IMG/VR virus record: IMGVR_UViG_3300009103_000037
Coordinates: 1 to 57,826 of that record
Source: a virus
Length of the DNA: 57,826 nt
Strand: one strand, 5' to 3'
The translations under genes were made by a program, and so were the position numbers. Below, one piece after another: positions 1-57,826 of this stretch. Numbering within the stretch: position 1 is the first letter of the stretch; each line of letters opens with the position of its first letter. The notes beneath the pieces were generated by a model. That model had not been told where the DNA came from, did not search any database, and saw nothing but the letters and a program-made list of their open reading frames with translations.

Positions 1-360
1 GACAATAGCTCTGCATACATCTATCATGGATTCTTTTGACATCTTTAGCTTTAAAGCGTTAACGCAGTAAGCGCACCAAACCACATTCCCCTCAATATAG
101 CCTAGAGCGGGATCTACACAATCAAGTGACATCTTGAATGGATCATGAGTTTTAGAGGCATCTGACTTTACGACATTCATTTTAATGCCTGAATAATAAC
201 ACTTCCCGCCTTGCTCATCAAACATATTCATCACCTGATCTCTTGTCAGGTCAAACGGCAGCCCCTTTTTAGAGGCTCTAGATCGAGCGTTGGCAACAGC
301 CCTTCCAAACATAATGTTTGGATAATTCAAGCACTTCTGTCTCCATCCAATATCAGTCAT
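1..360 (-). CDS. HNH-like endonuclease, C-terminus outside window
   Basis: An open frame of 120 codons starts with ATG at 360 and runs off the left edge, so the protein is partial. Residues around 58-60 read C-Y-Y-S-G, and further on there is S-L-D-C-V-D-P-A-L-G-Y followed by G-N-V-V-W-C-A and V-N..L-K. This is the usual spacing of the treble-clef HNH/endonuclease VII-like fold (CxxSG, then SLDxVDP, then GNVVW..N..K). Such proteins in phages are free-standing homing-type or recombination nucleases. The first His of the classical HNH is not obvious, so activity is uncertain. It lies 2 nt after the stop of the KH-domain gene and probably shares its transcript. Confidence 0.7.
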   Translation of the reverse strand, partial: MTDIGWRQKCLNYPNIMFGRAVANARSRASKKGLPFDLTRDQVMNMFDEQGGKCYYSGIKMNVVKSDASKTHDPFKMSLDCVDPALGYIEGNVVWCAYCVNALKLKMSKESMIDVCRAIV

Positions 361-362
361 AA

Positions 363-617
363 TTACTCCATCGGCTTGTTAAAAACATTCACCATGATTC
401 TAACCCCATGTTTCGCACCAGAGGCTTTGGCTACAGTTCTTATTGCATTGGCGATCCTTCCTTGCTTTCCAATAACTTTTCCTACATCCTCTTTACCCAC
501 CTTGATTTCATATAAAACCCCCTCTTTATCAGTTTCTGCCTGAGCGACATCAACCGAGGCTTCATCATCAACAATGGCAACAACCATGGTCTTAATAAGG
601 TCTTCTATTCCGTTCAT
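363..617 (-). CDS. khpA-like: KhpA-like KH-domain RNA-binding protein
   Basis: The 84-residue protein matches the small bacterial KhpA/YlqC family in length and in its single KH domain. Residues about 46-60 contain G-K-V-I-G-K-Q-G-R-I-A-N-A-I, where G-K-Q-G is the GXXG loop that grips single-stranded RNA. The cellular homologue is a small RNA-binding protein that acts post-transcriptionally. An excellent AAGGAGAG Shine-Dalgarno precedes the ATG. It sits directly after the Hsp20 gene (1 nt gap) and before the HNH gene, so the three are likely co-transcribed. A phage copy may bind phage or host RNAs; that role is inference. Confidence 0.8.
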   Translation of the reverse strand: MNGIEDLIKTMVVAIVDDEASVDVAQAETDKEGVLYEIKVGKEDVGKVIGKQGRIANAIRTVAKASGAKHGVRIMVNVFNKPME

Positions 618-618
618 C

Positions 619-1128
619 TTATCTCTCCTTTACATTAATTTTAATAGGCTTAATTGCCCCGCTTCGTGGCACAAATACCTCTAGCATTCCATCTTTCATA
701 GTAGCCGTTGAAAGCTTCAAGTCAAAACCAGAGTGTATAAAATACTTAGTCCTGAAGTTTCTCCTGGCAATACCTCTTACAATCATCCCCTGTTGAACAC
801 CAGGCTTTGGAGCCTTGGGAGGATACTCATCTGACTGTTCTGCTTCTGCTTCAGTCACAAGACCCTGAGGTCTGCCGACCTTGCTTCCTATACCACCAAT
901 ACATAACAAGTTGCCCTCCACTGTTATAGAGACATCATCTGGAGAGTATCCTGCCAAGGCAAAGGCCATGTGAAAGCCCTCCTCATCACACCATTGATCG
1001 CACCTCGGAAACTTCCCCGCTGATGTAACCTTTTTGTTGCTCCCAACCTCTCTATAGAATTCATCATCAGACCAAAGCAGATCAAAGATCCTTCCCGGCA
1101 CCGAAACTCTACTCAATGTTTCTTTCAT
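619..1128 (-). CDS. Small heat shock protein, Hsp20/alpha-crystallin family
   Basis: The C-terminal half shows an alpha-crystallin domain: F-H-M-A-F-A-L-A-G-Y, then D-V-S-I-T-V-E-G-N-L-L, and the closing M-K-D-G-M-L-E-V-F-V-P-R, which matches the family's DGxLxVxxP strand. Small heat shock proteins are ATP-independent holdases; T4-like phages also carry Hsp20 genes. An insert of about 40 residues (acidic and proline-rich) lies between the sheet halves. I prefer the ATG at 1128 (MKETLSRV) because GGAGAAG lies 8 nt upstream; an in-frame ATG at 1143 lies inside the preceding gene. Part of the chaperone/protease set of this window. Confidence 0.85.
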   Translation of the reverse strand: MKETLSRVSVPGRIFDLLWSDDEFYREVGSNKKVTSAGKFPRCDQWCDEEGFHMAFALAGYSPDDVSITVEGNLLCIGGIGSKVGRPQGLVTEAEAEQSDEYPPKAPKPGVQQGMIVRGIARRNFRTKYFIHSGFDLKLSTATMKDGMLEVFVPRSGAIKPIKINVKER

Positions 1129-1129
1129 A

Positions 1130-1441
1130 TTATTCTTCTCCATCTTCTAGGTGAGCGTCTAAATAAAGACTGATTGTATTAAATGTTTCCACAACGCTGG
1201 AGATAGACCAGCTAAGCAGGGATGATATTGCAGCCCCAAACACCGGATTTATATCAAACCAGATAGAGCAAACCGCTCCAACCCAAGCCCCCGTACACAT
1301 TGTACAGTTTATCAGCTTATTTAAAAAATTAGATTTGCGTGATAAAAACTCTCTTACCGGCTCAAGTAAACTGCTTAATACAATTATTACTGTAATGCCA
1401 GTGCAACCTAATGTAAAACTTAAAAATTCAACTAAACTCAT
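1130..1441 (-). CDS. Small membrane protein with CxxC-TGxWxG motif (DUF1360-like)
   Basis: 103 residues with an N-terminal hydrophobic helix (about 5-28), then I-N-C-T-M-C-T-G-A-W-V-G-A-V around 45-58 and a second hydrophobic stretch to about 80. The C-x2-C-x-G-x-W-x-G pattern entering a membrane helix is the hallmark of the DUF1360 family, small membrane proteins of unknown function also seen in phages. It ends in a charged acidic tail. The stop is one base from the Hsp20 start, suggesting translational coupling. A promoter-like variant lies at 1477-1490 upstream. Confidence 0.6.
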   Translation of the reverse strand: MSLVEFLSFTLGCTGITVIIVLSSLLEPVREFLSRKSNFLNKLINCTMCTGAWVGAVCSIWFDINPVFGAAISSLLSWSISSVVETFNTISLYLDAHLEDGEE

Positions 1442-1476
1442 TATAACTCCGACTATCTTATATATACTGTAAAATC

Positions 1477-1490
1477 ATATAACTATCAAC
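1477..1490 (-). promoter_or_regulatory. Variant of the phage promoter motif
   Basis: Read on the minus strand this is GTTGATAGTTATAT, matching the AGTTATAT end of the window's repeated promoter motif but not its CTACATC part. It lies 36 nt before the start of the gene at 1441 in correct orientation. It is a weaker match than the other sites. Confidence 0.4.
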
Positions 1491-1518
1491 AATTTTTGAC
1501 TTTAGTATATATTAACAT

Positions 1519-1535
1519 TGTAAACCTTTTGCCCG
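1519..1535 (-). repeat. Copy 1 of the GGGCAAWAGTTTTACA intergenic element
   Basis: On the minus strand the sequence is CGGGCAAAAGGTTTACA. Close copies occur at 5459-5475, 56774-56789 and 57444-57460, all intergenic. Function is unknown; a regulatory protein site or second promoter class is possible. Confidence 0.5.
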
Positions 1536-1541
1536 AAAAAT

Positions 1542-1856
1542 CTAGAAAACTTCTTCAGCGGAGGCCGCAGTGATGCTGCGGCCTGATTTTTCTCGACTAA
1601 CTTCGATCTTAACACTAACAGGGACAACGGACTCTTCTTCATAAAAATAAAACATCTTCCCATCTTGGGTCTGTATGGCGTTCCTAGAATGATATTCAGG
1701 CTCTTGCTCATTGTTGAGCCTATCGAACGTCTTAACCCTCGACCAATGAGGCTCAACCTTTTGGTAAAGGCTCCCTCCCCACAAGAAATGATCTCCGTTA
1801 GCAACATGCTTCAATTCAGTTACACCAAAATCAGTATATGTAATCTCTGCGCTCAT
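1542..1856 (-). CDS. Hypothetical protein
   Basis: 104 residues from the ATG at 1856, chosen because GGAGGGAG stands 8 nt upstream; an ATG at 1877 lacks such a site. The body reads like a small beta-rich domain: H-V-A-N-G-D-H-F-L-W-G-G-S-L-Y-Q-K-V followed by F-Y-F. The pattern of a functional lead-in and 'G-x-x-F-x-x-G-x-x-Y-x-K' is common in small phage proteins of unknown function. Near its 3' end the coding sequence forms an 8-bp GC-rich inverted repeat (about 1562-1582). I do not recognise a family. Confidence 0.65.
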   Translation of the reverse strand: MSAEITYTDFGVTELKHVANGDHFLWGGSLYQKVEPHWSRVKTFDRLNNEQEPEYHSRNAIQTQDGKMFYFYEEESVVPVSVKIEVSREKSGRSITAASAEEVF

Positions 1857-1884
1857 CGCATCTCCCTCCATTAGCATCTTCCCG

Positions 1885-2454
1885 TTAAACTATCTCGTCT
1901 ATAACCCCAAGCTCTAAAGCACTTTCTGCTGTCATAAACCAATCCACTTTATTCTTCAATATTTCTGTTAATTTCTTTTTGGAAATCTTAGTAAGCCTCA
2001 AGGTCATCTCCTCTATCTTTTTTTGCAAACGCTTTGTTTCTTCAAGCTTCTCCTCTAGGTCTTTCACCTTTCCGAAAAAGCCAGAAGAGACTTGGTGATA
2101 CAGAGGAGTTGCATGTCTATACGCAAATCTTCGATGTCCATTAATAAGGATTACGAAACCACAAGACATGGCCGCTCCAGTTACAATTGTATGAATGGGC
2201 GTTTCGCTATTCTCCATAACGCCAATCAGCCCAAAGCATTGATATACTTTTCCTCCATAAGAATCTATATATATCCTTATGGGCTTTGCTTTATACTCAA
2301 GGCCATAAACACCGTAAAGCTTACACAGGTGTTCATCATTCTCGTTTATCTCTATTATACTTTTAGTGAGTTCATTTATAGAAGCCTGATCCACCTGTTT
2401 TGATAGGTATAAACTTCTATCCTTTGGAATGGGCAACGTGTTTGTCGCAGCCAT
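1885..2454 (-). CDS. clpP-like: ClpP-family serine protease
   Basis: 189 residues with the crotonase-like ClpP fold. Catalytic residues can be placed as Ser97 (G-A-A-M-S-C-G), His120 (T-P-L-Y-H-Q-V) and Asp171 (K-V-D-W-F-M-T-A-E-S-A). The D-S-Y-G-G-K-V loop at 64-70 matches the conserved glycine-rich motif, and the end E-S-A-L-E-L-G-V-I-D-E-I is typical of ClpP. It has an AAGGAGG Shine-Dalgarno. In phages ClpP-like enzymes serve either as head-maturation proteases or as quality-control peptidases; no capsid genes are adjacent and no Clp ATPase is in the window, so the choice is open. Confidence 0.88.
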   Translation of the reverse strand: MAATNTLPIPKDRSLYLSKQVDQASINELTKSIIEINENDEHLCKLYGVYGLEYKAKPIRIYIDSYGGKVYQCFGLIGVMENSETPIHTIVTGAAMSCGFVILINGHRRFAYRHATPLYHQVSSGFFGKVKDLEEKLEETKRLQKKIEEMTLRLTKISKKKLTEILKNKVDWFMTAESALELGVIDEIV

Positions 2455-2618
2455 TTAACCTCCTTTTTACATAGCGTGTTACACAAATTTTTCTATAAAT
2501 CTACGCAAAAGCTTTGTCTAGGCAGACTATATACACGGCACAATTTTTGTCCACATCGAAAGGATGCCTTCCCATGCACATGCGCGCATAGACCCGCAGA
2601 CTATGTATGAGGTCTTCG

Positions 2619-3161
2619 TCAGTCTATCTTTCTTATTCTATTCATTGGCGAATCATAAAAGGGGTGTTCTGGATATGACAAGGCCAACCCATATTGATAG
2701 AGCGGCTCACAATTATGATCAACGTCATGCCATCTGTCTGCAAACTCTGCCCTTGGAATAAAGCCCACCTCTCCGGCACCGAGACTAGGGTCTTCAAAAT
2801 AAATATTATCTTTATCACACCCTACGACGACCGAATAATGCCCGTCCTCCCAACACGCCGACCAATCAAGCTCACTGTCGCTCCATGCTTGATACGCCAC
2901 GATAACAGGAACTCCCTCCGTAACAAAGCCTTCCAGCTGCTTCATAGTCATGTTTTTAAACTCATGAGTCTTTAGACCATATTTCTTTGCAACCTCGACA
3001 ATGCGAATCGGATCAGTTCCCCAGTCTGCGCTGGTAGCAAGCTCGTTCGCAAGATCAATTTCACCGTCCTCATACAGACCATAATAATTCAATACGGATA
3101 ATAGTGAGGCTGCGCCACAAGTATAGTCTGTTGTCTGCCTTATATTTGGCAAATCTATCAT
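2619..3161 (-). CDS. C39-like papain-fold cysteine peptidase
   Basis: 180 residues. The N-terminus reads R-Q-T-T-D-Y-T-C-G-A-A-S, giving Cys15 in the Q...C-G-A-A-S motif of the peptidase C39/bacteriocin-processing family. The partner residues are visible as D-G-H-Y-S-V-V-V-G (His) and F-E-D-P-S (Asp). These enzymes cleave leader peptides or act as general papain-like proteases. There is no ABC transporter domain, so it is a free-standing soluble form. The stop/start spacing to the SET gene is 2 nt, implying one operon. The substrate is unknown. Confidence 0.75.
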   Translation of the reverse strand: MIDLPNIRQTTDYTCGAASLLSVLNYYGLYEDGEIDLANELATSADWGTDPIRIVEVAKKYGLKTHEFKNMTMKQLEGFVTEGVPVIVAYQAWSDSELDWSACWEDGHYSVVVGCDKDNIYFEDPSLGAGEVGFIPRAEFADRWHDVDHNCEPLYQYGLALSYPEHPFYDSPMNRIRKID

Positions 3162-3163
3162 TC

Positions 3164-3520
3164 TTATCTTCTTTCTGAAAGCAACTCTTTCCCATCAATA
3201 TACTTGCCACAGCAGTTGCAAGTAAATGGCGATGCAAGCTCCCCCTCGGAAGCATAATCAAAGGTTATTTCTTCTCCAACCTTTATATTCTTTATAGCCA
3301 CAACATTCATGCCGTCTATTACGCAGGAAGGGTGGCATGAATGATTGATATACATGCCCATTTGATCCTCAACATGTCTATTTTCCCCCACCTGAATTGA
3401 TGTTCTGGTCTTTTCTTTGTTCACCAGGGCCGGGGAGAGGGAATAAACTACTGAGCCCTCTGTGCAATCTGTGTCAGAATGAATAGAGCTATAGTCTCCG
3501 ATCTTTTTCAAGTATACCAC
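3164..3520 (-). CDS. SET-domain protein with post-SET zinc motif
   Basis: 118 residues, starting at GTG. The diagnostic SET pieces are present in order: Y-I-N-H-S-C-H-P-S-C at about 57-66, G-E-E-I-T-F-D-Y at about 83-90, and a cysteine-rich post-SET tail C-N-C-C-G-K. SET enzymes transfer a methyl group from S-adenosylmethionine to lysine side chains. The protein is short, so the N-terminal SET part is minimal. It sits between the C39-like protease and ThyX. Phage SET proteins are uncommon; the target is unknown and could be a phage or host protein. Confidence 0.75.
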   Translation of the reverse strand: MVYLKKIGDYSSIHSDTDCTEGSVVYSLSPALVNKEKTRTSIQVGENRHVEDQMGMYINHSCHPSCVIDGMNVVAIKNIKVGEEITFDYASEGELASPFTCNCCGKYIDGKELLSERR

Positions 3521-3532
3521 GTTATTCTCTAT

Positions 3533-4246
3533 TTATATACTTCGCTTTATCTTCAAATAAGACTCAACAGTTACCGGAAAAAGATTCTTTGCGAAATCAA
3601 GACACGCCTCTGCAACAACCTGAATCTCCCACTGCGCTCCTTCGTGCGTCCTTAGGTCTATAAACTTTAGAAGATTAGATAAATTGCAGGTTCCATAGTA
3701 TTCGGTATACAAGTTTTGAGGAAGAACCCCTCTTGCTTGCTCCCTGCAAACTCCTGAATCTATCATTTTATTATACAAATCTAGTGACATCTGATGGTGT
3801 GAGAAAACCATTTCACTGCAATCATAACCACAGCTTAATGTAGGGTTTATAAGATTATCAGAATTACTTGCTTGTCTATTTATTTTATGTTGTGTTCTAA
3901 AAGATTTTGGCTCATAAAAATCAATACCAACATCTGTATATCTTCTGCTAATTTCATTATAGGACCAAGTTCTATGCCTATGATGCTGAGATCTTATGAA
4001 CAGCGGAACAACAAACTTAAAAGTTACTCCACAATGTTCCAGCGTAGACGTATGTTTGTTCTTAACGAGGTAATCTACAAGCTTGATGTCTCTTTCGGAG
4101 AGCTCTTCTTTGTCTGAATCATTACCGAATGAGACTCTTGCAGACCTTACTACCGTAGCATCTGATCCCCAATGCTGTATAAGCTGCACCCTTCCTATAT
4201 TATCGCCATAAAGATACTTAGTAAGGCCTAGGTCCTCGTCATTCAT
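3533..4246 (-). CDS. thyX: Flavin-dependent thymidylate synthase ThyX
   Basis: 237 residues. The ThyX signature R-H-R-x-x-S-x-N-E-x-S-x-R-Y is present as R-H-R-T-W-S-Y-N-E-I-S-R-R-Y, and a C-terminal R-x-R/Q-E-I-Q pattern follows (L-R-T-H-E-G-A-Q-W-E-I-Q). The enzyme makes dTMP from dUMP with methylene-tetrahydrofolate and FAD. Length agrees with the family. The ATG overlaps the stop of the M16 protease gene by 8 nt (AATGAATGA), so the two are translationally coupled. It supplies thymidylate for the AT-rich phage genome. Confidence 0.93.
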   Translation of the reverse strand: MNDEDLGLTKYLYGDNIGRVQLIQHWGSDATVVRSARVSFGNDSDKEELSERDIKLVDYLVKNKHTSTLEHCGVTFKFVVPLFIRSQHHRHRTWSYNEISRRYTDVGIDFYEPKSFRTQHKINRQASNSDNLINPTLSCGYDCSEMVFSHHQMSLDLYNKMIDSGVCREQARGVLPQNLYTEYYGTCNLSNLLKFIDLRTHEGAQWEIQVVAEACLDFAKNLFPVTVESYLKIKRSI

Positions 4247-5441
4247 TAGAGGCTCCTCTGCAAACCATAGTAAGCCTTCGGTCCTCGTCTAACAATATAT
4301 TTGCAACATTTCTAATATCTTCTCTAGTAACCTGTTCTACCTTATCTATATATTCATCTATAGAAGGACATTTGAAAAGTCTTTCCTTAACTCCCCAATA
4401 GGCTATACTATAACTATCTTCTATGGCAGAATAAAAGGATGATCTCATTTTATTTTTTGACCTCTGTAGCTCTTCGTCTGTAACCAAATTCTCCCTCATC
4501 TTCTCTAACTCACCATCAATGATGCTAACGGCCTCTTCTACATTTGCATCCCTTGTGGAAAAATCAATCATACTTACAGCGCCATGTTCCCAATCATTAT
4601 AGCTAGATGAAACCCCATAAACCAAGCCTTTCTTCTCCCTAACTTCGGTAAAAAGCCTTGAGTCCATACCCCTTCCGAGAATCGTTGTCATCAGTTGCGT
4701 GGAATAAATATGCTCAGAGGGGGTATTAAATCCGGGCGTACCCATCCACACATACGTGTGCTCTATCCCTGCTCGTTCGGCTTCTAAAACCCTGCTCTCT
4801 TCATATTTAGAATCAACAAAAGCTTTGCCGCGCCTGATCTTACCAGACTGTTTTCCAAAGTATTTGTTAAGCATATCCCTCATCTTTGCTTTGCTGAGGT
4901 TGCTGCAAATAGAAACTATAGCATCCTTTCTATTACAATACTCAGAGTGAAATCTTGATATCTCAGACCTGCTGAATCCGGAAATAGACTCGGCAGTACC
5001 CAAAACAGGAGCTGTAAGATAATTATCGAAAAAGTTTTCAGAAAACCCTCTCCAGATAAATGAGCCTACGTCGTCTAAGGAGGATGCCTCCTCTTCTTTT
5101 ACTACCTCTATTTCTCTAAGGATCTCCTCCTCAGGAAAGATAGGGTTAAAAACCATATCTGAAAGTATCTCTACACACTTTTCAAGATTTTCATATGGGA
5201 CTGATATATAATAGGCGACTGACTCATGCGAAGTAAAAGCATTAGAGTGTCCTCCGAGAAAAGCTATCTCTCTTTGGATTTCAGTTCCAGTTCTAGTAGG
5301 TGTTCCTTTGAACAAAGAGTGTTCTAACATATGAGAAATTCCAGGGCTATAACCCCCTTTCTCTTCCACTCTAGAACCGGCATTAAAAGATATTATTATA
5401 GTAGCTAATCTACTATGTGTCTTTGAGATTACATGAATCAC
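4239..5441 (-). CDS. M16-family zinc metalloprotease
   Basis: 400 residues. The inverted zinc motif H-x-x-E-H is seen in I-S-H-M-L-E-H-S-L-F-K-G (about 39-50), and the downstream zinc-ligand glutamate lies in E-I-E-V-V-K-E-E-E. A second M16-like half follows, with G-L-V-Y-G-V-S-S-S-Y at about 278. Overall length matches bacterial processing-peptidase-like M16B proteins (about 400-420). Such proteases degrade small or unfolded peptides. A terminator closes the upstream gene, and a GGGCAATAGTTTTACA element lies just before the weak GGAG ribosome site. Phage copies are rare. Confidence 0.88.
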   Translation of the reverse strand: MIHVISKTHSRLATIIISFNAGSRVEEKGGYSPGISHMLEHSLFKGTPTRTGTEIQREIAFLGGHSNAFTSHESVAYYISVPYENLEKCVEILSDMVFNPIFPEEEILREIEVVKEEEASSLDDVGSFIWRGFSENFFDNYLTAPVLGTAESISGFSRSEISRFHSEYCNRKDAIVSICSNLSKAKMRDMLNKYFGKQSGKIRRGKAFVDSKYEESRVLEAERAGIEHTYVWMGTPGFNTPSEHIYSTQLMTTILGRGMDSRLFTEVREKKGLVYGVSSSYNDWEHGAVSMIDFSTRDANVEEAVSIIDGELEKMRENLVTDEELQRSKNKMRSSFYSAIEDSYSIAYWGVKERLFKCPSIDEYIDKVEQVTREDIRNVANILLDEDRRLTMVCRGASNE

Positions 5442-5458
5442 TAACTACTCCTATATAT

Positions 5459-5475
5459 TGTAAAACTATTGCCCG
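5459..5475 (-). repeat. Copy 2 of the GGGCAAWAGTTTTACA intergenic element
   Basis: Minus-strand CGGGCAATAGTTTTACA lies between the terminator at 5496-5532 and the M16 protease start at 5441. The next bases, ATATATAGGAG, run into the ribosome site. This is the copy closest to a start codon. Confidence 0.5.
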
Positions 5476-5495
5476 AAGGCTTCGCTTGGAGCGAA

Positions 5496-5532
5496 GAAAA
5501 AAGGGGAGAGGGATATTTTCCCCCTCCCCTTT
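5496..5532 (-). terminator. Rho-independent terminator after the metallopeptidase gene
   Basis: On the minus strand a hairpin with AAAGGGGAG pairing to CTCCCCTTT, extended by GGG/CCC, is followed by six T residues. It begins 6 nt past the stop of the gene at 5538-6680. A second small hairpin, CTTCGCT/AGCGAAG, follows at 5480-5496. Confidence 0.85.
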
Positions 5533-5537
5533 CAATG

Positions 5538-6680
5538 TTACCGATTCTTGCTTTCAATAACTACTTTCTTTCCATACGGGAATTGAACCCCTGCGTCTTG
5601 GTCACATACAGCCCATAACATCCTAGTCTTAGGCTTGGATGGAAAAGGGGCATAACCATCCGTAAAGACCACTAAGCCGTCATACTTACGCTCATCTGCA
5701 AGATGAATCACTGGCTCAAAACACGTTCCGCCTCGACCAACTATATCAACTTTTGCCGCCTTCTTGCTAAAGGGCTTGGGATCACCATACAGCTTTGTAT
5801 CAAACTGAATGAAGTCAACCTCTACATGGTCTATCATTCCATTTAATTCTGTAGCAAAGTATTCCAGCTGAGTATCCGAAACAGATCCAGAAGTATCAAA
5901 CGCCACAAGCAATCGACTTGTATAATTTCTTTTGGACCCAGGAGAGGTAAACCCATAGCGTCTATTTGGCCTCATTCTGGTACTCTTTCTTCCCATGAGG
6001 ACAAGCTTGTTGATAAACCATCTTACTTCTTTTTTCCAATTAACAACTGGCTTGTTAGCCGCTATAATTTGTGAAGCAAGACTTCCTCCAATAGATCCCC
6101 AGCCCTTCTTCTCTTGCTCTTTAATGGCCTTCTCTGCGATGTTTCTAACTTTCTCTTCAACAATATCATCGTCAAAGTCGTCCCACATAGAGTGGTCATC
6201 AACAGTATCTCCTTTGCCTTCAATGAGCTGGTCAAAGTCTTTGCCCTGACCTTCGCACTCTTTCTTTAGCTTCTCATAGTACCACTCCGAAGACTGATTG
6301 TCTTCCAGCCCAAACTGATTAGGGTACAAGGCACCCTGCGGCAACCCCTCAATGTGGCAGTTAATTGCACAATCAGCGGCTATATTGTAGCCTCTAGGGT
6401 TATAAGCAAAGTGCTTAGCTCTAGTAAGATGGTGCAATAGAACGTGCAAAGCCTCATGCTTAAGAACACTTCTAAGCTCAGTCGTGCTAAGGCTGTCTAC
6501 AAAGTCTGGATTATAGTATAGGGCCAAGTCAACTCGCCTGATTACGCCCACGGCAAGGGTTGGAATATCCTTTCTTTCCTTCTTATTAAGATGAAGAAAG
6601 ACCTCTCCATATAGCGGCTGGAATGTAACAAGCTTTGAAATTGCCGATTCAAGCTTATTTTTAACTTTTGTATTAGCCAT
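5538..6680 (-). CDS. Metallopeptidase-like protein with VWA-like domain (DUF2201 type)
   Basis: 380 residues. The N-terminal half has a zincin motif, L-K-H-E-A-L-H-V-L-L-H-H, with N-I-A-A-D-C-A-I-N downstream. The C-terminal half is VWA-like: V-A-F-D-T-S-G-S-V-S (a MIDAS DxSGS) at about 261-270, then R-G-G-T-C-F-E-P and V-V-F-T-D-G-Y. This two-domain arrangement is the 'putative metallopeptidase plus VWA-like' family that is nearly always paired with a MoxR-type ATPase; that ATPase is the gene directly upstream. Together they probably form an ATPase/adaptor remodelling or metal-insertion unit. The target is unknown. Confidence 0.85.
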   Translation of the reverse strand: MANTKVKNKLESAISKLVTFQPLYGEVFLHLNKKERKDIPTLAVGVIRRVDLALYYNPDFVDSLSTTELRSVLKHEALHVLLHHLTRAKHFAYNPRGYNIAADCAINCHIEGLPQGALYPNQFGLEDNQSSEWYYEKLKKECEGQGKDFDQLIEGKGDTVDDHSMWDDFDDDIVEEKVRNIAEKAIKEQEKKGWGSIGGSLASQIIAANKPVVNWKKEVRWFINKLVLMGRKSTRMRPNRRYGFTSPGSKRNYTSRLLVAFDTSGSVSDTQLEYFATELNGMIDHVEVDFIQFDTKLYGDPKPFSKKAAKVDIVGRGGTCFEPVIHLADERKYDGLVVFTDGYAPFPSKPKTRMLWAVCDQDAGVQFPYGKKVVIESKNR

Positions 6681-6749
6681 AGTATTAATCTCCTGTTGAA
6701 ATCAAGACACCTTTTAACCCTGTGCCTTCCCGTGGGTGAAATCAAGGAC

Positions 6750-7826
6750 TTATGAAGAGAGGTAAATCTGCTTCAAATGCTCCCTGAAATCTTCATCACT
6801 CTGCCATTCCATAACAATCTTCTTGCTCTTCTGACCAGCAAGAAGGGCAACCCAAGCTTGCGAAGCAACATCATTTGGAAGCATCATAAAGAAGTCTCTC
6901 AAATTAGCTCTCTCCTTGGTCTTAGTCTTGGTCAAGCTTCTTTCGTTGACCTCTGCAACAACCGAGCGAGAAAGTGCTGCAATAACCTCAATGTCATTAC
7001 ACGCAGACTCTACCTTACTCTTAACCTTCTCGAAGTTGTCCAGCACATCACTTGGTCGAAGCTGAGAGAATTCATTAGTCAAAAACTTCTGAAACATTAC
7101 GGCAATTTCTCGACCAACCCAACCTTTAGTAACCTGAGTAAGCATACCATCATCTGTGCGCTTATCCAGCCCCATAAGTTGCAGGGTATCAGAAAATGCA
7201 ACCCAACTTCTTCGAGAAGGGTAAACTCTGCCAGCCTCAAGGTTTCCTACTGGTGGGTCAAGGAGGTTTTGATTGCGGTTAATAAACTCTACTACCGCTT
7301 CATGGACACTGTTTTGTCTCGCCCAATCCATCCACTCTTGAGTAGAGGGATCAAAGTCGATATGAAACCACCTATCATGCAAGGCGGGATCAAGCTCCAC
7401 TACATCATAATCCTCATCGGAGTTTACAGCAGAAACAACTCGCCATCCGTCCGGCAACTTTTCTCCATCCAAACGCCTATCTAAGCAGATCTCAAAGACT
7501 GCTTGAAGAACATCTTTCGATGCTCGATTAAGCTCATCAAAGAACAAAATGCCCTTTGAGTCCTGTGCTTTAGGCCACCATTCCTGCTTCAAGAAACGAA
7601 GCACATCCTTCTCGGTGTCTTTGTGAGGCATACCTTTAATATCACCCACTTCACACTGAGAGAGTCTTACGTCATAAAAGCCATAAGTCTCACCTGTTTC
7701 TTCCGACAGCTCGTCGGCAACCTGCCTAACGACTGAGGACTTTCCTACGCCATGCTTTGCGTGAAGCATCACAGACTTATCTTTTGGCATCCTTTTGAGG
7801 ATTTCCTTCGTTTGTTCAATATTCAT
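6750..7826 (-). CDS. MoxR-type AAA+ ATPase
   Basis: 358 residues with an AAA+ core in the first 200. Walker A is A-K-H-G-V-G-K-S-S (about 23-31), Walker B is G-I-L-F-F-D-E-L-N-R-A (about 92-102), sensor 1 is S-A-V-N-S-D, and the arginine-finger region is D-P-A-L-H-D-R-W. The C-terminal 150 residues are helical. It partners the metallopeptidase/VWA protein downstream, a standard MoxR-VWA pair. The start is set by AAGGAG before the ATG, and the promoter motif at 7876-7892 lies 49 nt upstream, so this pair probably forms its own transcript ending at 5496. Confidence 0.88.
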   Translation of the reverse strand: MNIEQTKEILKRMPKDKSVMLHAKHGVGKSSVVRQVADELSEETGETYGFYDVRLSQCEVGDIKGMPHKDTEKDVLRFLKQEWWPKAQDSKGILFFDELNRASKDVLQAVFEICLDRRLDGEKLPDGWRVVSAVNSDEDYDVVELDPALHDRWFHIDFDPSTQEWMDWARQNSVHEAVVEFINRNQNLLDPPVGNLEAGRVYPSRRSWVAFSDTLQLMGLDKRTDDGMLTQVTKGWVGREIAVMFQKFLTNEFSQLRPSDVLDNFEKVKSKVESACNDIEVIAALSRSVVAEVNERSLTKTKTKERANLRDFFMMLPNDVASQAWVALLAGQKSKKIVMEWQSDEDFREHLKQIYLSS

Positions 7827-7875
7827 GCTTTCTCCTTTTCAGCAAGATTCGATAATGGGATACTTCCCACGGAGC

Positions 7876-7892
7876 TATATAACTGATGTAGA
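7876..7892 (-). promoter_or_regulatory. Phage promoter motif driving the ATPase/VWA pair
   Basis: Minus-strand TCTACATCAGTTATATA, one of 11 near-identical intergenic sites all oriented into the next gene. A run of T residues precedes it. Inferred as a compact promoter with TTATAT as the -10-like part. Confidence 0.7.
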
Positions 7893-7899
7893 AAAAAAT

Positions 7900-8268
7900 C
7901 TACTTTTTTTCCTCTTCGCCTTCACTTGAAAACTCACCCTCCTTTGGAAGTTCTGCTACCGCATCTCTAACCGAGGCCAATCTGTCTTGAAATGTTTTCA
8001 ATGATGCAACCAAATCACCCATAGATTCCGGTGATCCTTGATTAAATGCCTCGCCACTAAATGCTTCTGCTCCAAAAGCCTCTGGATTAAGAAGAGATGA
8101 AAAGGTGCTCTTAAGAGCCTCTAGTCCATCAGAAGGCATAGCTCCATCTTCGCCCAATATAGAATCTGCAAAGCTAGTAGCTTCATCAATCTTCTCTTCT
8201 ATGGAAGATAGCCGTGTGTTAATATCATCCAACTTGGACATAACCAATGCTTCAAACTCATTTGACAT
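7900..8268 (-). CDS. Hypothetical acidic coiled-coil protein
   Basis: 122 residues. The N-terminal 35 residues have a heptad pattern (L-D-D-I-N-T-R-L-S-S-I-E-E-K-I) that predicts a coiled coil. The centre is rich in Phe, Ala, Glu and Gly, with two A-E-A-F and G-E-A-F repeats near 62-72, and the C-terminus is strongly acidic. Its ATG overlaps the stop of the IMPDH-like gene by one base (TAATG), with AGGAGA upstream. No family is recognised; an adaptor or oligomerising role is possible. Confidence 0.65.
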   Translation of the reverse strand: MSNEFEALVMSKLDDINTRLSSIEEKIDEATSFADSILGEDGAMPSDGLEALKSTFSSLLNPEAFGAEAFSGEAFNQGSPESMGDLVASLKTFQDRLASVRDAVAELPKEGEFSSEGEEEKK

Positions 8269-9380
8269 TATTTTCTCCTATTTTTTGTCCCAAAAGCGTG
8301 GGATTCATCCAGCGCAGATGGGGTTAGTTTTATAAACCTAGAGTTATTTCTTAGGTCACTTAAGTTGTAAGAGTTAGTATAGGTCATAGCAGACCTTAAC
8401 CCTCCGCAAAATTCATCTATAATATAGTAAGCCTTCCCCTTTAACGGAATATGTGTCGATACACCTTCTGCGCAAGTTCCTGGCTTAAGACCCCCTCTTT
8501 TGTCATCCTGAACTTCCTTTGAAGCCATACCTCTGTAAGCCTTAACTCTTCTTCCGTCCAAAGATATTACTTCACCTGGAGACTCTAATGTTCCCGCAAA
8601 TATTCGTCCGGCAATAATGGCATCTGCTCCAGCCGCAAGGCTCTTAACAAAGTCTGCTGGATACCTTATTCCTCCATCTGCTATAATAGATACACTATCA
8701 AAGTTGCCATTATTCTCTCTGGCTGCATAGCAATCAATAACTGAAGCAAGCGTTGGAACTCCAATTCCAGTCATTATCCTTGTCTTGCAGATTGAGCCTC
8801 CACCTATGCCTACTCTAACGGCACTCGCTCCAGCCTCAGCAAGTCGCATAAACCCCTCTCCTGTTGCAACATTTCCAGCAATAATAGGTATGCTTCCAGA
8901 GGTTACTAGATCTACCCACTTTATCATTTCTATCATATAACTTGAATCACCATTAGCAATATCAATTGTAACGGCAGAAAGGGAGTCCTTAAACCTATCA
9001 TAGAGATAATTAAACCTTTGCTTTTCAGCCCTACCTATCCCAATAGCAGGAACTACCTTCGCCAGCCTAGAGCCTGTAATCTCTGTATTCTGGTGAAGAA
9101 TATCCTCTATAGCTAGAGCCTGTTCCTCTTTAGACATAAATCTATGAAGAATACCAAGACCCCCATTAGACCCCATTGAAAAGGCCATCTTTGCGCCTGT
9201 TACAGTGTCCATCGGAGAAGATATAATCGGAATATCTAGCCCTATGCTATCTGCTATATAGGAGCTGGTATCAGGCTCCCTTCTGGACCTTATCTCCGAA
9301 TAAGTCGGAACAATCATTACATCATCAAAAGAAGGCGGATCTCCGCCTTCAAGAAAAACCTGTATAGGATCACCTATCAT
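8268..9380 (-). CDS. IMP dehydrogenase / GMP reductase family enzyme
   Basis: 370 residues of TIM-barrel, without the CBS domains of cellular IMPDH. Landmarks: S-F-D-D-V-M-I-V-P at 17-25, [16 protein letters not shown], the active-site loop G-G-G-S-I-C-K-T-R with catalytic Cys about 200, I-A-D-G-G-I-R, and Y-R-G-M-A-S. The family converts IMP to XMP or GMP back to IMP with NAD(P). The C-terminal flap lacks an obvious R-Y pair of IMPDH, so GMP reductase activity is equally possible. With the PurA/PurZ-like gene nearby it suggests phage control of purine pools. Confidence 0.85.
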
Positions 9381-10038
9381 TAGAACGACTCCTTAAGTAG
9401 TATGAATCAAAAGCTTGAGCAAAGTCCTCAGATGATCCTTGTATCTTTGCTCCAATACACAGCCTGTCCCACCAGTAGTGAGCTAGTTCGTGAGCCAACA
9501 CCTCTTGGTTTAGATATGCCCCCATATCTGTCACTAAAATTGAAGAGTTATTTTCAACCTCAGGTGTACTATCATAATAGCCATACAGGGTTCTTCCCTC
9601 AAGCTTTTCTACTCCAAACTTCATTCTGTAAAAATCCCGAAATCTATTATCATCCTGCAAAATATCTTTTGATACAACTGTCACAATTAAATTATACCCA
9701 CTGCCTCTACAATCTGTGATTGCCACCCCTCTTTCCTTTAGAAAAGAGTCCAATACAACGGAGGTTCTTCTCACCATCGCTTCTATATAGCGAGGACTGT
9801 GAGACTTATAAATATAAGACAAAGGCTTCCCTTTTCTTGATTCATATAAGAGGGTTAGCTTAACAGCTCTCTTCGGCACCGTCACCTCTTTAGAGGTTGA
9901 GGCAACTGTTTCTACATCTGAAATTATAGGTAATTTATATACCTTGTTGGGTCCTGCTTTAGCATCACAACCTGTTGTTGTCATAACACTAAAGAATAAT
10001 ACTGTCACGATCCTTTTGTAAAGTTTTCCTAATTTCAT
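9370..10038 (-). CDS. Putative lipoprotein with zincin (HExxH) motif
   Basis: From the ATG at 10038 (GGGAAG 6 nt upstream) the protein has a basic N-terminus, a hydrophobic stretch V-T-V-L-F-F-S-V-M and a lipobox-like T-T-T-G-C, so export and lipid attachment are likely. Near the C-terminus A-H-E-L-A-H-Y-W-W-D is an HExxH zinc-protease motif. The middle resembles no family I can name. The end overlaps the IMPDH-like start by 11 nt. A secreted or envelope-facing phage protease-like lipoprotein is unusual; it could act at lysis or in superinfection exclusion, which is inference only. Confidence 0.7.
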   Translation of the reverse strand: MKLGKLYKRIVTVLFFSVMTTTGCDAKAGPNKVYKLPIISDVETVASTSKEVTVPKRAVKLTLLYESRKGKPLSYIYKSHSPRYIEAMVRRTSVVLDSFLKERGVAITDCRGSGYNLIVTVVSKDILQDDNRFRDFYRMKFGVEKLEGRTLYGYYDSTPEVENNSSILVTDMGAYLNQEVLAHELAHYWWDRLCIGAKIQGSSEDFAQAFDSYYLRSRSNDR

Positions 10039-10195
10039 GGGCATCTTCCCTATAGTGGCCCAATATATCTACTTCTAGATTTGGGCTAAGTTTAAGCATT
10101 TCAACATGCTCATAGGGAACCTTGCCATGAATATATACAACTTTCGTATCAAGATTGGTAACTTTAATCTTACAGAAGAAATTATCTTTATTCAT
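9989..10195 (-). CDS. Small hypothetical protein
   Basis: 68 residues, with AGAGG 8 nt before the ATG. The sequence is beta-rich at first (F-F-C-K-I-K-V, V-V-Y-I-H-G-K-V) and then helical and charged. Its 3' end overlaps the lipoprotein gene by about 50 nt in another frame, which is long for this genome, but the ribosome site supports translation. No family recognised. Confidence 0.55.
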   Translation of the reverse strand: MNKDNFFCKIKVTNLDTKVVYIHGKVPYEHVEMLKLSPNLEVDILGHYREDAHEIRKTLQKDRDSIIL

Positions 10196-10238
10196 AAGTG
10201 CCTCTTCTTTCTTTTCGGAATCAATCTATGTTTCAGAA

Positions 10239-11183
10239 TCAATCGTTATTATCACCTTCGTCAATAAGACGGTTAAGCCTTTGTCCTAACCAATGGTGTC
10301 CTGATGCAGAAGGCAATAGCCAAGGCAAATTATCCCTAGACAAGCAGTCTATCAGGCTTTCTACAACTTTATAATCATTACAGCCTACAAACAGCATAGC
10401 CCTAGCTTCGAGCTTGGCAACTCTTTCTTCGGCAAGTTCAACTTGATAAGGCTCAGCATCATTATCCTGATGCTTCAATGACCTCAGCCTTCTATCTGCC
10501 CTTTCCTTATCTTCTCTTATGCCTTCGACAATAGCTCTCTTAAGTCTCTTAGGCGATGACTTTGCAATCTTTGAAACAAGAGAATCGGACAGAGCATCAT
10601 TTGACATAGCTGCCTTAATTATATCCTGCTTCTTGTCTACAGCGCCCTTTTCTCTTTTAACTTGGGACCAAAGATAATCAAACAACTCTTCATCTTTAGA
10701 ACAACTCAGAGCGACCCTTTCCCACATGGAGAACAAATCGCTGTCATCTTCTATAAGAGAATACTTATGAAGCTCGCTCAAGTAGTCAAAATCCTTGTCT
10801 ACAACGGGAGCGATTCTTGCTCGCAACTTATTTGTATCTATCTTATCGTCTATGGGAACATTTGCATAAAACTTTGTTAAAAAACTTTCGCAGAAAGATT
10901 CTGATAAAGATTTTATTCTATGACCATAGTTAGACTTATTGATTGCATTTATTGTTATACACAAAAGCTCATTCCGCTGGTCGGGAAAAGAATTCCAAAT
11001 GTAATTAAAAGTGTCGTCCTTAATGATGGCCTGAGCCTTCTGCGAATTCCAGTATGAACCAAAAGCCTCAACTGCATTTTCTATCGCATAGTTAAAGACA
11101 GCCGACAGATATTCATCTTCCAGAAAATCATCCTGAAAAGATGAGTTTGACTCAACAGTATATGTATTTAAGTAATCAGACAT
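10239..11183 (-). CDS. Hypothetical helical-repeat protein
   Basis: 314 residues from the ATG at 11183, whose AGAGGAT site lies 10 nt upstream and which overlaps the previous stop (ATGTCTGA). The sequence is almost wholly helical and charged, with a basic stretch R-A-D-R-R-L-R-S-L-K at about 228. The tail, D-Y-K-V-V-E-S-L-I-D-C-L followed by L-P-W-L-L, loosely resembles the tail of the protein at 19540-20472, so the two may be distant paralogues. Both follow the same stop/start overlap pattern. Function unknown. Confidence 0.65.
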   Translation of the reverse strand: MSDYLNTYTVESNSSFQDDFLEDEYLSAVFNYAIENAVEAFGSYWNSQKAQAIIKDDTFNYIWNSFPDQRNELLCITINAINKSNYGHRIKSLSESFCESFLTKFYANVPIDDKIDTNKLRARIAPVVDKDFDYLSELHKYSLIEDDSDLFSMWERVALSCSKDEELFDYLWSQVKREKGAVDKKQDIIKAAMSNDALSDSLVSKIAKSSPKRLKRAIVEGIREDKERADRRLRSLKHQDNDAEPYQVELAEERVAKLEARAMLFVGCNDYKVVESLIDCLSRDNLPWLLPSASGHHWLGQRLNRLIDEGDNND

Positions 11184-11889
11184 TGTTATTATCCTCTCTT
11201 GAGAGCCTACCTTCAAGCATCTTGGAAACCCACTTGTTTTTCAAATTTCTATTCGCAAGAAGCATAGGTAAATATTCGGAAGATATTTTCCCAACTAACT
11301 CTGAAAATGGGCCTCTTGCTATCTCTTTAGTCATATCATTTAGCTTTTCATATCCAATCGGAGCCGCCCTTACCCCGTCTTCTCTTATCTCTGCCATCTT
11401 ATCTGACAGCATTAAGTCTAAGCACTCTACCGGACCAAGCCTTTGAAAGACAATCTTTCTCACCTTCACTGACTTTGCATCAGTTATATCTCTAAGGGCA
11501 TCAACGCTACAAAATTGTGCGGCAACATATTGAGCTTCCCCCTCGTCATTTCTGGCAACATAATCAAGAACAGAAACATCAGAGTAAAGCCCCCTAGAGA
11601 GAACTAGCTCTCTTGCTCTATAAATCGGACTCTCCTTTAATATGCGATCTGACTTATGATTATATTTAAGTAATGCAGCTAAAAGAATCTTATCTGCCAC
11701 CCAAGTGTTTATTCCCACTTTATTCATAATCTCTCGATAAACCTTATCTCCAAAGAATACATCATCAAATGTCTTCTCGTCTAAAGACGAAATATTCTCT
11801 TGAATTAATCTATCGGCATCTCTCCAGCCAGCTTTATTGATCTCGTCTAAAAAGCTTGTAAAGTTATTTAATCTCTCTTTTTTTGTCAT
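11176..11889 (-). CDS. Hypothetical HEAT-like repeat protein
   Basis: 237 residues from the ATG at 11889, which has GGAG 6 nt upstream. Repeated helical pairs such as V-R-K-I-V-F-Q-R-L-G-P-V-E-C-L and I-R-E-D-G-V-R-A-A-P look like HEAT or ARM repeats, with typical small hydrophobic and arginine positions. Such folds bind partner proteins. It overlaps the DHH gene upstream by 26 nt and the following gene by 8 nt, forming a tight operon. A similar HEAT-like protein is at 32868-33677. Confidence 0.6.
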   Translation of the reverse strand: MTKKERLNNFTSFLDEINKAGWRDADRLIQENISSLDEKTFDDVFFGDKVYREIMNKVGINTWVADKILLAALLKYNHKSDRILKESPIYRARELVLSRGLYSDVSVLDYVARNDEGEAQYVAAQFCSVDALRDITDAKSVKVRKIVFQRLGPVECLDLMLSDKMAEIREDGVRAAPIGYEKLNDMTKEIARGPFSELVGKISSEYLPMLLANRNLKNKWVSKMLEGRLSREDNNNV

Positions 11890-12721
11890 TATCATCTCCT
11901 ACGGCTAGTTGTGACAAATCTTCTATTCGGAATCCAGAAGCGTTCTTATGACCCCCACCTCCAAAGTGTGCGGCAATCAAAGATACATCATCGCCGCCCT
12001 CTTTGGACCTTAAGGAAAACTTATAAGCCTCGCCATCAAAATAATAGGCGGCAGCATAATCAGCGGTCAGAGCCAACTCTGCCGCTATCTCTGATTGAAA
12101 AAAGGGAATGTTTATAACAGGAACAACCTTGCCCATTATGTTTGTTTGATAAGCATTTCTCATCAATGCCTTTATTAGATTCTTTTTATATTGAAGAATC
12201 CCCTCTCCCATCGTCTTAACTCTTTTCCACCTAACAGAATCCTCTGCGTCTAAGTAACTATGAAGCATATCCCAGTTCTCAAATGTTCTTTCAAAAGAGT
12301 CTACTGCTGACAATATTTCCTCTGTAGAATCAAGGTTCCATTTCCATAAATCCCTATCTTCCACATACCTTATTAAGAGTGGTACATTCTCCCCTGAGAA
12401 AAGATAATCCCAGGCTAAAAAAGCACCCGAATGATCCATATCAAAGCTGCAAAACTCAAGATCACCACACTCTTCCTGTGAAGACTTATGATGGTCTAGT
12501 ACCACAAGACTGTTTGCATCAGCTTTCATCTGTATCATTACCGGCCTCTTATAACAGAAGTCGGCCATAAATACATCGCAATCATCAACATTAGGTGGTT
12601 CGGTTCCGTGAGACACAGGGATATACTCTATAGAGCTTCCATACTTTCTCCAAAAAGCCCACGCTGCTCCAAAGCCATCTGGACACCCTGCGTGATATAG
12701 TAACACTGTTTTTCTTGACAT
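11864..12721 (-). CDS. DHH-family phosphoesterase
   Basis: 285 residues. Motif I is H-A-G-C-P-D-G-F-G-A-A-W (10-21), motif III is V-L-D-H-H-K (the DHH motif, about 73-78), and the DHHA1-type end is F-G-G-G-G-H-K-N-A-S-G-F. This is the layout of the NrnA/RecJ-like group that hydrolyses short oligonucleotides or cyclic dinucleotide products with manganese. The start codon directly abuts the stop of the PurA-like gene. It may recycle nanoRNAs or cyclic-oligonucleotide signals used in anti-phage defence; the substrate cannot be read from sequence. Confidence 0.85.
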   Translation of the reverse strand: MSRKTVLLYHAGCPDGFGAAWAFWRKYGSSIEYIPVSHGTEPPNVDDCDVFMADFCYKRPVMIQMKADANSLVVLDHHKSSQEECGDLEFCSFDMDHSGAFLAWDYLFSGENVPLLIRYVEDRDLWKWNLDSTEEILSAVDSFERTFENWDMLHSYLDAEDSVRWKRVKTMGEGILQYKKNLIKALMRNAYQTNIMGKVVPVINIPFFQSEIAAELALTADYAAAYYFDGEAYKFSLRSKEGGDDVSLIAAHFGGGGHKNASGFRIEDLSQLAVGDDNDKKREIK

Positions 12722-13738
12722 TTATATTCCTTCTGGAGAAGAGGAAAAAGTTATACTACGAATAAGGTCCGAACAGTCTCTTACTGATCCATGAATATAA
12801 TGTTTCATTTCATCAATAGAGGTAAATGTATATAGTGAATCTCTGTGATATGCTTTATAGATACCAAGCTCTTTAAGCACATCACACTTACTTACTACCA
12901 AATCTGTAGTTCCAGTTACCGTAATAGCCTTACAAAGATAGTCTAAGTTCAGCCAGTTAACCTTTCTTCTTCTCCCTGTTGTTACGCCATATTCCTGTCC
13001 TATACGGCCAATTTCACTTAATTCTGAATCCTCAAAAAGAGATACAGGAAACATCGGATCTTCACCACTTCTTGTGTCATAAATCTTAGCCGCCCCCCAA
13101 ACTCTATCTATCTTTTGAGAAGGAAAGCCAAGACTGCAAGCTCCATAGGGAAGCGTTGTTGACGACGTAACATAAGGATAATTACCTTGGTCTAAGTCAA
13201 GCCAAACACCTTGCGCTCCTTCGCATAAAATGTTGCCTTTTAACTCTCCGTTCCAAACTAAATCATCCTCTAAGACATCCTTTGCCAAAAGACCTGTTCT
13301 TCCCGCTTTGGCCGCATAACATGGAGCGATACCCTTGCTGGTTGTGCCAAGCTTTTCTGCCAAATTATCTTTATCAAATTGGAGAAACTCATCTTTTACT
13401 ATGTGGCAGTTCGGAGAAACCTTGATCAAAGAGGTGTCAAACCCACTCTCTTCTAAGTATCTCAACTCTTCATAAAAAGACTTTGGATGAAGAACACATG
13501 CCGGTCCAACTAAAGATGGAATACCGTGAAAAACTCCAGACGGAACAAGGTGTGTTTTATACCTCTTTCCGTCAACATATACGGTATGTCCCGCATTATT
13601 TCCTCCGGCCCATCTTGCGACCAAAGAGTAGTAAGAAAGACCATTTTCTTCCACTTTTGATGCAAGCTGGCTAGTGATTTTTCCCTTTGCTTCATCACCC
13701 CAAGCAAGACCAACAACAATATCTGCTTTGCTTATCAT
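12722..13738 (-). CDS. Adenylosuccinate synthetase-family enzyme (PurA or PurZ type)
   Basis: 338 residues, about 90 shorter than bacterial PurA and near the size of phage PurZ proteins. GTP and active-site motifs are clear: G-L-A-W-G-D-E-A-K-G-K (12 on), G-G-N-N-A-G-H-T-V (catalytic His), T-T-S-K-G-I-A-P, E-G-A-Q-G-V-W-L-D, Y-P-Y-V-T-S-S, T-T-G-R-R-R-K. It joins aspartate to IMP (PurA) or to dGMP (PurZ, for 2-aminoadenine DNA). The PurA catalytic Asp in W-G-D-E is kept, which argues against classical PurZ but fits PurA or the PurZ0 type. The C-terminus is trimmed. No DatZ or MazZ gene is in this window. Confidence 0.88.
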   Translation of the reverse strand: MISKADIVVGLAWGDEAKGKITSQLASKVEENGLSYYSLVARWAGGNNAGHTVYVDGKRYKTHLVPSGVFHGIPSLVGPACVLHPKSFYEELRYLEESGFDTSLIKVSPNCHIVKDEFLQFDKDNLAEKLGTTSKGIAPCYAAKAGRTGLLAKDVLEDDLVWNGELKGNILCEGAQGVWLDLDQGNYPYVTSSTTLPYGACSLGFPSQKIDRVWGAAKIYDTRSGEDPMFPVSLFEDSELSEIGRIGQEYGVTTGRRRKVNWLNLDYLCKAITVTGTTDLVVSKCDVLKELGIYKAYHRDSLYTFTSIDEMKHYIHGSVRDCSDLIRSITFSSSPEGI

Positions 13739-13753
13739 TTATAATCACCTTTT

Positions 13754-14314
13754 TTAAAAAAGACTCTCTGCTTCTCTAATCTTACTTGGACGACGCAAAA
13801 AAGTAATACCTTCTTTGTGTGCAGAAACCGTTGCGGTAAAAGAGATTACCTTACCAGCGGTGTAATCATAGGCTTTAGAGGTCTTAAAGTAAAACCTCCA
13901 CCCTCTATCATCCATGCAAATTATCGCTGGCATAGGATACTCCGCATCATCCTTTGCGGCAACTATCTTTGCTATAACAAGGTTTTTAAAGTCAGCCCTA
14001 TCACCCTCTGCGTAGTTCGGCGGGTCAAGAAGAATCGCTTTAGCTATCGAATCAACCAGCTTATTTATAGAGGCAATCCATTTATCTGTAAGGAAGTGAG
14101 GAGTTTCTGATATGACTTTCAATGAAGACCTCAGAAAATCATTATTAGGATTCTCTTGAACTTTTACTGCCAAAAGACCAAAAGCCATAGGGTTTATCTT
14201 TGAAAGCTTTTCTTCTCCAGCTTCAGATAAATCTTTACTACGGCTTTTAGAGCGTTTCTTAGAACGCTTTTTGCGAACATTAGATCCGCTATTTGTATTG
14301 AATATGCTAATCAT
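13754..14314 (-). CDS. Hypothetical protein with basic N-terminus
   Basis: 186 residues from the ATG at 14314 (AGGAA 5-6 nt upstream). Residues about 13-28 are a run of Lys, Arg and Ser that would bind nucleic acid or membranes. The rest alternates helices and strands, ending in a beta-rich part (W-R-F-Y-F-K-T, V-I-S-F-T-A-T-V). No family recognised. The promoter motif at 14342-14357 lies 27 nt upstream, so this gene opens the transcript that continues through the PurA-like gene. Confidence 0.65.
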   Translation of the reverse strand: MISIFNTNSGSNVRKKRSKKRSKSRSKDLSEAGEEKLSKINPMAFGLLAVKVQENPNNDFLRSSLKVISETPHFLTDKWIASINKLVDSIAKAILLDPPNYAEGDRADFKNLVIAKIVAAKDDAEYPMPAIICMDDRGWRFYFKTSKAYDYTAGKVISFTATVSAHKEGITFLRRPSKIREAESLF

Positions 14315-14341
14315 AATAATTCCTCGCACCTTCTCAACCAG

Positions 14342-14357
14342 ATATAACTGGTGGAGG
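14342..14357 (-). promoter_or_regulatory. Phage promoter motif
   Basis: Minus-strand CCTCCACCAGTTATAT preceded by an AT-rich stretch (AATATTTAAAATAATT). CATC is replaced by CACC here. It is 27 nt before the start at 14314. Confidence 0.65.
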
Positions 14358-14395
14358 AATTATTTTAAATATTATTTATAAACCCATATCAAGCT

Positions 14396-16855
14396 CTACT
14401 GTCGCGGTTGTAGCCGCCCCCCGTGAGCGCCTGCACCTTCTCCAGTTTCAATCGGCGTTCCCTGTCCTTTTCTTCCTTTTGGCTTAGGCTTCTTTCCTCC
14501 GGTTCGACGGTGTTGCCATTTTTCTTCACCAAAAAGTGCTTCTCCGGCATCATTGTATTGTTTTCGATCTGTCGCCCGACTCTGATCAAACCAACCTGAA
14601 TCGTCGTCGCCCCTTCTCTTAGTAAGCTCATTTCTATACTCTTGTCGGTGTGAAAGAAACGTCTTCCATTTTGCTTCATCTTCCTTTGGAACCGCTCTCA
14701 ATAGAGCCTCCATTTCTTTGGAATTCATAACAGATTGCCCAGCTTTATCTAGACCAACTGCTCCAGCTCTTCGTCGAAGGTTGATCAACGTAGCTTTTCC
14801 ATCAAACTCGGCTAAGTAAAAGTCTTCTCCGTCTCTCTTCCGAATAAAGAGTGTTCCGACAGGGGGTAGCCCAGTATCGCTGTTAAAGCGAACCGTCGCG
14901 CCGTTCTCGCCAATAATAAAGAAGTCATTTGAATTTACTTGTGACTTCTTTTCTTCTTCTGCTGCTTTTGCCGTGTCTTCCGCCGCTTTTGTTGCCGCCT
15001 TAACCGCAGCTATTGACTTTCTAATCTCCCACTGTAACGCTCTGCCAGCCGGATTAGGTTGCCCGTCTGAAGTTGTTTCTGACGTATCAGCCTTGTATCT
15101 CTTGCTCAATTCTATTGCAGGATGCGACCCAGGCGCGGTGAAAAGAGCAAGGTTATCATTTCTTTTCTTAATTTCATCTGGCGTTTTTGCTTCCAAAAGA
15201 GTCTTGGTAGTAAACTCATCTCCATATGGAGCTAAGTATTCATCTCTCGCCGCAAGAGGCTTAGGATATAACATATATGCTTTCAAGGTATCTTGATCAA
15301 GCTCTTTCTCTATCTTAGCTTGCGCTCCACCTTCCTCATGCTTAAAGCCTTTAACCTCGGTGTCAGCGACCCACTCAGCGCCCAGTCCTGATGACCATGC
15401 TGCTCTGATAGTGCTGTTTTTCCATGAGCTTTTAACTCCTTTTGCATCACTCTTTGCGGAGGTCCACAAGCTCCTGGCTTTCGCCAGTCGCTCTGGCTTC
15501 GCATTTACCCAATCTCTAAAGGCATCACCTTCCTCTTTCTTGGTGATTTTGCCTCCCGTTAAGTCACTCATTGACTGCCGTGGCTTTCTAGAGCGAGTGC
15601 TGCTTTTTGGCTTCAGTGCTTTCTGTGCCTGTGCCTCAGTCATAAACGGACCTAAAGTCTTTCCGGTCGCGTCCTTAGCGTGCCATACACCCTGTGCAGA
15701 AGTCCAATGAGTACCCTTGGGGCCATCTGTCTTATATTTCGGGTTTGATACCGACGCACCTGGGCCACTCCCGCCAGCGGCTTTTGTCGTATCTTTCGCC
15801 TTTTCAGCCGCAGTAAGGCACCATTTCCCATCGTTAGAAGGAACCATTGATGGAGGGCAACCGCCCGAAGTTGGCATCTTAGCCTTAGCAGTTTTTAATA
15901 AAGAATCTAATTTAGCCGAAGCTTCTGCGTCAAGTGCTGGCGAAGTCTTTGGTTTATCGGGAGGATCAAGAACAACATCACTAATAGCTATTGGCTCATA
16001 TTTTCCAGAGGATCGAGCAGTCTCTACTGCGGCCAACCACTCTCCACCAACTTTAGCGTAACCAACCATAAGACACTTATCTTTATCCCAGTGTTCATCG
16101 CCACCATGTGAATGAGATCCGTGAGCTTGCTGCCATGCTGTGACACTTTCCTGTTTCCAAAGCTTCAGAGCATCGACCACTTTCTGGTCATTGTAATTGC
16201 TCTCATAAATGCCAAGCGTTATTACCTTACCTGGTGCAAAGTCTTTGTGAATCCGATGTGCGTCACGTTCTCCACCTAGCGCGTAATAGGCTGCTTTCTC
16301 TTTGGTTAAGCCTGACGGCACAAGCCATCTGACATACATCATCTCCCCTTTCGGACCTCGCCTTAATTCGCCTGTACGCATAATAACCTTTAGGTGCTTC
16401 TGTGCATACTCATTATTTTTTCTCATCCACTCAGTCAAGTTATTGTAAAAGCTGGTAGGAAACCACCAGACCATCTTTCCGAGCGCGGGGCTTGTGAGTG
16501 CATACCCAGTCTTATAACCCGTCCAGTTCTCCGGATTTATTGACATCTCCCATATATTATCACCGGCCATTGTAGCCTTTACAAATAGGTTCCACTCATT
16601 GGTGTCTATCTTTCCGTTGTTTTCGACTGACTTCGCATAATAACTTGCTTGCCACAAAAGCTTTTGAAGCGCAACCCAAGCTGCCGTTGTTTCTTTACCA
16701 CGCTGCCCCTCGCCTTGGTCTGGAATACCATAACCCTTTGAAAAGCCAGCCGCCTTTATTAAAACTAAATCCCTAACGGTGTCGGCCTGTTTAAGATGAC
16801 CTCTGCCTTCTAATGCTGTCGCTAGTCTAGTAAGTTCTTGTTGTTCTTTGTTCAT
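14396..16855 (-). CDS. Large module-bearing protein, putative virion or delivered protein
   Basis: 819 residues, the largest protein of the window. Residues about 7-35 are the recurrent helical module (L-T-R-L-A-T-A-L-E-G-R-G-H-L-K-Q-A-D, then I-K-A-A). Residues 45-290 form a compact domain rich in Trp and Tyr; then come Ala/Lys/Ser/Pro-rich linkers, a W-H-A-K-D-A-T-G-K-T-L-G-P-F repeat-like motif near 380, a long coiled-coil alanine stretch near 620, and a strongly basic Gly/Lys/Arg tail. GC content and codon use look richer than its neighbours. AGGGG is 8 nt before the ATG. Function unknown; the mix of modular head and basic tail suggests a structural or DNA-associated protein. Confidence 0.7.
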   Translation of the reverse strand: MNKEQQELTRLATALEGRGHLKQADTVRDLVLIKAAGFSKGYGIPDQGEGQRGKETTAAWVALQKLLWQASYYAKSVENNGKIDTNEWNLFVKATMAGDNIWEMSINPENWTGYKTGYALTSPALGKMVWWFPTSFYNNLTEWMRKNNEYAQKHLKVIMRTGELRRGPKGEMMYVRWLVPSGLTKEKAAYYALGGERDAHRIHKDFAPGKVITLGIYESNYNDQKVVDALKLWKQESVTAWQQAHGSHSHGGDEHWDKDKCLMVGYAKVGGEWLAAVETARSSGKYEPIAISDVVLDPPDKPKTSPALDAEASAKLDSLLKTAKAKMPTSGGCPPSMVPSNDGKWCLTAAEKAKDTTKAAGGSGPGASVSNPKYKTDGPKGTHWTSAQGVWHAKDATGKTLGPFMTEAQAQKALKPKSSTRSRKPRQSMSDLTGGKITKKEEGDAFRDWVNAKPERLAKARSLWTSAKSDAKGVKSSWKNSTIRAAWSSGLGAEWVADTEVKGFKHEEGGAQAKIEKELDQDTLKAYMLYPKPLAARDEYLAPYGDEFTTKTLLEAKTPDEIKKRNDNLALFTAPGSHPAIELSKRYKADTSETTSDGQPNPAGRALQWEIRKSIAAVKAATKAAEDTAKAAEEEKKSQVNSNDFFIIGENGATVRFNSDTGLPPVGTLFIRKRDGEDFYLAEFDGKATLINLRRRAGAVGLDKAGQSVMNSKEMEALLRAVPKEDEAKWKTFLSHRQEYRNELTKRRGDDDSGWFDQSRATDRKQYNDAGEALFGEEKWQHRRTGGKKPKPKGRKGQGTPIETGEGAGAHGGRLQPRQ

Positions 16856-16864
16856 TTATAGCCC

Positions 16865-17401
16865 CTAAATTTTTTCCTTATTTAGCTTCCCATCATTTGA
16901 GTGTAGAAAACTAAAGAAATCTTCAAACTCAGTTTGATCAAGAATATTAATAGGTTTATTATTACATCTATCTATATTAGCAGGTGGATAAGATTCTTCT
17001 GAGTCAATATTTGATTCTGCTCCAAAAAAACTCTCTGCAACTTCCTTGTCTTGCTGTTCATATTTATCTCTTCTTCTGTGAGATACATTTCCATCTGGAC
17101 TTCCATAAGGAACGTCAAGCAGCCCATGTGCTTTTTTGCTAAAGTCTTCATCATCATCTGTAAAGCTAACGCCCGGCTCGGCATCCTCAGAGTAACTTAT
17201 AACATGCTGCGGCTTATTATAGTGCTGACCCGCAACAGTCTCATTATTACTACCAACTAAATCCAATATACTCAATTCATCTTCATCAGAAGAGTTTTCT
17301 TTTAACTCTGCATACTTAGTCAAAAAATTCACCATGTCTACCTCTGCGCTAAGGCCTTTAGCATAAAGATACATACTCAACTTTTCAAGTTTACTACGCA
17401 T
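16865..17401 (-). CDS. Module-bearing acidic protein
   Basis: 178 residues. The N-terminus is the recurrent module in a divergent form (L-E-K-L-S-M-Y-L-Y-A-K-G-L-S-A-E-V-D). After it the chain is acidic, low in hydrophobics and likely disordered, ending in a short helical part (T-E-F-E-D-F-F-S-F-L). GAGGATGG precedes the ATG. It ends 9 nt before the 819-residue protein, so both are on one transcript with the metallopeptidase-like gene upstream. No catalytic motif is seen. Confidence 0.65.
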   Translation of the reverse strand: MRSKLEKLSMYLYAKGLSAEVDMVNFLTKYAELKENSSDEDELSILDLVGSNNETVAGQHYNKPQHVISYSEDAEPGVSFTDDDEDFSKKAHGLLDVPYGSPDGNVSHRRRDKYEQQDKEVAESFFGAESNIDSEESYPPANIDRCNNKPINILDQTEFEDFFSFLHSNDGKLNKEKI

Positions 17402-17417
17402 ACCATCCTCGAATTAC

Positions 17418-17762
17418 TTAACCTCTATTCACATTTCCACGAGATGTTAGCGAGAACTCCTTAGAAATTAACTCAGCCATCTTACCAATCCTATCGGTCG
17501 AAGCAGTAGAGGCAAAATCAAGAGCAGGATCGCTATCACCAAGATCGACTCCACCAGACTCAACAGCTGCAATAGCAGCATCTCCATCAACGTCTTCAAC
17601 GTTTTCTGCTTGAAGCAACTCGTTATCAGTAGCACCATCTGCGGCTGCATCTAGGAAAAAATCATGCTCTGCGCTTTTCAGAATCGCATCCAACCTATCT
17701 GCAAGATCTGAGTGACCAAGCTTGTCTAAATGAGTTGCTAAGTTTATTATTTCTTTCTTCAT
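17418..17762 (-). CDS. Internal in-frame start giving a module-led protein
   Basis: From the ATG at 17762, with GGAG then 8 nt spacing, the product is 114 residues: the module at residues 4-27 followed by K-S-A and an acidic region with many Asp and Ala. This places the module at the N-terminus, as in nearly all other copies in the window. It is nested in the 281-residue zincin-like frame. Whether both products exist cannot be told from sequence alone. Confidence 0.5.
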   Translation of the reverse strand: MKKEIINLATHLDKLGHSDLADRLDAILKSAEHDFFLDAAADGATDNELLQAENVEDVDGDAAIAAVESGGVDLGDSDPALDFASTASTDRIGKMAELISKEFSLTSRGNVNRG

Positions 17763-18263
17763 TTTAATATCTCCATTTTTCGATAATTCTAAAGGTGAAA
17801 TTACCTTATTATCAGCATTAGTAATAGATGCTGTTGCAAAACTTGAAGTAAAAGCATTCTCACGAGACTCCGCAACCCCCTCACCTCCGGGAAAATCTCC
17901 ATCCTTATGATCATCAATATGGGCTAATTCATGTATTAGCATCTTTGCAACCCCATCCAACATATCCCGATATACTGGATCATTTTGATCCATCTGATTT
18001 ATTTTAGACAAAATATCTTTAGGCCACTCCTTTTCTATATTTGTAACCACTAGATTTATTGTCTCTATATCTCCGTCATCGTTTGTATCTTCCGTTGTAA
18101 CATACGCCTTTGCATTAGGAGCTACTCCTGCTGGTAATGATTGGTGCCACTTCAGCTTATCGCTTCCCAATAAAGAGTGTACTGAGCTAGGGAGATTCTG
18201 AATCTTCCTTAAATCTCCTTCCATCTTATTCCAATAAGATGGTTGATTTGCTTTCTTTTTCAT
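17418..18263 (-). CDS. Zincin-like protein fused to a module-bearing tail
   Basis: 281 residues. The first ~165 residues hold a zincin motif, M-L-I-H-E-L-A-H-I-D-D-H-K (His111, Glu112, His115), with E-G-V-A-E-S-R-E-N downstream. From Met168 the chain contains the recurrent module (I-I-N-L-A-T-H-L-D-K-L-G-H-S-D-L-A-D) followed by an acidic tail. The ATG at 17762 has its own GGAG 8 nt upstream, so a separate 114-residue product is probably made in frame. The arrangement looks like two adjacent genes joined by loss of a stop, or deliberate internal initiation. Confidence 0.7.
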   Translation of the reverse strand: MKKKANQPSYWNKMEGDLRKIQNLPSSVHSLLGSDKLKWHQSLPAGVAPNAKAYVTTEDTNDDGDIETINLVVTNIEKEWPKDILSKINQMDQNDPVYRDMLDGVAKMLIHELAHIDDHKDGDFPGGEGVAESRENAFTSSFATASITNADNKVISPLELSKNGDIKMKKEIINLATHLDKLGHSDLADRLDAILKSAEHDFFLDAAADGATDNELLQAENVEDVDGDAAIAAVESGGVDLGDSDPALDFASTASTDRIGKMAELISKEFSLTSRGNVNRG

Positions 18264-18291
18264 AAAACCTCACTCATTTCTTTATTATACC

Positions 18292-18705
18292 TTAAAACTT
18301 TGGAACAAAAACTCTTGACTTTCTAGGCTTTTTATAATAGGTTGATGTTGTAATTATGTCTATACCCTCAGGTCTTATTACAGAAAAGAAAAAATTAAAA
18401 GCCGTTCTTGATTTGACTTTCCTTATCTCTATCCAGCTTCTCTTTTGAGTATCTATACTTGATGTATTTGAGACAAACATGTGAACAACACCATCGGCGC
18501 TTACAGCAAAGTCTTGTGCTATAATATCATTAAGCTGCCTATTGCTTAGGTCAGAAAGAAGCTCTCTTTTTCCTATCAGCCTTTCGTCAAAATATTTCCT
18601 ATACTTAATTCTAGCAGTAGTAGATACACGAATTGGAAGTCCGGTCCTTGGATCGGTTAGTGTCGCTTGTTCCATCCCTGCGTTCTTTGTAATACTATTC
18701 TGCAT
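18292..18705 (-). CDS. Hypothetical basic protein
   Basis: 137 residues, basic, with a run of beta-strand-like sequence at the end (F-N-F-F-F-S-V-I-R, T-S-T-Y-Y-K-K-P-R-K-S-R-V-F-V). The N-terminal part T-D-P-R-T-G-L-P-I resembles linker sequence in phage structural proteins, but no family is recognised. It follows the terminator at 18747-18775 and lies upstream of the zincin-like gene, so it may be first in that transcript, though no promoter motif is visible. Confidence 0.55.
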   Translation of the reverse strand: MQNSITKNAGMEQATLTDPRTGLPIRVSTTARIKYRKYFDERLIGKRELLSDLSNRQLNDIIAQDFAVSADGVVHMFVSNTSSIDTQKRSWIEIRKVKSRTAFNFFFSVIRPEGIDIITTSTYYKKPRKSRVFVPKF

Positions 18706-18746
18706 ACCTTATCCTAAAGTTTACAGAATATTATCTAATATTAGCA

Positions 18747-18775
18747 TAAAAAAAGCCCAACCTTTGGTTGGGCTT
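18747..18775 (-). terminator. Rho-independent terminator
   Basis: AAGCCCAACC pairs with GGTTGGGCTT around a 3-nt loop, followed on the minus strand by seven T residues. It lies 20 nt after the stop of the gene at 18796-19233. Confidence 0.92.
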
Positions 18776-18795
18776 AAAATAATTATAGCGCATCT

Positions 18796-19233
18796 TTACA
18801 AAGCTTCTTTGCCTTCATCCTCTAGGATGTCCCTTGCAGCGTTATACATTGACTGAGTAATGGTAGATACTATACCTATACCTTTAGCCGCCTTATTGAT
18901 CGCAGGAGTAGCACCTACTACAGCATGTGCCATCTGAACTCTGTTGTCTTTAGTTGGATTTTTATCATGCCTTTCCTTTGCAGTCGCAAGCTCACTCCAT
19001 CCAGATATTCCAGTCGGGTCAAAGAAAGCTATAACCTCTCGGAACAACCTATCAATATGTGTTGATAACTTTAGATCTTTCCTACGGTTCCTCCATATCC
19101 ACTCTCTATTGTTACACAATCGGTCATAGGGATCGCAGCCTACGCCACCTTGGGAATCCGGGTCAAGCAAGGGTTGAAAAGAAAGCTTATGCAGCCTACT
19201 AAGCCTACTGTATCTGTCTGTCTTATTTTTCAT
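18796..19233 (-). CDS. Hypothetical protein with pretoxin-like segment
   Basis: 145 residues, basic at first (R-Y-S-R-L-S-R-L-H-K-L). Residues about 70-115 read F-F-D-P-T-G-I-S-G-W-S-E-L then N-R-V-Q-M-A-H-A-V-V-G-A-T-P, a pattern like the 'D-x-T-G-x-x-P/W...' region of pretoxin domains and like residues 75-110 of the zincin protein at 51874-53565. The start is unusual: the ATG follows seven U residues of a terminator-like hairpin, and AGGA of the ribosome site is inside the hairpin arm. Regulation by attenuation is likely. Function unknown. Confidence 0.6.
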   Translation of the reverse strand: MKNKTDRYSRLSRLHKLSFQPLLDPDSQGGVGCDPYDRLCNNREWIWRNRRKDLKLSTHIDRLFREVIAFFDPTGISGWSELATAKERHDKNPTKDNRVQMAHAVVGATPAINKAAKGIGIVSTITQSMYNAARDILEDEGKEAL

Positions 19234-19288
19234 AAAAAAATCCTATCAACTTCTTTGACTGTAATAGTCTCAAGAAATTAATAGGATT
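19234..19288 (-). promoter_or_regulatory. Terminator-like hairpin overlapping a ribosome site (attenuator candidate)
   Basis: AATCCTAT pairs with ATAGGATT, with an inner GACT/AGTC hairpin, and seven T residues follow immediately before the ATG at 19233. The 3' arm contains the AGGA of the ribosome site. It may end transcription from the gene at 19293 or block translation of the next gene. Confidence 0.65.
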
Positions 19289-19292
19289 AAAC

Positions 19293-19547
19293 CTACAAGG
19301 TAATGAAGTAAGCTAAAAACTTATATAGTTCTTCTTCTGATTCTACCTTTAAATCTTTAGGCATCTTTTCGTACCCTGCCTTTACTAACTGAACATTATT
19401 GTCAATATAATGTTGTTCGACAAGATTTCTCTTTACCGCCATAATCGACCCGTCGAAACTAAGCTGTAATGTCGATAGCTCGTCAAGATCAATCTCTTTA
19501 AATCTATTCTTATGTAGAGGCATATCAAGCCATACAAAATCAGACAT
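19293..19547 (-). CDS. Small hypothetical protein
   Basis: 84 residues from the ATG at 19547, which overlaps the upstream stop in the string ATGTCTGA, the same junction seen at 11176-11183. The sequence M-S-D-F-V-W-L-D-M-P-L-H is followed by a mixed alpha/beta body and ends hydrophobic (F-L-A-Y-F-I-T-L). No family recognised. It is followed by the attenuator-like hairpin at 19234-19288. Confidence 0.6.
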   Translation of the reverse strand: MSDFVWLDMPLHKNRFKEIDLDELSTLQLSFDGSIMAVKRNLVEQHYIDNNVQLVKAGYEKMPKDLKVESEEELYKFLAYFITL

Positions 19548-20472
19548 TATCATACTCCAGCTTATCTTCCCATCTATCTTCGTTTTGCTTAGCAGCCTCT
19601 TTATCTGCCTCTATCTGTTCAAGCCTTCTCTCCACACGTCGCTTACCGTGATATGAGTCGGTTCCCATGATAGAGGTAATCAAATACTCAGGAAGATTAT
19701 CTGCAAGCAGACATATTACATCGTCATACTTAGAGTCTGTAAACTGCAACAGAAGATCATCATAGTTGGCGTATTTTTCTTTATTATCAAATAAGGTTCT
19801 TAGCCCTGCGGCAGAAGCATCAGATGAGGCATCACTACGAATCTTTCGTGCCGTCTTTGAGGTAAGGAATCCACACTCAATGTATTGGCTATAAATAGAG
19901 CCTCGCGCTGCATAAGCTGGCTTTTGCTTCGCAAAGAAAACCTCATCCTCTGCAAGCTCTTTAAAGGCTTCCGAAAAATTATTTGCATAATTCTTCATAA
20001 TGTTTCTAAAAGTGTCTCTAACATAGTTATGACCCTTTTGAATCTCCCACGTTCTACTGAATAGCTTATCCCACCCAAAAGAATCTACCATACCTGCCGC
20101 AGAAATAGAATACTCTCTATACCCATTCCAAATCTCATGTGCAGAAGTAGTTTCATCAAGAAGAGACTCTGCCAATGTATTAACAGATTCCTTCCATATA
20201 GGCATATCATAAAGATTGATTCCCGCATCTTCAGCATGACTTAAGAAAGCCGCCAAGAAGTTTTCGTCAGCTTCCTCTATAGCCCTAGTTACCTCTGGTC
20301 TAAGAATCTTTCCTTCCTTTAACAAAAAGGACTTCGCTGCTTTCATTAATTTAATTTCAGGGGTTTCATGCTCAGACCCTCTGCGGCCTCGATGATACCT
20401 CGAATTAACGTAGAAGATTTTTCTCAAACCCTCCGTTCTCATATAATCAGTAGCAGATATATCTTTAGACAT
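19540..20472 (-). CDS. Hypothetical helical protein
   Basis: 310 residues, helical and charged throughout. The tail (D-D-V-I-C-L-L-A-D-N-L-P-E-Y-L, then R-R-V-E-R-R-L-E-Q-I) loosely matches the tail of the protein at 10239-11183, which suggests a distant paralogue pair. The ATG overlaps the stop of the upstream gene by 8 nt. It is in the transcript opened by the promoter motif at 20807. Function unknown; the fold may be HEAT-like. Confidence 0.65.
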   Translation of the reverse strand: MSKDISATDYMRTEGLRKIFYVNSRYHRGRRGSEHETPEIKLMKAAKSFLLKEGKILRPEVTRAIEEADENFLAAFLSHAEDAGINLYDMPIWKESVNTLAESLLDETTSAHEIWNGYREYSISAAGMVDSFGWDKLFSRTWEIQKGHNYVRDTFRNIMKNYANNFSEAFKELAEDEVFFAKQKPAYAARGSIYSQYIECGFLTSKTARKIRSDASSDASAAGLRTLFDNKEKYANYDDLLLQFTDSKYDDVICLLADNLPEYLITSIMGTDSYHGKRRVERRLEQIEADKEAAKQNEDRWEDKLEYDNV

Positions 20473-20746
20473 CAGACGACCCCTTAACCCACTTCTTAAA
20501 GTCTTCCAAATGAGTGTTAAGAATAGCTATTTTAACCTGATCGTTCAAGTGTTCCCAAGCGTCAGCCAGAGTAGGCAGAGGCAGCTCTAAGTATGCTTGA
20601 TACATCTTCTTAGCTGTTTCATCATATTGCCTATGACTGGCATTTACTCCGACAGCCGTGAGGTAATTTAAAACCTCTTCCTCGCTCAAAGTCTCTTCTT
20701 GAGGCTCTTCTTGTACTATTTCTAAATTTTTAATCTCAGCTTGCAT
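20465..20746 (-). CDS. Small acidic hypothetical protein
   Basis: 93 residues from the ATG at 20746 (AAGGAG 9 nt upstream); an ATG at 20791 has no such site. The first 30 residues are very acidic, then a small helical domain follows (Y-D-E-T-A-K-K-M-Y-Q-A-Y, W-E-H-L-N-D-Q-V-K-I-A-I-L). No family recognised. It leads the transcript from the promoter motif 60 nt upstream. Confidence 0.6.
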   Translation of the reverse strand: MQAEIKNLEIVQEEPQEETLSEEEVLNYLTAVGVNASHRQYDETAKKMYQAYLELPLPTLADAWEHLNDQVKIAILNTHLEDFKKWVKGSSDV

Positions 20747-20806
20747 CGGTAACAACTCCTTTTTCTCAATAAACCGTAGCCTTCGTAACATATTTCTTAC
20801 GAATCA

Positions 20807-20822
20807 ATATAACTGATGTAGA
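20807..20822 (-). promoter_or_regulatory. Phage promoter motif between groEL and the gene at 20746
   Basis: Minus-strand TCTACATCAGTTATAT, an exact consensus copy, preceded by AT-rich DNA. It lies just after the groEL stop and 60 nt before the next start. Confidence 0.72.
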
Positions 20823-20843
20823 TTTTATTTATAAAAACTTTCT

Positions 20844-22442
20844 CTACTCTTTATCCTCACCCGCCTCACATACTGTCACCTCTGTAGTTAACAGAGTTCC
20901 ACTTGCTGAAGCAGCATTTTGAATTGCCGATCTAACCACCTTTACCGGATCTATAATACCTCCCTCTATCATATTGGGGACAAAAACTCCTTTAAGGGCA
21001 TCAAACCCACAAGATTTATTCTTGGACGATATAATCTTCTCCATATAAGAGTGATACTCTTCTCCTGAATTAGCCAACACCTGCTTGAACGGAGCCTTGA
21101 TTGCCTTTAAAACAATGTCCACTCCAACCAATTCTTCTGTCATCATTGGTTCCTTTCTGAGAAGGTTCAAATCCTTTACACAGTGCAGAAGCGCCGCCCC
21201 GCCGCCTGGAACAATGCCCTCTTCTACCGCAGCCTTAACTGCATTTATTGCATCCTCAACTCGATCTTTCTTCTCCCTAACCTCAGTCTCAGATAAGCCT
21301 CCTATGCTCAAAATTGCAACAGCACCAGATAAAGCAGACAGACGTTGCTTTAAAGCTGCATGTTCAAATGTCTCTAGAGGTTGGTTAAGCTGAGCCTTTA
21401 TCTGCTGCACTCGTCTATCTACTGCGTCTTGCGTTCCAACTCCATCGACTATAGAGGTTGAATCTCTTGACACAATAACCCTTCTGGCTTGCCCAAGATC
21501 CTTTATAGTCAGGTTCCTTAAGCTATTATTTAATTCAGAAGTAAATAAGGTTGCTCCACATACAACCGCTATATCCTCTAACATATCTTTTCTTATGTCT
21601 CCAAAGCCAGGGGCTCTAACAGCACAAGACACTAACGCTCCACGCGCCTTATTTAGAACTAAGGTTTGTAATGCCTCACTATCAACAGTCTGTGCTACGA
21701 CAAGCAGGGATCTGCCTTCTTCAGAAATCGCCTCAAGAATAGGTAATAACTCTGATGTTGCAGATATTTTTCCATCGTATAACAAGATGTATGGCTTGTC
21801 TAGCTCACACGTTAACTTCTCTAAATTAGTCGCAAAAGTAGGGGTTATATAGCCTCTATCAAAATTGGCTCCCTCCGTATAAGAAACTGAAGTCTCAAGG
21901 CCAGTCGCTTCCTCTACGGAGATCATTCCATCATCCCCTACAGCAGAAACAACAGACCCAATAAGGTTCCCTAACTTTAGGTCATTATTTACAGAAATAA
22001 CTGCAACGCTATTTATCAACTCTTCACTGTCAACAGACTGACTTATATCGTTTAGTTTAGCAACAACAACCTCAACAGCCTTGTCTAAGCCTCTCTTTAT
22101 AAGAACAGGGTTATGTCCAGCGGAAACCATCTTAGCGCCCTCTGTGTATATAGCTTGAGCTAATACTGTGGCTGTTGTGGTCCCATCACCAGCAGCATTA
22201 TTGGTCGCACTAGCAACACTCTTAATTAATTCCGCACCCATATTTTGAAGTCTGTCATCCAGACTTATTGATCTAGCTACCGTAACACCATCTTTGGTAA
22301 TAAGTGGTGGGCCAAACCTCTTCTCAATAGCCGCATTTCTGCCTCTTGGTCCCAAGGTGGCCTTTACTGCGTTAGCTAAAATATCAAGACCTTCTTGTAA
22401 GCCTTGTCTGGCCTCAGAGCTAAATTGAACTTCTTTACCCAT
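20844..22442 (-). CDS. groEL: Group I chaperonin GroEL
   Basis: 532 residues from the ATG at 22442 (GGAG 8 nt upstream; the ATG at 22454 is inside the preceding small gene). Classical motifs are intact: A-T-L-G-P-R-G-R-N-A, D-G-V-T-V-A-R-S-I, the ATP-site G-D-G-T-T-T-A-T-V-L-A, V-E-E-G-I-V-P-G-G-G-A-A-L-L and a C-terminal G-I-I-D-P-V-K-V. The family folds proteins in a double ring. The end lacks the GGM-repeat tail of cellular GroEL. No GroES-like gene is seen in the window, so it may use a host or distant cochaperonin, or work without one as reported for some phage chaperonins. Confidence 0.96.
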   Translation of the reverse strand: MGKEVQFSSEARQGLQEGLDILANAVKATLGPRGRNAAIEKRFGPPLITKDGVTVARSISLDDRLQNMGAELIKSVASATNNAAGDGTTTATVLAQAIYTEGAKMVSAGHNPVLIKRGLDKAVEVVVAKLNDISQSVDSEELINSVAVISVNNDLKLGNLIGSVVSAVGDDGMISVEEATGLETSVSYTEGANFDRGYITPTFATNLEKLTCELDKPYILLYDGKISATSELLPILEAISEEGRSLLVVAQTVDSEALQTLVLNKARGALVSCAVRAPGFGDIRKDMLEDIAVVCGATLFTSELNNSLRNLTIKDLGQARRVIVSRDSTSIVDGVGTQDAVDRRVQQIKAQLNQPLETFEHAALKQRLSALSGAVAILSIGGLSETEVREKKDRVEDAINAVKAAVEEGIVPGGGAALLHCVKDLNLLRKEPMMTEELVGVDIVLKAIKAPFKQVLANSGEEYHSYMEKIISSKNKSCGFDALKGVFVPNMIEGGIIDPVKVVRSAIQNAASASGTLLTTEVTVCEAGEDKE

Positions 22443-22602
22443 TTGTATCTCCATTATTCATTTTCTTAAAATCAATGTTACCATCAATAATACTATTAAC
22501 TTTTGCAGCTATAATATACCCCGCAAGAAAGAGTGATAGTATCAAAAACACTTGAAATCCAAGTATTATTTTGAACTGCAAATACTTTTCCATATAAAAC
22601 AT
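22435..22602 (-). CDS. Small membrane protein overlapping the groEL start
   Basis: 55 residues, with a transmembrane stretch at about 11-31 (I-I-L-G-F-Q-V-F-L-I-L-S-L-F-L-A-G) and a polar C-terminus. Its stop overlaps the groEL start in the string ATGGGTAA, a strong sign of translational coupling, and its coding sequence supplies the groEL ribosome site. The start could be the ATG at 22602 or the one three codons later. No family recognised. Confidence 0.6.
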   Translation of the reverse strand: MFYMEKYLQFKIILGFQVFLILSLFLAGYIIAAKVNSIIDGNIDFKKMNNGDTNG

Positions 22603-22635
22603 ATTACCATTATAACGGTTAAGTTACAAGTACAT

Positions 22636-22968
22636 TTAGGTCTTTTTGGCATCTGTCAATTCTTCATCCCCATCTTTACAGGTCTTGGCATCTTCCGGCT
22701 TTGATTTCTTTGCAGCAGCCCTATCAAGTCTTTTGATTCTTCCAGAAATTCTCTCTGCTGCGAACACTATCTCGTCCTCATTCAACTCTTCAGCAAAGAA
22801 ATAAAAGATTGCCTTTCCGCCATCAGTTAAGCCCTCTTCAATCTCTGCTACCTTCTGCTTGAGTGCCGAAAGACTTATCATATCTCTCAGAAGTTCCTGT
22901 CCAGACTCAAGTACCTTTGGATCGTCTGTTTTGTCAATCATTGTTCTAAATTCATCAAGCTTATTCAT
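22636..22968 (-). CDS. Small hypothetical charged protein
   Basis: 110 residues, mostly helical (F-R-T-M-I-D-K-T-D-D, V-A-E-I-E-E-G-L), ending in a lysine- and aspartate-rich tail. AGGAG lies 6 nt before the ATG. It begins 80 nt from the divergent plus-strand gene at 23049, and that AT-rich gap must hold two promoters. No family recognised. Confidence 0.6.
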   Translation of the reverse strand: MNKLDEFRTMIDKTDDPKVLESGQELLRDMISLSALKQKVAEIEEGLTDGGKAIFYFFAEELNEDEIVFAAERISGRIKRLDRAAAKKSKPEDAKTCKDGDEELTDAKKT

Positions 22969-23048
22969 AAGAAGCTCCTATTGGTTTATGGGTTAATTTA
23001 CTACTAATATTAAAAATATTATTGAATTTTATCGTATAGGGAGAAGTT

Positions 23049-24629
23049 GTGGACATATCAAATAGAAAATCCTTGCTTATGACTATTAACAAAAATGCTC
23101 AATCATCAGTTAGAGAGCCAACCAAGGAAATAGTTAGGCAGGTTCGTGAGCCCTTCCGAACCATGACTCCCGACGACCGAATAAACAGGCTAAAGGGAAT
23201 TAGGGATGCCTTAAAATCGCCCTCTGGAAACATGACCTATTCGGTCGAACAACAACAACAGCTTAGATCATATCAAGACCTCTTTGATAATTGGGATAAT
23301 TATAAAGAATATGTAAACAAACCAATGCAAGATTTAGGTGATTGGGTTGCCGAAAAAACTGTTGTTCCTGCCGTCAAAGCTGTGATGAGCTTGGGAGAAG
23401 GAGTCAAAGAACATGGAGTTCCAGGCACACCTGACAGGGATAAAGCCATTAAAGAGCTAGAACGCTCATCAAAATATGCCTCTCTATATGACATAACAAA
23501 AAATGGAATAAACATTTCTGACCTCCAGTGCTTTGAGCAAACATACTCAGCACTTAATAATAATGAATTTCACAAGATAGCTTCTGGAAAAGTAATCGCA
23601 GAAGATATAGCCTCTGCTTTTAGAAAAGAAATTGACGCTTCTCATGCGTTATATCATCAAAAATTTTCCGAAGAATATACCAATAACTTAGACCTTGACT
23701 TAGATACATATAATAAATTTTACGAACTTGCCGTTGCTCACCATGTTCTAACTCAAGAGGGTTTCCTTAAAGATGCCAAAACTATAGACAACTTCGTCCT
23801 AAGGAATACTTCAATATGGGGCTTCAAAAAGGAAGCTGGCTGGCTCGGTGATGCCTGGAGAGCTACCAAGAGTGTGATATCAAAAGGCTTTGGGTTGATA
23901 AAGGGAATAGTCGCAAAAGGCTGGAAGTTTATTGTTACTAAGCTTCCGGTTCTTGGACTCGTATTCTCTGTACCCTTTATGATCAAAAACCTCATTGAAG
24001 CCTACCATAACGGCAAAAGAATCATATCAGAGCTGGATCTTCCGAAGTTTGGATTTGACAGAATGAAAAGCATAACCCCCCTTGGTTTAAGCCATGTTCG
24101 GGAAACATTTAAAAGCGCAGTTGATAAACATAGAAGAGATCCAGATGCCCTGAAAGAACTAATAACTATCTTTAGAACCATAGGCGCATTTTGGATTGAC
24201 ACTCTATTTACCATAACAAATGGTTTCATGGCAGTCCTTGATATTATTGCCGTAGCTGGACTCTTCTTTCCAGGTGTAGGCTGGTTAGTATCAGTAGGCG
24301 CTATGGGCGCAAACTGGCTTTTAGCCATTGGAACAGCCGGATTAGAGGTTGGCGCAGAATACTTCAAAGATCATTATTGGGATAAGGATGCCGCCTATAT
24401 GTTAGAAGAGGCTAAAAAAGCTGTTAAAGAATTATTGTCAGAAGGAACAGTTATTAAAGCCGAAGACCCTATAGTGGGACGAGGATTTGGATGGGATGAA
24501 GATGAGCCTTCAACACCAGTCTACACCCCTACTCCTGACCCTGCTCCTATCTATAATATAGGACCTAATTCTTCTGATGGATTCAAGGGCATATCACCGC
24601 CAAAGTCTGTCTCTAGGCCAACTCTTTAA
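23049..24629 (+). CDS. Large plus-strand membrane-associated protein
   Basis: 526 residues starting at GTG (GGGAG 7 nt upstream). The first ~270 residues are polar and helical. Hydrophobic segments follow at about 297-322 (V-L-G-L-V-F-S-V-P-F-M-I) and in the 385-450 region (A-V-L-D-I-I-A-V-A-G-L-F-F-P-G-V-G-W-L), which includes a glycine-rich pair. The end is proline-rich and disordered. Its strand sets it apart from its neighbours. A virion protein inserted into the host membrane during entry, or a pore-forming effector, would fit. No family recognised. Confidence 0.7.
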   Translation: MDISNRKSLLMTINKNAQSSVREPTKEIVRQVREPFRTMTPDDRINRLKGIRDALKSPSGNMTYSVEQQQQLRSYQDLFDNWDNYKEYVNKPMQDLGDWVAEKTVVPAVKAVMSLGEGVKEHGVPGTPDRDKAIKELERSSKYASLYDITKNGINISDLQCFEQTYSALNNNEFHKIASGKVIAEDIASAFRKEIDASHALYHQKFSEEYTNNLDLDLDTYNKFYELAVAHHVLTQEGFLKDAKTIDNFVLRNTSIWGFKKEAGWLGDAWRATKSVISKGFGLIKGIVAKGWKFIVTKLPVLGLVFSVPFMIKNLIEAYHNGKRIISELDLPKFGFDRMKSITPLGLSHVRETFKSAVDKHRRDPDALKELITIFRTIGAFWIDTLFTITNGFMAVLDIIAVAGLFFPGVGWLVSVGAMGANWLLAIGTAGLEVGAEYFKDHYWDKDAAYMLEEAKKAVKELLSEGTVIKAEDPIVGRGFGWDEDEPSTPVYTPTPDPAPIYNIGPNSSDGFKGISPPKSVSRPTL

Positions 24630-24741
24630 TAGAGCGACTTTCCCACCACTTTAACCACTCTGCTTCCCATACTTCTCGTGAGACTCGTCGCATTACTCCA
24701 TTTTTTAAAGAGAAGTAAATGCTCAAAACACCTTCTTTCAT
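24613..24741 (-). CDS. Small protein downstream of a phage promoter
   Basis: 42 residues beginning M-K-E-G-V-L-S-I-Y-F-S-L and ending E-S-R-S-I-K-E-L-A, with four Trp in the second half. It is too short for usual gene finders but lies 60 nt after a promoter motif at 24802 that would otherwise have no gene. The ribosome site is weak (AGGAT). The last 17 nt overlap the plus-strand gene tail to tail. Confidence 0.5.
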   Translation of the reverse strand: MKEGVLSIYFSLKNGVMRRVSREVWEAEWLKWWESRSIKELA

Positions 24742-24801
24742 TATATTATATCCTAAATATATAAGTCAACAAATCAACTTGAGGCAAGATTACCCAAGAC
24801 A

Positions 24802-24817
24802 ATATAACCTGTGTAGA
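24802..24817 (-). promoter_or_regulatory. Phage promoter motif
   Basis: Minus-strand TCTACACAGGTTATAT, with one base changed and CATC altered to CACA. It points to the small gene at 24741. Confidence 0.6.
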
Positions 24818-24856
24818 TTTATTTTCAGAAACACACTACCCAAAACTCGATTTTTT

Positions 24857-25303
24857 TCAAGCATTGTCCCTAATTAACTTAAAGATTCTGCCATATTGAG
24901 TAAATTTACCCCCGTCTTTCAAAAGATTTGCAAGAGATATAAGAAACTCTCCCTCTCCATCTCTATACTGTGGGTTAGAGGACTTTCTTAGATCCTCCAG
25001 CTTGGTCAGATCATCGCTCCATTTGGCTAAGAAATCATCTGGAGAATCACCCGTAAGTGCTGTAAAGTATCTTAAGTAATCTGAAAGAGAGGCTGCATTT
25101 ATACCAGCATCCTTGGACCACTTAGCGTCATCTTCATTAATAGTTTTTGACTTAGACCCATAAGACATAACAAACGGTGTTTCCAGCCTTCTCTTATCCA
25201 TAGGTATCCAGCCGAAGGAAACCTCGGTATCTGAGGTACGCTCTTCGTGATATGCAAAACAACTCTTTATCTTAAACTTCTTTGCTATTTCATCTTTACT
25301 CAT
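24857..25303 (-). CDS. Hypothetical protein next to glutamine synthetase
   Basis: 148 residues, mixed alpha/beta. The start overlaps the glutamine synthetase end by 8 nt, so the pair is translationally coupled. Residues like L-S-D-Y-L-R-Y-F-T-A-L-T-G-D-S and F-L-I-S-L-A-N-L-L show a compact helical domain. No family recognised. A role as glutamine synthetase partner or regulator is only suggested by position. Confidence 0.6.
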   Translation of the reverse strand: MSKDEIAKKFKIKSCFAYHEERTSDTEVSFGWIPMDKRRLETPFVMSYGSKSKTINEDDAKWSKDAGINAASLSDYLRYFTALTGDSPDDFLAKWSDDLTKLEDLRKSSNPQYRDGEGEFLISLANLLKDGGKFTQYGRIFKLIRDNA

Positions 25304-26360
25304 CTGTCTCTACTCCTTCTCCTACCGCCCCAAGGAGGTACGCAGCAACTTTATAAGGATCTGCATTAGCGTTTGGTCTGCGATCCTCAAAGTACCCTCT
25401 TCCAGACTTCTCTACATGCCAGGGGATTCTTACCGAAGCGCCTCTGTCTGAAACTCCATAGCTAAACTCTCCTAGCTTACATGTTTCGTGATTACCAGTA
25501 AGTCGTCTTTCTAAGCCCTCTCCATAAACATTCGGAATATTAGACAGATTTTCTTGGCTACCTAGCTTATTACAAGCGTCCTTAATACAGTCAAGACCTC
25601 CTTCTTCTCTCATGTCCTTCGTTGAGAAGTTGGCGTGCATACCGCTTCCATTCCAATCACCAGTAATAGGCTTAGGATCAAGCTCTACTTTGACTCCCCT
25701 TGATTCAGCAATTCTGTTTAAAAGGAACCTAGAAACCCAAAGATGATCGCATGTAGCTACGGCATTAATACCCGGCCCTCCAACCTGATACTCCCACTGA
25801 CCCAAGGCCACCTCTGCATTTACTCCTGCAATAGATAGCCCTGAACCTAAACAGGCTGTTAGATGAAGCTCTGATATAGATCTTCCCTCAACTGTACCAG
25901 CACCAACGCCGCAATAATATGGACCTTGAGGGCCAGGATCTTTAGTTTCCTCCCAACCCAAGGGGCGATTTGTTTCAGAGTTAATTAAAAAATACTCTTG
26001 CTCAAACCCCAAGAAAGGCTCAGAATTGCCATGAGCTATCATGGCATCAATCATCCTCGCTCTAGAGTTCGATGAATGAGGGGTTAAATCCTCGTTCAAA
26101 ACATCGCATAACACCAAGATTCCATTCTGCCTATTAGAATCAACGCAAGCAAACACAGGCCTTAGAACACAATCAGAAGACTCTGTAGTGGCCTGTCCTG
26201 TACTGCTTCCGTCAAAACTCCATACCGGAATATCTGCAAGGCTTAACTTCCAATCTTCTTCCTCAGACTGAATATTAAGCACTCTTGTCTTTGATCTAAG
26301 TTGAGGGGTTTTTCCACCATCCAACCAAATATACTCACACTTCAATGTAGCTGCACTCAT
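25296..26360 (-). CDS. Type II (eukaryote-type) glutamine synthetase
   Basis: 354 residues, the length of GSII enzymes (about 350-370) rather than the 440-470 of bacterial GSI. All signature blocks are present: W-S-F-D-G-S-S-T-G-Q-A, F-L-G-F-E-Q-E-Y-F (metal ligands), D-W-N-G-S-G-M-H-A-N, L-T-G-N-H-E-T, V-S-D-R-G-A-S-V-R-I-P and G-Y-F-E-D-R-R-P-N-A-N-A-D-P-Y. The enzyme makes glutamine from glutamate, ammonia and ATP. The GSI adenylation site is absent by family. AGGAG precedes the ATG. Finding this in a phage is striking; it would raise glutamine for nucleotide synthesis. Confidence 0.95.
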   Translation of the reverse strand: MSAATLKCEYIWLDGGKTPQLRSKTRVLNIQSEEEDWKLSLADIPVWSFDGSSTGQATTESSDCVLRPVFACVDSNRQNGILVLCDVLNEDLTPHSSNSRARMIDAMIAHGNSEPFLGFEQEYFLINSETNRPLGWEETKDPGPQGPYYCGVGAGTVEGRSISELHLTACLGSGLSIAGVNAEVALGQWEYQVGGPGINAVATCDHLWVSRFLLNRIAESRGVKVELDPKPITGDWNGSGMHANFSTKDMREEGGLDCIKDACNKLGSQENLSNIPNVYGEGLERRLTGNHETCKLGEFSYGVSDRGASVRIPWHVEKSGRGYFEDRRPNANADPYKVAAYLLGAVGEGVETDE

Positions 26361-26375
26361 TGTATAATCTCCTGT

Positions 26376-27221
26376 TTAGCTATTACTTATAGTATCCGAA
26401 AATGTAGAAACAAATTTACCATAATAAGGCTCTTTCAACATGCTATCAAATCCCATATTTTTAAACGAAGCCCTTACTTCGTTCTCGTTAAATTCTGAAG
26501 TCGAAACCTCAAGGTTTGTTGTATCAACAGGCATAAGCCTTATTAAATCGTAACTAATATTATACTCATTAAGGAAGCGAGAATCTTTCAACCTTTTTTC
26601 TAACTCACCATCTGTAGACAAAATCTTTGAAGCAGTCTTCTTCCCAATCCCTTTAACGCCTGGAATGTTATCAGCCTTATCCCCAACCATAGCCTTCCAT
26701 GAAACATAATCATAATCTGTATTCTTCCTATAGGAAGAAGAAATAGGATTATATAGACTTACTGTCTCTGGATAATCATTTAAAATTTGAATAAAGTCAG
26801 TATCACTCGATACAATCAGAACATCATCTGATGAGTGTATAGTTTTTACTATATGTAAGACTAGATCATCGCACTCATAATCAGGGTGATACATAGAGGT
26901 TACGGGGTAATGATTCTTCATCATAGAAATGATGAGATTCTTTTGTCTCTTAAACGATTTCCAGTAAGCAATTTCATCTGGATCAGTAGTTTCAACGCGC
27001 CTAGTCCCCTTATACTCAGGGTACATTTCCAGCCTAACAGTGGGCTTTCCATCCAGGGGGAAGTATATCTTATCAGGGTTGAACTTCTCCACCGTTGCTC
27101 TCAACGTCCGTAAGAAGTTGAATACTATCTGATTATCACCAGTAGCAACGCCTCCACCCCATTGAAACCTGCACCTATGTATCATGTTGTAGGCATCAAT
27201 TATCATTATTTTCTTCTTCAT
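26376..27221 (-). CDS. 5'-3' exonuclease / flap endonuclease-like nuclease
   Basis: 281 residues of the PIN-like FEN family. Metal-site motifs: I-I-D-A-Y-N-M-I at 7-14, Y-K-G-T-R, Y-E-C-D-D-L-V at about 114, S-S-D-T-D-F-I-Q-I-L at about 137, and the H3TH region G-D-K-A-D-N-I-P-G-V-K-G-I-G-K-K-T-A. Such enzymes remove RNA primers and flaps during lagging-strand synthesis (T4 RNase H or T5 exonuclease role). AGGAAGAG lies before the ATG. It follows the terminator-bounded genes to the right and runs into the glutamine synthetase gene. Confidence 0.92.
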   Translation of the reverse strand: MKKKIMIIDAYNMIHRCRFQWGGGVATGDNQIVFNFLRTLRATVEKFNPDKIYFPLDGKPTVRLEMYPEYKGTRRVETTDPDEIAYWKSFKRQKNLIISMMKNHYPVTSMYHPDYECDDLVLHIVKTIHSSDDVLIVSSDTDFIQILNDYPETVSLYNPISSSYRKNTDYDYVSWKAMVGDKADNIPGVKGIGKKTASKILSTDGELEKRLKDSRFLNEYNISYDLIRLMPVDTTNLEVSTSEFNENEVRASFKNMGFDSMLKEPYYGKFVSTFSDTISNS

Positions 27222-27289
27222 ATTTCTCTTCCTATATACTTATGTTGCTCTCGTTAAGAAAATATACCCACAGCTTTGGTATTTTCAAC

Positions 27290-27341
27290 TTCTTTAAAAA
27301 AAAAACAAAAAGCCGTGGAGATATAGGTTGTCTCCACGGCT
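27290..27341 (-). terminator. Rho-independent terminator
   Basis: AGCCGTGGAGA pairs with TCTCCACGGCT across a 9-nt loop and is followed on the minus strand by TTTTTGTTTTTTTTT. It ends the transcript of the gene at 27357-27557. Confidence 0.95.
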
Positions 27342-27356
27342 GATTGTAATTTTGGT

Positions 27357-27557
27357 TTAGCTTAAGTTTTGATTCAAAAAATTCTTCAAAGCTTTAGCAT
27401 CCCGAATAGTCATGCTGACTGACTGATCACCAAGTCGCCAGTCCTCAGAATTAACTGTCAGCGTAAGATTGTTGCTGCCAGCTTGCTTCCGAGTGCTGTT
27501 GTTTGTCAGCTCCATTCTAACACTCTTTGTATCGTGAATTCTATTTACATTCGACAT
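27357..27557 (-). CDS. Small hypothetical protein
   Basis: 66 residues, with AAGGAG before the ATG. It reads as a small beta-rich domain (N-N-L-T-L-T-V, Q-S-V-S-M-T-I-R) closed by a helix (D-A-K-A-L-K-N-F-L-N-Q). The S-M-T-x-x-x-A-K-x-L-x-x-F-L ending is common in small phage proteins. The ATG overlaps the stop of the upstream 42-residue gene (TAATG). Confidence 0.65.
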   Translation of the reverse strand: MSNVNRIHDTKSVRMELTNNSTRKQAGSNNLTLTVNSEDWRLGDQSVSMTIRDAKALKNFLNQNLS

Positions 27558-27685
27558 TATTTCTCCTTTGTGTTGAAAATCATAATTTTACTATCAAGCT
27601 TAGGCTTATCCTTGGGCTTGTTCTTAACTTCTCCTTGCTTATCGCTCAGAGCACTCTCTTCTTCTGTTACGGACTCTTTGTTCAT
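27557..27685 (-). CDS. Tiny charged protein
   Basis: 42 residues, Lys/Glu-rich and probably disordered (S-V-T-E-E-E-S-A-L-S, then K-P-K-D-K-P-K-L-D-S-K). An ideal AAGGAGGG ribosome site stands before the ATG and its TAA overlaps the next ATG, so it is very likely expressed. No family recognised. The leader before it can fold into a hairpin closed by GGAGAGA/TCTCTCC (27718-27767). Confidence 0.65.
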   Translation of the reverse strand: MNKESVTEEESALSDKQGEVKNKPKDKPKLDSKIMIFNTKEK

Positions 27686-27770
27686 CAACCCTCCTTCTAT
27701 AGTTATGCCCCTCCGAAATGGAGAGAACGGTTAAATATAAAGACACATTGTGCCTCAACTCTCTCCACTC

Positions 27771-28046
27771 TTAACTCTTTAAAAAATCTTTCTTAAAATT
27801 TTCTAATGAGATTATATTGTTTATTGTAGTTACGTTATCGTCACTATCAATCGTCCTATAATGTATAAGGCAGTTGTTCAGATCAATGTCTGTCACAACT
27901 CCTTTTACAAATCTTTTTTCTTTAGACTTAACGGCTACTCTTACCGAGTCTCCTTTTCGGAAGTCCTTGATAAAGAAACAGTGAAACTCGTCAAAAGGCT
28001 TTCCTCTCATCTTCTTAGCGCCCTTTCTAGAAGGCTTGTCAGACAT
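27771..28046 (-). CDS. Small basic hypothetical protein
   Basis: 91 residues. A Lys/Arg-rich N-terminus is followed by a strand-rich core, K-G-D-S-V-R-V-A-V and F-V-K-G-V-V-T-D-I-D, which resembles an SH3-like or KOW-like barrel that could bind RNA or protein. The end is helical. No family assignment is possible by eye. Confidence 0.6.
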   Translation of the reverse strand: MSDKPSRKGAKKMRGKPFDEFHCFFIKDFRKGDSVRVAVKSKEKRFVKGVVTDIDLNNCLIHYRTIDSDDNVTTINNIISLENFKKDFLKS

Positions 28047-28104
28047 TTTCTTTTTCCTATATTTAAGGTTTTTGATTTAGGCTTCTTCGTCACATGACGA
28101 AGAT

Positions 28105-28281
28105 TTAAATAGAATCATTAAAATGAACAACCTGATCGCCAGCAACAATAGCTAATACGTCACCTTTAAATCCTTTTGCAAGAAAGGACAGAGTGTCGCT
28201 TTTTCCATGTGGCCCGTGAATTACCTCTGTGGATAAATCTCCGGTACTGGTATCTCTATAAATAACTGTCCAAATCATCAT
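28105..28281 (-). CDS. Small hypothetical protein
   Basis: 58 residues from the ATG at 28281, with AGGAGAG about 5 nt upstream (a second ATG follows directly). It is a compact beta-rich sequence: W-T-V-I-Y-R-D, T-E-V-I-H-G-P-H-G, V-L-A-I-V-A-G-D-Q-V. It begins about 20 nt after the tRNA-Leu 3' end, so it shares a transcript with the tRNA. No family recognised. Confidence 0.6.
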   Translation of the reverse strand: MMIWTVIYRDTSTGDLSTEVIHGPHGKSDTLSFLAKGFKGDVLAIVAGDQVVHFNDSI

Positions 28282-28300
28282 TGTTCTCTCCTGTAGCAAA

Positions 28301-28387
28301 TGGTAGGGATGATGGGACTCGAACCCATAAGATCATTTGATCGACAGATTTTAAGTCTGTTGCGTATGCCAATTCCGCCACATCCCC
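28301..28387 (-). tRNA. tRNA-Leu (anticodon TAA)
   Basis: 87 nt with encoded CCA. The acceptor GGGGATG pairs with CATCCCT (G1:U72 wobble), the anticodon arm is ACAGACTTAAAATCTGT with TAA, a variable arm of type II length is present, and the T arm is GGGTTCGAGTCCC. It reads UUA (and UUG) codons, which are common in this AT-rich genome. Confidence 0.95.
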
Positions 28388-28401
28388 ATTGTAGTCATAA
28401 A

Positions 28402-29022
28402 TCAAATAATGTCAATAGAATTTTCAAACATAAGTTTAACTTTTTTCTTTACTACCTTATGAATACCTGGGTTGATTGTTAAAACATTTTCCATTAACTT
28501 ATGTCGAATAAGATTTCGCATGTAAGCAACGTCGGTATTGCTAGGGTCCTCTAGGTATGGAACATCCTTTCTAGAGCACCAATCAGTCAAAGTCAGCTTA
28601 CGAGTTGCCAAGAATGGTCTGATAAAGTTATCCCTGCTATAAGGAATGAGCATTGGGTTTCCATGAATAGATGTAAATAGCCATGTCTCAACTGCATCAT
28701 CTAAGTGATGGCAGGTAATAATCTTTCTGTCTAAGAAGTTAGAGAAGAAGGCATATCTTTCGTTTCTCCAATACTCTTCTTTCGATTCGCCAGAAGCCTT
28801 CTCTCTCGTTACTGCTCCAACTTCAAGCTGAATCCCTCTGCTTTCACAGAAGCTTCTAACAAAAGTTTCTGCTTTAGATGAAAATGGAGTGCCATGATTA
28901 AAGTGGAGGACGAGCAAATCTCTATTGCTCTTGCTGATGAAGTCTAGCACAGCCATGCTATCAGAGCCTCCAGATACAGCTATAGCTACCTTTTTCGGAA
29001 TACTTCCTAAAACATTGATCAT
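28402..29022 (-). CDS. tilS: tRNA(Ile)-lysidine synthase TilS-like
   Basis: 206 residues. The PP-loop S-G-G-S-D-S-M-A is at 18-25, H-H-L-D-D-A-V-E-T at about 105-113, and Y-M-R-N-L-I-R-H-K-L near the end, all as in TilS. It is shorter than bacterial TilS (about 430) and keeps only the N-terminal catalytic domain plus a short extension. TilS changes C34 of a CAU tRNA to lysidine so that it reads AUA as Ile. Two CAU tRNAs at 44.8 and 45.8 kb are candidate substrates. It is driven by the motif at 29058. Confidence 0.85.
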   Translation of the reverse strand: MINVLGSIPKKVAIAVSGGSDSMAVLDFISKSNRDLLVLHFNHGTPFSSKAETFVRSFCESRGIQLEVGAVTREKASGESKEEYWRNERYAFFSNFLDRKIITCHHLDDAVETWLFTSIHGNPMLIPYSRDNFIRPFLATRKLTLTDWCSRKDVPYLEDPSNTDVAYMRNLIRHKLMENVLTINPGIHKVVKKKVKLMFENSIDII

Positions 29023-29057
29023 AAAGTAATATCCTGCTAGTTATTATTCCCGTATCA

Positions 29058-29073
29058 ATATAACCGATGAAGA
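29058..29073 (-). promoter_or_regulatory. Phage promoter motif upstream of tilS
   Basis: Minus-strand TCTTCATCGGTTATAT preceded by an AT-rich tract. It is 36 nt before the tilS start. The transcript would also include tRNA-Leu. Confidence 0.7.
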
Positions 29074-29092
29074 AAATATTTAAAATATTATT

Positions 29093-29386
29093 TTAATGGA
29101 ATGTTCCCTTGGGTCCATCGTCGCCACCAAAGCTGGGCAAGGATGCTAATACTGCCGATAAGACCTTCTCTAGTGTCTCTAGTCTTTTTGCATCAAATTG
29201 AGCTTGCGTTTGATGTAGAGTCTGCTTCTGGTCCAAGAGAGCAATTTCTTTTTTTAGTAGATCGAAACTTCTTACCATTAGATCTGACTTTAAATGTTTT
29301 TTAATCATAAACATTGAATATATATTCACAATAGATAAAGTTAGGGCTATTACAAGAAATGCGAATGAAAGATAATCTATATACAT
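29093..29386 (-). CDS. Single-pass membrane protein with coiled coil
   Basis: 97 residues. The first 25 are a transmembrane helix (F-A-F-L-V-I-A-L-T-L-S-I-V), followed by a coiled coil (L-L-D-Q-K-Q-T-L-H-Q-T-Q) and a Gly/Asp tail. The layout (short N-terminal anchor, cytoplasmic coil) recalls Rz-like spanins or small holin-associated proteins, but no lysis gene is adjacent. Similar in plan to the protein at 56840-57142. Function unknown. Confidence 0.6.
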   Translation of the reverse strand: MYIDYLSFAFLVIALTLSIVNIYSMFMIKKHLKSDLMVRSFDLLKKEIALLDQKQTLHQTQAQFDAKRLETLEKVLSAVLASLPSFGGDDGPKGTFH

Positions 29387-29388
29387 GT

Positions 29389-29694
29389 CTACTCTATGTG
29401 ATCAGTTAATAAGTTTTTAATGTCTTCAAGGTCACTTGCACTAAATGACTCATAGATGATACCGACAAGTTCGTTTTTAAACGTCTCATTTGCAGCGTTT
29501 GCCTGTATTTCTGCTCTAAGGCCATCAAGGTCAATGCTGCGATAAGCATCTGTCTCGGCCTCTGAATCAGGCTCGCTCGGAGGCTCTACGGCAACCCCAT
29601 AAAGCTTGTGTATCATATCATCAATATTTATTGATTCTTTAATCATTTCTAATTCATAAAGCTCTTTTGATAACCTTATTAATTCAGCCAACAT
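29389..29694 (-). CDS. Small protein with divergent module at N-terminus
   Basis: 101 residues from the ATG at 29694, chosen for GGAG 8 nt upstream. The start L-I-R-L-S-K-E-L-Y-E-L-E-M-I-K-E-S and D-D-M-I-H-K-L follow the recurrent module pattern in a diverged form; without the other copies it would not be noticed. The rest is acidic and helical, ending D-L-E-D-I-K-N-L-L-T-D. Membership in the module family is tentative. Confidence 0.55.
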   Translation of the reverse strand: MLAELIRLSKELYELEMIKESINIDDMIHKLYGVAVEPPSEPDSEAETDAYRSIDLDGLRAEIQANAANETFKNELVGIIYESFSASDLEDIKNLLTDHIE

Positions 29695-29779
29695 TTTAAT
29701 CTCCAGTTCTATTATTTTCGCGAGTAACACATACATCGTATTACTATAATTTATTATTTTTCAATAATAGAGTAGCTTT

Positions 29780-30037
29780 ATGTGCAAGAAGAGAATAAAA
29801 CTTATGAAAATTATACCGAAAATCGCTCTATATGCAGCGATAATCATTTTTTTATCTATTTCTTTAGACGAAAGAGCTGGCTCTCAGACAGAGCCTCCCA
29901 AACCAAATGCCTCCTTAAGTAAGGCCCGAATGAAAACAGAGGCTATTCCCTATGATGTGAATAGCAAAGTTAAGATTAAGAACCCAATATATACAAAGAA
30001 GATAACTTTGAATCTTAATTTAGAATTAGGTCATTAG
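29780..30037 (+). CDS. Small plus-strand protein with N-terminal membrane or signal helix
   Basis: 85 residues, or 77 from the ATG at 29804. The start K-K-R-I-K-L-M-K-I-I-P-K-I-A-L-Y is followed by A-A-I-I-I-F-L-S-I-S-L, a signal peptide or membrane anchor with a basic N-region, and then a polar Pro/Lys-rich tail. It converges with the minus gene at 30015 and overlaps it by 23 nt. One of the few rightward genes in this stretch. No family recognised; confidence is limited by weak ribosome sites. Confidence 0.45.
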   Translation: MCKKRIKLMKIIPKIALYAAIIIFLSISLDERAGSQTEPPKPNASLSKARMKTEAIPYDVNSKVKIKNPIYTKKITLNLNLELGH

Positions 30038-30341
30038 ATCTAGAGAAATTCGAGTAAGCATCAATATGAAAATTATCTATAAAGTTTAAATATATATCTT
30101 GATCTGGAAACACTATAGTAGAGGCTATCGCTCCACCAGTAGGCTTCTCTACGCAGAATGTTAAGACCGGAAACAAAAATCCTTCCTCATTACTCTCGCT
30201 TCCCAATACTGATATAAAGCCCTGCATCTTGTCTGTTGAAATCCCAAAGGGAATTGTTGTCAACAGCCTTCCTCCCAATCTCTCTTGTTCCTGCCACAGT
30301 GTTTGTGGCGTTTCTTTGTCTATCTTTGATGCAAAAGTCAC
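30015..30341 (-). CDS. Hypothetical protein
   Basis: 108 residues starting at GTG, with AGGTAGG upstream. The body has strands such as G-F-L-F-P-V-L-T-F-C-V and A-S-T-I-V-F-P-D-Q, and a helical end. No family recognised. It lies directly downstream of the gene at 30353 and shares its transcript. Confidence 0.55.
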   Translation of the reverse strand: MTFASKIDKETPQTLWQEQERLGGRLLTTIPFGISTDKMQGFISVLGSESNEEGFLFPVLTFCVEKPTGGAIASTIVFPDQDIYLNFIDNFHIDAYSNFSRSNDLILN

Positions 30342-30352
30342 AATATACCTAC

Positions 30353-30631
30353 CTATGTTTTAATTTTATCAAGCAAAAATAATGCTGAATACGCAAGGGT
30401 TTCTTCTAGCTCTACAAACTCCCAAAGAGGCAAGTCCTCTAGAACCTTGTCGTATTCCTGAGCCTTCCTTGGGGTGTCTCTAAGGCGCTTCAGTCCATTA
30501 TTAATAGCCCGTACCGCATCCCCTTTTCTTGGCCATGTCTTCCCAATATTGGTCCACTTCCCTCTTGAAACAGAAGATAGAAAGAGCTTTGTTTCTGTGT
30601 GTCGAACTTTGTACCCAAGAACTTTTCTCAT
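30353..30631 (-). CDS. Small basic hypothetical protein behind a palindrome
   Basis: 92 residues, basic, with an R-G-K-W-T-N-I-G-K-T-W-P-R-K-G-D-A-V-R-A-I pattern seen in small phage DNA/RNA-binding-like proteins (a strand, then a helix with A-V-R-A-I-N). There is no ribosome site of normal quality; instead the start codon overlaps a perfect 19-bp palindrome. Regulation at this start by protein or RNA structure is likely. Confidence 0.6.
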   Translation of the reverse strand: MRKVLGYKVRHTETKLFLSSVSRGKWTNIGKTWPRKGDAVRAINNGLKRLRDTPRKAQEYDKVLEDLPLWEFVELEETLAYSALFLLDKIKT

Positions 30632-30648
30632 GGGTATATTATACCCAT
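30630..30648 (-). promoter_or_regulatory. Perfect palindrome overlapping a start codon (operator or start-blocking hairpin)
   Basis: ATGGGTATA-T-TATACCCAT is a perfect 9+1+9 inverted repeat ending in the ATG of the gene at 30631. As RNA it folds to a 7-bp hairpin that pairs the start codon. As DNA it has the size of a repressor operator. Confidence 0.65.
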
Positions 30649-30667
30649 TATTAAGACTAGTCTCTAG

Positions 30668-30901
30668 TTATTCTTTTTTGGCAATAATCGTACCTGATAT
30701 ATTATCATCAGTCTTTCCGGCTAATGTGCTTGATACAAACTTTTGAAAGCGTTTATGAGAAAATCTCTTCAGTCCTTCTCTTTTTTTAAACCACTCTACG
30801 AAGTCTTTATCTAAATCAAAATGCAAGGTAGACGTTCCGTTTTCATTATCTACAATCTTAGATATCTTAAGTCTAGCAATATGTTCTGTTTTATTCTTCA
30901 T
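30668..30901 (-). CDS. Small hypothetical protein
   Basis: 77 residues, basic and mixed alpha/beta (H-I-A-R-L-K-I-S-K-I-V-D, T-S-T-L-H-F-D-L, F-V-E-W-F-K-K-R-E-G-L). The D-F-x-x-W-F-K-x-x-x-G-L-x-x-x-S pattern is frequent in small phage proteins of unknown function. It overlaps the CYTH gene by 11 nt. Confidence 0.6.
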   Translation of the reverse strand: MKNKTEHIARLKISKIVDNENGTSTLHFDLDKDFVEWFKKREGLKRFSHKRFQKFVSSTLAGKTDDNISGTIIAKKE

Positions 30902-31484
30902 CTTTTAGGCTCCGAACTTCTGCTCTAGCGACAGCGCCTTCTTCAGTAAAGATTTCATACAAAGACCTTACCTCTCGCGTTAACTCTGACAGGCCAAGGC
31001 TTTCCTCCCAATCATTAATCGACGAAACTCCTTCTTCTAAGGAGGAATAATTTACTGCTTCTAGCTCAACAACGCTTCTCCCATCTGATAAAGTGTAATA
31101 AGATACATCACAATTATCAAAATGCCATATCCAGGCCTCCTTATAAACCTGAAAGGCCTTCTCGTATCCAGCTAAAGTTAGAAACTCTACTACCGCCGAA
31201 TCTTCGTTGTCTGTAACATTTAAATTAATCTCTTTTCTTATCACATTTGTTTTAAGCTTTCTCTTTAGAGTTAATTCATAAATGCCGCCACCCTTTCTAA
31301 AGCGTACAAAGTTTTGTTCATCATCTTTATCTCTGAGATAATAATCATCGCAGGATACAACATAAATAGTCTCTGGAGTCTCCAGAGAATTACTGCTTGT
31401 TACAACCTCTTCTATGCGTGAAAACAAATCTTCTTTAGTAAAAGACTTTGCCCAATATTTATATTCAATTTCTTTATAATCCAT
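30891..31484 (-). CDS. CYTH-domain protein (triphosphatase / adenylate cyclase-like)
   Basis: 197 residues. The CYTH family's E-x-E-x-K opening is seen as E-I-E-Y-K-Y at 5-10, followed by R-F-R-K, L-T-L-K-R-K, R-K-E-I-N-L-N and D-G-R-S-V-V-E-L-E-A. These acidic and basic strands line a tunnel that binds triphosphates with metal. Members are thiamine triphosphatases, inorganic triphosphatases or class IV adenylyl cyclases. No flanking domain narrows the substrate. AGGAG precedes the ATG. It could remove triphosphate signals or nucleotides during infection. Confidence 0.82.
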   Translation of the reverse strand: MDYKEIEYKYWAKSFTKEDLFSRIEEVVTSSNSLETPETIYVVSCDDYYLRDKDDEQNFVRFRKGGGIYELTLKRKLKTNVIRKEINLNVTDNEDSAVVEFLTLAGYEKAFQVYKEAWIWHFDNCDVSYYTLSDGRSVVELEAVNYSSLEEGVSSINDWEESLGLSELTREVRSLYEIFTEEGAVARAEVRSLKDEE

Positions 31485-31493
31485 TTCTTACTC

Positions 31494-31850
31494 CTATTTT
31501 ATTCTATGTATAGCATGACCCTCTGATACCATTAGATCATTAATGCTATGCCAAGAACCGTCTTGACTTTCAGACCATATGTTAGCTAAGTACCTCCCAT
31601 ACTTCCCCTTTTTGTCCCGTATCGTCTGGATAATTACATTTTTATTTAAGACCTTGGATCTAAGGAAGTCCCTAGATTCCCTTGCTTTTACTAAAGTCTT
31701 TCCTCGAAGTTCAGGGGAGTCTATTCCATAAAGTCTAATCTTCAAGCCATCTCGTTTGATCTTCATACCCAAATCAAGACTTATAGTTACAGTATCTCCA
31801 TCATAAACGCCTGTAATAACCCCTTTGTAAAAATATAAGTTATCTATCAA
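31494..31850 (-). CDS. Staphylococcal-nuclease-like thermonuclease
   Basis: 118 residues from a TTG at 31850. This start is preferred because AAAGGAG stands 5 nt upstream and just past the stop of the gene at 31861; an ATG at 31910 would overlap that gene. Motifs: V-Y-D-G-D-T-V, I-R-L-Y-G-I-D-S-P-E-L and K-Y-G-R-Y-L-A hold the catalytic Asp, Arg and Arg positions. The family cuts DNA and RNA with calcium. There is no signal peptide from this start, so it acts in the cytoplasm. Confidence 0.85.
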   Translation of the reverse strand: MIDNLYFYKGVITGVYDGDTVTISLDLGMKIKRDGLKIRLYGIDSPELRGKTLVKARESRDFLRSKVLNKNVIIQTIRDKKGKYGRYLANIWSESQDGSWHSINDLMVSEGHAIHRIK

Positions 31851-31860
31851 ACCTTCTCCT

Positions 31861-32871
31861 TTAGATGTATATATGAGACATAGGCGGTGGAAGAACCTTC
31901 TCTTTATCAAGATACTCTTTTATTCCGTCTAAGTTTTTTCTACCTAGCAAGAAGAGTGCATAGTCACCCCTAAATGTTTTCATTTTTGTAAAATGTTTAA
32001 AGCATAACTCAAATGATCTTACCATGTCTTTGAAGTCGCTTCCAGAAAGCAGCACTTTGCCGTAAACATCATTTACAAGGGTTACTTTTTCTTGATACTC
32101 AGAGTAATCGATAGTATCTGTATCATTATATATCTGATATATAAGCTCAGATAGGGCAGGGGAAAAGTCTAGCAAATATCTCTTGGAGTATTTGAAAGCT
32201 CTTAGTCCTGCGTATATTCTCTGAGACATAGAGCGATCACCCATGTAGTTTGTCGGATTATTAATTCTTAGCTTAAAATCATCAAAGGCAGAATCTAACG
32301 CAGAGTCATAATAAAGAGTGCCATCGTGATAGGCAACGCAGCAATTTATGAAATCAAAAGTTTCAAACAAACTCTCTATTGAAGACACCGGCTTCTTTAT
32401 GGCCTGGAAAACAAAAGAGTGCGGCGAAGATCCGTCTAATTGTCCATATCTAGGAGTCTTTTCTCGATGAAAACTATTAGCCCACTTGCTAGTCTTAACA
32501 ACTCTATAATCAGATCCAAGTGGAGAAGACAGACTCGTAGCCCCAATAGTTTCTTTTAAGAGCGTATCAAGGTCTGACAACATCCATGAGCCATACCCGT
32601 CAGAGTGTAACGGACTATCCTCAAAGAACCAAGCATCTATATCTCCAAACTTATCGAGCTTGTCCTCGAAGACAACATTTCTAGCCCCACTGAAAGAAGC
32701 GGCTCTTTCAAGTTGTTTCCACTTTGAAGCTGAATCATAAAGCCGATAAGCCCTATATACAGATAGCATAGAGCCTCCTGCTAAAAGAGGTTTTAACTGC
32801 ATGAGAGCATCATCTTTTACGATGTGGTTTACAAGCCAATCAATTCGCTTATCTGTAATTGTCTTTATCAT
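31861..32871 (-). CDS. Nucleotidyltransferase-like protein
   Basis: 336 residues. The N-terminal half contains L-L-A-G-G-S-M-L-S-V-Y-R-A-Y and, about 45 residues later, F-G-D-I-D-A-W-F-F, which is the G-G-S ... D-x-D pattern of the polymerase-beta-like nucleotidyltransferase fold. The middle, F-D-F-I-N-C-C-V-A-Y and Y-Y-D-S-A-L-D-D, matches other phage members I have seen described only as NTase-like. It could modify tRNA, protein or an antibiotic-like substrate. It overlaps the neighbouring HEAT-like gene by 4 nt. Confidence 0.65.
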   Translation of the reverse strand: MIKTITDKRIDWLVNHIVKDDALMQLKPLLAGGSMLSVYRAYRLYDSASKWKQLERAASFSGARNVVFEDKLDKFGDIDAWFFEDSPLHSDGYGSWMLSDLDTLLKETIGATSLSSPLGSDYRVVKTSKWANSFHREKTPRYGQLDGSSPHSFVFQAIKKPVSSIESLFETFDFINCCVAYHDGTLYYDSALDSAFDDFKLRINNPTNYMGDRSMSQRIYAGLRAFKYSKRYLLDFSPALSELIYQIYNDTDTIDYSEYQEKVTLVNDVYGKVLLSGSDFKDMVRSFELCFKHFTKMKTFRGDYALFLLGRKNLDGIKEYLDKEKVLPPPMSHIYI

Positions 32872-33677
32872 GTATGCTTTAACTTTCTTTCTAGTTCCAT
32901 CGAAATTCTATTTCCGGCATTTCGTAGATTCATAAAATACAAAGCTTCTTCTGGAGACATCCTGTTAATTAGGGCCGCCACTATCATTTCCATACTGCTG
33001 TTGTGTAGCTCTATGGTCGGATCAAGCTCTTTTGCTTGCTCTATTAGAGGGGCGAATTCTTCTGGATCAGCCAAGGTGAGTGCCTGTCGATTAAGCCAGC
33101 TCAAGTACCACCATCCACTACCTTTTTTCTCCGGCATTAGTGATGAAGGAAGAAAATTTTGATAGCAATTATCAATACCTATGCGTGTCATAGCCATGTT
33201 TCTAACGCTATACTTTTTATCATCTAACATGGGCTTTAAGAACTTTACGGGCAGGATTCTTGCGCACCTAGTCCTGATACGAGTATCGGGAGAATTGCGA
33301 AGCCTTTTAGCCATTTTAAGCCTAATTGACGAATGAGCATTATCCAGCATAAAGATTGCCCATACACCACTAGAGCTGTTTGTCAAAACCCTCAGATCAT
33401 CTTCGTTTTGGATGCTCAAGGCGCTCGTTACAATCTCATAAACTAGAACCCCGAATCTTTTTGAAGACCCTTTGGTAAAAGATGTTAGAGGGTAATGATT
33501 CCACCTTGAGTCAGAGACAAGTTTGGCCTTAGATCGACTAGACATAGCGTTCCATGTATCAAGCACTTGTTCTGTATTACTAAAGGAAAGTCCTTGCCAC
33601 CTTCTTCCTTCATCAGTAGTTGTAAGCCTTAAGGCCTTTGAAAATTTTTCATATGGATGATTTACAGCTTTCTTCAT
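32868..33677 (-). CDS. Hypothetical HEAT-like repeat protein
   Basis: 269 residues, with GAGGATACG before the ATG. The middle shows HEAT-like repeats: S-S-I-R-L-K-M-A-K-R-L-R, T-R-I-R-T-R-C-A-R-I-L-P, S-V-R-N-M-A-M-T-R-I. These alpha-solenoid repeats scaffold protein or nucleic acid partners. The ending is helical, with E-E-A-L-Y-F-M-N-L-R-N. Similar repeats occur in the protein at 11176-11889. Its start lies 39 nt after the stop of the zinc-protein gene upstream. Confidence 0.6.
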   Translation of the reverse strand: MKKAVNHPYEKFSKALRLTTTDEGRRWQGLSFSNTEQVLDTWNAMSSRSKAKLVSDSRWNHYPLTSFTKGSSKRFGVLVYEIVTSALSIQNEDDLRVLTNSSSGVWAIFMLDNAHSSIRLKMAKRLRNSPDTRIRTRCARILPVKFLKPMLDDKKYSVRNMAMTRIGIDNCYQNFLPSSLMPEKKGSGWWYLSWLNRQALTLADPEEFAPLIEQAKELDPTIELHNSSMEMIVAALINRMSPEEALYFMNLRNAGNRISMELERKLKHT

Positions 33678-33715
33678 CGTATCCTCGTATTGTTAGATTG
33701 TTATAGAGCCTATTT

Positions 33716-34360
33716 TTACTTGTCTTCTTCCCATCTCTTTCTGCAAATTTCGCCCCAATTTTTATGGCAATTATCACAAAGTGTATTGATCCAGCTGCCG
33801 CCCCTTTCTTCTCCTGGGCTTCCACATTCTTCACAGGTTTTATACGAAAGCTCTTCGGCCTTTTGTATAAGGCTGTAAATTTCGTCGTTCCCACAAGTCA
33901 TATAGAATCTTAGTCCACCATACTTTTCCTTTACCTGTGTTGCCTTCGGGTAAGACCCGCTGTATTCATCACAGAAGCAAGCGTAATAGTTCCCAGGTGG
34001 CTTATCATTGGATTCTAGGTCTTCGTGAATGGACAGACACCTTCCTGGGCTTCGTGTCTTACTGCCGTAGTGACGCTCCTTAGAGCACCCACATTTGGAG
34101 CAAGAGAGATTAGGGTTGTCGCTAACTATACCCTTAATGATGGGCTCAAGCTTTGAAGATAAATCCCAAATTATATCAAACCAGCCATCGCTACAGGTAA
34201 AGCCCCAACACATGCAGGTTGATTGCATTGATGCCTGTCTATCACTATAAAGAAGTGGAAAACTCTCAACCAGCTTCTTATCTAATTCTTCATTCACTCT
34301 TAGCTCCCAAGGTGTAAAGCGGTAAGCCCCAACCAACTTACCTGTTGCTAAGCAACCCAC
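33716..34360 (-). CDS. Cysteine-rich zinc-binding protein
   Basis: 214 residues with many Cys: C-M-C-W-G-F-T-C, C-S-K-C-G-C, C-E-E-C-G-S-P-G and C-D-N-C-H, enough for two or three zinc knuckles. The segment V-K-E-K-Y-G-G-L-R-F-Y, then the Cys pairs, is a pattern seen in phage and bacterial proteins of unknown role. The start is uncertain: a GTG at 34360 opens the frame, but no strong ribosome site is visible, and a TTG follows at 34336. Probably a nucleic-acid-binding protein. Confidence 0.6.
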   Translation of the reverse strand: MGCLATGKLVGAYRFTPWELRVNEELDKKLVESFPLLYSDRQASMQSTCMCWGFTCSDGWFDIIWDLSSKLEPIIKGIVSDNPNLSCSKCGCSKERHYGSKTRSPGRCLSIHEDLESNDKPPGNYYACFCDEYSGSYPKATQVKEKYGGLRFYMTCGNDEIYSLIQKAEELSYKTCEECGSPGEERGGSWINTLCDNCHKNWGEICRKRWEEDK

Positions 34361-34394
34361 CTGCTACAAGCAGGGTAACTTCATAATATATCAG

Positions 34395-34607
34395 TTAGCT
34401 CTTATTTTGAACAAATTGATATAGCTTTTCAGCCTCAACAAGAACGTCCTCGGTAGTGTAAGGAGTTACGGCTTCTCGCTGTCCCTCTGGCTTTAGGTGT
34501 TCGTTATCAAACTGTCTGTTTGTTCTACTTTCTAAAATACCAACCGCCATTCCCAACAGGTCTGTGCGAAGCTCATATCCGTTTTTATTTAGATTGTAAG
34601 TGCTCAT
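34395..34607 (-). CDS. Small conserved-type phage protein
   Basis: 70 residues: N-K-N-G-Y-E-L-R-T-D-L-L-G-M-A, a polar middle, then T-T-E-D-V-L-V-E-A-E-K-L-Y-Q-F-V. The opening helix and the closing E-D-V-L-x-x-A-x-x-L-Y-x-F-V pattern recur in myovirus genomes of the T4-like and cyanophage groups without a known function. It lies 79 nt downstream of the tmRNA 3' end and may be co-transcribed with it. Confidence 0.65.
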   Translation of the reverse strand: MSTYNLNKNGYELRTDLLGMAVGILESRTNRQFDNEHLKPEGQREAVTPYTTEDVLVEAEKLYQFVQNKS

Positions 34608-34685
34608 CTTATTTCCTCTCTGTGTGTTGGAGGCTTAATTGCCTCAGTTATATTATACCACAAAAAAGATTAGTTTATCTATAAA

Positions 34686-35057
34686 TGGTGGAGGCGGCGG
34701 GAGTCGAACCCGCGTCCAAAATAAATCATTCTTCAAGTCATTCACAAGCTTGTCTGATGTATTCCCACATCAGCAAGGTAGCTACATTAAAACCCTTTTC
34801 TTATGTAGCCTCAGAAATCCACTCATTAAAATGAGGTATCCATCTTGATTTTTTATTTTCGCAGGATCTCTACCTGTTATCTAACATTGGGTAACAAGGT
34901 TGTTAGAAACCCAGACAACTAAGCTGCTAAAGCAAATTCGTTGTAGTAATAATTGTCATTGGCAATTATAAGTTTTGCAACAAGTTTTAAGCCATTTGTT
35001 ACCGTAGACTGCTTGCACTATCCGCTATCATTACCCTGTCGATACCATTTCGCCCCC
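34686..35057 (-). ncRNA. ssrA: Transfer-messenger RNA (tmRNA)
   Basis: 372 nt. The 5' end GGGGGCG pairs with the 3' CGCCTCC, with a G3:U70 wobble as alanyl-tRNA synthetase requires; discriminator A and CCA are encoded. GGACGCGGGTTCGACTCC forms the T arm and GAAATGGTATCGACAGGG the D-loop region. The tag frame at 34963-34919 reads ANDNYYYNEFALAA then TAG; the ALAA ending is the ClpXP-type degradation signal. tmRNA frees stalled ribosomes and tags the unfinished protein. No SmpB gene is in the window. A promoter motif lies 23 nt upstream. Confidence 0.95.
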
Positions 35058-35079
35058 ATACACATAACTATTCAAAGTC

Positions 35080-35095
35080 ATATAATTGATGCAGA
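35080..35095 (-). promoter_or_regulatory. Phage promoter motif upstream of tmRNA
   Basis: Minus-strand TCTGCATCAATTATAT, with two changes from consensus, preceded by TATTATTATTTTT. It lies 23 nt before the mature tmRNA 5' end, the right distance if TTATAT is a -10 element. Confidence 0.65.
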
Positions 35096-35120
35096 AAAAA
35101 TAATAATAAAATATTATACT

Positions 35121-35564
35121 CTAGTTAGAGAGGCTATATATGCAGTAGCTACTGTTCTCTTTAACGACATTTAAGTTTAAAAACACACTTCTCTGATAGC
35201 CTCGTGATGTCTTTCCATCTTTCTTTACATCTCTCCTAACAGTGATAAAGGCTTGGCCTCCCCTTTTTAGTAAGGACTTTATAGATCCTAATATCTCATC
35301 TTCTGCTTCTGCGCTTACAACATTTAAAACATAAGTGCATAACACAGTGTCAAAGCCCATTCCCGTAAGATCTGTGGGCCTCCAGTATGGATCGTAAGCC
35401 TCAGCGGTATATCCGGCTTTTTTAAGGTGATTAAAGTCAGCTGACTTTCCACAGCCATAATCAAGTATAGCTCCCCTCAAGTAGCCTTTGTCCTGCAAAT
35501 ATCTAAGTGGCACTGAGGCTTTCTTTCTAGAAATAGCTGTGTTATAACTTTGTACATTTTGCAT
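35121..35564 (-). CDS. SAM-dependent methyltransferase, class I-like
   Basis: 147 residues. Motif I is I-L-D-Y-G-C-G-K-S at about 33-41, motif II/IV is A-E-A-Y-D-P-Y and F-D-T-V-L-C-T-Y-V-L-N, followed by S-L-L-K-R-G-G-Q-A-F-I-T-V-R. This is a Rossmann methyltransferase shortened at both ends. The N-terminal N-T-A-I-S-R-K-K-A-S-V-P resembles DNA phosphorothioate-associated or 'TehB-like' proteins in which the enzyme is small; the substrate is unclear. GGAG precedes the ATG. It ends 26 nt before the promoter of the tmRNA. Confidence 0.75.
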   Translation of the reverse strand: MQNVQSYNTAISRKKASVPLRYLQDKGYLRGAILDYGCGKSADFNHLKKAGYTAEAYDPYWRPTDLTGMGFDTVLCTYVLNVVSAEAEDEILGSIKSLLKRGGQAFITVRRDVKKDGKTSRGYQRSVFLNLNVVKENSSYCIYSLSN

Positions 35565-35600
35565 ATCAACTCCGTTATTTTATGTATATTAATTAGACTA

Positions 35601-35858
35601 TTAAAGCTTATTTACGGCTCTTACTGCGGCACTTGCAGCGGCAGTCGGCTCCATTCCCGCCTCTGTATTATTATGTAAAAACAATTCCCTAAATATTTCT
35701 AGATAAGTTTCAGGGTCAAAACGATCATGCTCATCTCTGCCTAATGGATCAGAAGAAGGAAGGCTGGTCGCAGCCTTATCTAAAACGTCTGCTTCCGCAG
35801 ATAACCCTTTGTTATCTAGGTCTTGTGCTAATTTTAACACTTTGGTTAGTAATGACAT
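35601..35858 (-). CDS. Small module-bearing protein
   Basis: 85 residues, the most compact module protein. Residues 4-29 are a textbook copy (L-T-K-V-L-K-L-A-Q-D-L-D-N-K-G-L-S-A-E-A, D-V-L-D-K-A-A-T). A short acidic linker and a helix (Y-L-E-I-F-R-E-L-F-L) with an Ala-rich end follow. It offers the clearest view of the module itself and suggests that the module alone plus a short passenger is sufficient. GGAG lies before the ATG. Confidence 0.65.
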   Translation of the reverse strand: MSLLTKVLKLAQDLDNKGLSAEADVLDKAATSLPSSDPLGRDEHDRFDPETYLEIFRELFLHNNTEAGMEPTAAASAAVRAVNKL

Positions 35859-35876
35859 TATAAGGCTCCATCCTCA

Positions 35877-36074
35877 TTACTCGTTATTAATAACAGATTT
35901 ATCGGGCACTTTTGATAAAAACTTTTCCATCTCCTTAGAAATACTAGCAGAGAAGCTTTCTAGCTCTTCTAGCGAAAAGCTCTCTAGGTGCATAAAGCCT
36001 ACGTCATCTCTCCATATGAGATACTTATATTTTCTATACGTTTCATCTTTTTTGCGTGGAGGTTTAATGTTCAT
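35877..36074 (-). CDS. Small hypothetical protein
   Basis: 65 residues with basic start K-P-P-R-K-K-D-E-T-Y-R-K-Y-K-Y, a W-R-D-D-V-G-F-M-H strand and a helical acidic end. Ser/Glu repeats (E-S-F-S-L-E-E-L-E-S-F-S) give two near-identical turns. No family recognised. Confidence 0.5.
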   Translation of the reverse strand: MNIKPPRKKDETYRKYKYLIWRDDVGFMHLESFSLEELESFSASISKEMEKFLSKVPDKSVINNE

Positions 36075-36110
36075 CGGTTTTAATTATACTAAAATAAAAT
36101 CTTTAATGAA

Positions 36111-36269
36111 TCATTTATTTTTCTTTAAAAGCTTTCCTGCTTCGTGAAAAACCCTTTTGACCTTTTCCTCATAGCCTTTTTTTGTCCATCCATCATTTCT
36201 AGGGTTATTGGCTTCAAGGGTCCACTCTTTAAGAGTGGCTAAAACTTCTTTTAGAGAAGGCTTATTCAT
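36111..36269 (-). CDS. Small basic protein after the sigma gene
   Basis: 52 residues: K-P-S-L-K-E-V-L-A-T-L-K-E-W-T-L-E-A-N-N-P-R then a lysine-rich helix. It starts 2 nt after the sigma-factor stop, so it is translationally coupled to it. A GAGGAAT site is 11 nt upstream. Gene finders with longer cut-offs would miss it. A sigma regulator is possible by position only. Confidence 0.6.
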   Translation of the reverse strand: MNKPSLKEVLATLKEWTLEANNPRNDGWTKKGYEEKVKRVFHEAGKLLKKNK

Positions 36270-36271
36270 GG

Positions 36272-37120
36272 CTATCTATATTCCTCTATTCCATAGTGAA
36301 CTCTCAGTCTTTTTCTAAGCCTATCTATCGCCCTTATTTCGACCCTTCTAACCCACTCTCTAGAAATATTCAGCTCTCCCTCTAAATCCCTGAGCGTCTT
36401 TGGCTCTTCTGTTAAAAACCTATTCTTTATAATCTCTCTTTCAAGCTCTGGCATTGTAGACATTATTTCATATATAGCTGAAGTGAGGCTGTATAATTCA
36501 TCAGCATCCTCATATTCTCTGTGGGGGCTAACTGGATCTTGAAGCAGGTCAACCTTGAGGGTACTCCCGTCTTCCCCGACCTTAATAGGAGTATCTAGTC
36601 TAACGTCAGATCCTTTTAAGGAAGCCATCATTTGTCGCAAAGAGTCCTTCTTTACAGAAAGGGTGCTTGCTATATAGTTTAGCTTATCCTCGCCAGACAG
36701 CCCGCTTTCTTCTGCCTCTCTTAAAGATTTAGATAAATTAGAAAATAAAGTTCTATCATCTCTGGTAGTGCCCATTTTGACAACTGATTTATAATCCATG
36801 ATATATCTCTTCATATTTGCTTTAACCCACCACATAGCATAAGTCAAGAAAGTCACCTCTTGAGTTGGGTCAAACATGCTTGCTGCTTTAAGTAACCCGG
36901 CGATACCTTCCTGCATCAAGTCTTCATAAGATATATAATAATTCTTAGCCTTTAACCTAAAGGCTTCTTTCGATACAATTTTCATATTAGATAATACAAG
37001 TTGGTCCAAGGCCAGCTTATTAGAATTATCCTGCCACTTCTTTACCAGATCAAGCTGCACACTTGCAGGTAGAACAGGGTTATCTTTTATAATGTTTTTT
37101 ATTAAATCCATCGACTGCAT
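36272..37120 (-). CDS. Sigma-70 family sigma factor
   Basis: 282 residues from the ATG at 37120 (AAAGGAG 5 nt upstream). Region 2 is clear: Y-E-D-L-M-Q-E-G-I-A-G-L-L-K-A, F-D-P-T-Q-E-V-T-F-L-T-Y-A-M-W-W-V, and region 2.4/3 I-M-D-Y-K-S-V-V-K. Region 4 is M-P-E-L-E-R-E-I-I-K-N-R-F-L then a helix-turn-helix I-S-R-E-W-V-R-R-V-E-I-R-A. Region 1.1 is absent, as in RpoH-like alternative sigmas. Phage sigma factors redirect host polymerase to phage promoters; the repeated motif in this window is the obvious candidate target. Confidence 0.92.
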   Translation of the reverse strand: MQSMDLIKNIIKDNPVLPASVQLDLVKKWQDNSNKLALDQLVLSNMKIVSKEAFRLKAKNYYISYEDLMQEGIAGLLKAASMFDPTQEVTFLTYAMWWVKANMKRYIMDYKSVVKMGTTRDDRTLFSNLSKSLREAEESGLSGEDKLNYIASTLSVKKDSLRQMMASLKGSDVRLDTPIKVGEDGSTLKVDLLQDPVSPHREYEDADELYSLTSAIYEIMSTMPELEREIIKNRFLTEEPKTLRDLEGELNISREWVRRVEIRAIDRLRKRLRVHYGIEEYR

Positions 37121-37130
37121 ACAATCTCCT

Positions 37131-37328
37131 TTACCATTCATCGCGTTGTTTGTACAAACGCTTTTTTGATCGTCTTATTTTAGAGTTCTTATTTTGAATT
37201 TCACCAATATCATACCACTCGTCCCATTCGTCCTCTTTGGGGTCGTAAGCAATATCTTGAGAACGCTCCTTGTTCTCATTTGTATTGCGATTACAACTGT
37301 CCCTATCGTTCTTCTCCGAAGAATCCAT
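37131..37328 (-). CDS. Small highly charged protein
   Basis: 65 residues: Asn/Arg/Glu/Asp-rich with R-R-S-K-K-R-L-Y-K-Q-R near the end and W-D-E-W-Y-D-I in the middle. It is probably disordered. It overlaps the sigma factor frame only in the untranslated start region and is immediately upstream of it, so it may modulate sigma translation. No family recognised. Confidence 0.5.
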   Translation of the reverse strand: MDSSEKNDRDSCNRNTNENKERSQDIAYDPKEDEWDEWYDIGEIQNKNSKIRRSKKRLYKQRDEW

Positions 37329-37353
37329 TTATTTGTATGCTCCTTTTATTTCT

Positions 37354-37788
37354 CTACTTATTAGAGTTTGTTCTAAATATTCTATCCATAACTGGATATA
37401 TGCCCCCGAAGTTACTATGAGGGTCTTTTAGGTGATGGTGCATGTGATGTTTGGCCCAATAAGCCTTAGATCCATTATGCGCCTCCCAATGCCTGTAAGA
37501 ATAAACCGGAAAGAATGAGCAAACACCCAATGCAAATGGCAGGTTTATAAAGCCAATACAGGCCATAAAGATAGCAATAAGAATCTTGGCCCAAGTAGGG
37601 AAGAGTGCTCTCTCTAGAGAGTCTGGTTTGGCGTGATGCCTAGTGTGTATAGATTTAATCTTATTTAATATAGGAAGAGTTCCTAACTTTCCATGAAAAA
37701 TAAATCTATGGGTAAGGTAAAAGGCTAAGCCGCCAGCGGCATGTCCCGCCAAAACAAGCAGGGTAAATATTAATATGTTAAGTCCCAA
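37354..37788 (-). CDS. Fatty-acid hydroxylase / sterol-desaturase-like membrane protein
   Basis: 144 residues with membrane segments at about 5-28 and 63-90. The di-iron histidine boxes are visible: T-H-R-F-I-F-H, H-T-R-H-H, and H-H-M-H-H-H. These make up the H-x(3-4)-H, H-x(2)-H-H and H-x2-H-H pattern of the superfamily, which hydroxylates or desaturates lipids and carotenoids with oxygen. It is short, but all boxes remain. A phage lipid hydroxylase would alter host membranes or block infection by others; that role is inference. Confidence 0.8.
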   Translation of the reverse strand: MGLNILIFTLLVLAGHAAGGLAFYLTHRFIFHGKLGTLPILNKIKSIHTRHHAKPDSLERALFPTWAKILIAIFMACIGFINLPFALGVCSFFPVYSYRHWEAHNGSKAYWAKHHMHHHLKDPHSNFGGIYPVMDRIFRTNSNK

Positions 37789-37791
37789 GGT

Positions 37792-38088
37792 CTAATCTCC
37801 AGATTCTTTTATCATCCTTATGATCTCCCGATCAAAAGTGAAGCTTTTTGTTTTGGAAAGCTTTTCCTTTCCAGTATAAGGAACGCACATTTCCTTTAAA
37901 GCATACAGGTCTTTTCTTCTGACAAAAGATCCTTCAAATCCTTTTACATGGGTTATTTCCCCGCTTTGCCATTCGGTAACTCTATCTATAATCTTTTTAA
38001 CTTTTTTGTAAACCTTTGGTCCGGCAGCAGTCTTTACTTCTAAAATATCCCCAACTTTGTAGTTGATATTATTCTTTTTCGTTTTCAT
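37792..38088 (-). CDS. Small basic hypothetical protein
   Basis: 98 residues, Lys-rich. The opening V-G-D-I-L-E-V-K-T-A-A-G-P-K-V-Y-K-K and G-F-E-G-S-F-V-R-R-K-D-L look like a small barrel. A C-terminal helix R-E-I-I-R-M-I-K-E-S follows. It overlaps the gene at 38069 by 20 nt. No family recognised. Confidence 0.55.
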   Translation of the reverse strand: MKTKKNNINYKVGDILEVKTAAGPKVYKKVKKIIDRVTEWQSGEITHVKGFEGSFVRRKDLYALKEMCVPYTGKEKLSKTKSFTFDREIIRMIKESGD

Positions 38089-38257
38089 TTTTATTTAACT
38101 CCATAGAGAGCAAGACTGTGGCATAAGACATGCCAGAAAGCAGCATCAAATCAAGGTTGTCATAATATAGGCCAACCCCAAAGATGAACGCATTTGCAAC
38201 AAGCAAAGATATTAAAAAGGTTTTATTCCTCAATATTTTCAAGAAGTTACTGTTCAT
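38069..38257 (-). CDS. Small two-helix membrane protein
   Basis: 62 residues from the ATG at 38257 (GGAAAC 7 nt upstream). Two hydrophobic stretches, F-L-I-S-L-L-V-A-N-A-F-I-F-G-V and L-M-L-L-S-G-M-S-Y-A-T-V-L-L, are separated by a short polar turn and followed by an acidic tail. It resembles holin-like or small integral phage membrane proteins in size and plan. No lysis enzyme is adjacent. Confidence 0.55.
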   Translation of the reverse strand: MNSNFLKILRNKTFLISLLVANAFIFGVGLYYDNLDLMLLSGMSYATVLLSMELNKNENEKE

Positions 38258-38294
38258 GTGTTGTTTCCTTTCTAGCCACATATTAAATAGTATA

Positions 38295-38657
38295 TCAAAG
38301 CCTCATGGTTTCCCATGTTCCGTCCCACTCCGTATAGTGAACTTTTCTTACCCCATGCCTCTTTAAAAACTTTTGACAGTACAAGCAGGGCTTAGACATT
38401 GTTGGAACACCATTTTTAGAAAACCTTATAACCCTTATCTCACTTATCTCACCTGGCTTAAACTGCCGGATAAGATCCATCTCTGCATGAAGATGAAATC
38501 CCTTAGTCCCGTCTGGATGAACTCTTTTGAATTTTGTTGAAGCCCTATCAGAGTTTGTTCCAAATATAACAGATGAGCCTCTTTTGGCCCAAGCCGCAAG
38601 GTGATAGTCGTGACTATTATTTAAGGCAATCTCTCTTGCTTTATTCAGATAATACAC
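38295..38657 (-). CDS. Cytidine/dCMP deaminase-like zinc protein
   Basis: 120 residues from a GTG at 38657. The zinc site is L-H-A-E-M-D-L-I (HAE) and S-K-P-C-L-Y-C-Q-K-F-L (P-C-x-x-C), the full signature of the cytidine/deoxycytidylate deaminase fold. Length fits a minimal dCMP- or CMP-type enzyme, which would feed dUMP to ThyX. The strong AGGAGG upstream is 17 nt from this start and drives a 7-codon ATG frame that overlaps the start, so reinitiation or a uORF may control it. Confidence 0.75.
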   Translation of the reverse strand: MYYLNKAREIALNNSHDYHLAAWAKRGSSVIFGTNSDRASTKFKRVHPDGTKGFHLHAEMDLIRQFKPGEISEIRVIRFSKNGVPTMSKPCLYCQKFLKRHGVRKVHYTEWDGTWETMRL

Positions 38658-38705
38658 TGGGCATTATGCCGCCTCCTAACGGCGCTAATATCAAGTAAGT
38701 ATGTG

Positions 38706-39143
38706 CTACCACTCATACTGAGGAAAGTCCTCATATTCTGGACCATCAGAGTCTAGGTCTAGGTACTGACAGCCATTTGACACAGCAAATAAAATAAGCA
38801 TTTTCAGTCCATCGCTAATAGATACTTTCCCCACTTCTTCTAGCAAATCTTCTTTTAAGTGTATTCTTGTGCCATAATGATGATCGTGGAGCGAGAAGAT
38901 TTCGGGAAAGTATGCTAACGCATCAAAGTCCTTGTGCTCTACATGGCGAGTTGAGGCCACCATAGTTTTATACGTTTCAAAAGAACTATCAACAGAAGAC
39001 AGACCCTCTGTTCCTCTGCTCTTATCTATCTTGGTCATCAATGATTCTATTTCAGAAGAATAATTATATTTAAATTGAAACGATAATGTATCAATAATAA
39101 GATTAAGCTCTTCTTCGGTTAGCTCCACTTTGCAAGTAGTCAT
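38706..39143 (-). CDS. Hypothetical protein
   Basis: 145 residues, helical N-terminal half and mixed C-terminal half with D-A-L-A-Y-F-P-E-I-F and F-A-V-S-N-G-C-Q-Y-L-D-L-D-S-D-G. That last segment reminds of a short domain found in host-derived DUF5983-like proteins, but I cannot confirm it. It overlaps the gene at 39143 by one base. Function unknown. Confidence 0.55.
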   Translation of the reverse strand: MTTCKVELTEEELNLIIDTLSFQFKYNYSSEIESLMTKIDKSRGTEGLSSVDSSFETYKTMVASTRHVEHKDFDALAYFPEIFSLHDHHYGTRIHLKEDLLEEVGKVSISDGLKMLILFAVSNGCQYLDLDSDGPEYEDFPQYEW

Positions 39144-39355
39144 CAGTATGTTCCAGTAAGAAGAGGGCTTAACTCTTCTGTGGCCTTAAAGATATAGTCT
39201 ATAGCATGATCTATGCTTTCAAACTTTGTTGTTACTTGATGACCATTACTAAGGTTAATGACAATGCCATTAGAGTCCTTTGCAATAGACGCAATATGTT
39301 CTGCGTTTACAACAACAATCTTTCGGGTTGTAGTTTCTATTGGAAGTAATTTCAT
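39143..39355 (-). CDS. Small hypothetical protein
   Basis: 70 residues, beta-strand pattern I-V-V-V-N-A-E-H-I-A-S-I-A-K-D-S-N-G-I-V-I-N-L and a C-terminal helix. Its 'I-x-x-I-x-x-D-S-x-G-x-x-I' strand-turn-strand resembles the protein at 45918-46142. Both are probably small beta-hairpin proteins of the FlbD-like/LytTR-like shape, but neither has a recognised function. Confidence 0.55.
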   Translation of the reverse strand: MKLLPIETTTRKIVVVNAEHIASIAKDSNGIVINLSNGHQVTTKFESIDHAIDYIFKATEELSPLLTGTY

Positions 39356-39366
39356 ACTGTTCTCCT

Positions 39367-40503
39367 TTATTCATAATCTCTTACGCTAATTCCAACGGGA
39401 AACCTTGGCCTACCGTCGTCAGTAAGCTCTTGATATTTAACGGTTAAGTCTTTGCCTACATAAGAGCTGAGGTTCTTATATATTTCAGCCCTATCTTCGT
39501 GAGTTCCCTTTGGCCTAACATCAAATTCAAGCCCGTCATTAGTTACGCACCTAAAGATCACAAGACCAGTTTCTCTGCCAGTGCCATCTTTCCCGCCGAT
39601 AATCTTAAACTCATTATCGACGAACCTCTTTACCTTCTGCAAATCATAAGAACGATGCTTATACTTGTATAGGCTGTTTTGGTTGCGAACCATCATTCCT
39701 TCGTAGCCGTTGCTGATAAACCTCGATTCATAAAGATCAAATTCCTCTTGGTTCTCAATATCAACTGTTTCTACAAACTTAATGTTATCAATAAGTCCGA
39801 TATGCCCGTTCCATTCTTTGCAATACGCTGGAAACATAGTGGTACACATAGTTCTCTTTGGAATCCTGTCCTCAAAAGAAAGGGTTGGATGGGGGCTGTC
39901 ATATATATGATACTCTAACAGGTCCGTATCAGCTCTCTTTTTCTTAACCGCAGAGATAATTCTTTGAAAAGTCCAATCGTGAACATAGATTTCTCCGTCT
40001 ACACACTGACCTTCGCTTAGCATTATCCCTAATTGAGTAGCGATTTTATCTGGAATATCCATTTCCTTGCCCTTTCTAGACCACATCAATATCTTGCCAT
40101 CTTCTTTTTTGGCAATCATTCTGACTCCATCTAGTTTAGGCTGTACCCAACATGGAAATTTAATCTTTGCACTATGCTTATCATATCTGTGGGCAAGCAT
40201 AGGAAGGAATAACCCGTCAGATGCAGATGGGATCTTGCTCTTATCCTCTACATATCCTGAATCTTTCTTGCGACTATGGGCAGATTTAGCCTCAGACAAT
40301 GCTTGTTCATAGGGAGAAGTTTCATTGGCTCTGCCAATATTTTTTCCTTCCTCTATATAGCGTTGGTCAAGTTGCTTCTTGCCATCTTCATAACCATGCT
40401 CAGTTTCGATATAGCAGGTTCCATCGGCCATTTTAAGAACCGAGATATTCCACTCCTTAATCTTGCCGTTAGTGGACCTTCCATACAGCGTAGATAAACT
40501 CAT
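39367..40503 (-). CDS. ATP-dependent DNA ligase
   Basis: 378 residues. The nucleotidyl-acceptor lysine motif is V-Q-P-K-L-D-G-V-R-M (motif I, K-L-D-G, about 141-147). Others: S-R-K-G-K-E-M-D (III), V-D-G-E-I-Y-V (IIIa), E-G-M-M-V-R (IV) and Y-D-L-Q-K-V-K (V). A WGR-like domain of about 85 residues at the N-terminus (Y-C-I-E-T/W-N-I-S-V-L-K pattern) may help DNA binding. It ends in an OB-fold piece. ATP-dependent ligases are typical of phages such as T4 and T7. Confidence 0.92.
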   Translation of the reverse strand: MSLSTLYGRSTNGKIKEWNISVLKMADGTCYIETEHGYEDGKKQLDQRYIEEGKNIGRANETSPYEQALSEAKSAHSRKKDSGYVEDKSKIPSASDGLFLPMLAHRYDKHSAKIKFPCWVQPKLDGVRMIAKKEDGKILMWSRKGKEMDIPDKIATQLGIMLSEGQCVDGEIYVHDWTFQRIISAVKKKRADTDLLEYHIYDSPHPTLSFEDRIPKRTMCTTMFPAYCKEWNGHIGLIDNIKFVETVDIENQEEFDLYESRFISNGYEGMMVRNQNSLYKYKHRSYDLQKVKRFVDNEFKIIGGKDGTGRETGLVIFRCVTNDGLEFDVRPKGTHEDRAEIYKNLSSYVGKDLTVKYQELTDDGRPRFPVGISVRDYE

Positions 40504-40698
40504 CTATTCCTCCTCATCAACATAGCCTAAAACTGTTAACAATATAATTCCATCCTCAACACCAGACACCTCCCAGGAAATGCCCTGAAGATATGGCTCT
40601 CCGGTTAAGTCGCAAAGATGATCGTTAAAATCATCAATAGTCATCCCAACAACATCGTCGAAATCTATTTCAACAACCTTTTTTACATCGTATGTCAT
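40504..40698 (-). CDS. Small conserved-type hypothetical protein
   Basis: 64 residues, acidic. D-V-K-K-V-V-E-I-D-F-D-D-V and S-W-E-V-S-G-V-E-D-G-I-I-L-L-T-V-L-G-Y are alternating strands with a short helix between them. Its stop abuts the ligase start directly, implying coupled translation. Small proteins of this look recur in myovirus genomes. Confidence 0.55.
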   Translation of the reverse strand: MTYDVKKVVEIDFDDVVGMTIDDFNDHLCDLTGEPYLQGISWEVSGVEDGIILLTVLGYVDEEE

Positions 40699-40702
40699 GT
40701 AT

Positions 40703-40819
40703 TTATTTCCTTTTTAAAACATTTAGAACAAAGAGGTTATAGGAAAAAACCGCAGAAAATCCTGAGCTAAAAATAATACAGGCCAATACAGCCGCTTCAT
40801 ATAAAAACTGCTTACTCAA
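40703..40819 (-). CDS. Tiny single-pass membrane protein, TTG start
   Basis: 38 residues read from a TTG at 40819, with GAGG about 9 nt upstream, inside the end of the preceding gene. The middle is one transmembrane helix (A-V-L-A-C-I-I-F-S-S-G-F-S-A-V-F) and the end is basic (N-V-L-K-R-K). It fills an otherwise empty 110-nt gap, which supports it. Uncertain. Confidence 0.4.
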   Translation of the reverse strand: MSKQFLYEAAVLACIIFSSGFSAVFSYNLFVLNVLKRK

Positions 40820-41039
40820 ACCTAAACCCCTCTTCAAGTTTTTCAGTAGGAATTCTAAGCGCCATATAAACATTATCGTTAGGGCTGATCAAAGTACCTT
40901 TTTGAGCGGGGCGATAAGCATACACTTTATGATCCCACTTTAAAAGGCTCCATTCAAGACGACTAAATAAGACACTTTTAATATGAACCCCTAAGGATAA
41001 TCCTGCTGTAAAAATAATTATACCAAGTATTACTGACAT
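40812..41039 (-). CDS. Small membrane protein
   Basis: 75 residues from the ATG at 41039, which has CCGAAAGG about 8 nt upstream; an ATG at 41090 is upstream of that. The N-terminal membrane helix is S-V-I-L-G-I-I-I-F-T-A-G-L-S, followed by an Arg- and Trp-containing cytoplasmic tail (R-L-E-W-S-L-L-K-W-D-H-K-V-Y-A-Y-R). A short hairpin (GCCTGT/ACAGGC) sits in the leader. The promoter motif is 55 nt upstream. Confidence 0.6.
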   Translation of the reverse strand: MSVILGIIIFTAGLSLGVHIKSVLFSRLEWSLLKWDHKVYAYRPAQKGTLISPNDNVYMALRIPTEKLEEGFRFE

Positions 41040-41093
41040 TTCACTACCTTTCGGGTCATGCCTGTCTCCGAATAAAAAACAGGCTCCCATACA

Positions 41094-41109
41094 CTATAAC
41101 TGATGAAGA
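41094..41109 (-). promoter_or_regulatory. Phage promoter motif
   Basis: Minus-strand TCTTCATCAGTTATAG, with the last T changed, preceded by an AT-rich tract. It is 54 nt before the ATG at 41039. Confidence 0.65.
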
Positions 41110-41126
41110 AATTTTTTTAATTAAAA

Positions 41127-42341
41127 TTAAAGAAGGCTACTTATCTTCGACACATAATCGTGTGATGCCTTGCTAGGCAGGTGGATGCCATCACATGAAC
41201 CACAAGTATAGCCAGACTCAAACACCCTTCCGCCTATAGTCTTGGGCGTACTATATTTGATGTAATCATATGGATTAATAAAGGTCCAGCCGTACCCCTG
41301 AACCATAGCTTCTACAGTTTTGTTTCTCTTGTTTCTTCTGTCATAAGTTTTGGCAAAACCCCTATCAGAGTTTAGGCTCTTGGCCCAACTTTTCCTTCTT
41401 CTTATCGGAGGTGGAGCGCCAGTCCATCTAACGGGAACTTCTCCCTTAGTGTATGAGTGAATAAGGTTAAGCAAATCTCCGGTTCCCGATATGCCATTTC
41501 CGTTTAAAGAAATGATTATTTTAGAAGGCCCCTTCTCTAGCATATTTATTAGGGTGGGATGATTGGCCCAGTAAGATGCTCTTGAACCAACTTTGGCAAG
41601 CCTCTTTCCCGAACCACCTGCGCTCATAAGGGCTTTACCAAGTGGTCCTGCCATCTGACTATCGCCAAGATAAAGTACGAAATCACCCTTTGTAATTAAG
41701 GGTCCTGCACCATCTTGTTCCGAGGAAGTGCTATGCTCTGTAGATGGCCTGTTTGCATAAGAATCAATTAAGTCAATCGTTTCCTTGTTTACAATTCCAT
41801 TAATTTTGCCTGAGTATTTTCCATCTGACGCCGCTTTTTCTTTAAACGCAATCACAGCTGATTTGGTTTCTCTTCCGAAAAGACCATCTATGCCGAATCT
41901 TGGAAGTTCAAAGCCAGCCCTTACCAGAGCCTTCTGTAAGCGCCTTACTGCTTTTTTATTTTTTGACCCAACCTTTAGGGTTGAACCCTCCTGAATGGAG
42001 TCAGGTCTTTCTTTGTATGGAGATTCAATAGACGCTGGAGGTGAGTTGCTATCAACCATTGACTTTTCTTTGTAATCCTTTGCCTGTGTTTCTGCACTAT
42101 CAGTCGGCTCATCAATAGACGCTGGAGGATTGTTAGTGGAGATAGGGGTCTTATCAATAGAGTCGGGAGGGGAAGAGACTTTCTCTTCACTCTCAGTGTC
42201 GAGAGCTTCTTTGAGCTTATCAAGCTTCTCTGTGGTCATAGGACCCTGTAGAGTTAGGACTCTAGAGGACTCTTTGCTCAAGCCTCTCTCTTTTAATATT
42301 GCCGCTAACCTTTTTAGCTTTTCGCCCATTAGACTGCTCAT
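41127..42341 (-). CDS. Module-bearing PG-binding / SGNH-hydrolase protein
   Basis: 404 residues. Order: module at about 5-30 (L-K-R-L-A-A-I-L-K-E-R-G-L-S-K-E), a disordered Ser/Pro/Asp/Thr linker with I-D repeats to about 130, a PG_binding_1 domain (L-Q-K-A-L, G-I-D-G-L-F-G-R-E-T, about 135-200) and an SGNH hydrolase (L-G-D-S-Q-M, S-L-N-G-N-G, D-G-I-H-L, to 404). The SGNH fold has its catalytic Ser in G-D-S and Asp/His in D-G-I-H. Target is likely acetylated peptidoglycan. It is paralogous to the protein at 50766. No ribosome site is clear at either ATG. Confidence 0.82.
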   Translation of the reverse strand: MSSLMGEKLKRLAAILKERGLSKESSRVLTLQGPMTTEKLDKLKEALDTESEEKVSSPPDSIDKTPISTNNPPASIDEPTDSAETQAKDYKEKSMVDSNSPPASIESPYKERPDSIQEGSTLKVGSKNKKAVRRLQKALVRAGFELPRFGIDGLFGRETKSAVIAFKEKAASDGKYSGKINGIVNKETIDLIDSYANRPSTEHSTSSEQDGAGPLITKGDFVLYLGDSQMAGPLGKALMSAGGSGKRLAKVGSRASYWANHPTLINMLEKGPSKIIISLNGNGISGTGDLLNLIHSYTKGEVPVRWTGAPPPIRRRKSWAKSLNSDRGFAKTYDRRNKRNKTVEAMVQGYGWTFINPYDYIKYSTPKTIGGRVFESGYTCGSCDGIHLPSKASHDYVSKISSLL

Positions 42342-42373
42342 GTTATAATTATGTTTATTAATAGTAATAACGC

Positions 42374-42400
42374 AAAAAGCAGAGACAAAAGCCTCTGCTA
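42374..42400 (-). terminator. Rho-independent terminator
   Basis: AGCAGAG pairs with CTCTGCT around an 8-nt loop, followed on the minus strand by TTTTT. It overlaps the stop codon of the gene at 42398-42748. Confidence 0.75.
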
Positions 42401-42748
42401 AAATTGCGCCTCTTGGCGTATATCATCAAATACAGGCCAACTATTATTTATAAGGTCATCAACCCAAGCAACGACTCTATTGGTTTTGCCTCCGATATGC
42501 CACTCTCTTATGTCGCATAAGTCTAGACCACCTTCTCCAAGATAGTTCTTTCCATCTTTCCAGTTATATATCGTTGCTATAGAGCCATCTTCAAATTCTA
42601 TAACCCATTCTGCATCAGACTTATAGTTATCGAAGCCTTCACATGGTGCTCCTAATTTTTCAATTATCTTGCTGTAATCAGCAATTATCTCACCTTGTAG
42701 ACAGGTTCCAGAGCAGCAAGCCTCATTTATAGAAGCGACTTTGGGCAT
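42398..42748 (-). CDS. Conserved-type phage hypothetical protein
   Basis: 116 residues. A-C-C-S-G-T-C-L near the start gives three Cys in close spacing. The middle has F-E-D-G-S-I-A-T-I-Y-N-W-K-D-G and E-W-H-I-G-G-K-T-N-R-V-V, which is a pattern I associate with small proteins in cyanophage-like and jumbo genomes, without function. It ends with a terminator. No family name can be given. Confidence 0.6.
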   Translation of the reverse strand: MPKVASINEACCSGTCLQGEIIADYSKIIEKLGAPCEGFDNYKSDAEWVIEFEDGSIATIYNWKDGKNYLGEGGLDLCDIREWHIGGKTNRVVAWVDDLINNSWPVFDDIRQEAQF

Positions 42749-42757
42749 AGCGAATCC

Positions 42758-42850
42758 TTACAAAAGTAGTGTAAGCAAAAGAACTGAGGCTCCAAGGCTC
42801 ACCAGTATTTTTAGAAAGTTAATATCATCGTTATCAAAATATTTTCTCAT
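42758..42850 (-). CDS. 30-residue hydrophobic peptide
   Basis: Read from the ATG at 42850 with a perfect AAGGAGA ribosome site 5 nt before. The peptide has a polar start (R-K-Y-F-D-N-D-D-I-N-F) and a membrane helix ending L-V-S-L-G-A-S-V-L-L-L-T-L-L-L. Such tiny membrane peptides are common in phages as toxins or regulators. Its strong ribosome site makes it a likely real gene. Confidence 0.55.
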   Translation of the reverse strand: MRKYFDNDDINFLKILVSLGASVLLLTLLL

Positions 42851-42864
42851 ATCTTCTCCTTATG

Positions 42865-42960
42865 TTATGAGGATTTGGGTGGAGGTGGGTCAAAGATATA
42901 TGATTGCTCATAATCTGGATATTGATTAAACAAGTTATCATAATTATCCACAGGGTTCAC
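42865..42960 (-). CDS. Overlapping short gene, start uncertain
   Basis: An open frame continues 80 nt past the stop of the zinc-binding gene and reads D-N-Y-D-N-L-F-N-Q-Y-P-D-Y-E-Q-S-Y-I, then a proline-rich end. From the GTG at 42960 (AAGGA 4 nt upstream) it is 31 residues. The frame is also open further upstream inside the neighbouring gene (an in-frame ATG at 43032), so the start is ambiguous. Confidence 0.4.
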   Translation of the reverse strand: MNPVDNYDNLFNQYPDYEQSYIFDPPPPKSS

Positions 42961-43174
42961 CAATTCCTTCAAAGTTGTAGTTTCCGGCTCTAACTGCTTC
43001 TGTTGCTGCGCTTCTAGCTTCCTCATAATCATCCCGATCTTCCTCCTTGCTCTTACACTCCATGCAGATAAGTTTAGTAGAGTACATAGACATAATGTGA
43101 CTGCTTGTCTCTTTATAACAGCGTTGGCATAATTCAGACCAAACAGTCTCGCTATGGTCATTATGGTGATTCAT
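42944..43174 (-). CDS. Small zinc-ribbon-like phage protein
   Basis: 76 residues with Cys pairs C-Q-R-C and C-M-E-C about 20 apart, a zinc-ribbon arrangement, followed by D-D-Y-E-E-A-R-S-A-A-T-E-A-V-R-A-G-N-Y-N-F-E-G-I-G. This layout (ribbon plus acidic helix ending in 'NFxGIG') is widespread in jumbo and T4-like phage genomes and is a good phage marker without a known role. It overlaps the short frame at 42865-42960 by 17 nt. Confidence 0.72.
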   Translation of the reverse strand: MNHHNDHSETVWSELCQRCYKETSSHIMSMYSTKLICMECKSKEEDRDDYEEARSAATEAVRAGNYNFEGIGEPCG

Positions 43175-43197
43175 TTCCTCACTCTCCTTAGGTATTA

Positions 43198-43353
43198 TTA
43201 CTCTTTATCCTGAGCATCCTGCTGAACAGTCTCAGTTACATCAGCTGCATCCTGCTGAACAGTCTCAGCTACATTGTTGTCAGTGCATCCACCAAAGTAT
43301 GCGCCAGCTGCGCCAATTAAAACCGCTGCAATTAAAGTCATTAAAATTCTCAT
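43198..43353 (-). CDS. Small lipoprotein with tandem repeat
   Basis: 51 residues. The start M-R-I-L-M-T-L-I-A-A-V-L-I-G-A-A is a signal peptide and Y-F-G-G-C is a lipobox, so the mature protein is a lipid-anchored peptide of about 29 residues. That part is a direct repeat of 11 residues (E-T-V-Q-Q-D-A at two places; a 33-bp repeat in DNA). AGGAG precedes the ATG. Small phage lipoproteins often block infection by related phages; this role is inference. Confidence 0.65.
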   Translation of the reverse strand: MRILMTLIAAVLIGAAGAYFGGCTDNNVAETVQQDAADVTETVQQDAQDKE

Positions 43354-43384
43354 TATTCTCTCCTATTGTTTGTTAGATTAAAAA

Positions 43385-43615
43385 TTATCTCGGAGCAAAA
43401 GATGCTGTCGCAAACCACATATCAGGCGGGTTAGCTTCATACCTAATGCTTTCAACCAAGTATCTTGTTGTACCAGCATCCTGCTTTAAAAGCAAAAAAT
43501 CACCATTTTTAATTCCAGAGTGCCAGCCAACTAGGTCTACACTCATACCTCCGTCACGAATCTCCATAACATTATAATTGCATCCCCAAGATTTTCTCGA
43601 TATATCATGCGTCAT
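43385..43615 (-). CDS. Small hypothetical protein
   Basis: 76 residues from the ATG at 43615 (GGAG 6 nt upstream), overlapping the upstream stop by one base. The body D-L-V-G-W-H-S-G-I-K-N-G-D-F-L-L-L-K and T-T-R-Y-L-V-E-S-I-R-Y-E-A-N-P-P-D-M-W-F looks like a beta-barrel with a K-N-G-D turn and is common in myovirus small proteins. No family recognised. Confidence 0.6.
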   Translation of the reverse strand: MTHDISRKSWGCNYNVMEIRDGGMSVDLVGWHSGIKNGDFLLLKQDAGTTRYLVESIRYEANPPDMWFATASFAPR

Positions 43616-43851
43616 TACTCGCTCCACTTTTCATATAGCCCTAGCTCATCGGCATCCATTTCATACGGATCAACATAATCAATCTCTCTGCTATTAGAAA
43701 GCTGCATATCAACTATGTCTACGATTTCATAATCAGTAATTTGGCTATGGTCAAAAGAGTAGTCTAAATCCTGAACAATCTCTTGAATGGAATCTTCTGT
43801 CTGACCATCTTCTAAATAAAGTTTAACGTGCAAATATACATAACTTCCCAT
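43615..43851 (-). CDS. Small acidic hypothetical protein
   Basis: 78 residues. A beta strand (Y-V-Y-L-H-V-K-L-Y-L) is followed by acidic helices (D-S-I-Q-E-I-V-Q-D-L-D-Y) and a negatively charged end. The last bases overlap the next ATG. No family recognised. Confidence 0.55.
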   Translation of the reverse strand: MGSYVYLHVKLYLEDGQTEDSIQEIVQDLDYSFDHSQITDYEIVDIVDMQLSNSREIDYVDPYEMDADELGLYEKWSE

Positions 43852-44570
43852 TACATAATCCCCAAAGTTTTCTTTTCCTTCTTGGAAAGAGTTTTAGTCC
43901 TAACGTATTGTCCCTTAATGGAACGCTCTCCGATAGCCTCAACGATCCAATCTTGATTCTTTTGAGACACAAAAGCAAATTCATCAAAAGTATCAGGCCA
44001 AGCTTCTAGGGAAGCCTTAAACCAAGTGCCATCACTTGCTCGTCTAATGAAGAAGACAGACGTATCTTTAGTTTTAATCAGATTGGGATTATCCTTTTCT
44101 TCACTCCAACTGTTCCAAGGTGGACGCTTTTCTTTTGGCTCCTTAAGAAGACCATGCTTATCTACATAAAAAGTCCAGCCATTCCGATAAAGAGGGGATA
44201 ATCCCCACCCGATTTTATGTGGCTTTCCATTTTTAAAGACGGGATAAAGCTCAACATAGTCAAACAAGTGTTGAAAGATATGATCTTGAACAATTCCTCT
44301 GCGGTCCATATTCTCGCAAATTTCAGAATAAACTTTATTCCAAGGTCTATTACAATTCTTTGCCAGATACCGAACAAGAGGCTTTAGGTATTCATTAAGC
44401 TCTTTTCTTCCCCACCAATTTCTGTCTTTAGGCTTCATAGAAGAGTAGCTAGGAAGGTCGTCATAATTGCCTTCTCTCTCCAGCCTTCTGCTCTTTTTTA
44501 CCTCACCATTCTTTCGACTGCTGCCAATGCGAGGGGTAGTGACCAGAACTTTATCCATATCTTTACGCAT
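43851..44570 (-). CDS. Hypothetical protein of unknown family
   Basis: 239 residues, basic N-terminus (R-I-G-S-S-R-K-N-G-E-V-K-K-S-R-R-L). Residues 60-110 read L-V-R-Y-L-A-K-N-C-N-R-P-W-N-K-V-Y-S-E-I and V-Q-D-H-I-F-Q-H-L-F-D-Y, a pattern seen in uncharacterised proteins of bacteria and large phages. The end has W-F-K-A-S-L-E-A-W-P and a basic tail. No catalytic motif is obvious; DNA or RNA binding is likely. Confidence 0.6.
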   Translation of the reverse strand: MRKDMDKVLVTTPRIGSSRKNGEVKKSRRLEREGNYDDLPSYSSMKPKDRNWWGRKELNEYLKPLVRYLAKNCNRPWNKVYSEICENMDRRGIVQDHIFQHLFDYVELYPVFKNGKPHKIGWGLSPLYRNGWTFYVDKHGLLKEPKEKRPPWNSWSEEKDNPNLIKTKDTSVFFIRRASDGTWFKASLEAWPDTFDEFAFVSQKNQDWIVEAIGERSIKGQYVRTKTLSKKEKKTLGIM

Positions 44571-44579
44571 ATCTAGCTC

Positions 44580-44759
44580 TTAATGAAGGGTTCTATTGAA
44601 GTTAGCGAAATATTCAGAAGCCTCTTTCAGACCCTCAGCTATAGCATCCCTTGTTCCTGAGTCAGTCAACTCTAGCTCAGCATACATACACTCATCTAGA
44701 ATTACCTTTACTATCCACCCACTAATATCAGATGCTAAATTCTTATTGTCCTCAGTCAT
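44580..44759 (-). CDS. 59-residue hypothetical protein
   Basis: From the ATG at 44759 (GAGG 5 nt upstream), N-K-N-L-A-S-D-I-S-G-W-I-V-K-V-I-L-D-E-C-M is followed by a long amphipathic helix and ends N-R-T-L-H. It is too short for typical finders, but the ribosome site and clean frame support it. It begins 15 nt after the tRNA 3' end. No family recognised. Confidence 0.55.
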   Translation of the reverse strand: MTEDNKNLASDISGWIVKVILDECMYAELELTDSGTRDAIAEGLKEASEYFANFNRTLH

Positions 44760-44774
44760 ACTTACCTCGTTAAA

Positions 44775-44852
44775 TGGTCGGCTGACCGAGACTCGAACTC
44801 GGAACCCTCTGTTTATGAGACAGACGCTCTAACCTGATTGAGCTATCAGCCG
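44775..44852 (-). tRNA. tRNA with CAU anticodon (Met or Ile2)
   Basis: 78 nt with CCA. Acceptor CGGCTGA/TCAGCCG is fully paired (C1-G72), the D-arm is normal, the anticodon stem-loop is TCTGT-CTCATAA-ACAGA, and the T arm is CGAGTTCGAGTCTCG. CAU means Met unless C34 is modified to lysidine by TilS. The acceptor has C4-G69, favoured by TilS, but T5-A68, so identity is open. Confidence 0.9.
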
Positions 44853-44859
44853 ATATGTT

Positions 44860-45039
44860 TTATTTTATATCGAATTGAAACCAATAATAACCGTTTTCAA
44901 ACCCAAGCTCTTCGTCTATTACAACCTGTCCTACAATATAAGAGAGAGCCTCTGCGATATAAGCCCCATCATGGTAGTCTTTAAGTGGAACCTTTGGGGT
45001 GGGAAACTCAAGCCACATAACCTTCTTATCATTCTTCAT
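44860..45039 (-). CDS. Small hypothetical protein
   Basis: 59 residues from the ATG at 45039, overlapping the upstream stop by 11 nt. The larger open frame (to 45129) uses the wrong start. The sequence W-L-E-F-P-T-P-K-V-P-L, G-Q-V-V-I-D-E-E-L-G-F and Y-W-F-Q-F shows short strands. No family recognised. Confidence 0.5.
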   Translation of the reverse strand: MKNDKKVMWLEFPTPKVPLKDYHDGAYIAEALSYIVGQVVIDEELGFENGYYWFQFDIK

Positions 45040-45238
45040 CAGAATATGACTCGACTTCTTCAACAGTTGTGTAAAAGCCTTCTCCGTCAATTCTATAAGA
45101 AGCGCGTACAGCTTTAGACTTATTCTCAAATTTATATGCTTGCTCTAAACTGCCCCACATAGACCAAGGAAAGAATGTGGTTGTTCCCACATAGAACCTT
45201 TCGTCCCATGAGACTCCTGACCGTTCTAATACATACAT
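45029..45238 (-). CDS. Small hypothetical protein right after a promoter
   Basis: 69 residues, AGGAG 5 nt before the ATG. F-Y-V-G-T-T-T-F-F-P-W-S-M and K-A-V-R-A-S-Y-R are small beta/alpha pieces ending in an acidic tail. The start lies only 16 nt after TTATAT of the promoter motif, which sets the transcription start between them. No family recognised. Confidence 0.6.
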   Translation of the reverse strand: MYVLERSGVSWDERFYVGTTTFFPWSMWGSLEQAYKFENKSKAVRASYRIDGEGFYTTVEEVESYSDEE

Positions 45239-45254
45239 AGTTACTCCTGTCTCT

Positions 45255-45270
45255 ATATAACCGATGAAGA
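45255..45270 (-). promoter_or_regulatory. Phage promoter motif
   Basis: Minus-strand TCTTCATCGGTTATAT. The next ATG is 16 nt away and its ribosome site 6-8 nt closer, so transcription must start within a few bases of TTATAT. This supports TTATAT as the -10 element. Confidence 0.7.
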
Positions 45271-45299
45271 AAATCTTTTACAAAAGTAGTCTACAGCTT

Positions 45300-45542
45300 T
45301 TATTTCGGCTGCTTGGAGAGATATAGGTTTATCTTGCTCCATAAAGTCTTAAACGAATCAGTGGGCCTGACTCCAGCTTTTCTCTTTAACTTTCTAAACT
45401 TTCTTCTTATAAGTCTTTTTTGAAGTTTGTTATATCCGTCAAACGAATCTTTGCCCGTTTCTTTGTTATGTCGCCACAGGTCTTTAGGCAGAACTCCATA
45501 GAGTGTTTGGAGTATATAAGCTTCGGAATTATCATCGCTCAC
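45300..45542 (-). CDS. Small basic hypothetical protein
   Basis: 80 residues from a GTG (GAGG 7 nt upstream). The sequence L-Q-K-R-L-I-R-R-K-F-R-K-L-K-R-K-A-G in the middle is a very basic helix, with L-Y-G-V-L-P-K-D-L-W-R in front and F-K-T-L-W-S-K-I behind. Probably binds nucleic acid. No family recognised. Confidence 0.5.
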   Translation of the reverse strand: MSDDNSEAYILQTLYGVLPKDLWRHNKETGKDSFDGYNKLQKRLIRRKFRKLKRKAGVRPTDSFKTLWSKINLYLSKQPK

Positions 45543-45828
45543 ATTAAAGCCTCAATTCCATAAGAAGGATTACTAGCTACCTTTCGGCAAAAGTAGTGTT
45601 CATCTGTTTAATATTATAGAAGACCTATGAAACGTAGTGGCAAACGAATCATTTGACCGAGCTTTTTCATTATTATGCTTAACGCCACAAATTGTATGTT
45701 ACCGTCACTTATATATTTCGGCAACACGTTTCTGAAACCCACCCTCTCTAAAAAGACAACCAAACCTTTTTAGAGTAACTTCAGAATTCCTCTCCAATCA
45801 ATAGTGTTGAGCGACAACACATTGAATA
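45543..45828. other. Noncoding stretch with two hairpins
   Basis: About 290 nt without a credible gene. It can form a 10-bp stem (CTCTAAAAAG/CTTTTTAGAG, 45745-45774) and a 6-bp hairpin (GTGTTG/CAACAC, near 45804-45820). Both lie downstream of the tRNA at 45829-45906 on the minus strand and could be tRNA 3' processing structures or a small RNA. Beyond that I see nothing. Confidence 0.4.
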
Positions 45829-45906
45829 TGGTAGGGCTAGTAGGACTCGAACCTACAACCGTTCCGTTATGAGCGGAAAGCTCTAACCAGATTGAGCTAT
45901 AGCCCC
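45829..45906 (-). tRNA. tRNA with CAU anticodon (Ile2 or Met)
   Basis: 78 nt with CCA. Acceptor GGGGCTA/TAGCCCT has a G1:U72 wobble, the anticodon stem-loop is TTCCG-CTCATAA-CGGAA, and the T arm is GTAGGTTCGAGTCCTAC. GGGGCTATAGCTC is the typical start of tRNA-Ile(CAU). With TilS encoded at 28.4 kb this is the better candidate for the AUA-decoding tRNA, but the identity is inferred. Confidence 0.9.
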
Positions 45907-45917
45907 ATAAGTAATAA

Positions 45918-46142
45918 TTATAAGTCTTGCTCAAGACTTGATTGCCAAAGACAATCAGCCATCACTTGATCAGGACTTAGATCTGGAACACTTATTTCCT
46001 GCGAAGGACCATACATAATTATTGAGCCTCCGTCAGAATCCGATCTAACGCTGATAATTCGAGATAAAGCAATATAGGTTACATTCTTGTCTTTTGACCC
46101 AAGAATGTTTGAATGTGTTTCAAGTCTTAAAAAAAGTTCCAT
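45918..46142 (-). CDS. Small beta-hairpin-like hypothetical protein
   Basis: 74 residues with AAGGAG 7 nt upstream. Y-I-A-L-S-R-I-I-S-V-R-S-D-S-D-G-G-S-I-I-M-Y resembles the FlbD-like 'I-x-x-I-x-x-D-x-G-x-x-I' shape seen also at 39143-39355. It lies at the start of a transcript whose promoter is 20 nt away and which includes the tRNA. No function known. Confidence 0.58.
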   Translation of the reverse strand: MELFLRLETHSNILGSKDKNVTYIALSRIISVRSDSDGGSIIMYGPSQEISVPDLSPDQVMADCLWQSSLEQDL

Positions 46143-46162
46143 GAACGTACTCCTTCAGAAAG

Positions 46163-46178
46163 ATATAACTGATGTAGA
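46163..46178 (-). promoter_or_regulatory. Phage promoter motif
   Basis: Minus-strand TCTACATCAGTTATAT, an exact consensus copy, preceded by AAAATTTT. It is 20 nt before the start at 46142. Confidence 0.72.
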
Positions 46179-46192
46179 AAAATTTTGTATTT

Positions 46193-47350
46193 TTATAATA
46201 CTGATTTTATAAGATCAATGTATCCAGAAATATTTTTTGGGTTATCAGGAGAGTGGTTCCAAATCATTTCTTCGCACCCATTGTTGTATATTTGTAATTC
46301 TTTCGAGCTAAGACCCCCATGCTGTAGGGCTTCTTTTAATTTTTCTTTTCCATCTAAAACATTACAGTCTTTATAATAATACCCATAACTCGAAAGGGCT
46401 TCCGAATTATGGACGAATGGGTATCCATTAAGCGCAAATTCAAAATATGTATAGTTAAGAGAGTTCATTATCTGATGACTCACCAAGACTCTGGCCTTAT
46501 TCGCAAAAATATCTATCATTGGCTCCCTGTTCTCTAAGGATAATACTTTATCTGCAAATACCTTTAGAGACTTTAGTCTTTGGCCCAAAACCTTTCCATT
46601 CTCCCCGCTTTTTAGAAATTTCGAATTAAAGACAAACCCGCTCCTTATTAACTCAGGAGTCTCTTTGTAAACTTCATTTATCATAATAATTGGAACTAGG
46701 TTTGTCTTCAGAAATGCTATGCTGGGTTCAACACAAGCCAAGGATTTATTTCTTTTATCTCCCCTCTTAAATGCAAGGCTATACTTTTCTCCAAGCTTCT
46801 GTTCATACATTTTTGAATATGTTTTTATAAAAAAGGGATTCCAAATATATGGGCACTGCTTCGCCTTATCTTCTGAGACTCCAGCTGTTAGCGCTATATA
46901 CTGCTTTTGAAACTCAAAGTGTGGACTATAAAGAAGAAGGTCTGGAGTAAAATTATGTGTAAGCCTAAACCACTCATTTAGATCATAAAGAGGCCTCATG
47001 TTTAAAGAATATTGAACGTAAGTTTCAATGTCCGAGCATAAGTTGTTTCCGTATTTAATAAGAATCAACTTAACTCCCATTGACTGTAAGACTCTAGCTT
47101 CCTTGCTACTCACAGAATAAGCAATCTGTATAATGATATCTTGTTTCTTTAATAGCTCTATATCATGCTTAAAGCTTTTTATCCCAAGAACATCCTTATG
47201 GCTACATGAGCCCTCAGAAATTAAATTTACATCAAACTCATTACTTTGATCAAGCATTTTCGCTAAAGACCAAGCGTTTTGATATAGACCATTTTTAAAA
47301 AAAGTACTTACATTTGTATTGCCCAGTATTGCTACTTTCGTCTTCCTCAC
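46193..47350 (-). CDS. DUF2827-like glycosyltransferase
   Basis: 385 residues from a GTG. The N-terminal half has a GT-B-like Rossmann pattern (K-V-A-I-L-G-N-T-N-V), with D-I-I-I-Q-I-A-Y and V-K-L-I-L-I-K-Y-G-N-N. The C-terminal half has H-Q-I-M-N-S-L-N-Y-T-Y-F-E-F-A-L-N-G-Y-P-F-V-H-N-S, which I match to the DUF2827 group of glycosyltransferase-like proteins. A phage enzyme of this kind could glycosylate DNA bases, a virion protein or host surface sugars. The GTG overlaps the upstream stop (GTGA). Confidence 0.65.
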   Translation of the reverse strand: MRKTKVAILGNTNVSTFFKNGLYQNAWSLAKMLDQSNEFDVNLISEGSCSHKDVLGIKSFKHDIELLKKQDIIIQIAYSVSSKEARVLQSMGVKLILIKYGNNLCSDIETYVQYSLNMRPLYDLNEWFRLTHNFTPDLLLYSPHFEFQKQYIALTAGVSEDKAKQCPYIWNPFFIKTYSKMYEQKLGEKYSLAFKRGDKRNKSLACVEPSIAFLKTNLVPIIMINEVYKETPELIRSGFVFNSKFLKSGENGKVLGQRLKSLKVFADKVLSLENREPMIDIFANKARVLVSHQIMNSLNYTYFEFALNGYPFVHNSEALSSYGYYYKDCNVLDGKEKLKEALQHGGLSSKELQIYNNGCEEMIWNHSPDNPKNISGYIDLIKSVL

Positions 47351-47841
47351 AATGTATCTCCCGACCTTTTTAAAAGATCATACAACTTGCCTGGGGGCAT
47401 CCTCGGCGTATCATAGAGCTTTAGCTGCTTCCATGTTAACACCTTAGATACAGACAGGGCGTAGGCAACCCACTCGCTGCAATACCATTTATTAGGGAAC
47501 CTTACTTTGAATGGTGTTAGGTGAGAAATTATCATCCCCAGCCAATCGTAGCCTTGCCCTCTTGTGCTTTCTATAAAATTCCTTAGCGAGTTTAGTTGCT
47601 TCTCTGTTACGGTTATGTCAATAAAATCCCAATCCGCTTTCGGAAAGTTCCAGTCCACCTTCTGTATTCCCCCAAGTTTTTTCGTTCTGATTACCGGATG
47701 ATCTGGCGGGGTTATTCCTGTCATAGTTCCATTAGGCATAATGAGTTCTACATGACTATAGGGGCTGTCTGTCCACCACCTTACAATCCTATCCCTTCTA
47801 AGCCCCTCACCCTTGTAAAATGCTATCGTTATATCGCTCAC
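47347..47841 (-). CDS. Permuted papain-like amidase/peptidase (YiiX/NlpC-like)
   Basis: 164 residues from a GTG (AGGGG 5-6 nt upstream). The order is His first then Cys: S-P-Y-S-H-V-E-L-I at about 26-34 and W-Y-C-S-E-W-V-A-Y-A at about 117-126, which is the permuted NlpC/P60 or YiiX-like arrangement. Such enzymes cut peptidoglycan peptides or lipids. It neighbours the module cluster of envelope-active proteins. No signal peptide or module. Confidence 0.75.
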   Translation of the reverse strand: MSDITIAFYKGEGLRRDRIVRWWTDSPYSHVELIMPNGTMTGITPPDHPVIRTKKLGGIQKVDWNFPKADWDFIDITVTEKQLNSLRNFIESTRGQGYDWLGMIISHLTPFKVRFPNKWYCSEWVAYALSVSKVLTWKQLKLYDTPRMPPGKLYDLLKRSGDTL

Positions 47842-47870
47842 TAATCACCCCTGTCTATTTTATTTTATAG

Positions 47871-48884
47871 TTATTTAATCTTTGCCACGTCATCTCCCAA
47901 ACCATCCGGCTCATCAGAGCTGTTAGTATCTAATTCTCCGCTAAGAATATCAGATATGTGTTCGCGTATCCTGCTTCTAGTTGGGCGACCAGCCTCGCCT
48001 GTATCTTTTTTATATTCGGCGTGCTCCCACTCAACACCTGCATCTTTTAAAAACTCATTTGCCTCAATTATCATTTCAGTATGAGTAGTTACTTTCCCCT
48101 TTGTTCCTTTTACGAAAGATATCCATCTTCGTCCCGGCTCATTGTTGTTTATAATAAACTTCGAAATAACTTTGCCAAGCTTTCGTATAACCTCGCTATA
48201 CGCCTCTTTGTCAAATGGTACAGAGAATTTTTCTCCAACTAATTTATCCCAATCTTTCGTGTGCATACCGCTCGCTCTCTGAGAAGGGTCTTTGAAAAGT
48301 CCAGGCACATCATATCCGGGGAAGCTCTCCCACATATCCTCAGGAACAATTCCTAATGGCTCAGATATTGTCACCCAATAAGCGAGTTTTTCTTTTTCGT
48401 TTAATCGATCCTTAATATCACTATAGGCCTTATAATACTGTCCAGAGCCAGGACAGCTCTCCCCCCAAGGCTTTGAGGCTGCACATGGAACTAAAATAAT
48501 ATGCTTATACTTTTCTGGAATCACAAAGTCTTCTATTTCCTCAAACCAAGCTTGTATTTTTGGATTTTTTAGTAAATCTAAAACCTCTCCTGGAGTATAA
48601 GCGGTTAACTCTGGGTCGTATTTAAAATCCCCTGTTTCTTTATAGCTTGAGCTAGGCTTTTTGCTCACAAGGTGAGGCCGCAAGATATTGTCGTAAGTGT
48701 CTTGATCTATATAAGGAAAGCTGCTCCCTTCCTTTTCCTTACCCCACTGATCAGCCTCCCATTGGGATACAGGCGCAGCCTGTTTTAATATCAAGTCAGC
48801 TTGATCCGCAAGAGAGTATAATCCACCACTATCTAGCTCATTGGCTATCAAGATTAATTCTTTAATGGACCTCAGATTCATCAT
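47871..48884 (-). CDS. Module-bearing protein with TGT-associated-like domain (DUF5591/DUF6884-like)
   Basis: 337 residues. N-terminal module (L-I-L-I-A-N-E-L-D-S-G-G-L-Y-S-L-A-D, ending L-K-Q-A-A). After an acidic linker, residues 130-230 read I-I-L-V-P-C-A-A-S-K-P-W-G and W-V-T-I-S-E-P-L-G-I-V-P-E-D-M-W, then Y-D-V-P-G-L-F. I associate this Pro-Cys-x-x-x-K and LG-x-VP pattern with the accessory domain of archaeosine/queuosine TGT enzymes and DUF6884. It may bind or modify a modified base. Its ATG overlaps the stop of the next module gene. Confidence 0.7.
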   Translation of the reverse strand: MMNLRSIKELILIANELDSGGLYSLADQADLILKQAAPVSQWEADQWGKEKEGSSFPYIDQDTYDNILRPHLVSKKPSSSYKETGDFKYDPELTAYTPGEVLDLLKNPKIQAWFEEIEDFVIPEKYKHIILVPCAASKPWGESCPGSGQYYKAYSDIKDRLNEKEKLAYWVTISEPLGIVPEDMWESFPGYDVPGLFKDPSQRASGMHTKDWDKLVGEKFSVPFDKEAYSEVIRKLGKVISKFIINNNEPGRRWISFVKGTKGKVTTHTEMIIEANEFLKDAGVEWEHAEYKKDTGEAGRPTRSRIREHISDILSGELDTNSSDEPDGLGDDVAKIK

Positions 48885-49438
48885 ATTCCAATCTCATGCT
48901 CTTGATCTATCAAATAGTGCTTCACAGCTTTTGCTATAAACAAAAAATCTTCACCATAGTCAGGGTCATCTGCCGCCTCACCTTCTACCTCTGCTGCGGA
49001 TATAACATCTCTAGTAAGCTGCTTAATATCAGAATCTCCTATGTCATGGTATAGGTCTGAAAGCTTATTTGGAAGCACCTCTATCATATACTCTGCCAGC
49101 GTTTCATTTCCGTGAAAAGCATAGCCCGAAAGATCGTGCTGCCCCCCAGCATCATATATCTTTGAATTGGGAGACAAATTCTTTAGAACAAACTCTTGAA
49201 TCATATTGCTTCTTCTTTCGTCTCTTTTGTCTTCAAAGCTAACAACCTCTCCAAGTCGCTCTGGCTCATCAAGTGTGTCGCTCTTTGGCTCTAACTTAGG
49301 CCTTAAAACTTTAGCTCTTTCTTCAAAATTAATAATATCAGCTGCAAGTTTGTCTAAAGCATTTGCTTCTTTCAAAAGCCCTCGGCTATCCAGCTCTGCC
49401 GCTATTGACACCAACTCTTTTATATGTTTATTCTTCAT
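48881..49438 (-). CDS. Module-bearing acidic protein
   Basis: 185 residues from the ATG at 49438 (AGGAAT upstream). The module is the clearest in the set: L-V-S-I-A-A-E-L-D-S-R-G-L-L-K-E-A-N, A-L-D-K-L-A-A. The rest is acidic with one compact C-terminal helical domain (L-S-D-L-Y-H-D-I-G, T-R-D-V-I-S-A-A). No catalytic motif is seen. It forms an operon with the TGT-associated-like protein by 4-nt overlap. Confidence 0.65.
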   Translation of the reverse strand: MKNKHIKELVSIAAELDSRGLLKEANALDKLAADIINFEERAKVLRPKLEPKSDTLDEPERLGEVVSFEDKRDERRSNMIQEFVLKNLSPNSKIYDAGGQHDLSGYAFHGNETLAEYMIEVLPNKLSDLYHDIGDSDIKQLTRDVISAAEVEGEAADDPDYGEDFLFIAKAVKHYLIDQEHEIGI

Positions 49439-49528
49439 GTGATATTCCTGCATATATTGAGCCAGACTGCCCTAAACTCCAGCTACTATTAGTATACTAA
49501 TAATTACTATAAGTGAAGGGAGTCTGAT

Positions 49529-49942
49529 ATGAAAAAGATCGCCGCAGATAGAAATTATAGAATATTTAGAAAAAAAGCTAACCTTATATCAAAGACAGCA
49601 ACAGCTGTTTCTTATGAAGAACATATGAAAGATGGTTATCAGGTGTCTTCGTCTTCAAAGCTAGACCCTGAGATAGAGAGGATCGATATAACTAAAGACG
49701 ACGATGGAGTCATAACTCTGTCAGCTGATATTGCCGCCATTGTGTCGAGAAATATCAATAAAGCCGGACCTCTTCTCTCAGAGATAGCAGAACAACTGGA
49801 TAGAGCGTTGGCCTTTGAAACAGCCTACTATGTGCTCGACCCCAGACTAATTTCGTTAATAAACAATCTTGAAGAAGCTAATGAAAAACTATTTAATGCA
49901 GGAATGCAAGCAAATCATTTGCGAGATGGAACCGGAGATTAA
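49529..49942 (+). CDS. Plus-strand hypothetical protein
   Basis: 137 residues with AGGGAG 6 nt before the ATG. Charged N-terminus, then a helical pattern (I-A-A-I-V-S-R-N-I-N-K-A-G-P-L-L-S-E-I-A) and a Gly/Asp tail. It has no module, but its start is opposite the module gene at 49438 and it is directly followed by the module-bearing plus-strand gene. No family recognised. Confidence 0.6.
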   Translation: MKKIAADRNYRIFRKKANLISKTATAVSYEEHMKDGYQVSSSSKLDPEIERIDITKDDDGVITLSADIAAIVSRNINKAGPLLSEIAEQLDRALAFETAYYVLDPRLISLINNLEEANEKLFNAGMQANHLRDGTGD

Positions 49943-50776
49943 GTGCTTTCAAAGAGAGCCAGAGCAATTGCCAAGAAAATAGATGCGAGAAAGACGCTTC
50001 TTAGTCTAGGCTTTGAGGAAACGGAAGGCTCAAGACATACGGAGTACACTCTGTATGATCAAGATACTGGCAACCAGATTGCCTATACAGCTATAAGCAG
50101 ATCAAGCAAGATTGACTTTCTTAAGTCTGATGAGTTAAAGAGCTTAAGAAAAGCGCTGAAGACCATAGGTAGAGAAGATTTATATTTTGGACTGATTGGT
50201 GCTCCAAAGAAAAAGAAAAAGAAAAAGATAATTGAGGAGGTTCCATTTTTTTCGGCATGGGCAAACGGCGTAGAGAAAAGTCTAAAGAGATTGTCTTTCG
50301 ATAGATTCACGACGAATACAGAGGAAGCTCTATATGATTTATATGTCGAGCCAGCCCTCAAAGATGATCCAACGCTAGATTCCGAAAGCTTCCGAGAAGA
50401 GTTAAAGCATTTAATTAATCTTATATCTAACAATGAAAATCATCATATTTCTAAGTTAAGTACAGCAGATATTTTATTTGGGATAATGATGGTCAGCTCC
50501 TATCGAGATAAAGTGTCGATTGAGGATATTTTAAATGATATTGGAGCACCACTTAATCTGGAGACAGACGCTTATAAACATCTTGAAAAATTACAAAACA
50601 GAGGATGGGCTTCTGCTGGCGATGAGATTGCTTTGACCGAAGAAGGAATAGAGGCTTCTGCATCATACCCTTTCTCTCAAAAGCTTCTTAAGCTGTCTAA
50701 ATGGATGAAAGATTCCGGCCTTAACAAAGAGGCTGTGTTAGTATTAAGGCTGTCTCATATTAAAGCTAATAGCTAA
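49943..50776 (+). CDS. Plus-strand protein with module at its C-terminus
   Basis: 277 residues from a GTG (CGGAG 5 nt upstream), in tandem with the previous gene. The body has a Lys-rich patch (K-K-K-K-K-K-I), a helical middle and a winged-helix-like piece (L-Q-N-R-G-W-A-S-A-G-D-E-I-A-L-T). The final ~30 residues are the module: Q-K-L-L-K-L-S-K-W-M-K-D-S-G-L-N-K-E-A then I-K-A-N-S. The module here is at the C-terminal end, unlike nearly all other copies. Convergent with the minus gene at 50766 (11-nt overlap). Confidence 0.65.
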   Translation: MLSKRARAIAKKIDARKTLLSLGFEETEGSRHTEYTLYDQDTGNQIAYTAISRSSKIDFLKSDELKSLRKALKTIGREDLYFGLIGAPKKKKKKKIIEEVPFFSAWANGVEKSLKRLSFDRFTTNTEEALYDLYVEPALKDDPTLDSESFREELKHLINLISNNENHHISKLSTADILFGIMMVSSYRDKVSIEDILNDIGAPLNLETDAYKHLEKLQNRGWASAGDEIALTEEGIEASASYPFSQKLLKLSKWMKDSGLNKEAVLVLRLSHIKANS

Positions 50777-51767
50777 AGCCCTTTATATCTTCGTCGTCTA
50801 AGGGAGTATCTTCAATAGACTCTTCTTCCCCTTCTTCTTTCTCTTCTAAAAACGCCTTGTCAGCTATAATCTTGGCGAGCATTTTTCTTCCCTCATTATT
50901 AGGGTGAATTCCATCCTTTGTATACTCTTTGCTCATCTCATACTTGGAAGGATCTTCTGAGCGCATTTGGCTTCCTTCGATCACAACATCAACATCAGGA
51001 CTGCTTTCTATCCAAGCATTAACAGCGTCTGTTATATGTTCCTTTCCTCTGCTACTCTTTCTTGCGTGCCAAGGAAGTATCTTTACCGCAATCACTCTTG
51101 CTCCAGCTTCTTTCGCCTCTCTATACATAGATTGAAGGTTTCCTGTTATATGCCCAACACTTTTGCCGGACCCTATATCGTTTACTCCGGCTAAGATAAT
51201 AATATCATCGGGCCGCTCTTTTAACTTCTTTAGCTCACTAGTCAACTTCCTGGCTATAAAGGCAGTCTGCTTCCCTCCGTATCCTAATGTAATAACTCTT
51301 GAGCCTTTAACTCTTTTTTGCAAACTGTCAGTATAGGGAACTTTCTGCCAACTATTGGCAGTTATTGAGTCTCCAATGGCGATTATTATTCTTTTCTTTG
51401 CGGCTCGTTTTGGCTCTCCCGCCACCAATAAGCTATATTCGCCTTTGGTCAAAAAGCCCGTTTCTTGCAAATTATTATGACTTTGAAACTCTTTGATTGC
51501 TGCTTCAGTTTGTCTTCCAAACAAGCCATCTGCACCAGCCTCCATGTGGTATCCGTACTCAAGAAGCTTCTCTTGCGCCGCCAGAATAAGAGCTTTCTTA
51601 TTCTTGTCTCCCTTGTAAATAGGGAACGCATTAAGACTAGAAGCTACCCTTACAATTCTGTCTAAAGTATCAGCTTCGGCAATAAGCTTTCTATCATCCA
51701 ACTCATTTGCTAAAGCTGCAAGTGGCACTAATATATTTAAAAGCTCTTTGGTCATTTCCATTCCCAT
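50766..51767 (-). CDS. Module-bearing PG-binding / SGNH-hydrolase protein
   Basis: 333 residues: module at about 9-43 (P-L-A-A-L-A-N-E-L-D-D-R-K-L-I-A-E-A-D, then V-R-V-A-S), PG_binding_1 (L-I-L-A-A-Q-E-K-L, G-A-D-G-L-F-G-R-Q-T, about 57-115), SGNH hydrolase (I-A-I-G-D-S-I-T, L-A-G-V-N-D-I-G, D-G-I-H-P-N, about 125-310). It matches the domain order of the protein at 41127, so the pair is a paralogous duplication. Likely a peptidoglycan esterase. The start is uncertain among several ATGs at the N-terminus. Confidence 0.85.
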   Translation of the reverse strand: MGMEMTKELLNILVPLAALANELDDRKLIAEADTLDRIVRVASSLNAFPIYKGDKNKKALILAAQEKLLEYGYHMEAGADGLFGRQTEAAIKEFQSHNNLQETGFLTKGEYSLLVAGEPKRAAKKRIIIAIGDSITANSWQKVPYTDSLQKRVKGSRVITLGYGGKQTAFIARKLTSELKKLKERPDDIIILAGVNDIGSGKSVGHITGNLQSMYREAKEAGARVIAVKILPWHARKSSRGKEHITDAVNAWIESSPDVDVVIEGSQMRSEDPSKYEMSKEYTKDGIHPNNEGRKMLAKIIADKAFLEEKEEGEEESIEDTPLDDEDIKGFSY

Positions 51768-51825
51768 AAAATATATTCGTAATATTAGTAACTATACTTC
51801 GTTGCTCTTACGGATCTTAGGGGTC

Positions 51826-51877
51826 CACGCTCGGCCATCATTTAGTTTGTTTGTGTTTGAGCGAAAATTTTTTCTAT
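51826..51877 (-). repeat. Copy A of the AAAAAATTTTCGC intergenic element
   Basis: On the minus strand: AAAAAATTTTCGCTC followed by CAAACA-rich sequence and ending GCCGAGCGTGG. Related copies are at 53617-53660 and 53677-53722. The element starts with an A-tract and ends in a GC-rich GAGCG; the two ends can pair (CGCTC/GAGCG). Function unknown. Confidence 0.55.
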
Positions 51878-53565
51878 ACTGCATCAAGCAGCTTCCTTAG
51901 CCCATTAATGGCTTCTGCATCGAATCGTTCTACCATCCCCGCTATTTGCGCTAGATCTGTTCCGTGATCAACAACTCTTTTTGCAAGCTTAAATTTATCA
52001 GGAAACTGCTGAAGCCAAACAAAGGCCATTAAGAGATCTGCTGGAGATCCATCTGGAGATCCATCGTTCGCCCTTAGAAGATGATCACCGAGCCGTTTAG
52101 TCTCAGGTTTTCCAAAGAAACTTCGATCCTTTTTTAAGTGGTTAAATAATTCAAGAGCGCCATTATTACGAGTAGCTGACTTAATAGACCTAAGCCTAGT
52201 TGCTATTTCTCCAAATTCTTCAAGATAAACATCCCCCTTCAATACGCCTTTATTAACGGCTTTATGTATAGCATCTGCCGCAGGCACACCCTTTATTCCT
52301 GACCATGATCTATCTGGAATTATATTTTTATCAAAGTATTCCCTAGCCTCAGGAGAATCGTCTGGAAATAAACTATCATCCGGCTTCCTTGGTCTATCTG
52401 GAATAGACTCAGATAAATATCTGGTTCGAGCCTTCCCGCTGTCGAACCTTCCTATATTTTTAACCTTATGATAAGCTGCCCCTATTATTTCATCTAAGTT
52501 ATGACCTATTTCGTGATAAACTGTATTATGAATCGCAGTCAATAGATGCTCGGATGAATTATTGTTTACCAAAGCTGGAAGGTTTAGCATAACTTTATTA
52601 GACTTAGGATAATAAGTGCCCATACTGGTTGCAATCCCGTCACCAGCATCACCATATAATCTTAAAGCATTATCTATGTTATCCACATATCCTATGGATA
52701 TGCGCGAAATATTTGAAGATACCTCCTTTTCTATTGTAGAGTAAGCTTCATCGCTTAGGTCGGGAAATAAGTGTCGAATCTTATTAGATACTTGGGGGCC
52801 TAACTCTGGTGAACGAATTAATGCTTTCCTAGCCACTACTGGAATTGACTCTTTTAGTTTATCAATAAATTCTGGCGTTAACTTTTCCCAGGACCCTCTG
52901 ACAGAAGACAAAGCCTTGGTCGCTTCCTCGCTGAGACTTTTTACCGAAGAACTTGCGTTAGATATATAAGCGCCAACTCCCTCAACTATCTCATCAATCT
53001 GTGCTTTCACAGCGTCAAGAGCATCCGGGGAAATATTCCTGGCATACTCGTCTGGAATTGATTTCTCTAGTTTATTAAGAGCTTCTACAAACTGACCATA
53101 AGCTGCATCAGCAGCACCTTCTAGCTTTTCAATAGATACGCCTGATGCTCTAGCTGCATCACCAAGAGCCTCTATAGCTTCTGGTGCATTTTTAAATCGT
53201 TTAACAAGAGTTGCCCCAATGCCAACGAAAGGAACTATGGCAAGCACTGATAACGCCGCTTCAAAGTATTTTTTTCTAACGGTATAAATTATAGCATTTA
53301 CAATATCAGCAGGCTCTCCTATTCCAGGCAGTAATCCCGTTATATCAAGAGCAATCTGTGCATTGTCTATGGTTACAGCGTCAGTTAATGGTGTTTTGTC
53401 AGACTCATTAAGCCGCTGGTTATAAGAAGCAGGGAATAAAGGGCCATCGACTCCAAGCATTTCTGTTTGTGCTATCTTCCTAATCTCAATAGCCGACCCG
53501 CTATGACCGTTGGCCTCAAGGTATGACGCTAAAGTTATAAGCCTATTTATAGTACGATCATTCAT
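51874..53565 (-). CDS. Module-bearing protein with pretoxin-like and zincin domains
   Basis: 563 residues. Module at 6-30 (I-N-R-L-I-T-L-A-S-Y-L-E-A-N-G-H-S). Residues about 72-115 read L-D-I-T-G-L-L-P-G-I-G-E-P-A-D-I-V-N-A-I-I, typical of the pretoxin region of polymorphic toxins, with V-P-F-V-G-I-G-A after it. A long helical section follows, then a zincin motif N-T-V-Y-H-E-I-G-H-N-L-D-E-I at about 352-366. The end is helical. A delivered zinc-protease effector or virion protein is plausible; no immunity gene is obvious. Confidence 0.7.
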   Translation of the reverse strand: MNDRTINRLITLASYLEANGHSGSAIEIRKIAQTEMLGVDGPLFPASYNQRLNESDKTPLTDAVTIDNAQIALDITGLLPGIGEPADIVNAIIYTVRKKYFEAALSVLAIVPFVGIGATLVKRFKNAPEAIEALGDAARASGVSIEKLEGAADAAYGQFVEALNKLEKSIPDEYARNISPDALDAVKAQIDEIVEGVGAYISNASSSVKSLSEEATKALSSVRGSWEKLTPEFIDKLKESIPVVARKALIRSPELGPQVSNKIRHLFPDLSDEAYSTIEKEVSSNISRISIGYVDNIDNALRLYGDAGDGIATSMGTYYPKSNKVMLNLPALVNNNSSEHLLTAIHNTVYHEIGHNLDEIIGAAYHKVKNIGRFDSGKARTRYLSESIPDRPRKPDDSLFPDDSPEAREYFDKNIIPDRSWSGIKGVPAADAIHKAVNKGVLKGDVYLEEFGEIATRLRSIKSATRNNGALELFNHLKKDRSFFGKPETKRLGDHLLRANDGSPDGSPADLLMAFVWLQQFPDKFKLAKRVVDHGTDLAQIAGMVERFDAEAINGLRKLLDAV

Positions 53566-53616
53566 CCCAAATCCTTATTATCTTGATCTTAAATATTAAT
53601 AGCCCCAACGGTCGCC

Positions 53617-53660
53617 GCCCACGCTCTTAGTTGGTTTTTGTTCGACGCAAAAATTTTTTT
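53617..53660 (-). repeat. Copy B of the AAAAAATTTTCGC intergenic element
   Basis: Minus-strand AAAAAAATTTTTGCGTCGAA... ending GAGCGTGGGC. It lies about 50 nt before the start of the gene at 53565. Confidence 0.55.
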
Positions 53661-53676
53661 AAATCAACCCTCGCGC

Positions 53677-53722
53677 CTTTCTTTTGTTTGCTTTAGTTAT
53701 GTTTGACGCGAAAATTTTTTGA
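53677..53722 (-). repeat. Copy C of the AAAAAATTTTCGC intergenic element
   Basis: Minus-strand CAAAAAATTTTCGCGTCAAA, ending GGCGCGAGG. It sits directly upstream of copy B. Near it (53737-53755) a perfect hairpin GACTAGC/GCTAGTC follows the stop of the gene at 53771. Confidence 0.55.
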
Positions 53723-53770
53723 GAGGTTAGTGTGCTTGACTAGCAAAGCTAGTCTGGTCTGCTTAAGGTC

Positions 53771-54319
53771 TTAGAATTCGTTTCGATACATATCATATAT
53801 ATCTTGTTGCCTGTTCGCATGATCGTATTCTTGTTGTTCAAAAGCAGACATTTCATCATAGTGCGCCCACTCTCTCTCTTGAGCTATCTCTTTTCTTCTG
53901 TGACCAGCTGAATCACGTTTCTGCATAATGCTTTTTAGCTCCTCTAGGATGGCGCTAATGTCATCTAAACTATCTGCCCTAGAAACCTTCTGCTTCATCT
54001 CTTCTGCAATATTATCATAATAAGTTTCTTCGACCCGAAACTTTGACAGTCTCCATGAGTCAATCTTATCTCTAAACCACGGGTCTTCTTCGTACTGATC
54101 CATTTCATTATCGAACTCATCCTTGTCCCATTCAGGCATTGGATTCTCTTCTTCCCACTCTGAAGGGCTTAAGACTCTCTCTTCTGTGGTGCGATTGATT
54201 CTGTGGTCAAATATTTCATCAGCAGAAAGTTTATTTATAACCTCATCTAATACATCGGCTTCCTTGGTTAAGCCTTTCTCGTCTAAACTGTTTGCTGCTT
54301 GGATTAATCTTTTTAACAT
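53771..54319 (-). CDS. Module-bearing charged protein
   Basis: 182 residues, AGGGGATAT before the ATG. Module at 3-31 (L-I-Q-A-A-N-S-L-D-E-K-G-L-T-K-E-A-D-V-L, ending K-L-S-A). The remainder is acidic and coiled-coil-like (E-D-P-W-F-R-D-K-I-D, I-L-E-E-L-K-S-I-M), ending in a Tyr/Asp-rich tail. No catalytic motif is seen. It is the template copy on which the module pattern is clearest next to 54912. Confidence 0.65.
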   Translation of the reverse strand: MLKRLIQAANSLDEKGLTKEADVLDEVINKLSADEIFDHRINRTTEERVLSPSEWEEENPMPEWDKDEFDNEMDQYEEDPWFRDKIDSWRLSKFRVEETYYDNIAEEMKQKVSRADSLDDISAILEELKSIMQKRDSAGHRRKEIAQEREWAHYDEMSAFEQQEYDHANRQQDIYDMYRNEF

Positions 54320-54371
54320 AATATCCCCTTAGTTAATATATTTTTAATTTATTAATATATTCTACTTGCTT

Positions 54372-54779
54372 CTATGAGCACCCTCTATTGTCTCGTAAGT
54401 AATCATCCTCTATTATCTCGTAAGCAGTCTCTACTCGATCAGATGACTCTATAACTACTGAGTCCTCCAAGGCTGTTAGCCTATAAGGGCATCCAGAGGG
54501 TACTGATAAAGCTTGCTTAGGGTTTAACTCTGTTGTTACCATACGGCTAGGGTCTGTGGTCTTGTGGTCCCCATACATAACCTCTAGCTTTCCTGATACT
54601 AAATAAAAAGATTCGTTCTTTACTTGGTACTTCTTGAGGGATGTTCTATGTCCCTTTTTAATATTTATTATTTTACAGTGTGACACTGTACTTGTTGTAG
54701 CCCATGTAGTCTCTAGCCCCCACGGTTTATCTGTTGTTATTACGTCGCTTATCCAAGGGACTTTGATCTCATAGCCCAT
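54372..54779 (-). CDS. Cupin-like protein (mannose-6-phosphate isomerase type)
   Basis: 135 residues from the ATG at 54779 (AAGGAAAG upstream); an ATG at 54821 lacks that site. D-K-P-W-G-L-E-T-T-W, G-H-R-T-S-L-K-K-Y-Q, Y-L-V-S-G-K-L-E-V-M-Y-G and L-N-P-K-Q-A-L-S-V-P are the strands of a small cupin barrel of the phosphomannose isomerase group. Such proteins bind sugar phosphates or metal. The last 17 codons show a near-tandem 27-bp repeat. No other sugar gene is adjacent, though a glycosyltransferase-like gene is 7 kb away. Confidence 0.75.
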   Translation of the reverse strand: MGYEIKVPWISDVITTDKPWGLETTWATTSTVSHCKIINIKKGHRTSLKKYQVKNESFYLVSGKLEVMYGDHKTTDPSRMVTTELNPKQALSVPSGCPYRLTALEDSVVIESSDRVETAYEIIEDDYLRDNRGCS

Positions 54780-54911
54780 GTCTTTCCTTACTTTATTTAT
54801 TTTATATTTGTACCTTAACAAACGTCCCGAAACTTAATTAACTGAAATTACTCTCATCTGATCTAATGCCCTAAAAAAATTAATTATTTATAATATACGA
54901 TTTAGGGGGCC

Positions 54912-55319
54912 TTACTCTTCATCTATCAGGGCTTGAGCCTCTTCTTCTGAAAGGTCAGTGGTATAGCCCTGTGAAACCTCTCCTTCTAGCGACCCATAGG
55001 GAGCCATATTAAAGTTTTTTATGCTTTCTGCAAACCTTTCTATAAGCTTCTTTGTTTGAAACTTAGCGTCTTCATAAAACTCATCCTTCATACCTTGATC
55101 CATTTCAAGATATTTTTCATCCTCACGACCAGCCAGCTCGAAAGCTTGTTTATATACCAAGCTAGCAATCTTCGCTAGTATCGCATTATCTTCATCGTAC
55201 CGAATCATCTCATACATCGAAGGCATAGCGGCCTTCATAATCTCATCCAAGATAGCAGCCTCTTCAACTAAGCCTCTCTGATCTAACTCATTCGCTAATT
55301 TAATTAATTCTTTTATCAT
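54912..55319 (-). CDS. Module-bearing protein
   Basis: 135 residues, AAAGGAT before the ATG. Module at 3-30 in near-consensus form (L-I-K-L-A-N-E-L-D-Q-R-G-L-V-E-E-A, then L-D-E-I-M-K-A-A). The body is helical and acidic with K-L-I-E-R-F-A-E-S-I and ends D-L-S-E-E-E-A-Q-A-L. It is followed by the repeat-rich noncoding zone. No catalytic motif. Confidence 0.65.
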   Translation of the reverse strand: MIKELIKLANELDQRGLVEEAAILDEIMKAAMPSMYEMIRYDEDNAILAKIASLVYKQAFELAGREDEKYLEMDQGMKDEFYEDAKFQTKKLIERFAESIKNFNMAPYGSLEGEVSQGYTTDLSEEEAQALIDEE

Positions 55320-55378
55320 TTTTATATCCTTTGGGTTCTAAGTCCTTAACAACCAAGTCCTGCCTTTTTATTTAATAT

Positions 55379-55455
55379 TAGTATGTGTGCGTGCGCATGG
55401 GGCCTGTGCATCTTTTGCGTGTGCGTGTGTAATCATCAGTGTGCGTGTGCGTGAG
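55379..55455. repeat. GT/GC alternating purine-pyrimidine tract
   Basis: Dense GTGCGTGTGCG runs (GTGTGCGTGCGCATG, TTGCGTGTGCGTGTGT, GTGTGCGTGTGCGTGAG) alternate purine and pyrimidine, a composition prone to left-handed DNA. It is quite unlike the AT-rich rest of the window. A smaller related tract (ATGCACATGCGCGCAT) lies at 2574-2589. Confidence 0.7.
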
Positions 55456-55489
55456 CCTCTATCCTTACTGATCTAGGCAACCTCAGTTC

Positions 55490-55760
55490 TTATACAAAAG
55501 TCTGAAAAAATTTCCAGCGGAAAAATTTAGAAAACCGTTTTTTCTTATATAAAAGGTCCAAAAAATGGTCAGTGAGAAAAACTACGCTACGCCGTTTTTT
55601 ACCGATTTCTACAGAAAACTCAAGAATTTTGCACGAAAAAAAAGGTCTTTTGCTCTCAGAAAAAAAGGGTCTTTGATTTCCAGGAAAAAAGGCTTTTTTA
55701 CCCCAGAAAAATGTTGCTTTGTATCTCACGGAGAAAAAAGTCTTATGCCTCTAAAGAAAA
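55490..55760. repeat. A-rich degenerate tandem repeat block
   Basis: Five to seven imperfect units of about 22-28 nt, each built as (A)GAAAAAARGGTCTTT plus a variable spacer, run from about 55640 to 55750, preceded by A-tract units from 55497. Both strands stay open here (79 and 81 codons), but the proteins are mere echoes of the repeat. It may be an origin, a nucleoid-protein site or a regulatory array. Confidence 0.6.
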
Positions 55761-55814
55761 TAATAAAATATCCTGCGGATTTTAAGCGACCTTACTCTAT
55801 ATGTATATAAAAAT

Positions 55815-55851
55815 AAAAAAACCAGCGTAGCTTTATGGGCTAGGCTGGTTT
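55815..55851 (-). terminator. Rho-independent terminator
   Basis: AAACCAGC pairs with GCTGGTTT, then TAGC/GCTA after a G-G mismatch, with a 7-nt loop, followed by seven T residues on the minus strand. It terminates the transcript of the gene at 55885-56445. Confidence 0.92.
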
Positions 55852-55884
55852 AGTGAGGCTACCCTCTGTATATATTCTATTTAT

Positions 55885-56445
55885 TTATTTGTCTGTCTCA
55901 TCTGGTAGGTAAGGAAGTTCCTCATCCTCAATACTGGGAGAGTTCTTGGAGGGATTAGTTTTATAATTACTCTTATGATCTCCATAAGTAAAGTTGAATT
56001 CAAGTTGATGAACGTCTGGATACTCCCCTCTCTCCTCACTCTCATCACCAACAAAATAATCATCCTCTTCCCCGTAATTGGAGGAATTATAAAAATATTC
56101 ATCGGCGGTTGCTGCATTGTACCCGCTGTAATCAAACTTATATTTATCACTTACATAGCCAAAGAAGTCAGCATCCTTCTGAAACTCTTTGTCTTTGTCT
56201 TCAATATATTTAAAGAATTTATTTAGATCATCATCTGTGGTACTGGTGAAAGAACCCCAGGAATTTTCTTGATCTACTTTATGTAAGAAGGGATGGGTAG
56301 GCAGGTTAAGCTCCAAGAAATTAATTATCTTTTCTTTAGGCTGAGCTTCTAGAATTTTATTATCTGTTACTGTATTGTATAAGTCATAATGATTAGTGGC
56401 AACCTCAATAAGATAGAAGCCTAATCCATAGTTTAAGTCTGACAT
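55885..56445 (-). CDS. Acidic hypothetical protein
   Basis: 186 residues, AAGGAG before the ATG. The first ~90 residues form a mixed domain (Y-G-L-G-F-Y-L-I-E-V-A, P-F-L-H-K-V), then a Tyr/Asp/Glu-rich tail with many N-Y-G-E-E-D-D-Y type repeats. It is the only gene of the transcript starting at the promoter motif at 56683, which leaves a 240-nt leader. No family recognised. Confidence 0.6.
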   Translation of the reverse strand: MSDLNYGLGFYLIEVATNHYDLYNTVTDNKILEAQPKEKIINFLELNLPTHPFLHKVDQENSWGSFTSTTDDDLNKFFKYIEDKDKEFQKDADFFGYVSDKYKFDYSGYNAATADEYFYNSSNYGEEDDYFVGDESEERGEYPDVHQLEFNFTYGDHKSNYKTNPSKNSPSIEDEELPYLPDETDK

Positions 56446-56682
56446 AATGTTCTTTCTCCTTTTACCCTGTGAGGCATTTGATAATTTAATATTACTATGA
56501 AAAATCTATATAGATTAATTATTTAAATAAATAATAATATATTTTAAACATTCCATTGACTATCATTGTTGCTTTCTTATAATGTTATTATTACTTAACA
56601 TCTCTGTCAGAAACAAACTTAAATGTTTTGTTAACGGGTTATCAGTACCCCAAGAAAACTGATGACATACCCCTCCACAGCA
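56446..56682 (-). other. Long leader of the gene at 56445
   Basis: Between the promoter motif at 56683 and the start at 56445 there are about 240 nt of AT-rich sequence with no credible gene (open frames are 8-12 codons). The leader may carry regulatory RNA, but no strong hairpin is seen. Confidence 0.4.
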
Positions 56683-56698
56683 ATATAACTGGTGGATA
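56683..56698 (-). promoter_or_regulatory. Phage promoter motif
   Basis: Minus-strand TATCCACCAGTTATAT, with CATC altered to CACC and TCTA to TATC. It is about 237 nt before the next start, by far the longest distance of the set. Confidence 0.55.
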
Positions 56699-56773
56699 AT
56701 TTTTAAGAAATAAAAGCTGAAGGAGGCTCTAATAGTAGCGGGCACTGCTACCTCTATGGCTGGTTAAACGCTA

Positions 56774-56789
56774 TGTAAAACTATTGCCC
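56774..56789 (-). repeat. Copy 3 of the GGGCAAWAGTTTTACA intergenic element
   Basis: Minus-strand GGGCAATAGTTTTACA, in the gap downstream of the gene at 56840 and upstream of the promoter motif at 56683. Its 16 nt are identical to those at 5459. Confidence 0.5.
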
Positions 56790-56839
56790 TGAGTGATGAA
56801 CAGAACTATAGCCAGAAGTAATCCATTTGGGGTAAAGTA

Positions 56840-57142
56840 TTATTCTTTATCTAACATAAAGGTAGCCCTAGTGTCAGCTATTGCTCCCCTATATTCTAAA
56901 GTTAAATCTCCCTTTAGGACTGAGCTCGTGCGCCTGGTCGAATTTACTGGGCTACTGGGGCTATCTGTTTTTCTATTTTTCTTTACATTCAAAACCTCAT
57001 TATGAATGTAGCTTATAGATCTCACCATAGCCTTCTGATTATTATTTAAAGATTTTATTTTAGCCAGCATAAATTGAAACACAATACCCATCGAAACTGT
57101 AAGGAGTATGAATAGAGCATAGAAGGTAAGCTCTTGAGACAT
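56840..57142 (-). CDS. Single-pass membrane protein with coiled region
   Basis: 100 residues, AAAGGAT before the ATG. The N-terminal helix F-Y-A-L-F-I-L-L-T-V-S-M-G-I-V-F-Q-F is followed by a coil (I-K-S-L-N-N-N-Q-K-A-M-V-R-S-I) and a Ser/Arg-rich linker with a beta-rich end (L-T-L-E-Y-R-G). It resembles the protein at 29093 in plan. The 5' region contains the structured element at 57170-57254, suggesting RNA-level control. Confidence 0.6.
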   Translation of the reverse strand: MSQELTFYALFILLTVSMGIVFQFMLAKIKSLNNNQKAMVRSISYIHNEVLNVKKNRKTDSPSSPVNSTRRTSSVLKGDLTLEYRGAIADTRATFMLDKE

Positions 57143-57169
57143 GATTATATCCTTTCTTAATTAAATAAA

Positions 57170-57254
57170 GAAAGGGCTCTTAAAGCATAGTTCCTGGGCC
57201 GCCTTACTGATTTACTGGGCGAATTTCGGAAAGTATAGCTTGCTTTAAGAGCCC
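57170..57254 (-). ncRNA. Structured RNA / leader element candidate
   Basis: A perfect 15-bp inverted repeat (AGGGCTCTTAAAGCA with TGCTTTAAGAGCCCT) encloses about 55 nt that can pair further (GTTCC/GGAA, CGCC/GGCG). On the minus strand it is followed by TTTCTTTATTT and then the ribosome site of the gene at 57142, as expected of an attenuator or terminator-linked leader. A weak promoter variant is at 57357. The strand is inferred. Confidence 0.55.
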
Positions 57255-57356
57255 TGTTATATTTAATACTACTCTATTTAATATAAATTATTTTGCAAGT
57301 CGCGAACATCTCTTTATTTTTTTGCCTATAGAGTATTTCTTTAAAGGGGTTACTCG

Positions 57357-57370
57357 ATATAACTTCAGTC
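57357..57370 (-). promoter_or_regulatory. Variant of the phage promoter motif
   Basis: Minus-strand GACTGAAGTTATAT matches the AGTTATAT end of the consensus but not CTACATC. It points to the structured element and the gene at 57142. Confidence 0.35.
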
Positions 57371-57443
57371 CTCTTCTGTGTCTGGGAAGGAGCTCTGGAT
57401 TTAATTAACGTTACTTCTCTATCTAATATTTTTTATTAAATTC

Positions 57444-57460
57444 TGTAAAACTTTTGCCCC
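57444..57460 (-). repeat. Copy 4 of the GGGCAAWAGTTTTACA intergenic element
   Basis: Minus-strand GGGGCAAAAGTTTTACA lies in the divergent gap between the genes at 57142 and 57617. It is about 100 nt from the plus-strand promoter motif at 57552. Confidence 0.5.
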
Positions 57461-57551
57461 GATTACATCGCACTCTAAGTTACAGCAATTGCAATAAATG
57501 ATAGCCTATTTCTATTGAAAATCATTCTTATATTTATTTTTGAGATTTTTT

Positions 57552-57567
57552 TCTACATCGGTTATAT
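57552..57567 (+). promoter_or_regulatory. Phage promoter motif, plus strand
   Basis: Plus-strand TCTACATCGGTTATAT, the only rightward copy, preceded by TTTTTT. It is 49 nt before the ATG at 57617 of the only gene on that side, which strongly supports the motif being a directional promoter. Confidence 0.72.
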
Positions 57568-57616
57568 CGTTATGCAGGATGGTCCTGCTCCTAACAACCA
57601 AGAAAAGGGAAACCAA

Positions 57617-57826
57617 TGAGCGACAAAACAAACATTTTTGCTAACGAAAACAGCGAGTCTCCGCTTCAGACTATCCGCCAGACCATGAGTGTTGCGGTGG
57701 ATGATGATGGAACTCCCAATGTGAACTTCGCCACGAATCGTGGCAAGGGAAGTGGATCTCAAACCATTCCTGTTGCTGACTACGCAGAGGTAGTTAGCAC
57801 TCTTCAAGAGTATGCTGATGCTGGCA
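57617..57826 (+). CDS. Plus-strand protein, C-terminus outside window
   Basis: 70 codons are visible from the ATG at 57617 to the right edge, without a stop. The ribosome site is AAGGG, 7 nt upstream. The start S-D-K-T-N-I-F-A-N-E-N-S-E-S-P-L is polar, then V-D-D-D-G-T-P-N-V-N-F-A-T-N-R-G-K-G and V-A-D-Y-A-E-V. Codon choice is richer in GC than most of the window, suggestive of high expression. It is the first gene of a rightward block. Function unknown. Confidence 0.65.

Follow-up and report, generated by a model that had tools for sequence, protein, structure and literature searches.

The RNA known as tmRNA releases ribosomes that have become stuck and marks the incomplete protein for degradation. 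Viral tmRNAs are already known as a general kind: in 2021, 402 of 18,146 phage genomes (about 2%) contained one (PMC9004378), Bacillus phage G and mycobacteriophages carry ssrA (PMC4131195), and huge phages have been reported with both tmRNA and SmpB (PMC7162821). An earlier note on the DNA studied here, made from the sequence alone, called tmRNA rare in phages, a statement which needs to be qualified in view of these counts and of the huge-phage cases.

The gene described below adds a member to this known class. It is located in a window of 57,826 bases (the whole stretch of DNA that was analysed), which is an IMG/VR metagenome virus record and a fragment of a larger phage. Bacterial one-piece ssrA (family RF00023) resembles it in its tRNA-like domain with the G3:U pair, CCA, resume codon, ALAA-ending frame and helices, but the present gene is phage-encoded, has a phage neighbourhood and a phage motif, and is separate from the bacterial tmRNAs that we sampled (chosen by their tag). 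The tmRNAs of phage G, Bxz1, Wildcat and other mycobacteriophages (PMC4131195) are likewise complete and phage-borne, and are set apart by their unrelated phage lineage rather than by sequence comparison. Huge phages (PMC7162821) provide another case of tmRNA in large uncultured phages, although theirs comes with SmpB, which was not found in the present phage. Finally, OM43 phage Melnitz (PMC9004378) has a complete tmRNA close to a phage promoter, but that tmRNA is two-piece, with a glutamine riboswitch, whereas the tmRNA of the window is one-piece, and the window contains no riboswitch match at or above a family cut-off. The locus offers a complete tmRNA, kept by selection, in a group of uncultured large phages with no close cultured relative.

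The tmRNA gene and its surroundings

ARAGORN detects exactly one tmRNA in the whole window, and the RF00023 covariance model matches it from position 1 to 374 of 374 (E 4e-48), well over the gathering score of 47. Its parts are as follows.

34686..35057, minus strand: one-piece tmRNA gene, 372 nt (ARAGORN; RF00023, 124.2 bits; 13 pairs changed on both sides among five phages)
35051..35057, minus strand: acceptor stem, 5' side, GGGGGCG, pairing with 34690-34696
34690..34696, minus strand: acceptor stem, 3' side, CGCCUCC, pairing with 35051-35057
34697..34713, minus strand: T arm, with changes on both sides at two pairs
34686..34688, minus strand: encoded CCA end (read from the sequence; the gene terminus is ACCA)

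The earlier note had described a complete 372-nt tmRNA at these very coordinates, with the G3:U70 alanine identity pair and an encoded CCA, and had proposed a covariance-model search; the search was run and all of these features are there. Single-sequence folding without pseudoknots yields a modest z-score of -2.1, as is expected when an RNA has pseudoknots. We take the gene to be a genuine and probably working phage tmRNA of a known kind.

Three neighbouring genes serve to compare the locus between phages.

36272..37141, minus strand: phage sigma factor, upstream anchor (PF04542, PF04545; phrog_351)
35121..35564, minus strand: methyltransferase-like gene directly upstream (PF13489), neighbour of the tmRNA in the related record G017 and present at the empty site of records G003 and G005
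31861..32871, minus strand: downstream gene with no assigned function, whose homologues follow the tmRNA in records G024 and G017 and directly follow the methyltransferase in G003 and G005

The window has two close relatives, G001 (128,565 bases; about 48 kb aligned at 83% nucleotide identity) and G002 (121,518 bases; about 40 kb aligned at 80%), both of which carry the tmRNA in the same position relative to the sigma factor gene. The former encodes a terminase, a portal protein, UvsX, a DNA polymerase and GroEL. Even the nearest cultured phages share less than 60% identity in terminase, polymerase and sigma factor, and they point to no host. When the locus was compared at the DNA level with 50,697 phage records, it gave only a 36-base match in the T arm. 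As the window comes from a metagenome record, one could imagine a bacterial ssrA fused to a phage contig during assembly or binning, but the same tmRNA, with the same phage genes on either side, occurs in three records with different sample identifiers, which refutes this explanation and leaves it a negligible probability.

Conservation and compensatory changes

In the two close relatives, the tmRNA is 94.6% and 96.8% identical to that of the window, whereas six neighbouring coding genes reach 77-86% and the promoter and leader region, as far as it aligns, 89-91%. In an alignment of five phages (the window, G001, G002, and the more distant G021 and G024), the G3:U pair of the acceptor stem and the CCA end are always retained and standard pairs fill 96.9% of the cells over 64 hand-drawn pairs, a percentage favoured by the fact that the helices were drawn on the window sequence. 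The number of pairs changed on both sides, which is not favoured in this way, is 13; none of 500 shuffles gave as many, and slid versions gave 0 or 1. The drawing partly covers PK1 and PK2 and leaves out the later pseudoknots. These comparisons show that the tmRNA is kept by selection.

A rival explanation is that the gene is a functionless passenger, i.e. a host ssrA picked up through imprecise excision or the remnant of an attachment site. Such an origin has some plausibility in general, as ssrA is often an integration site and prophages hold fragments of it (PMC9004378). For the present gene we regard it as extremely unlikely: the gene is full-length instead of a 3' fragment, it is more conserved than the flanking genes and shows compensatory changes, its locus is conserved in several phages, and a search for tyrosine integrases (PF00589) found no match in 8 records.

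Bacterial genomes were also searched for tags starting with AND[ND]Y, which yielded 23 loci spread over many phyla. In a quick tree, the bacterial tmRNAs that could be used (22) are separate from the phage tmRNAs, although this set, being picked by tag, is biased and can neither rule out a bacterial source nor point to the host. When the DNA of six genomes with AND[ND]Y tags was searched, it was mainly the last 32 bases that matched.

The tag reading frame

34919..34963, minus strand: tag frame ANDNYYYNEFALAA followed by a stop, with resume codon GCC (ARAGORN; same frame in G001, G002, G021 and G024)

Beginning with GCC at 34963 and closed by TAG at 34919, the frame encodes 14 residues, and the tag is exactly as read in the earlier note. 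The same frame is present in the other four phages, and the five tags have in common an AN-N-Y-Y start and the ALAA end that the note had pointed out. The same note held the tag to be unusual for its three consecutive tyrosines. These do exist in the window, as in G001 and G021, but the middle residues are YEY in G002 and YHY in G024, so that the claim of a meaningfully unusual tag finds no support. Between the two shared tyrosines, the residue can be Y, E or H. The run of three tyrosines is therefore not conserved and is not the feature that selection keeps, and in its shared parts the tag is ordinary, with a start, a length and an end typical of tmRNA.

These data also bear on whether the RNA could be a decoy, whose tRNA-like domain would titrate SmpB and inhibit trans-translation in the host. 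The tmRNA of phage DS6A corresponds roughly to the tRNA-like domain alone, and inhibition of tmRNA has been described for a molecule resembling it (PMC4131195). However, the close relatives keep the whole gene, the tag frame and ALAA, none of which a decoy needs, and we consider this role very unlikely here.

A promoter-like motif and the probable role of the tmRNA

35080..35097, minus strand: promoter-like motif TTTCTGCATCAATTATAT (7 window copies, 0 expected; kept in G001 and G002)

Allowing at most one mismatch, the window has 7 copies of the motif TTTCTnCATCrrTTATAT, whereas shuffles gave an expectation of 0.00. This enrichment is descriptive and not an independent test, because the motif was first defined on the very genomes examined here. 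The copy at 35097-35080 (minus strand) is exact, and 22 bases separate its end from the downstream tmRNA. In G001, many copies are located at 115-128 kb, mostly a short distance upstream of start codons. The phage promoter attributed to the tmRNA in the earlier note can therefore be retained as a motif which sits before the gene and is used elsewhere in the phage; its role as a promoter read by a sigma factor is putative. The tmRNA of G024 is preceded, at a similar distance, by a degenerate version of the motif, TTCTGCCTGGGTTATA; inspection by eye revealed no such upstream motif for the other tmRNAs of the clade, and a scan for the sigma-70 consensus found no excess of promoters around the tmRNA gene. 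A second repeated motif, GGGCAAwAGnTTTACA, occurs in the window at 1535, 5475, 56790 and 57460 (minus strand) and many times in G001, mainly at 113-128 kb. A short GC-rich inverted repeat often comes before it, and in G001 it is sometimes located just ahead of the promoter-like motif.

Consistent with the earlier statement that the window lacks SmpB, no match to this protein (PF01668) was obtained in the window or in 12 related records, control bacteria being positive, although all these records are linear and perhaps incomplete, and the gene may lie in missing parts. As no SmpB was found, the phage tmRNA would depend on that of the host.

We think it likely that the gene is a functional phage-encoded tmRNA which carries out trans-translation with host partners, because it combines a complete tRNA-like domain, a tag frame, compensatory changes in helices, conservation above that of its neighbours, a conserved locus and a promoter-like motif. 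The phage would transcribe the tmRNA on its own timing, host AlaRS would charge it through the G3:U pair, and host SmpB and EF-Tu would deliver it to ribosomes that have come to a halt on broken mRNA; the ribosome would then append ANDNYYYNEFALAA and be reused, while host ClpXP would destroy the product. The likeliest benefit would be extra rescue capacity while mRNA is being cut during infection. Both roles suggested in the earlier note, rescue of ribosomes stalled on cut host transcripts and the steering of peptides to proteolysis, are plausible. It has been proposed for Melnitz (PMC9004378) that the tmRNA mainly marks nascent proteins, especially those of the host, for proteolysis and amino-acid recycling, rescue being secondary. 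A promoter-like motif belonging to the tmRNA fits such a role too, but we see nothing in the sequence that would confer selectivity for host messages, and we judge it improbable as the main function.

Carriers and empty sites in the wider polymerase clade

With the DNA polymerase of G001 as query, 48 loci were retrieved, of which about 45 are clear homologues; the contigs reach 395 kb. Seven further records contain a tmRNA over the RF00023 cut-off (G021, G024, G017, G031, G032, G039 and G043), among which G031, G032 and G039 have identical polymerases and represent one lineage. In G017 and G024, the tmRNA has the sigma factor on one side and the homologue of 31861-32871 on the other, and in G017 the methyltransferase adjoins it; in G021 the tmRNA is followed by a homologue (70% identical) of window gene 33716-34360. 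G003 and G005 have the sigma factor, the methyltransferase and the 31861-32871 homologue in succession but no tmRNA, with 39 and 16 bases, respectively, between the last two matches. As these two relatives keep the gene order and lack the tmRNA, some members of the group can do without it. Weak RF00023 matches in these two records are not tmRNAs, the strongest (in G005) being a tRNA-Ala.

When the carriers (9 rows) are placed on a quick tree of the polymerase, 7 changes are required. This is no better than the shuffles, 104 of 500 being as low, and the absence of tmRNA means little in this tree, whose contigs are mostly fragments. Beyond the three close relatives, the nearest tmRNA is that of G021, which is 88% identical over aligned bases although the G021 polymerase reaches only 60% identity, a discrepancy that might be accounted for by transfer between phages.

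The tags seen in the clade are ANDNYYYNEFALAA, ANDNYEYNEFALAA, ANNNYYYSNVALAA (G021), ANNNYHYNSVALAA (G024), ANNNNHFYAAALAA (G017), DDYSFVYANAGRGFGAPVVAYA (G031, G032 and G039) and probably AELKLAA. The last one concerns G043, for which the tag given by ARAGORN, VKVVIKKSIAELKLAA, is probably too long, alignment with the others leading to a GCT start and AELKLAA. Tentatively, and with more doubt than confidence, the tmRNA of the clade might be seen as a tunable element owned by the phages, remaining close to a single locus as the tag changes from one phage to the next, perhaps so as to fit the protease of each host or to give tagged proteins a fate other than the one the host would give them. 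The empty sites of G003 and G005, together with the different tags carried in or close to a single place, allow carriers and non-carriers to be compared, which makes it easier to test why phages carry tmRNA.

Several clade members depart from the window in other respects. The tag of G032, G039 and G031 (L150, L151 and L152), phages of up to 395 kb, has 22 residues and ends in AYA instead of ALAA. The tmRNAs of G043 (L148, 1501-1865) and G017 (L149, 1501-1904) end in ACTA and ACCT, not ACCA, and their CCA may be added or repaired post-transcriptionally. One-piece tmRNAs were also observed in 41 other viral contigs (L008-L048), most of their tags being of the ANNN.HF...RLAA type and ending in RLAA.

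Other genes of the window

Gene 28402-29022 (minus strand) scores 123.2 bits with TIGR02432 (cut-off 93.6), which marks it as having a TilS-type tRNA(Ile)-lysidine synthetase domain. The window also contains two tRNA genes with a CAU anticodon (44775-44852 and 45829-45906, minus strand), one of which could be a tRNA-Ile2 requiring lysidine. There are two GroEL paralogues, one in the window (20844-22454, minus strand), which matches the GroEL equivalog model, and one in G001 (21719-23377); G002 has homologues of both at different places, the second being about 37% identical to the first. Finally, the product of 25296-26360 (minus strand) is glutamine-synthetase-like and nearest to GlnII, its NF041605 score of 410.7 bits being under the cut-off of 500.
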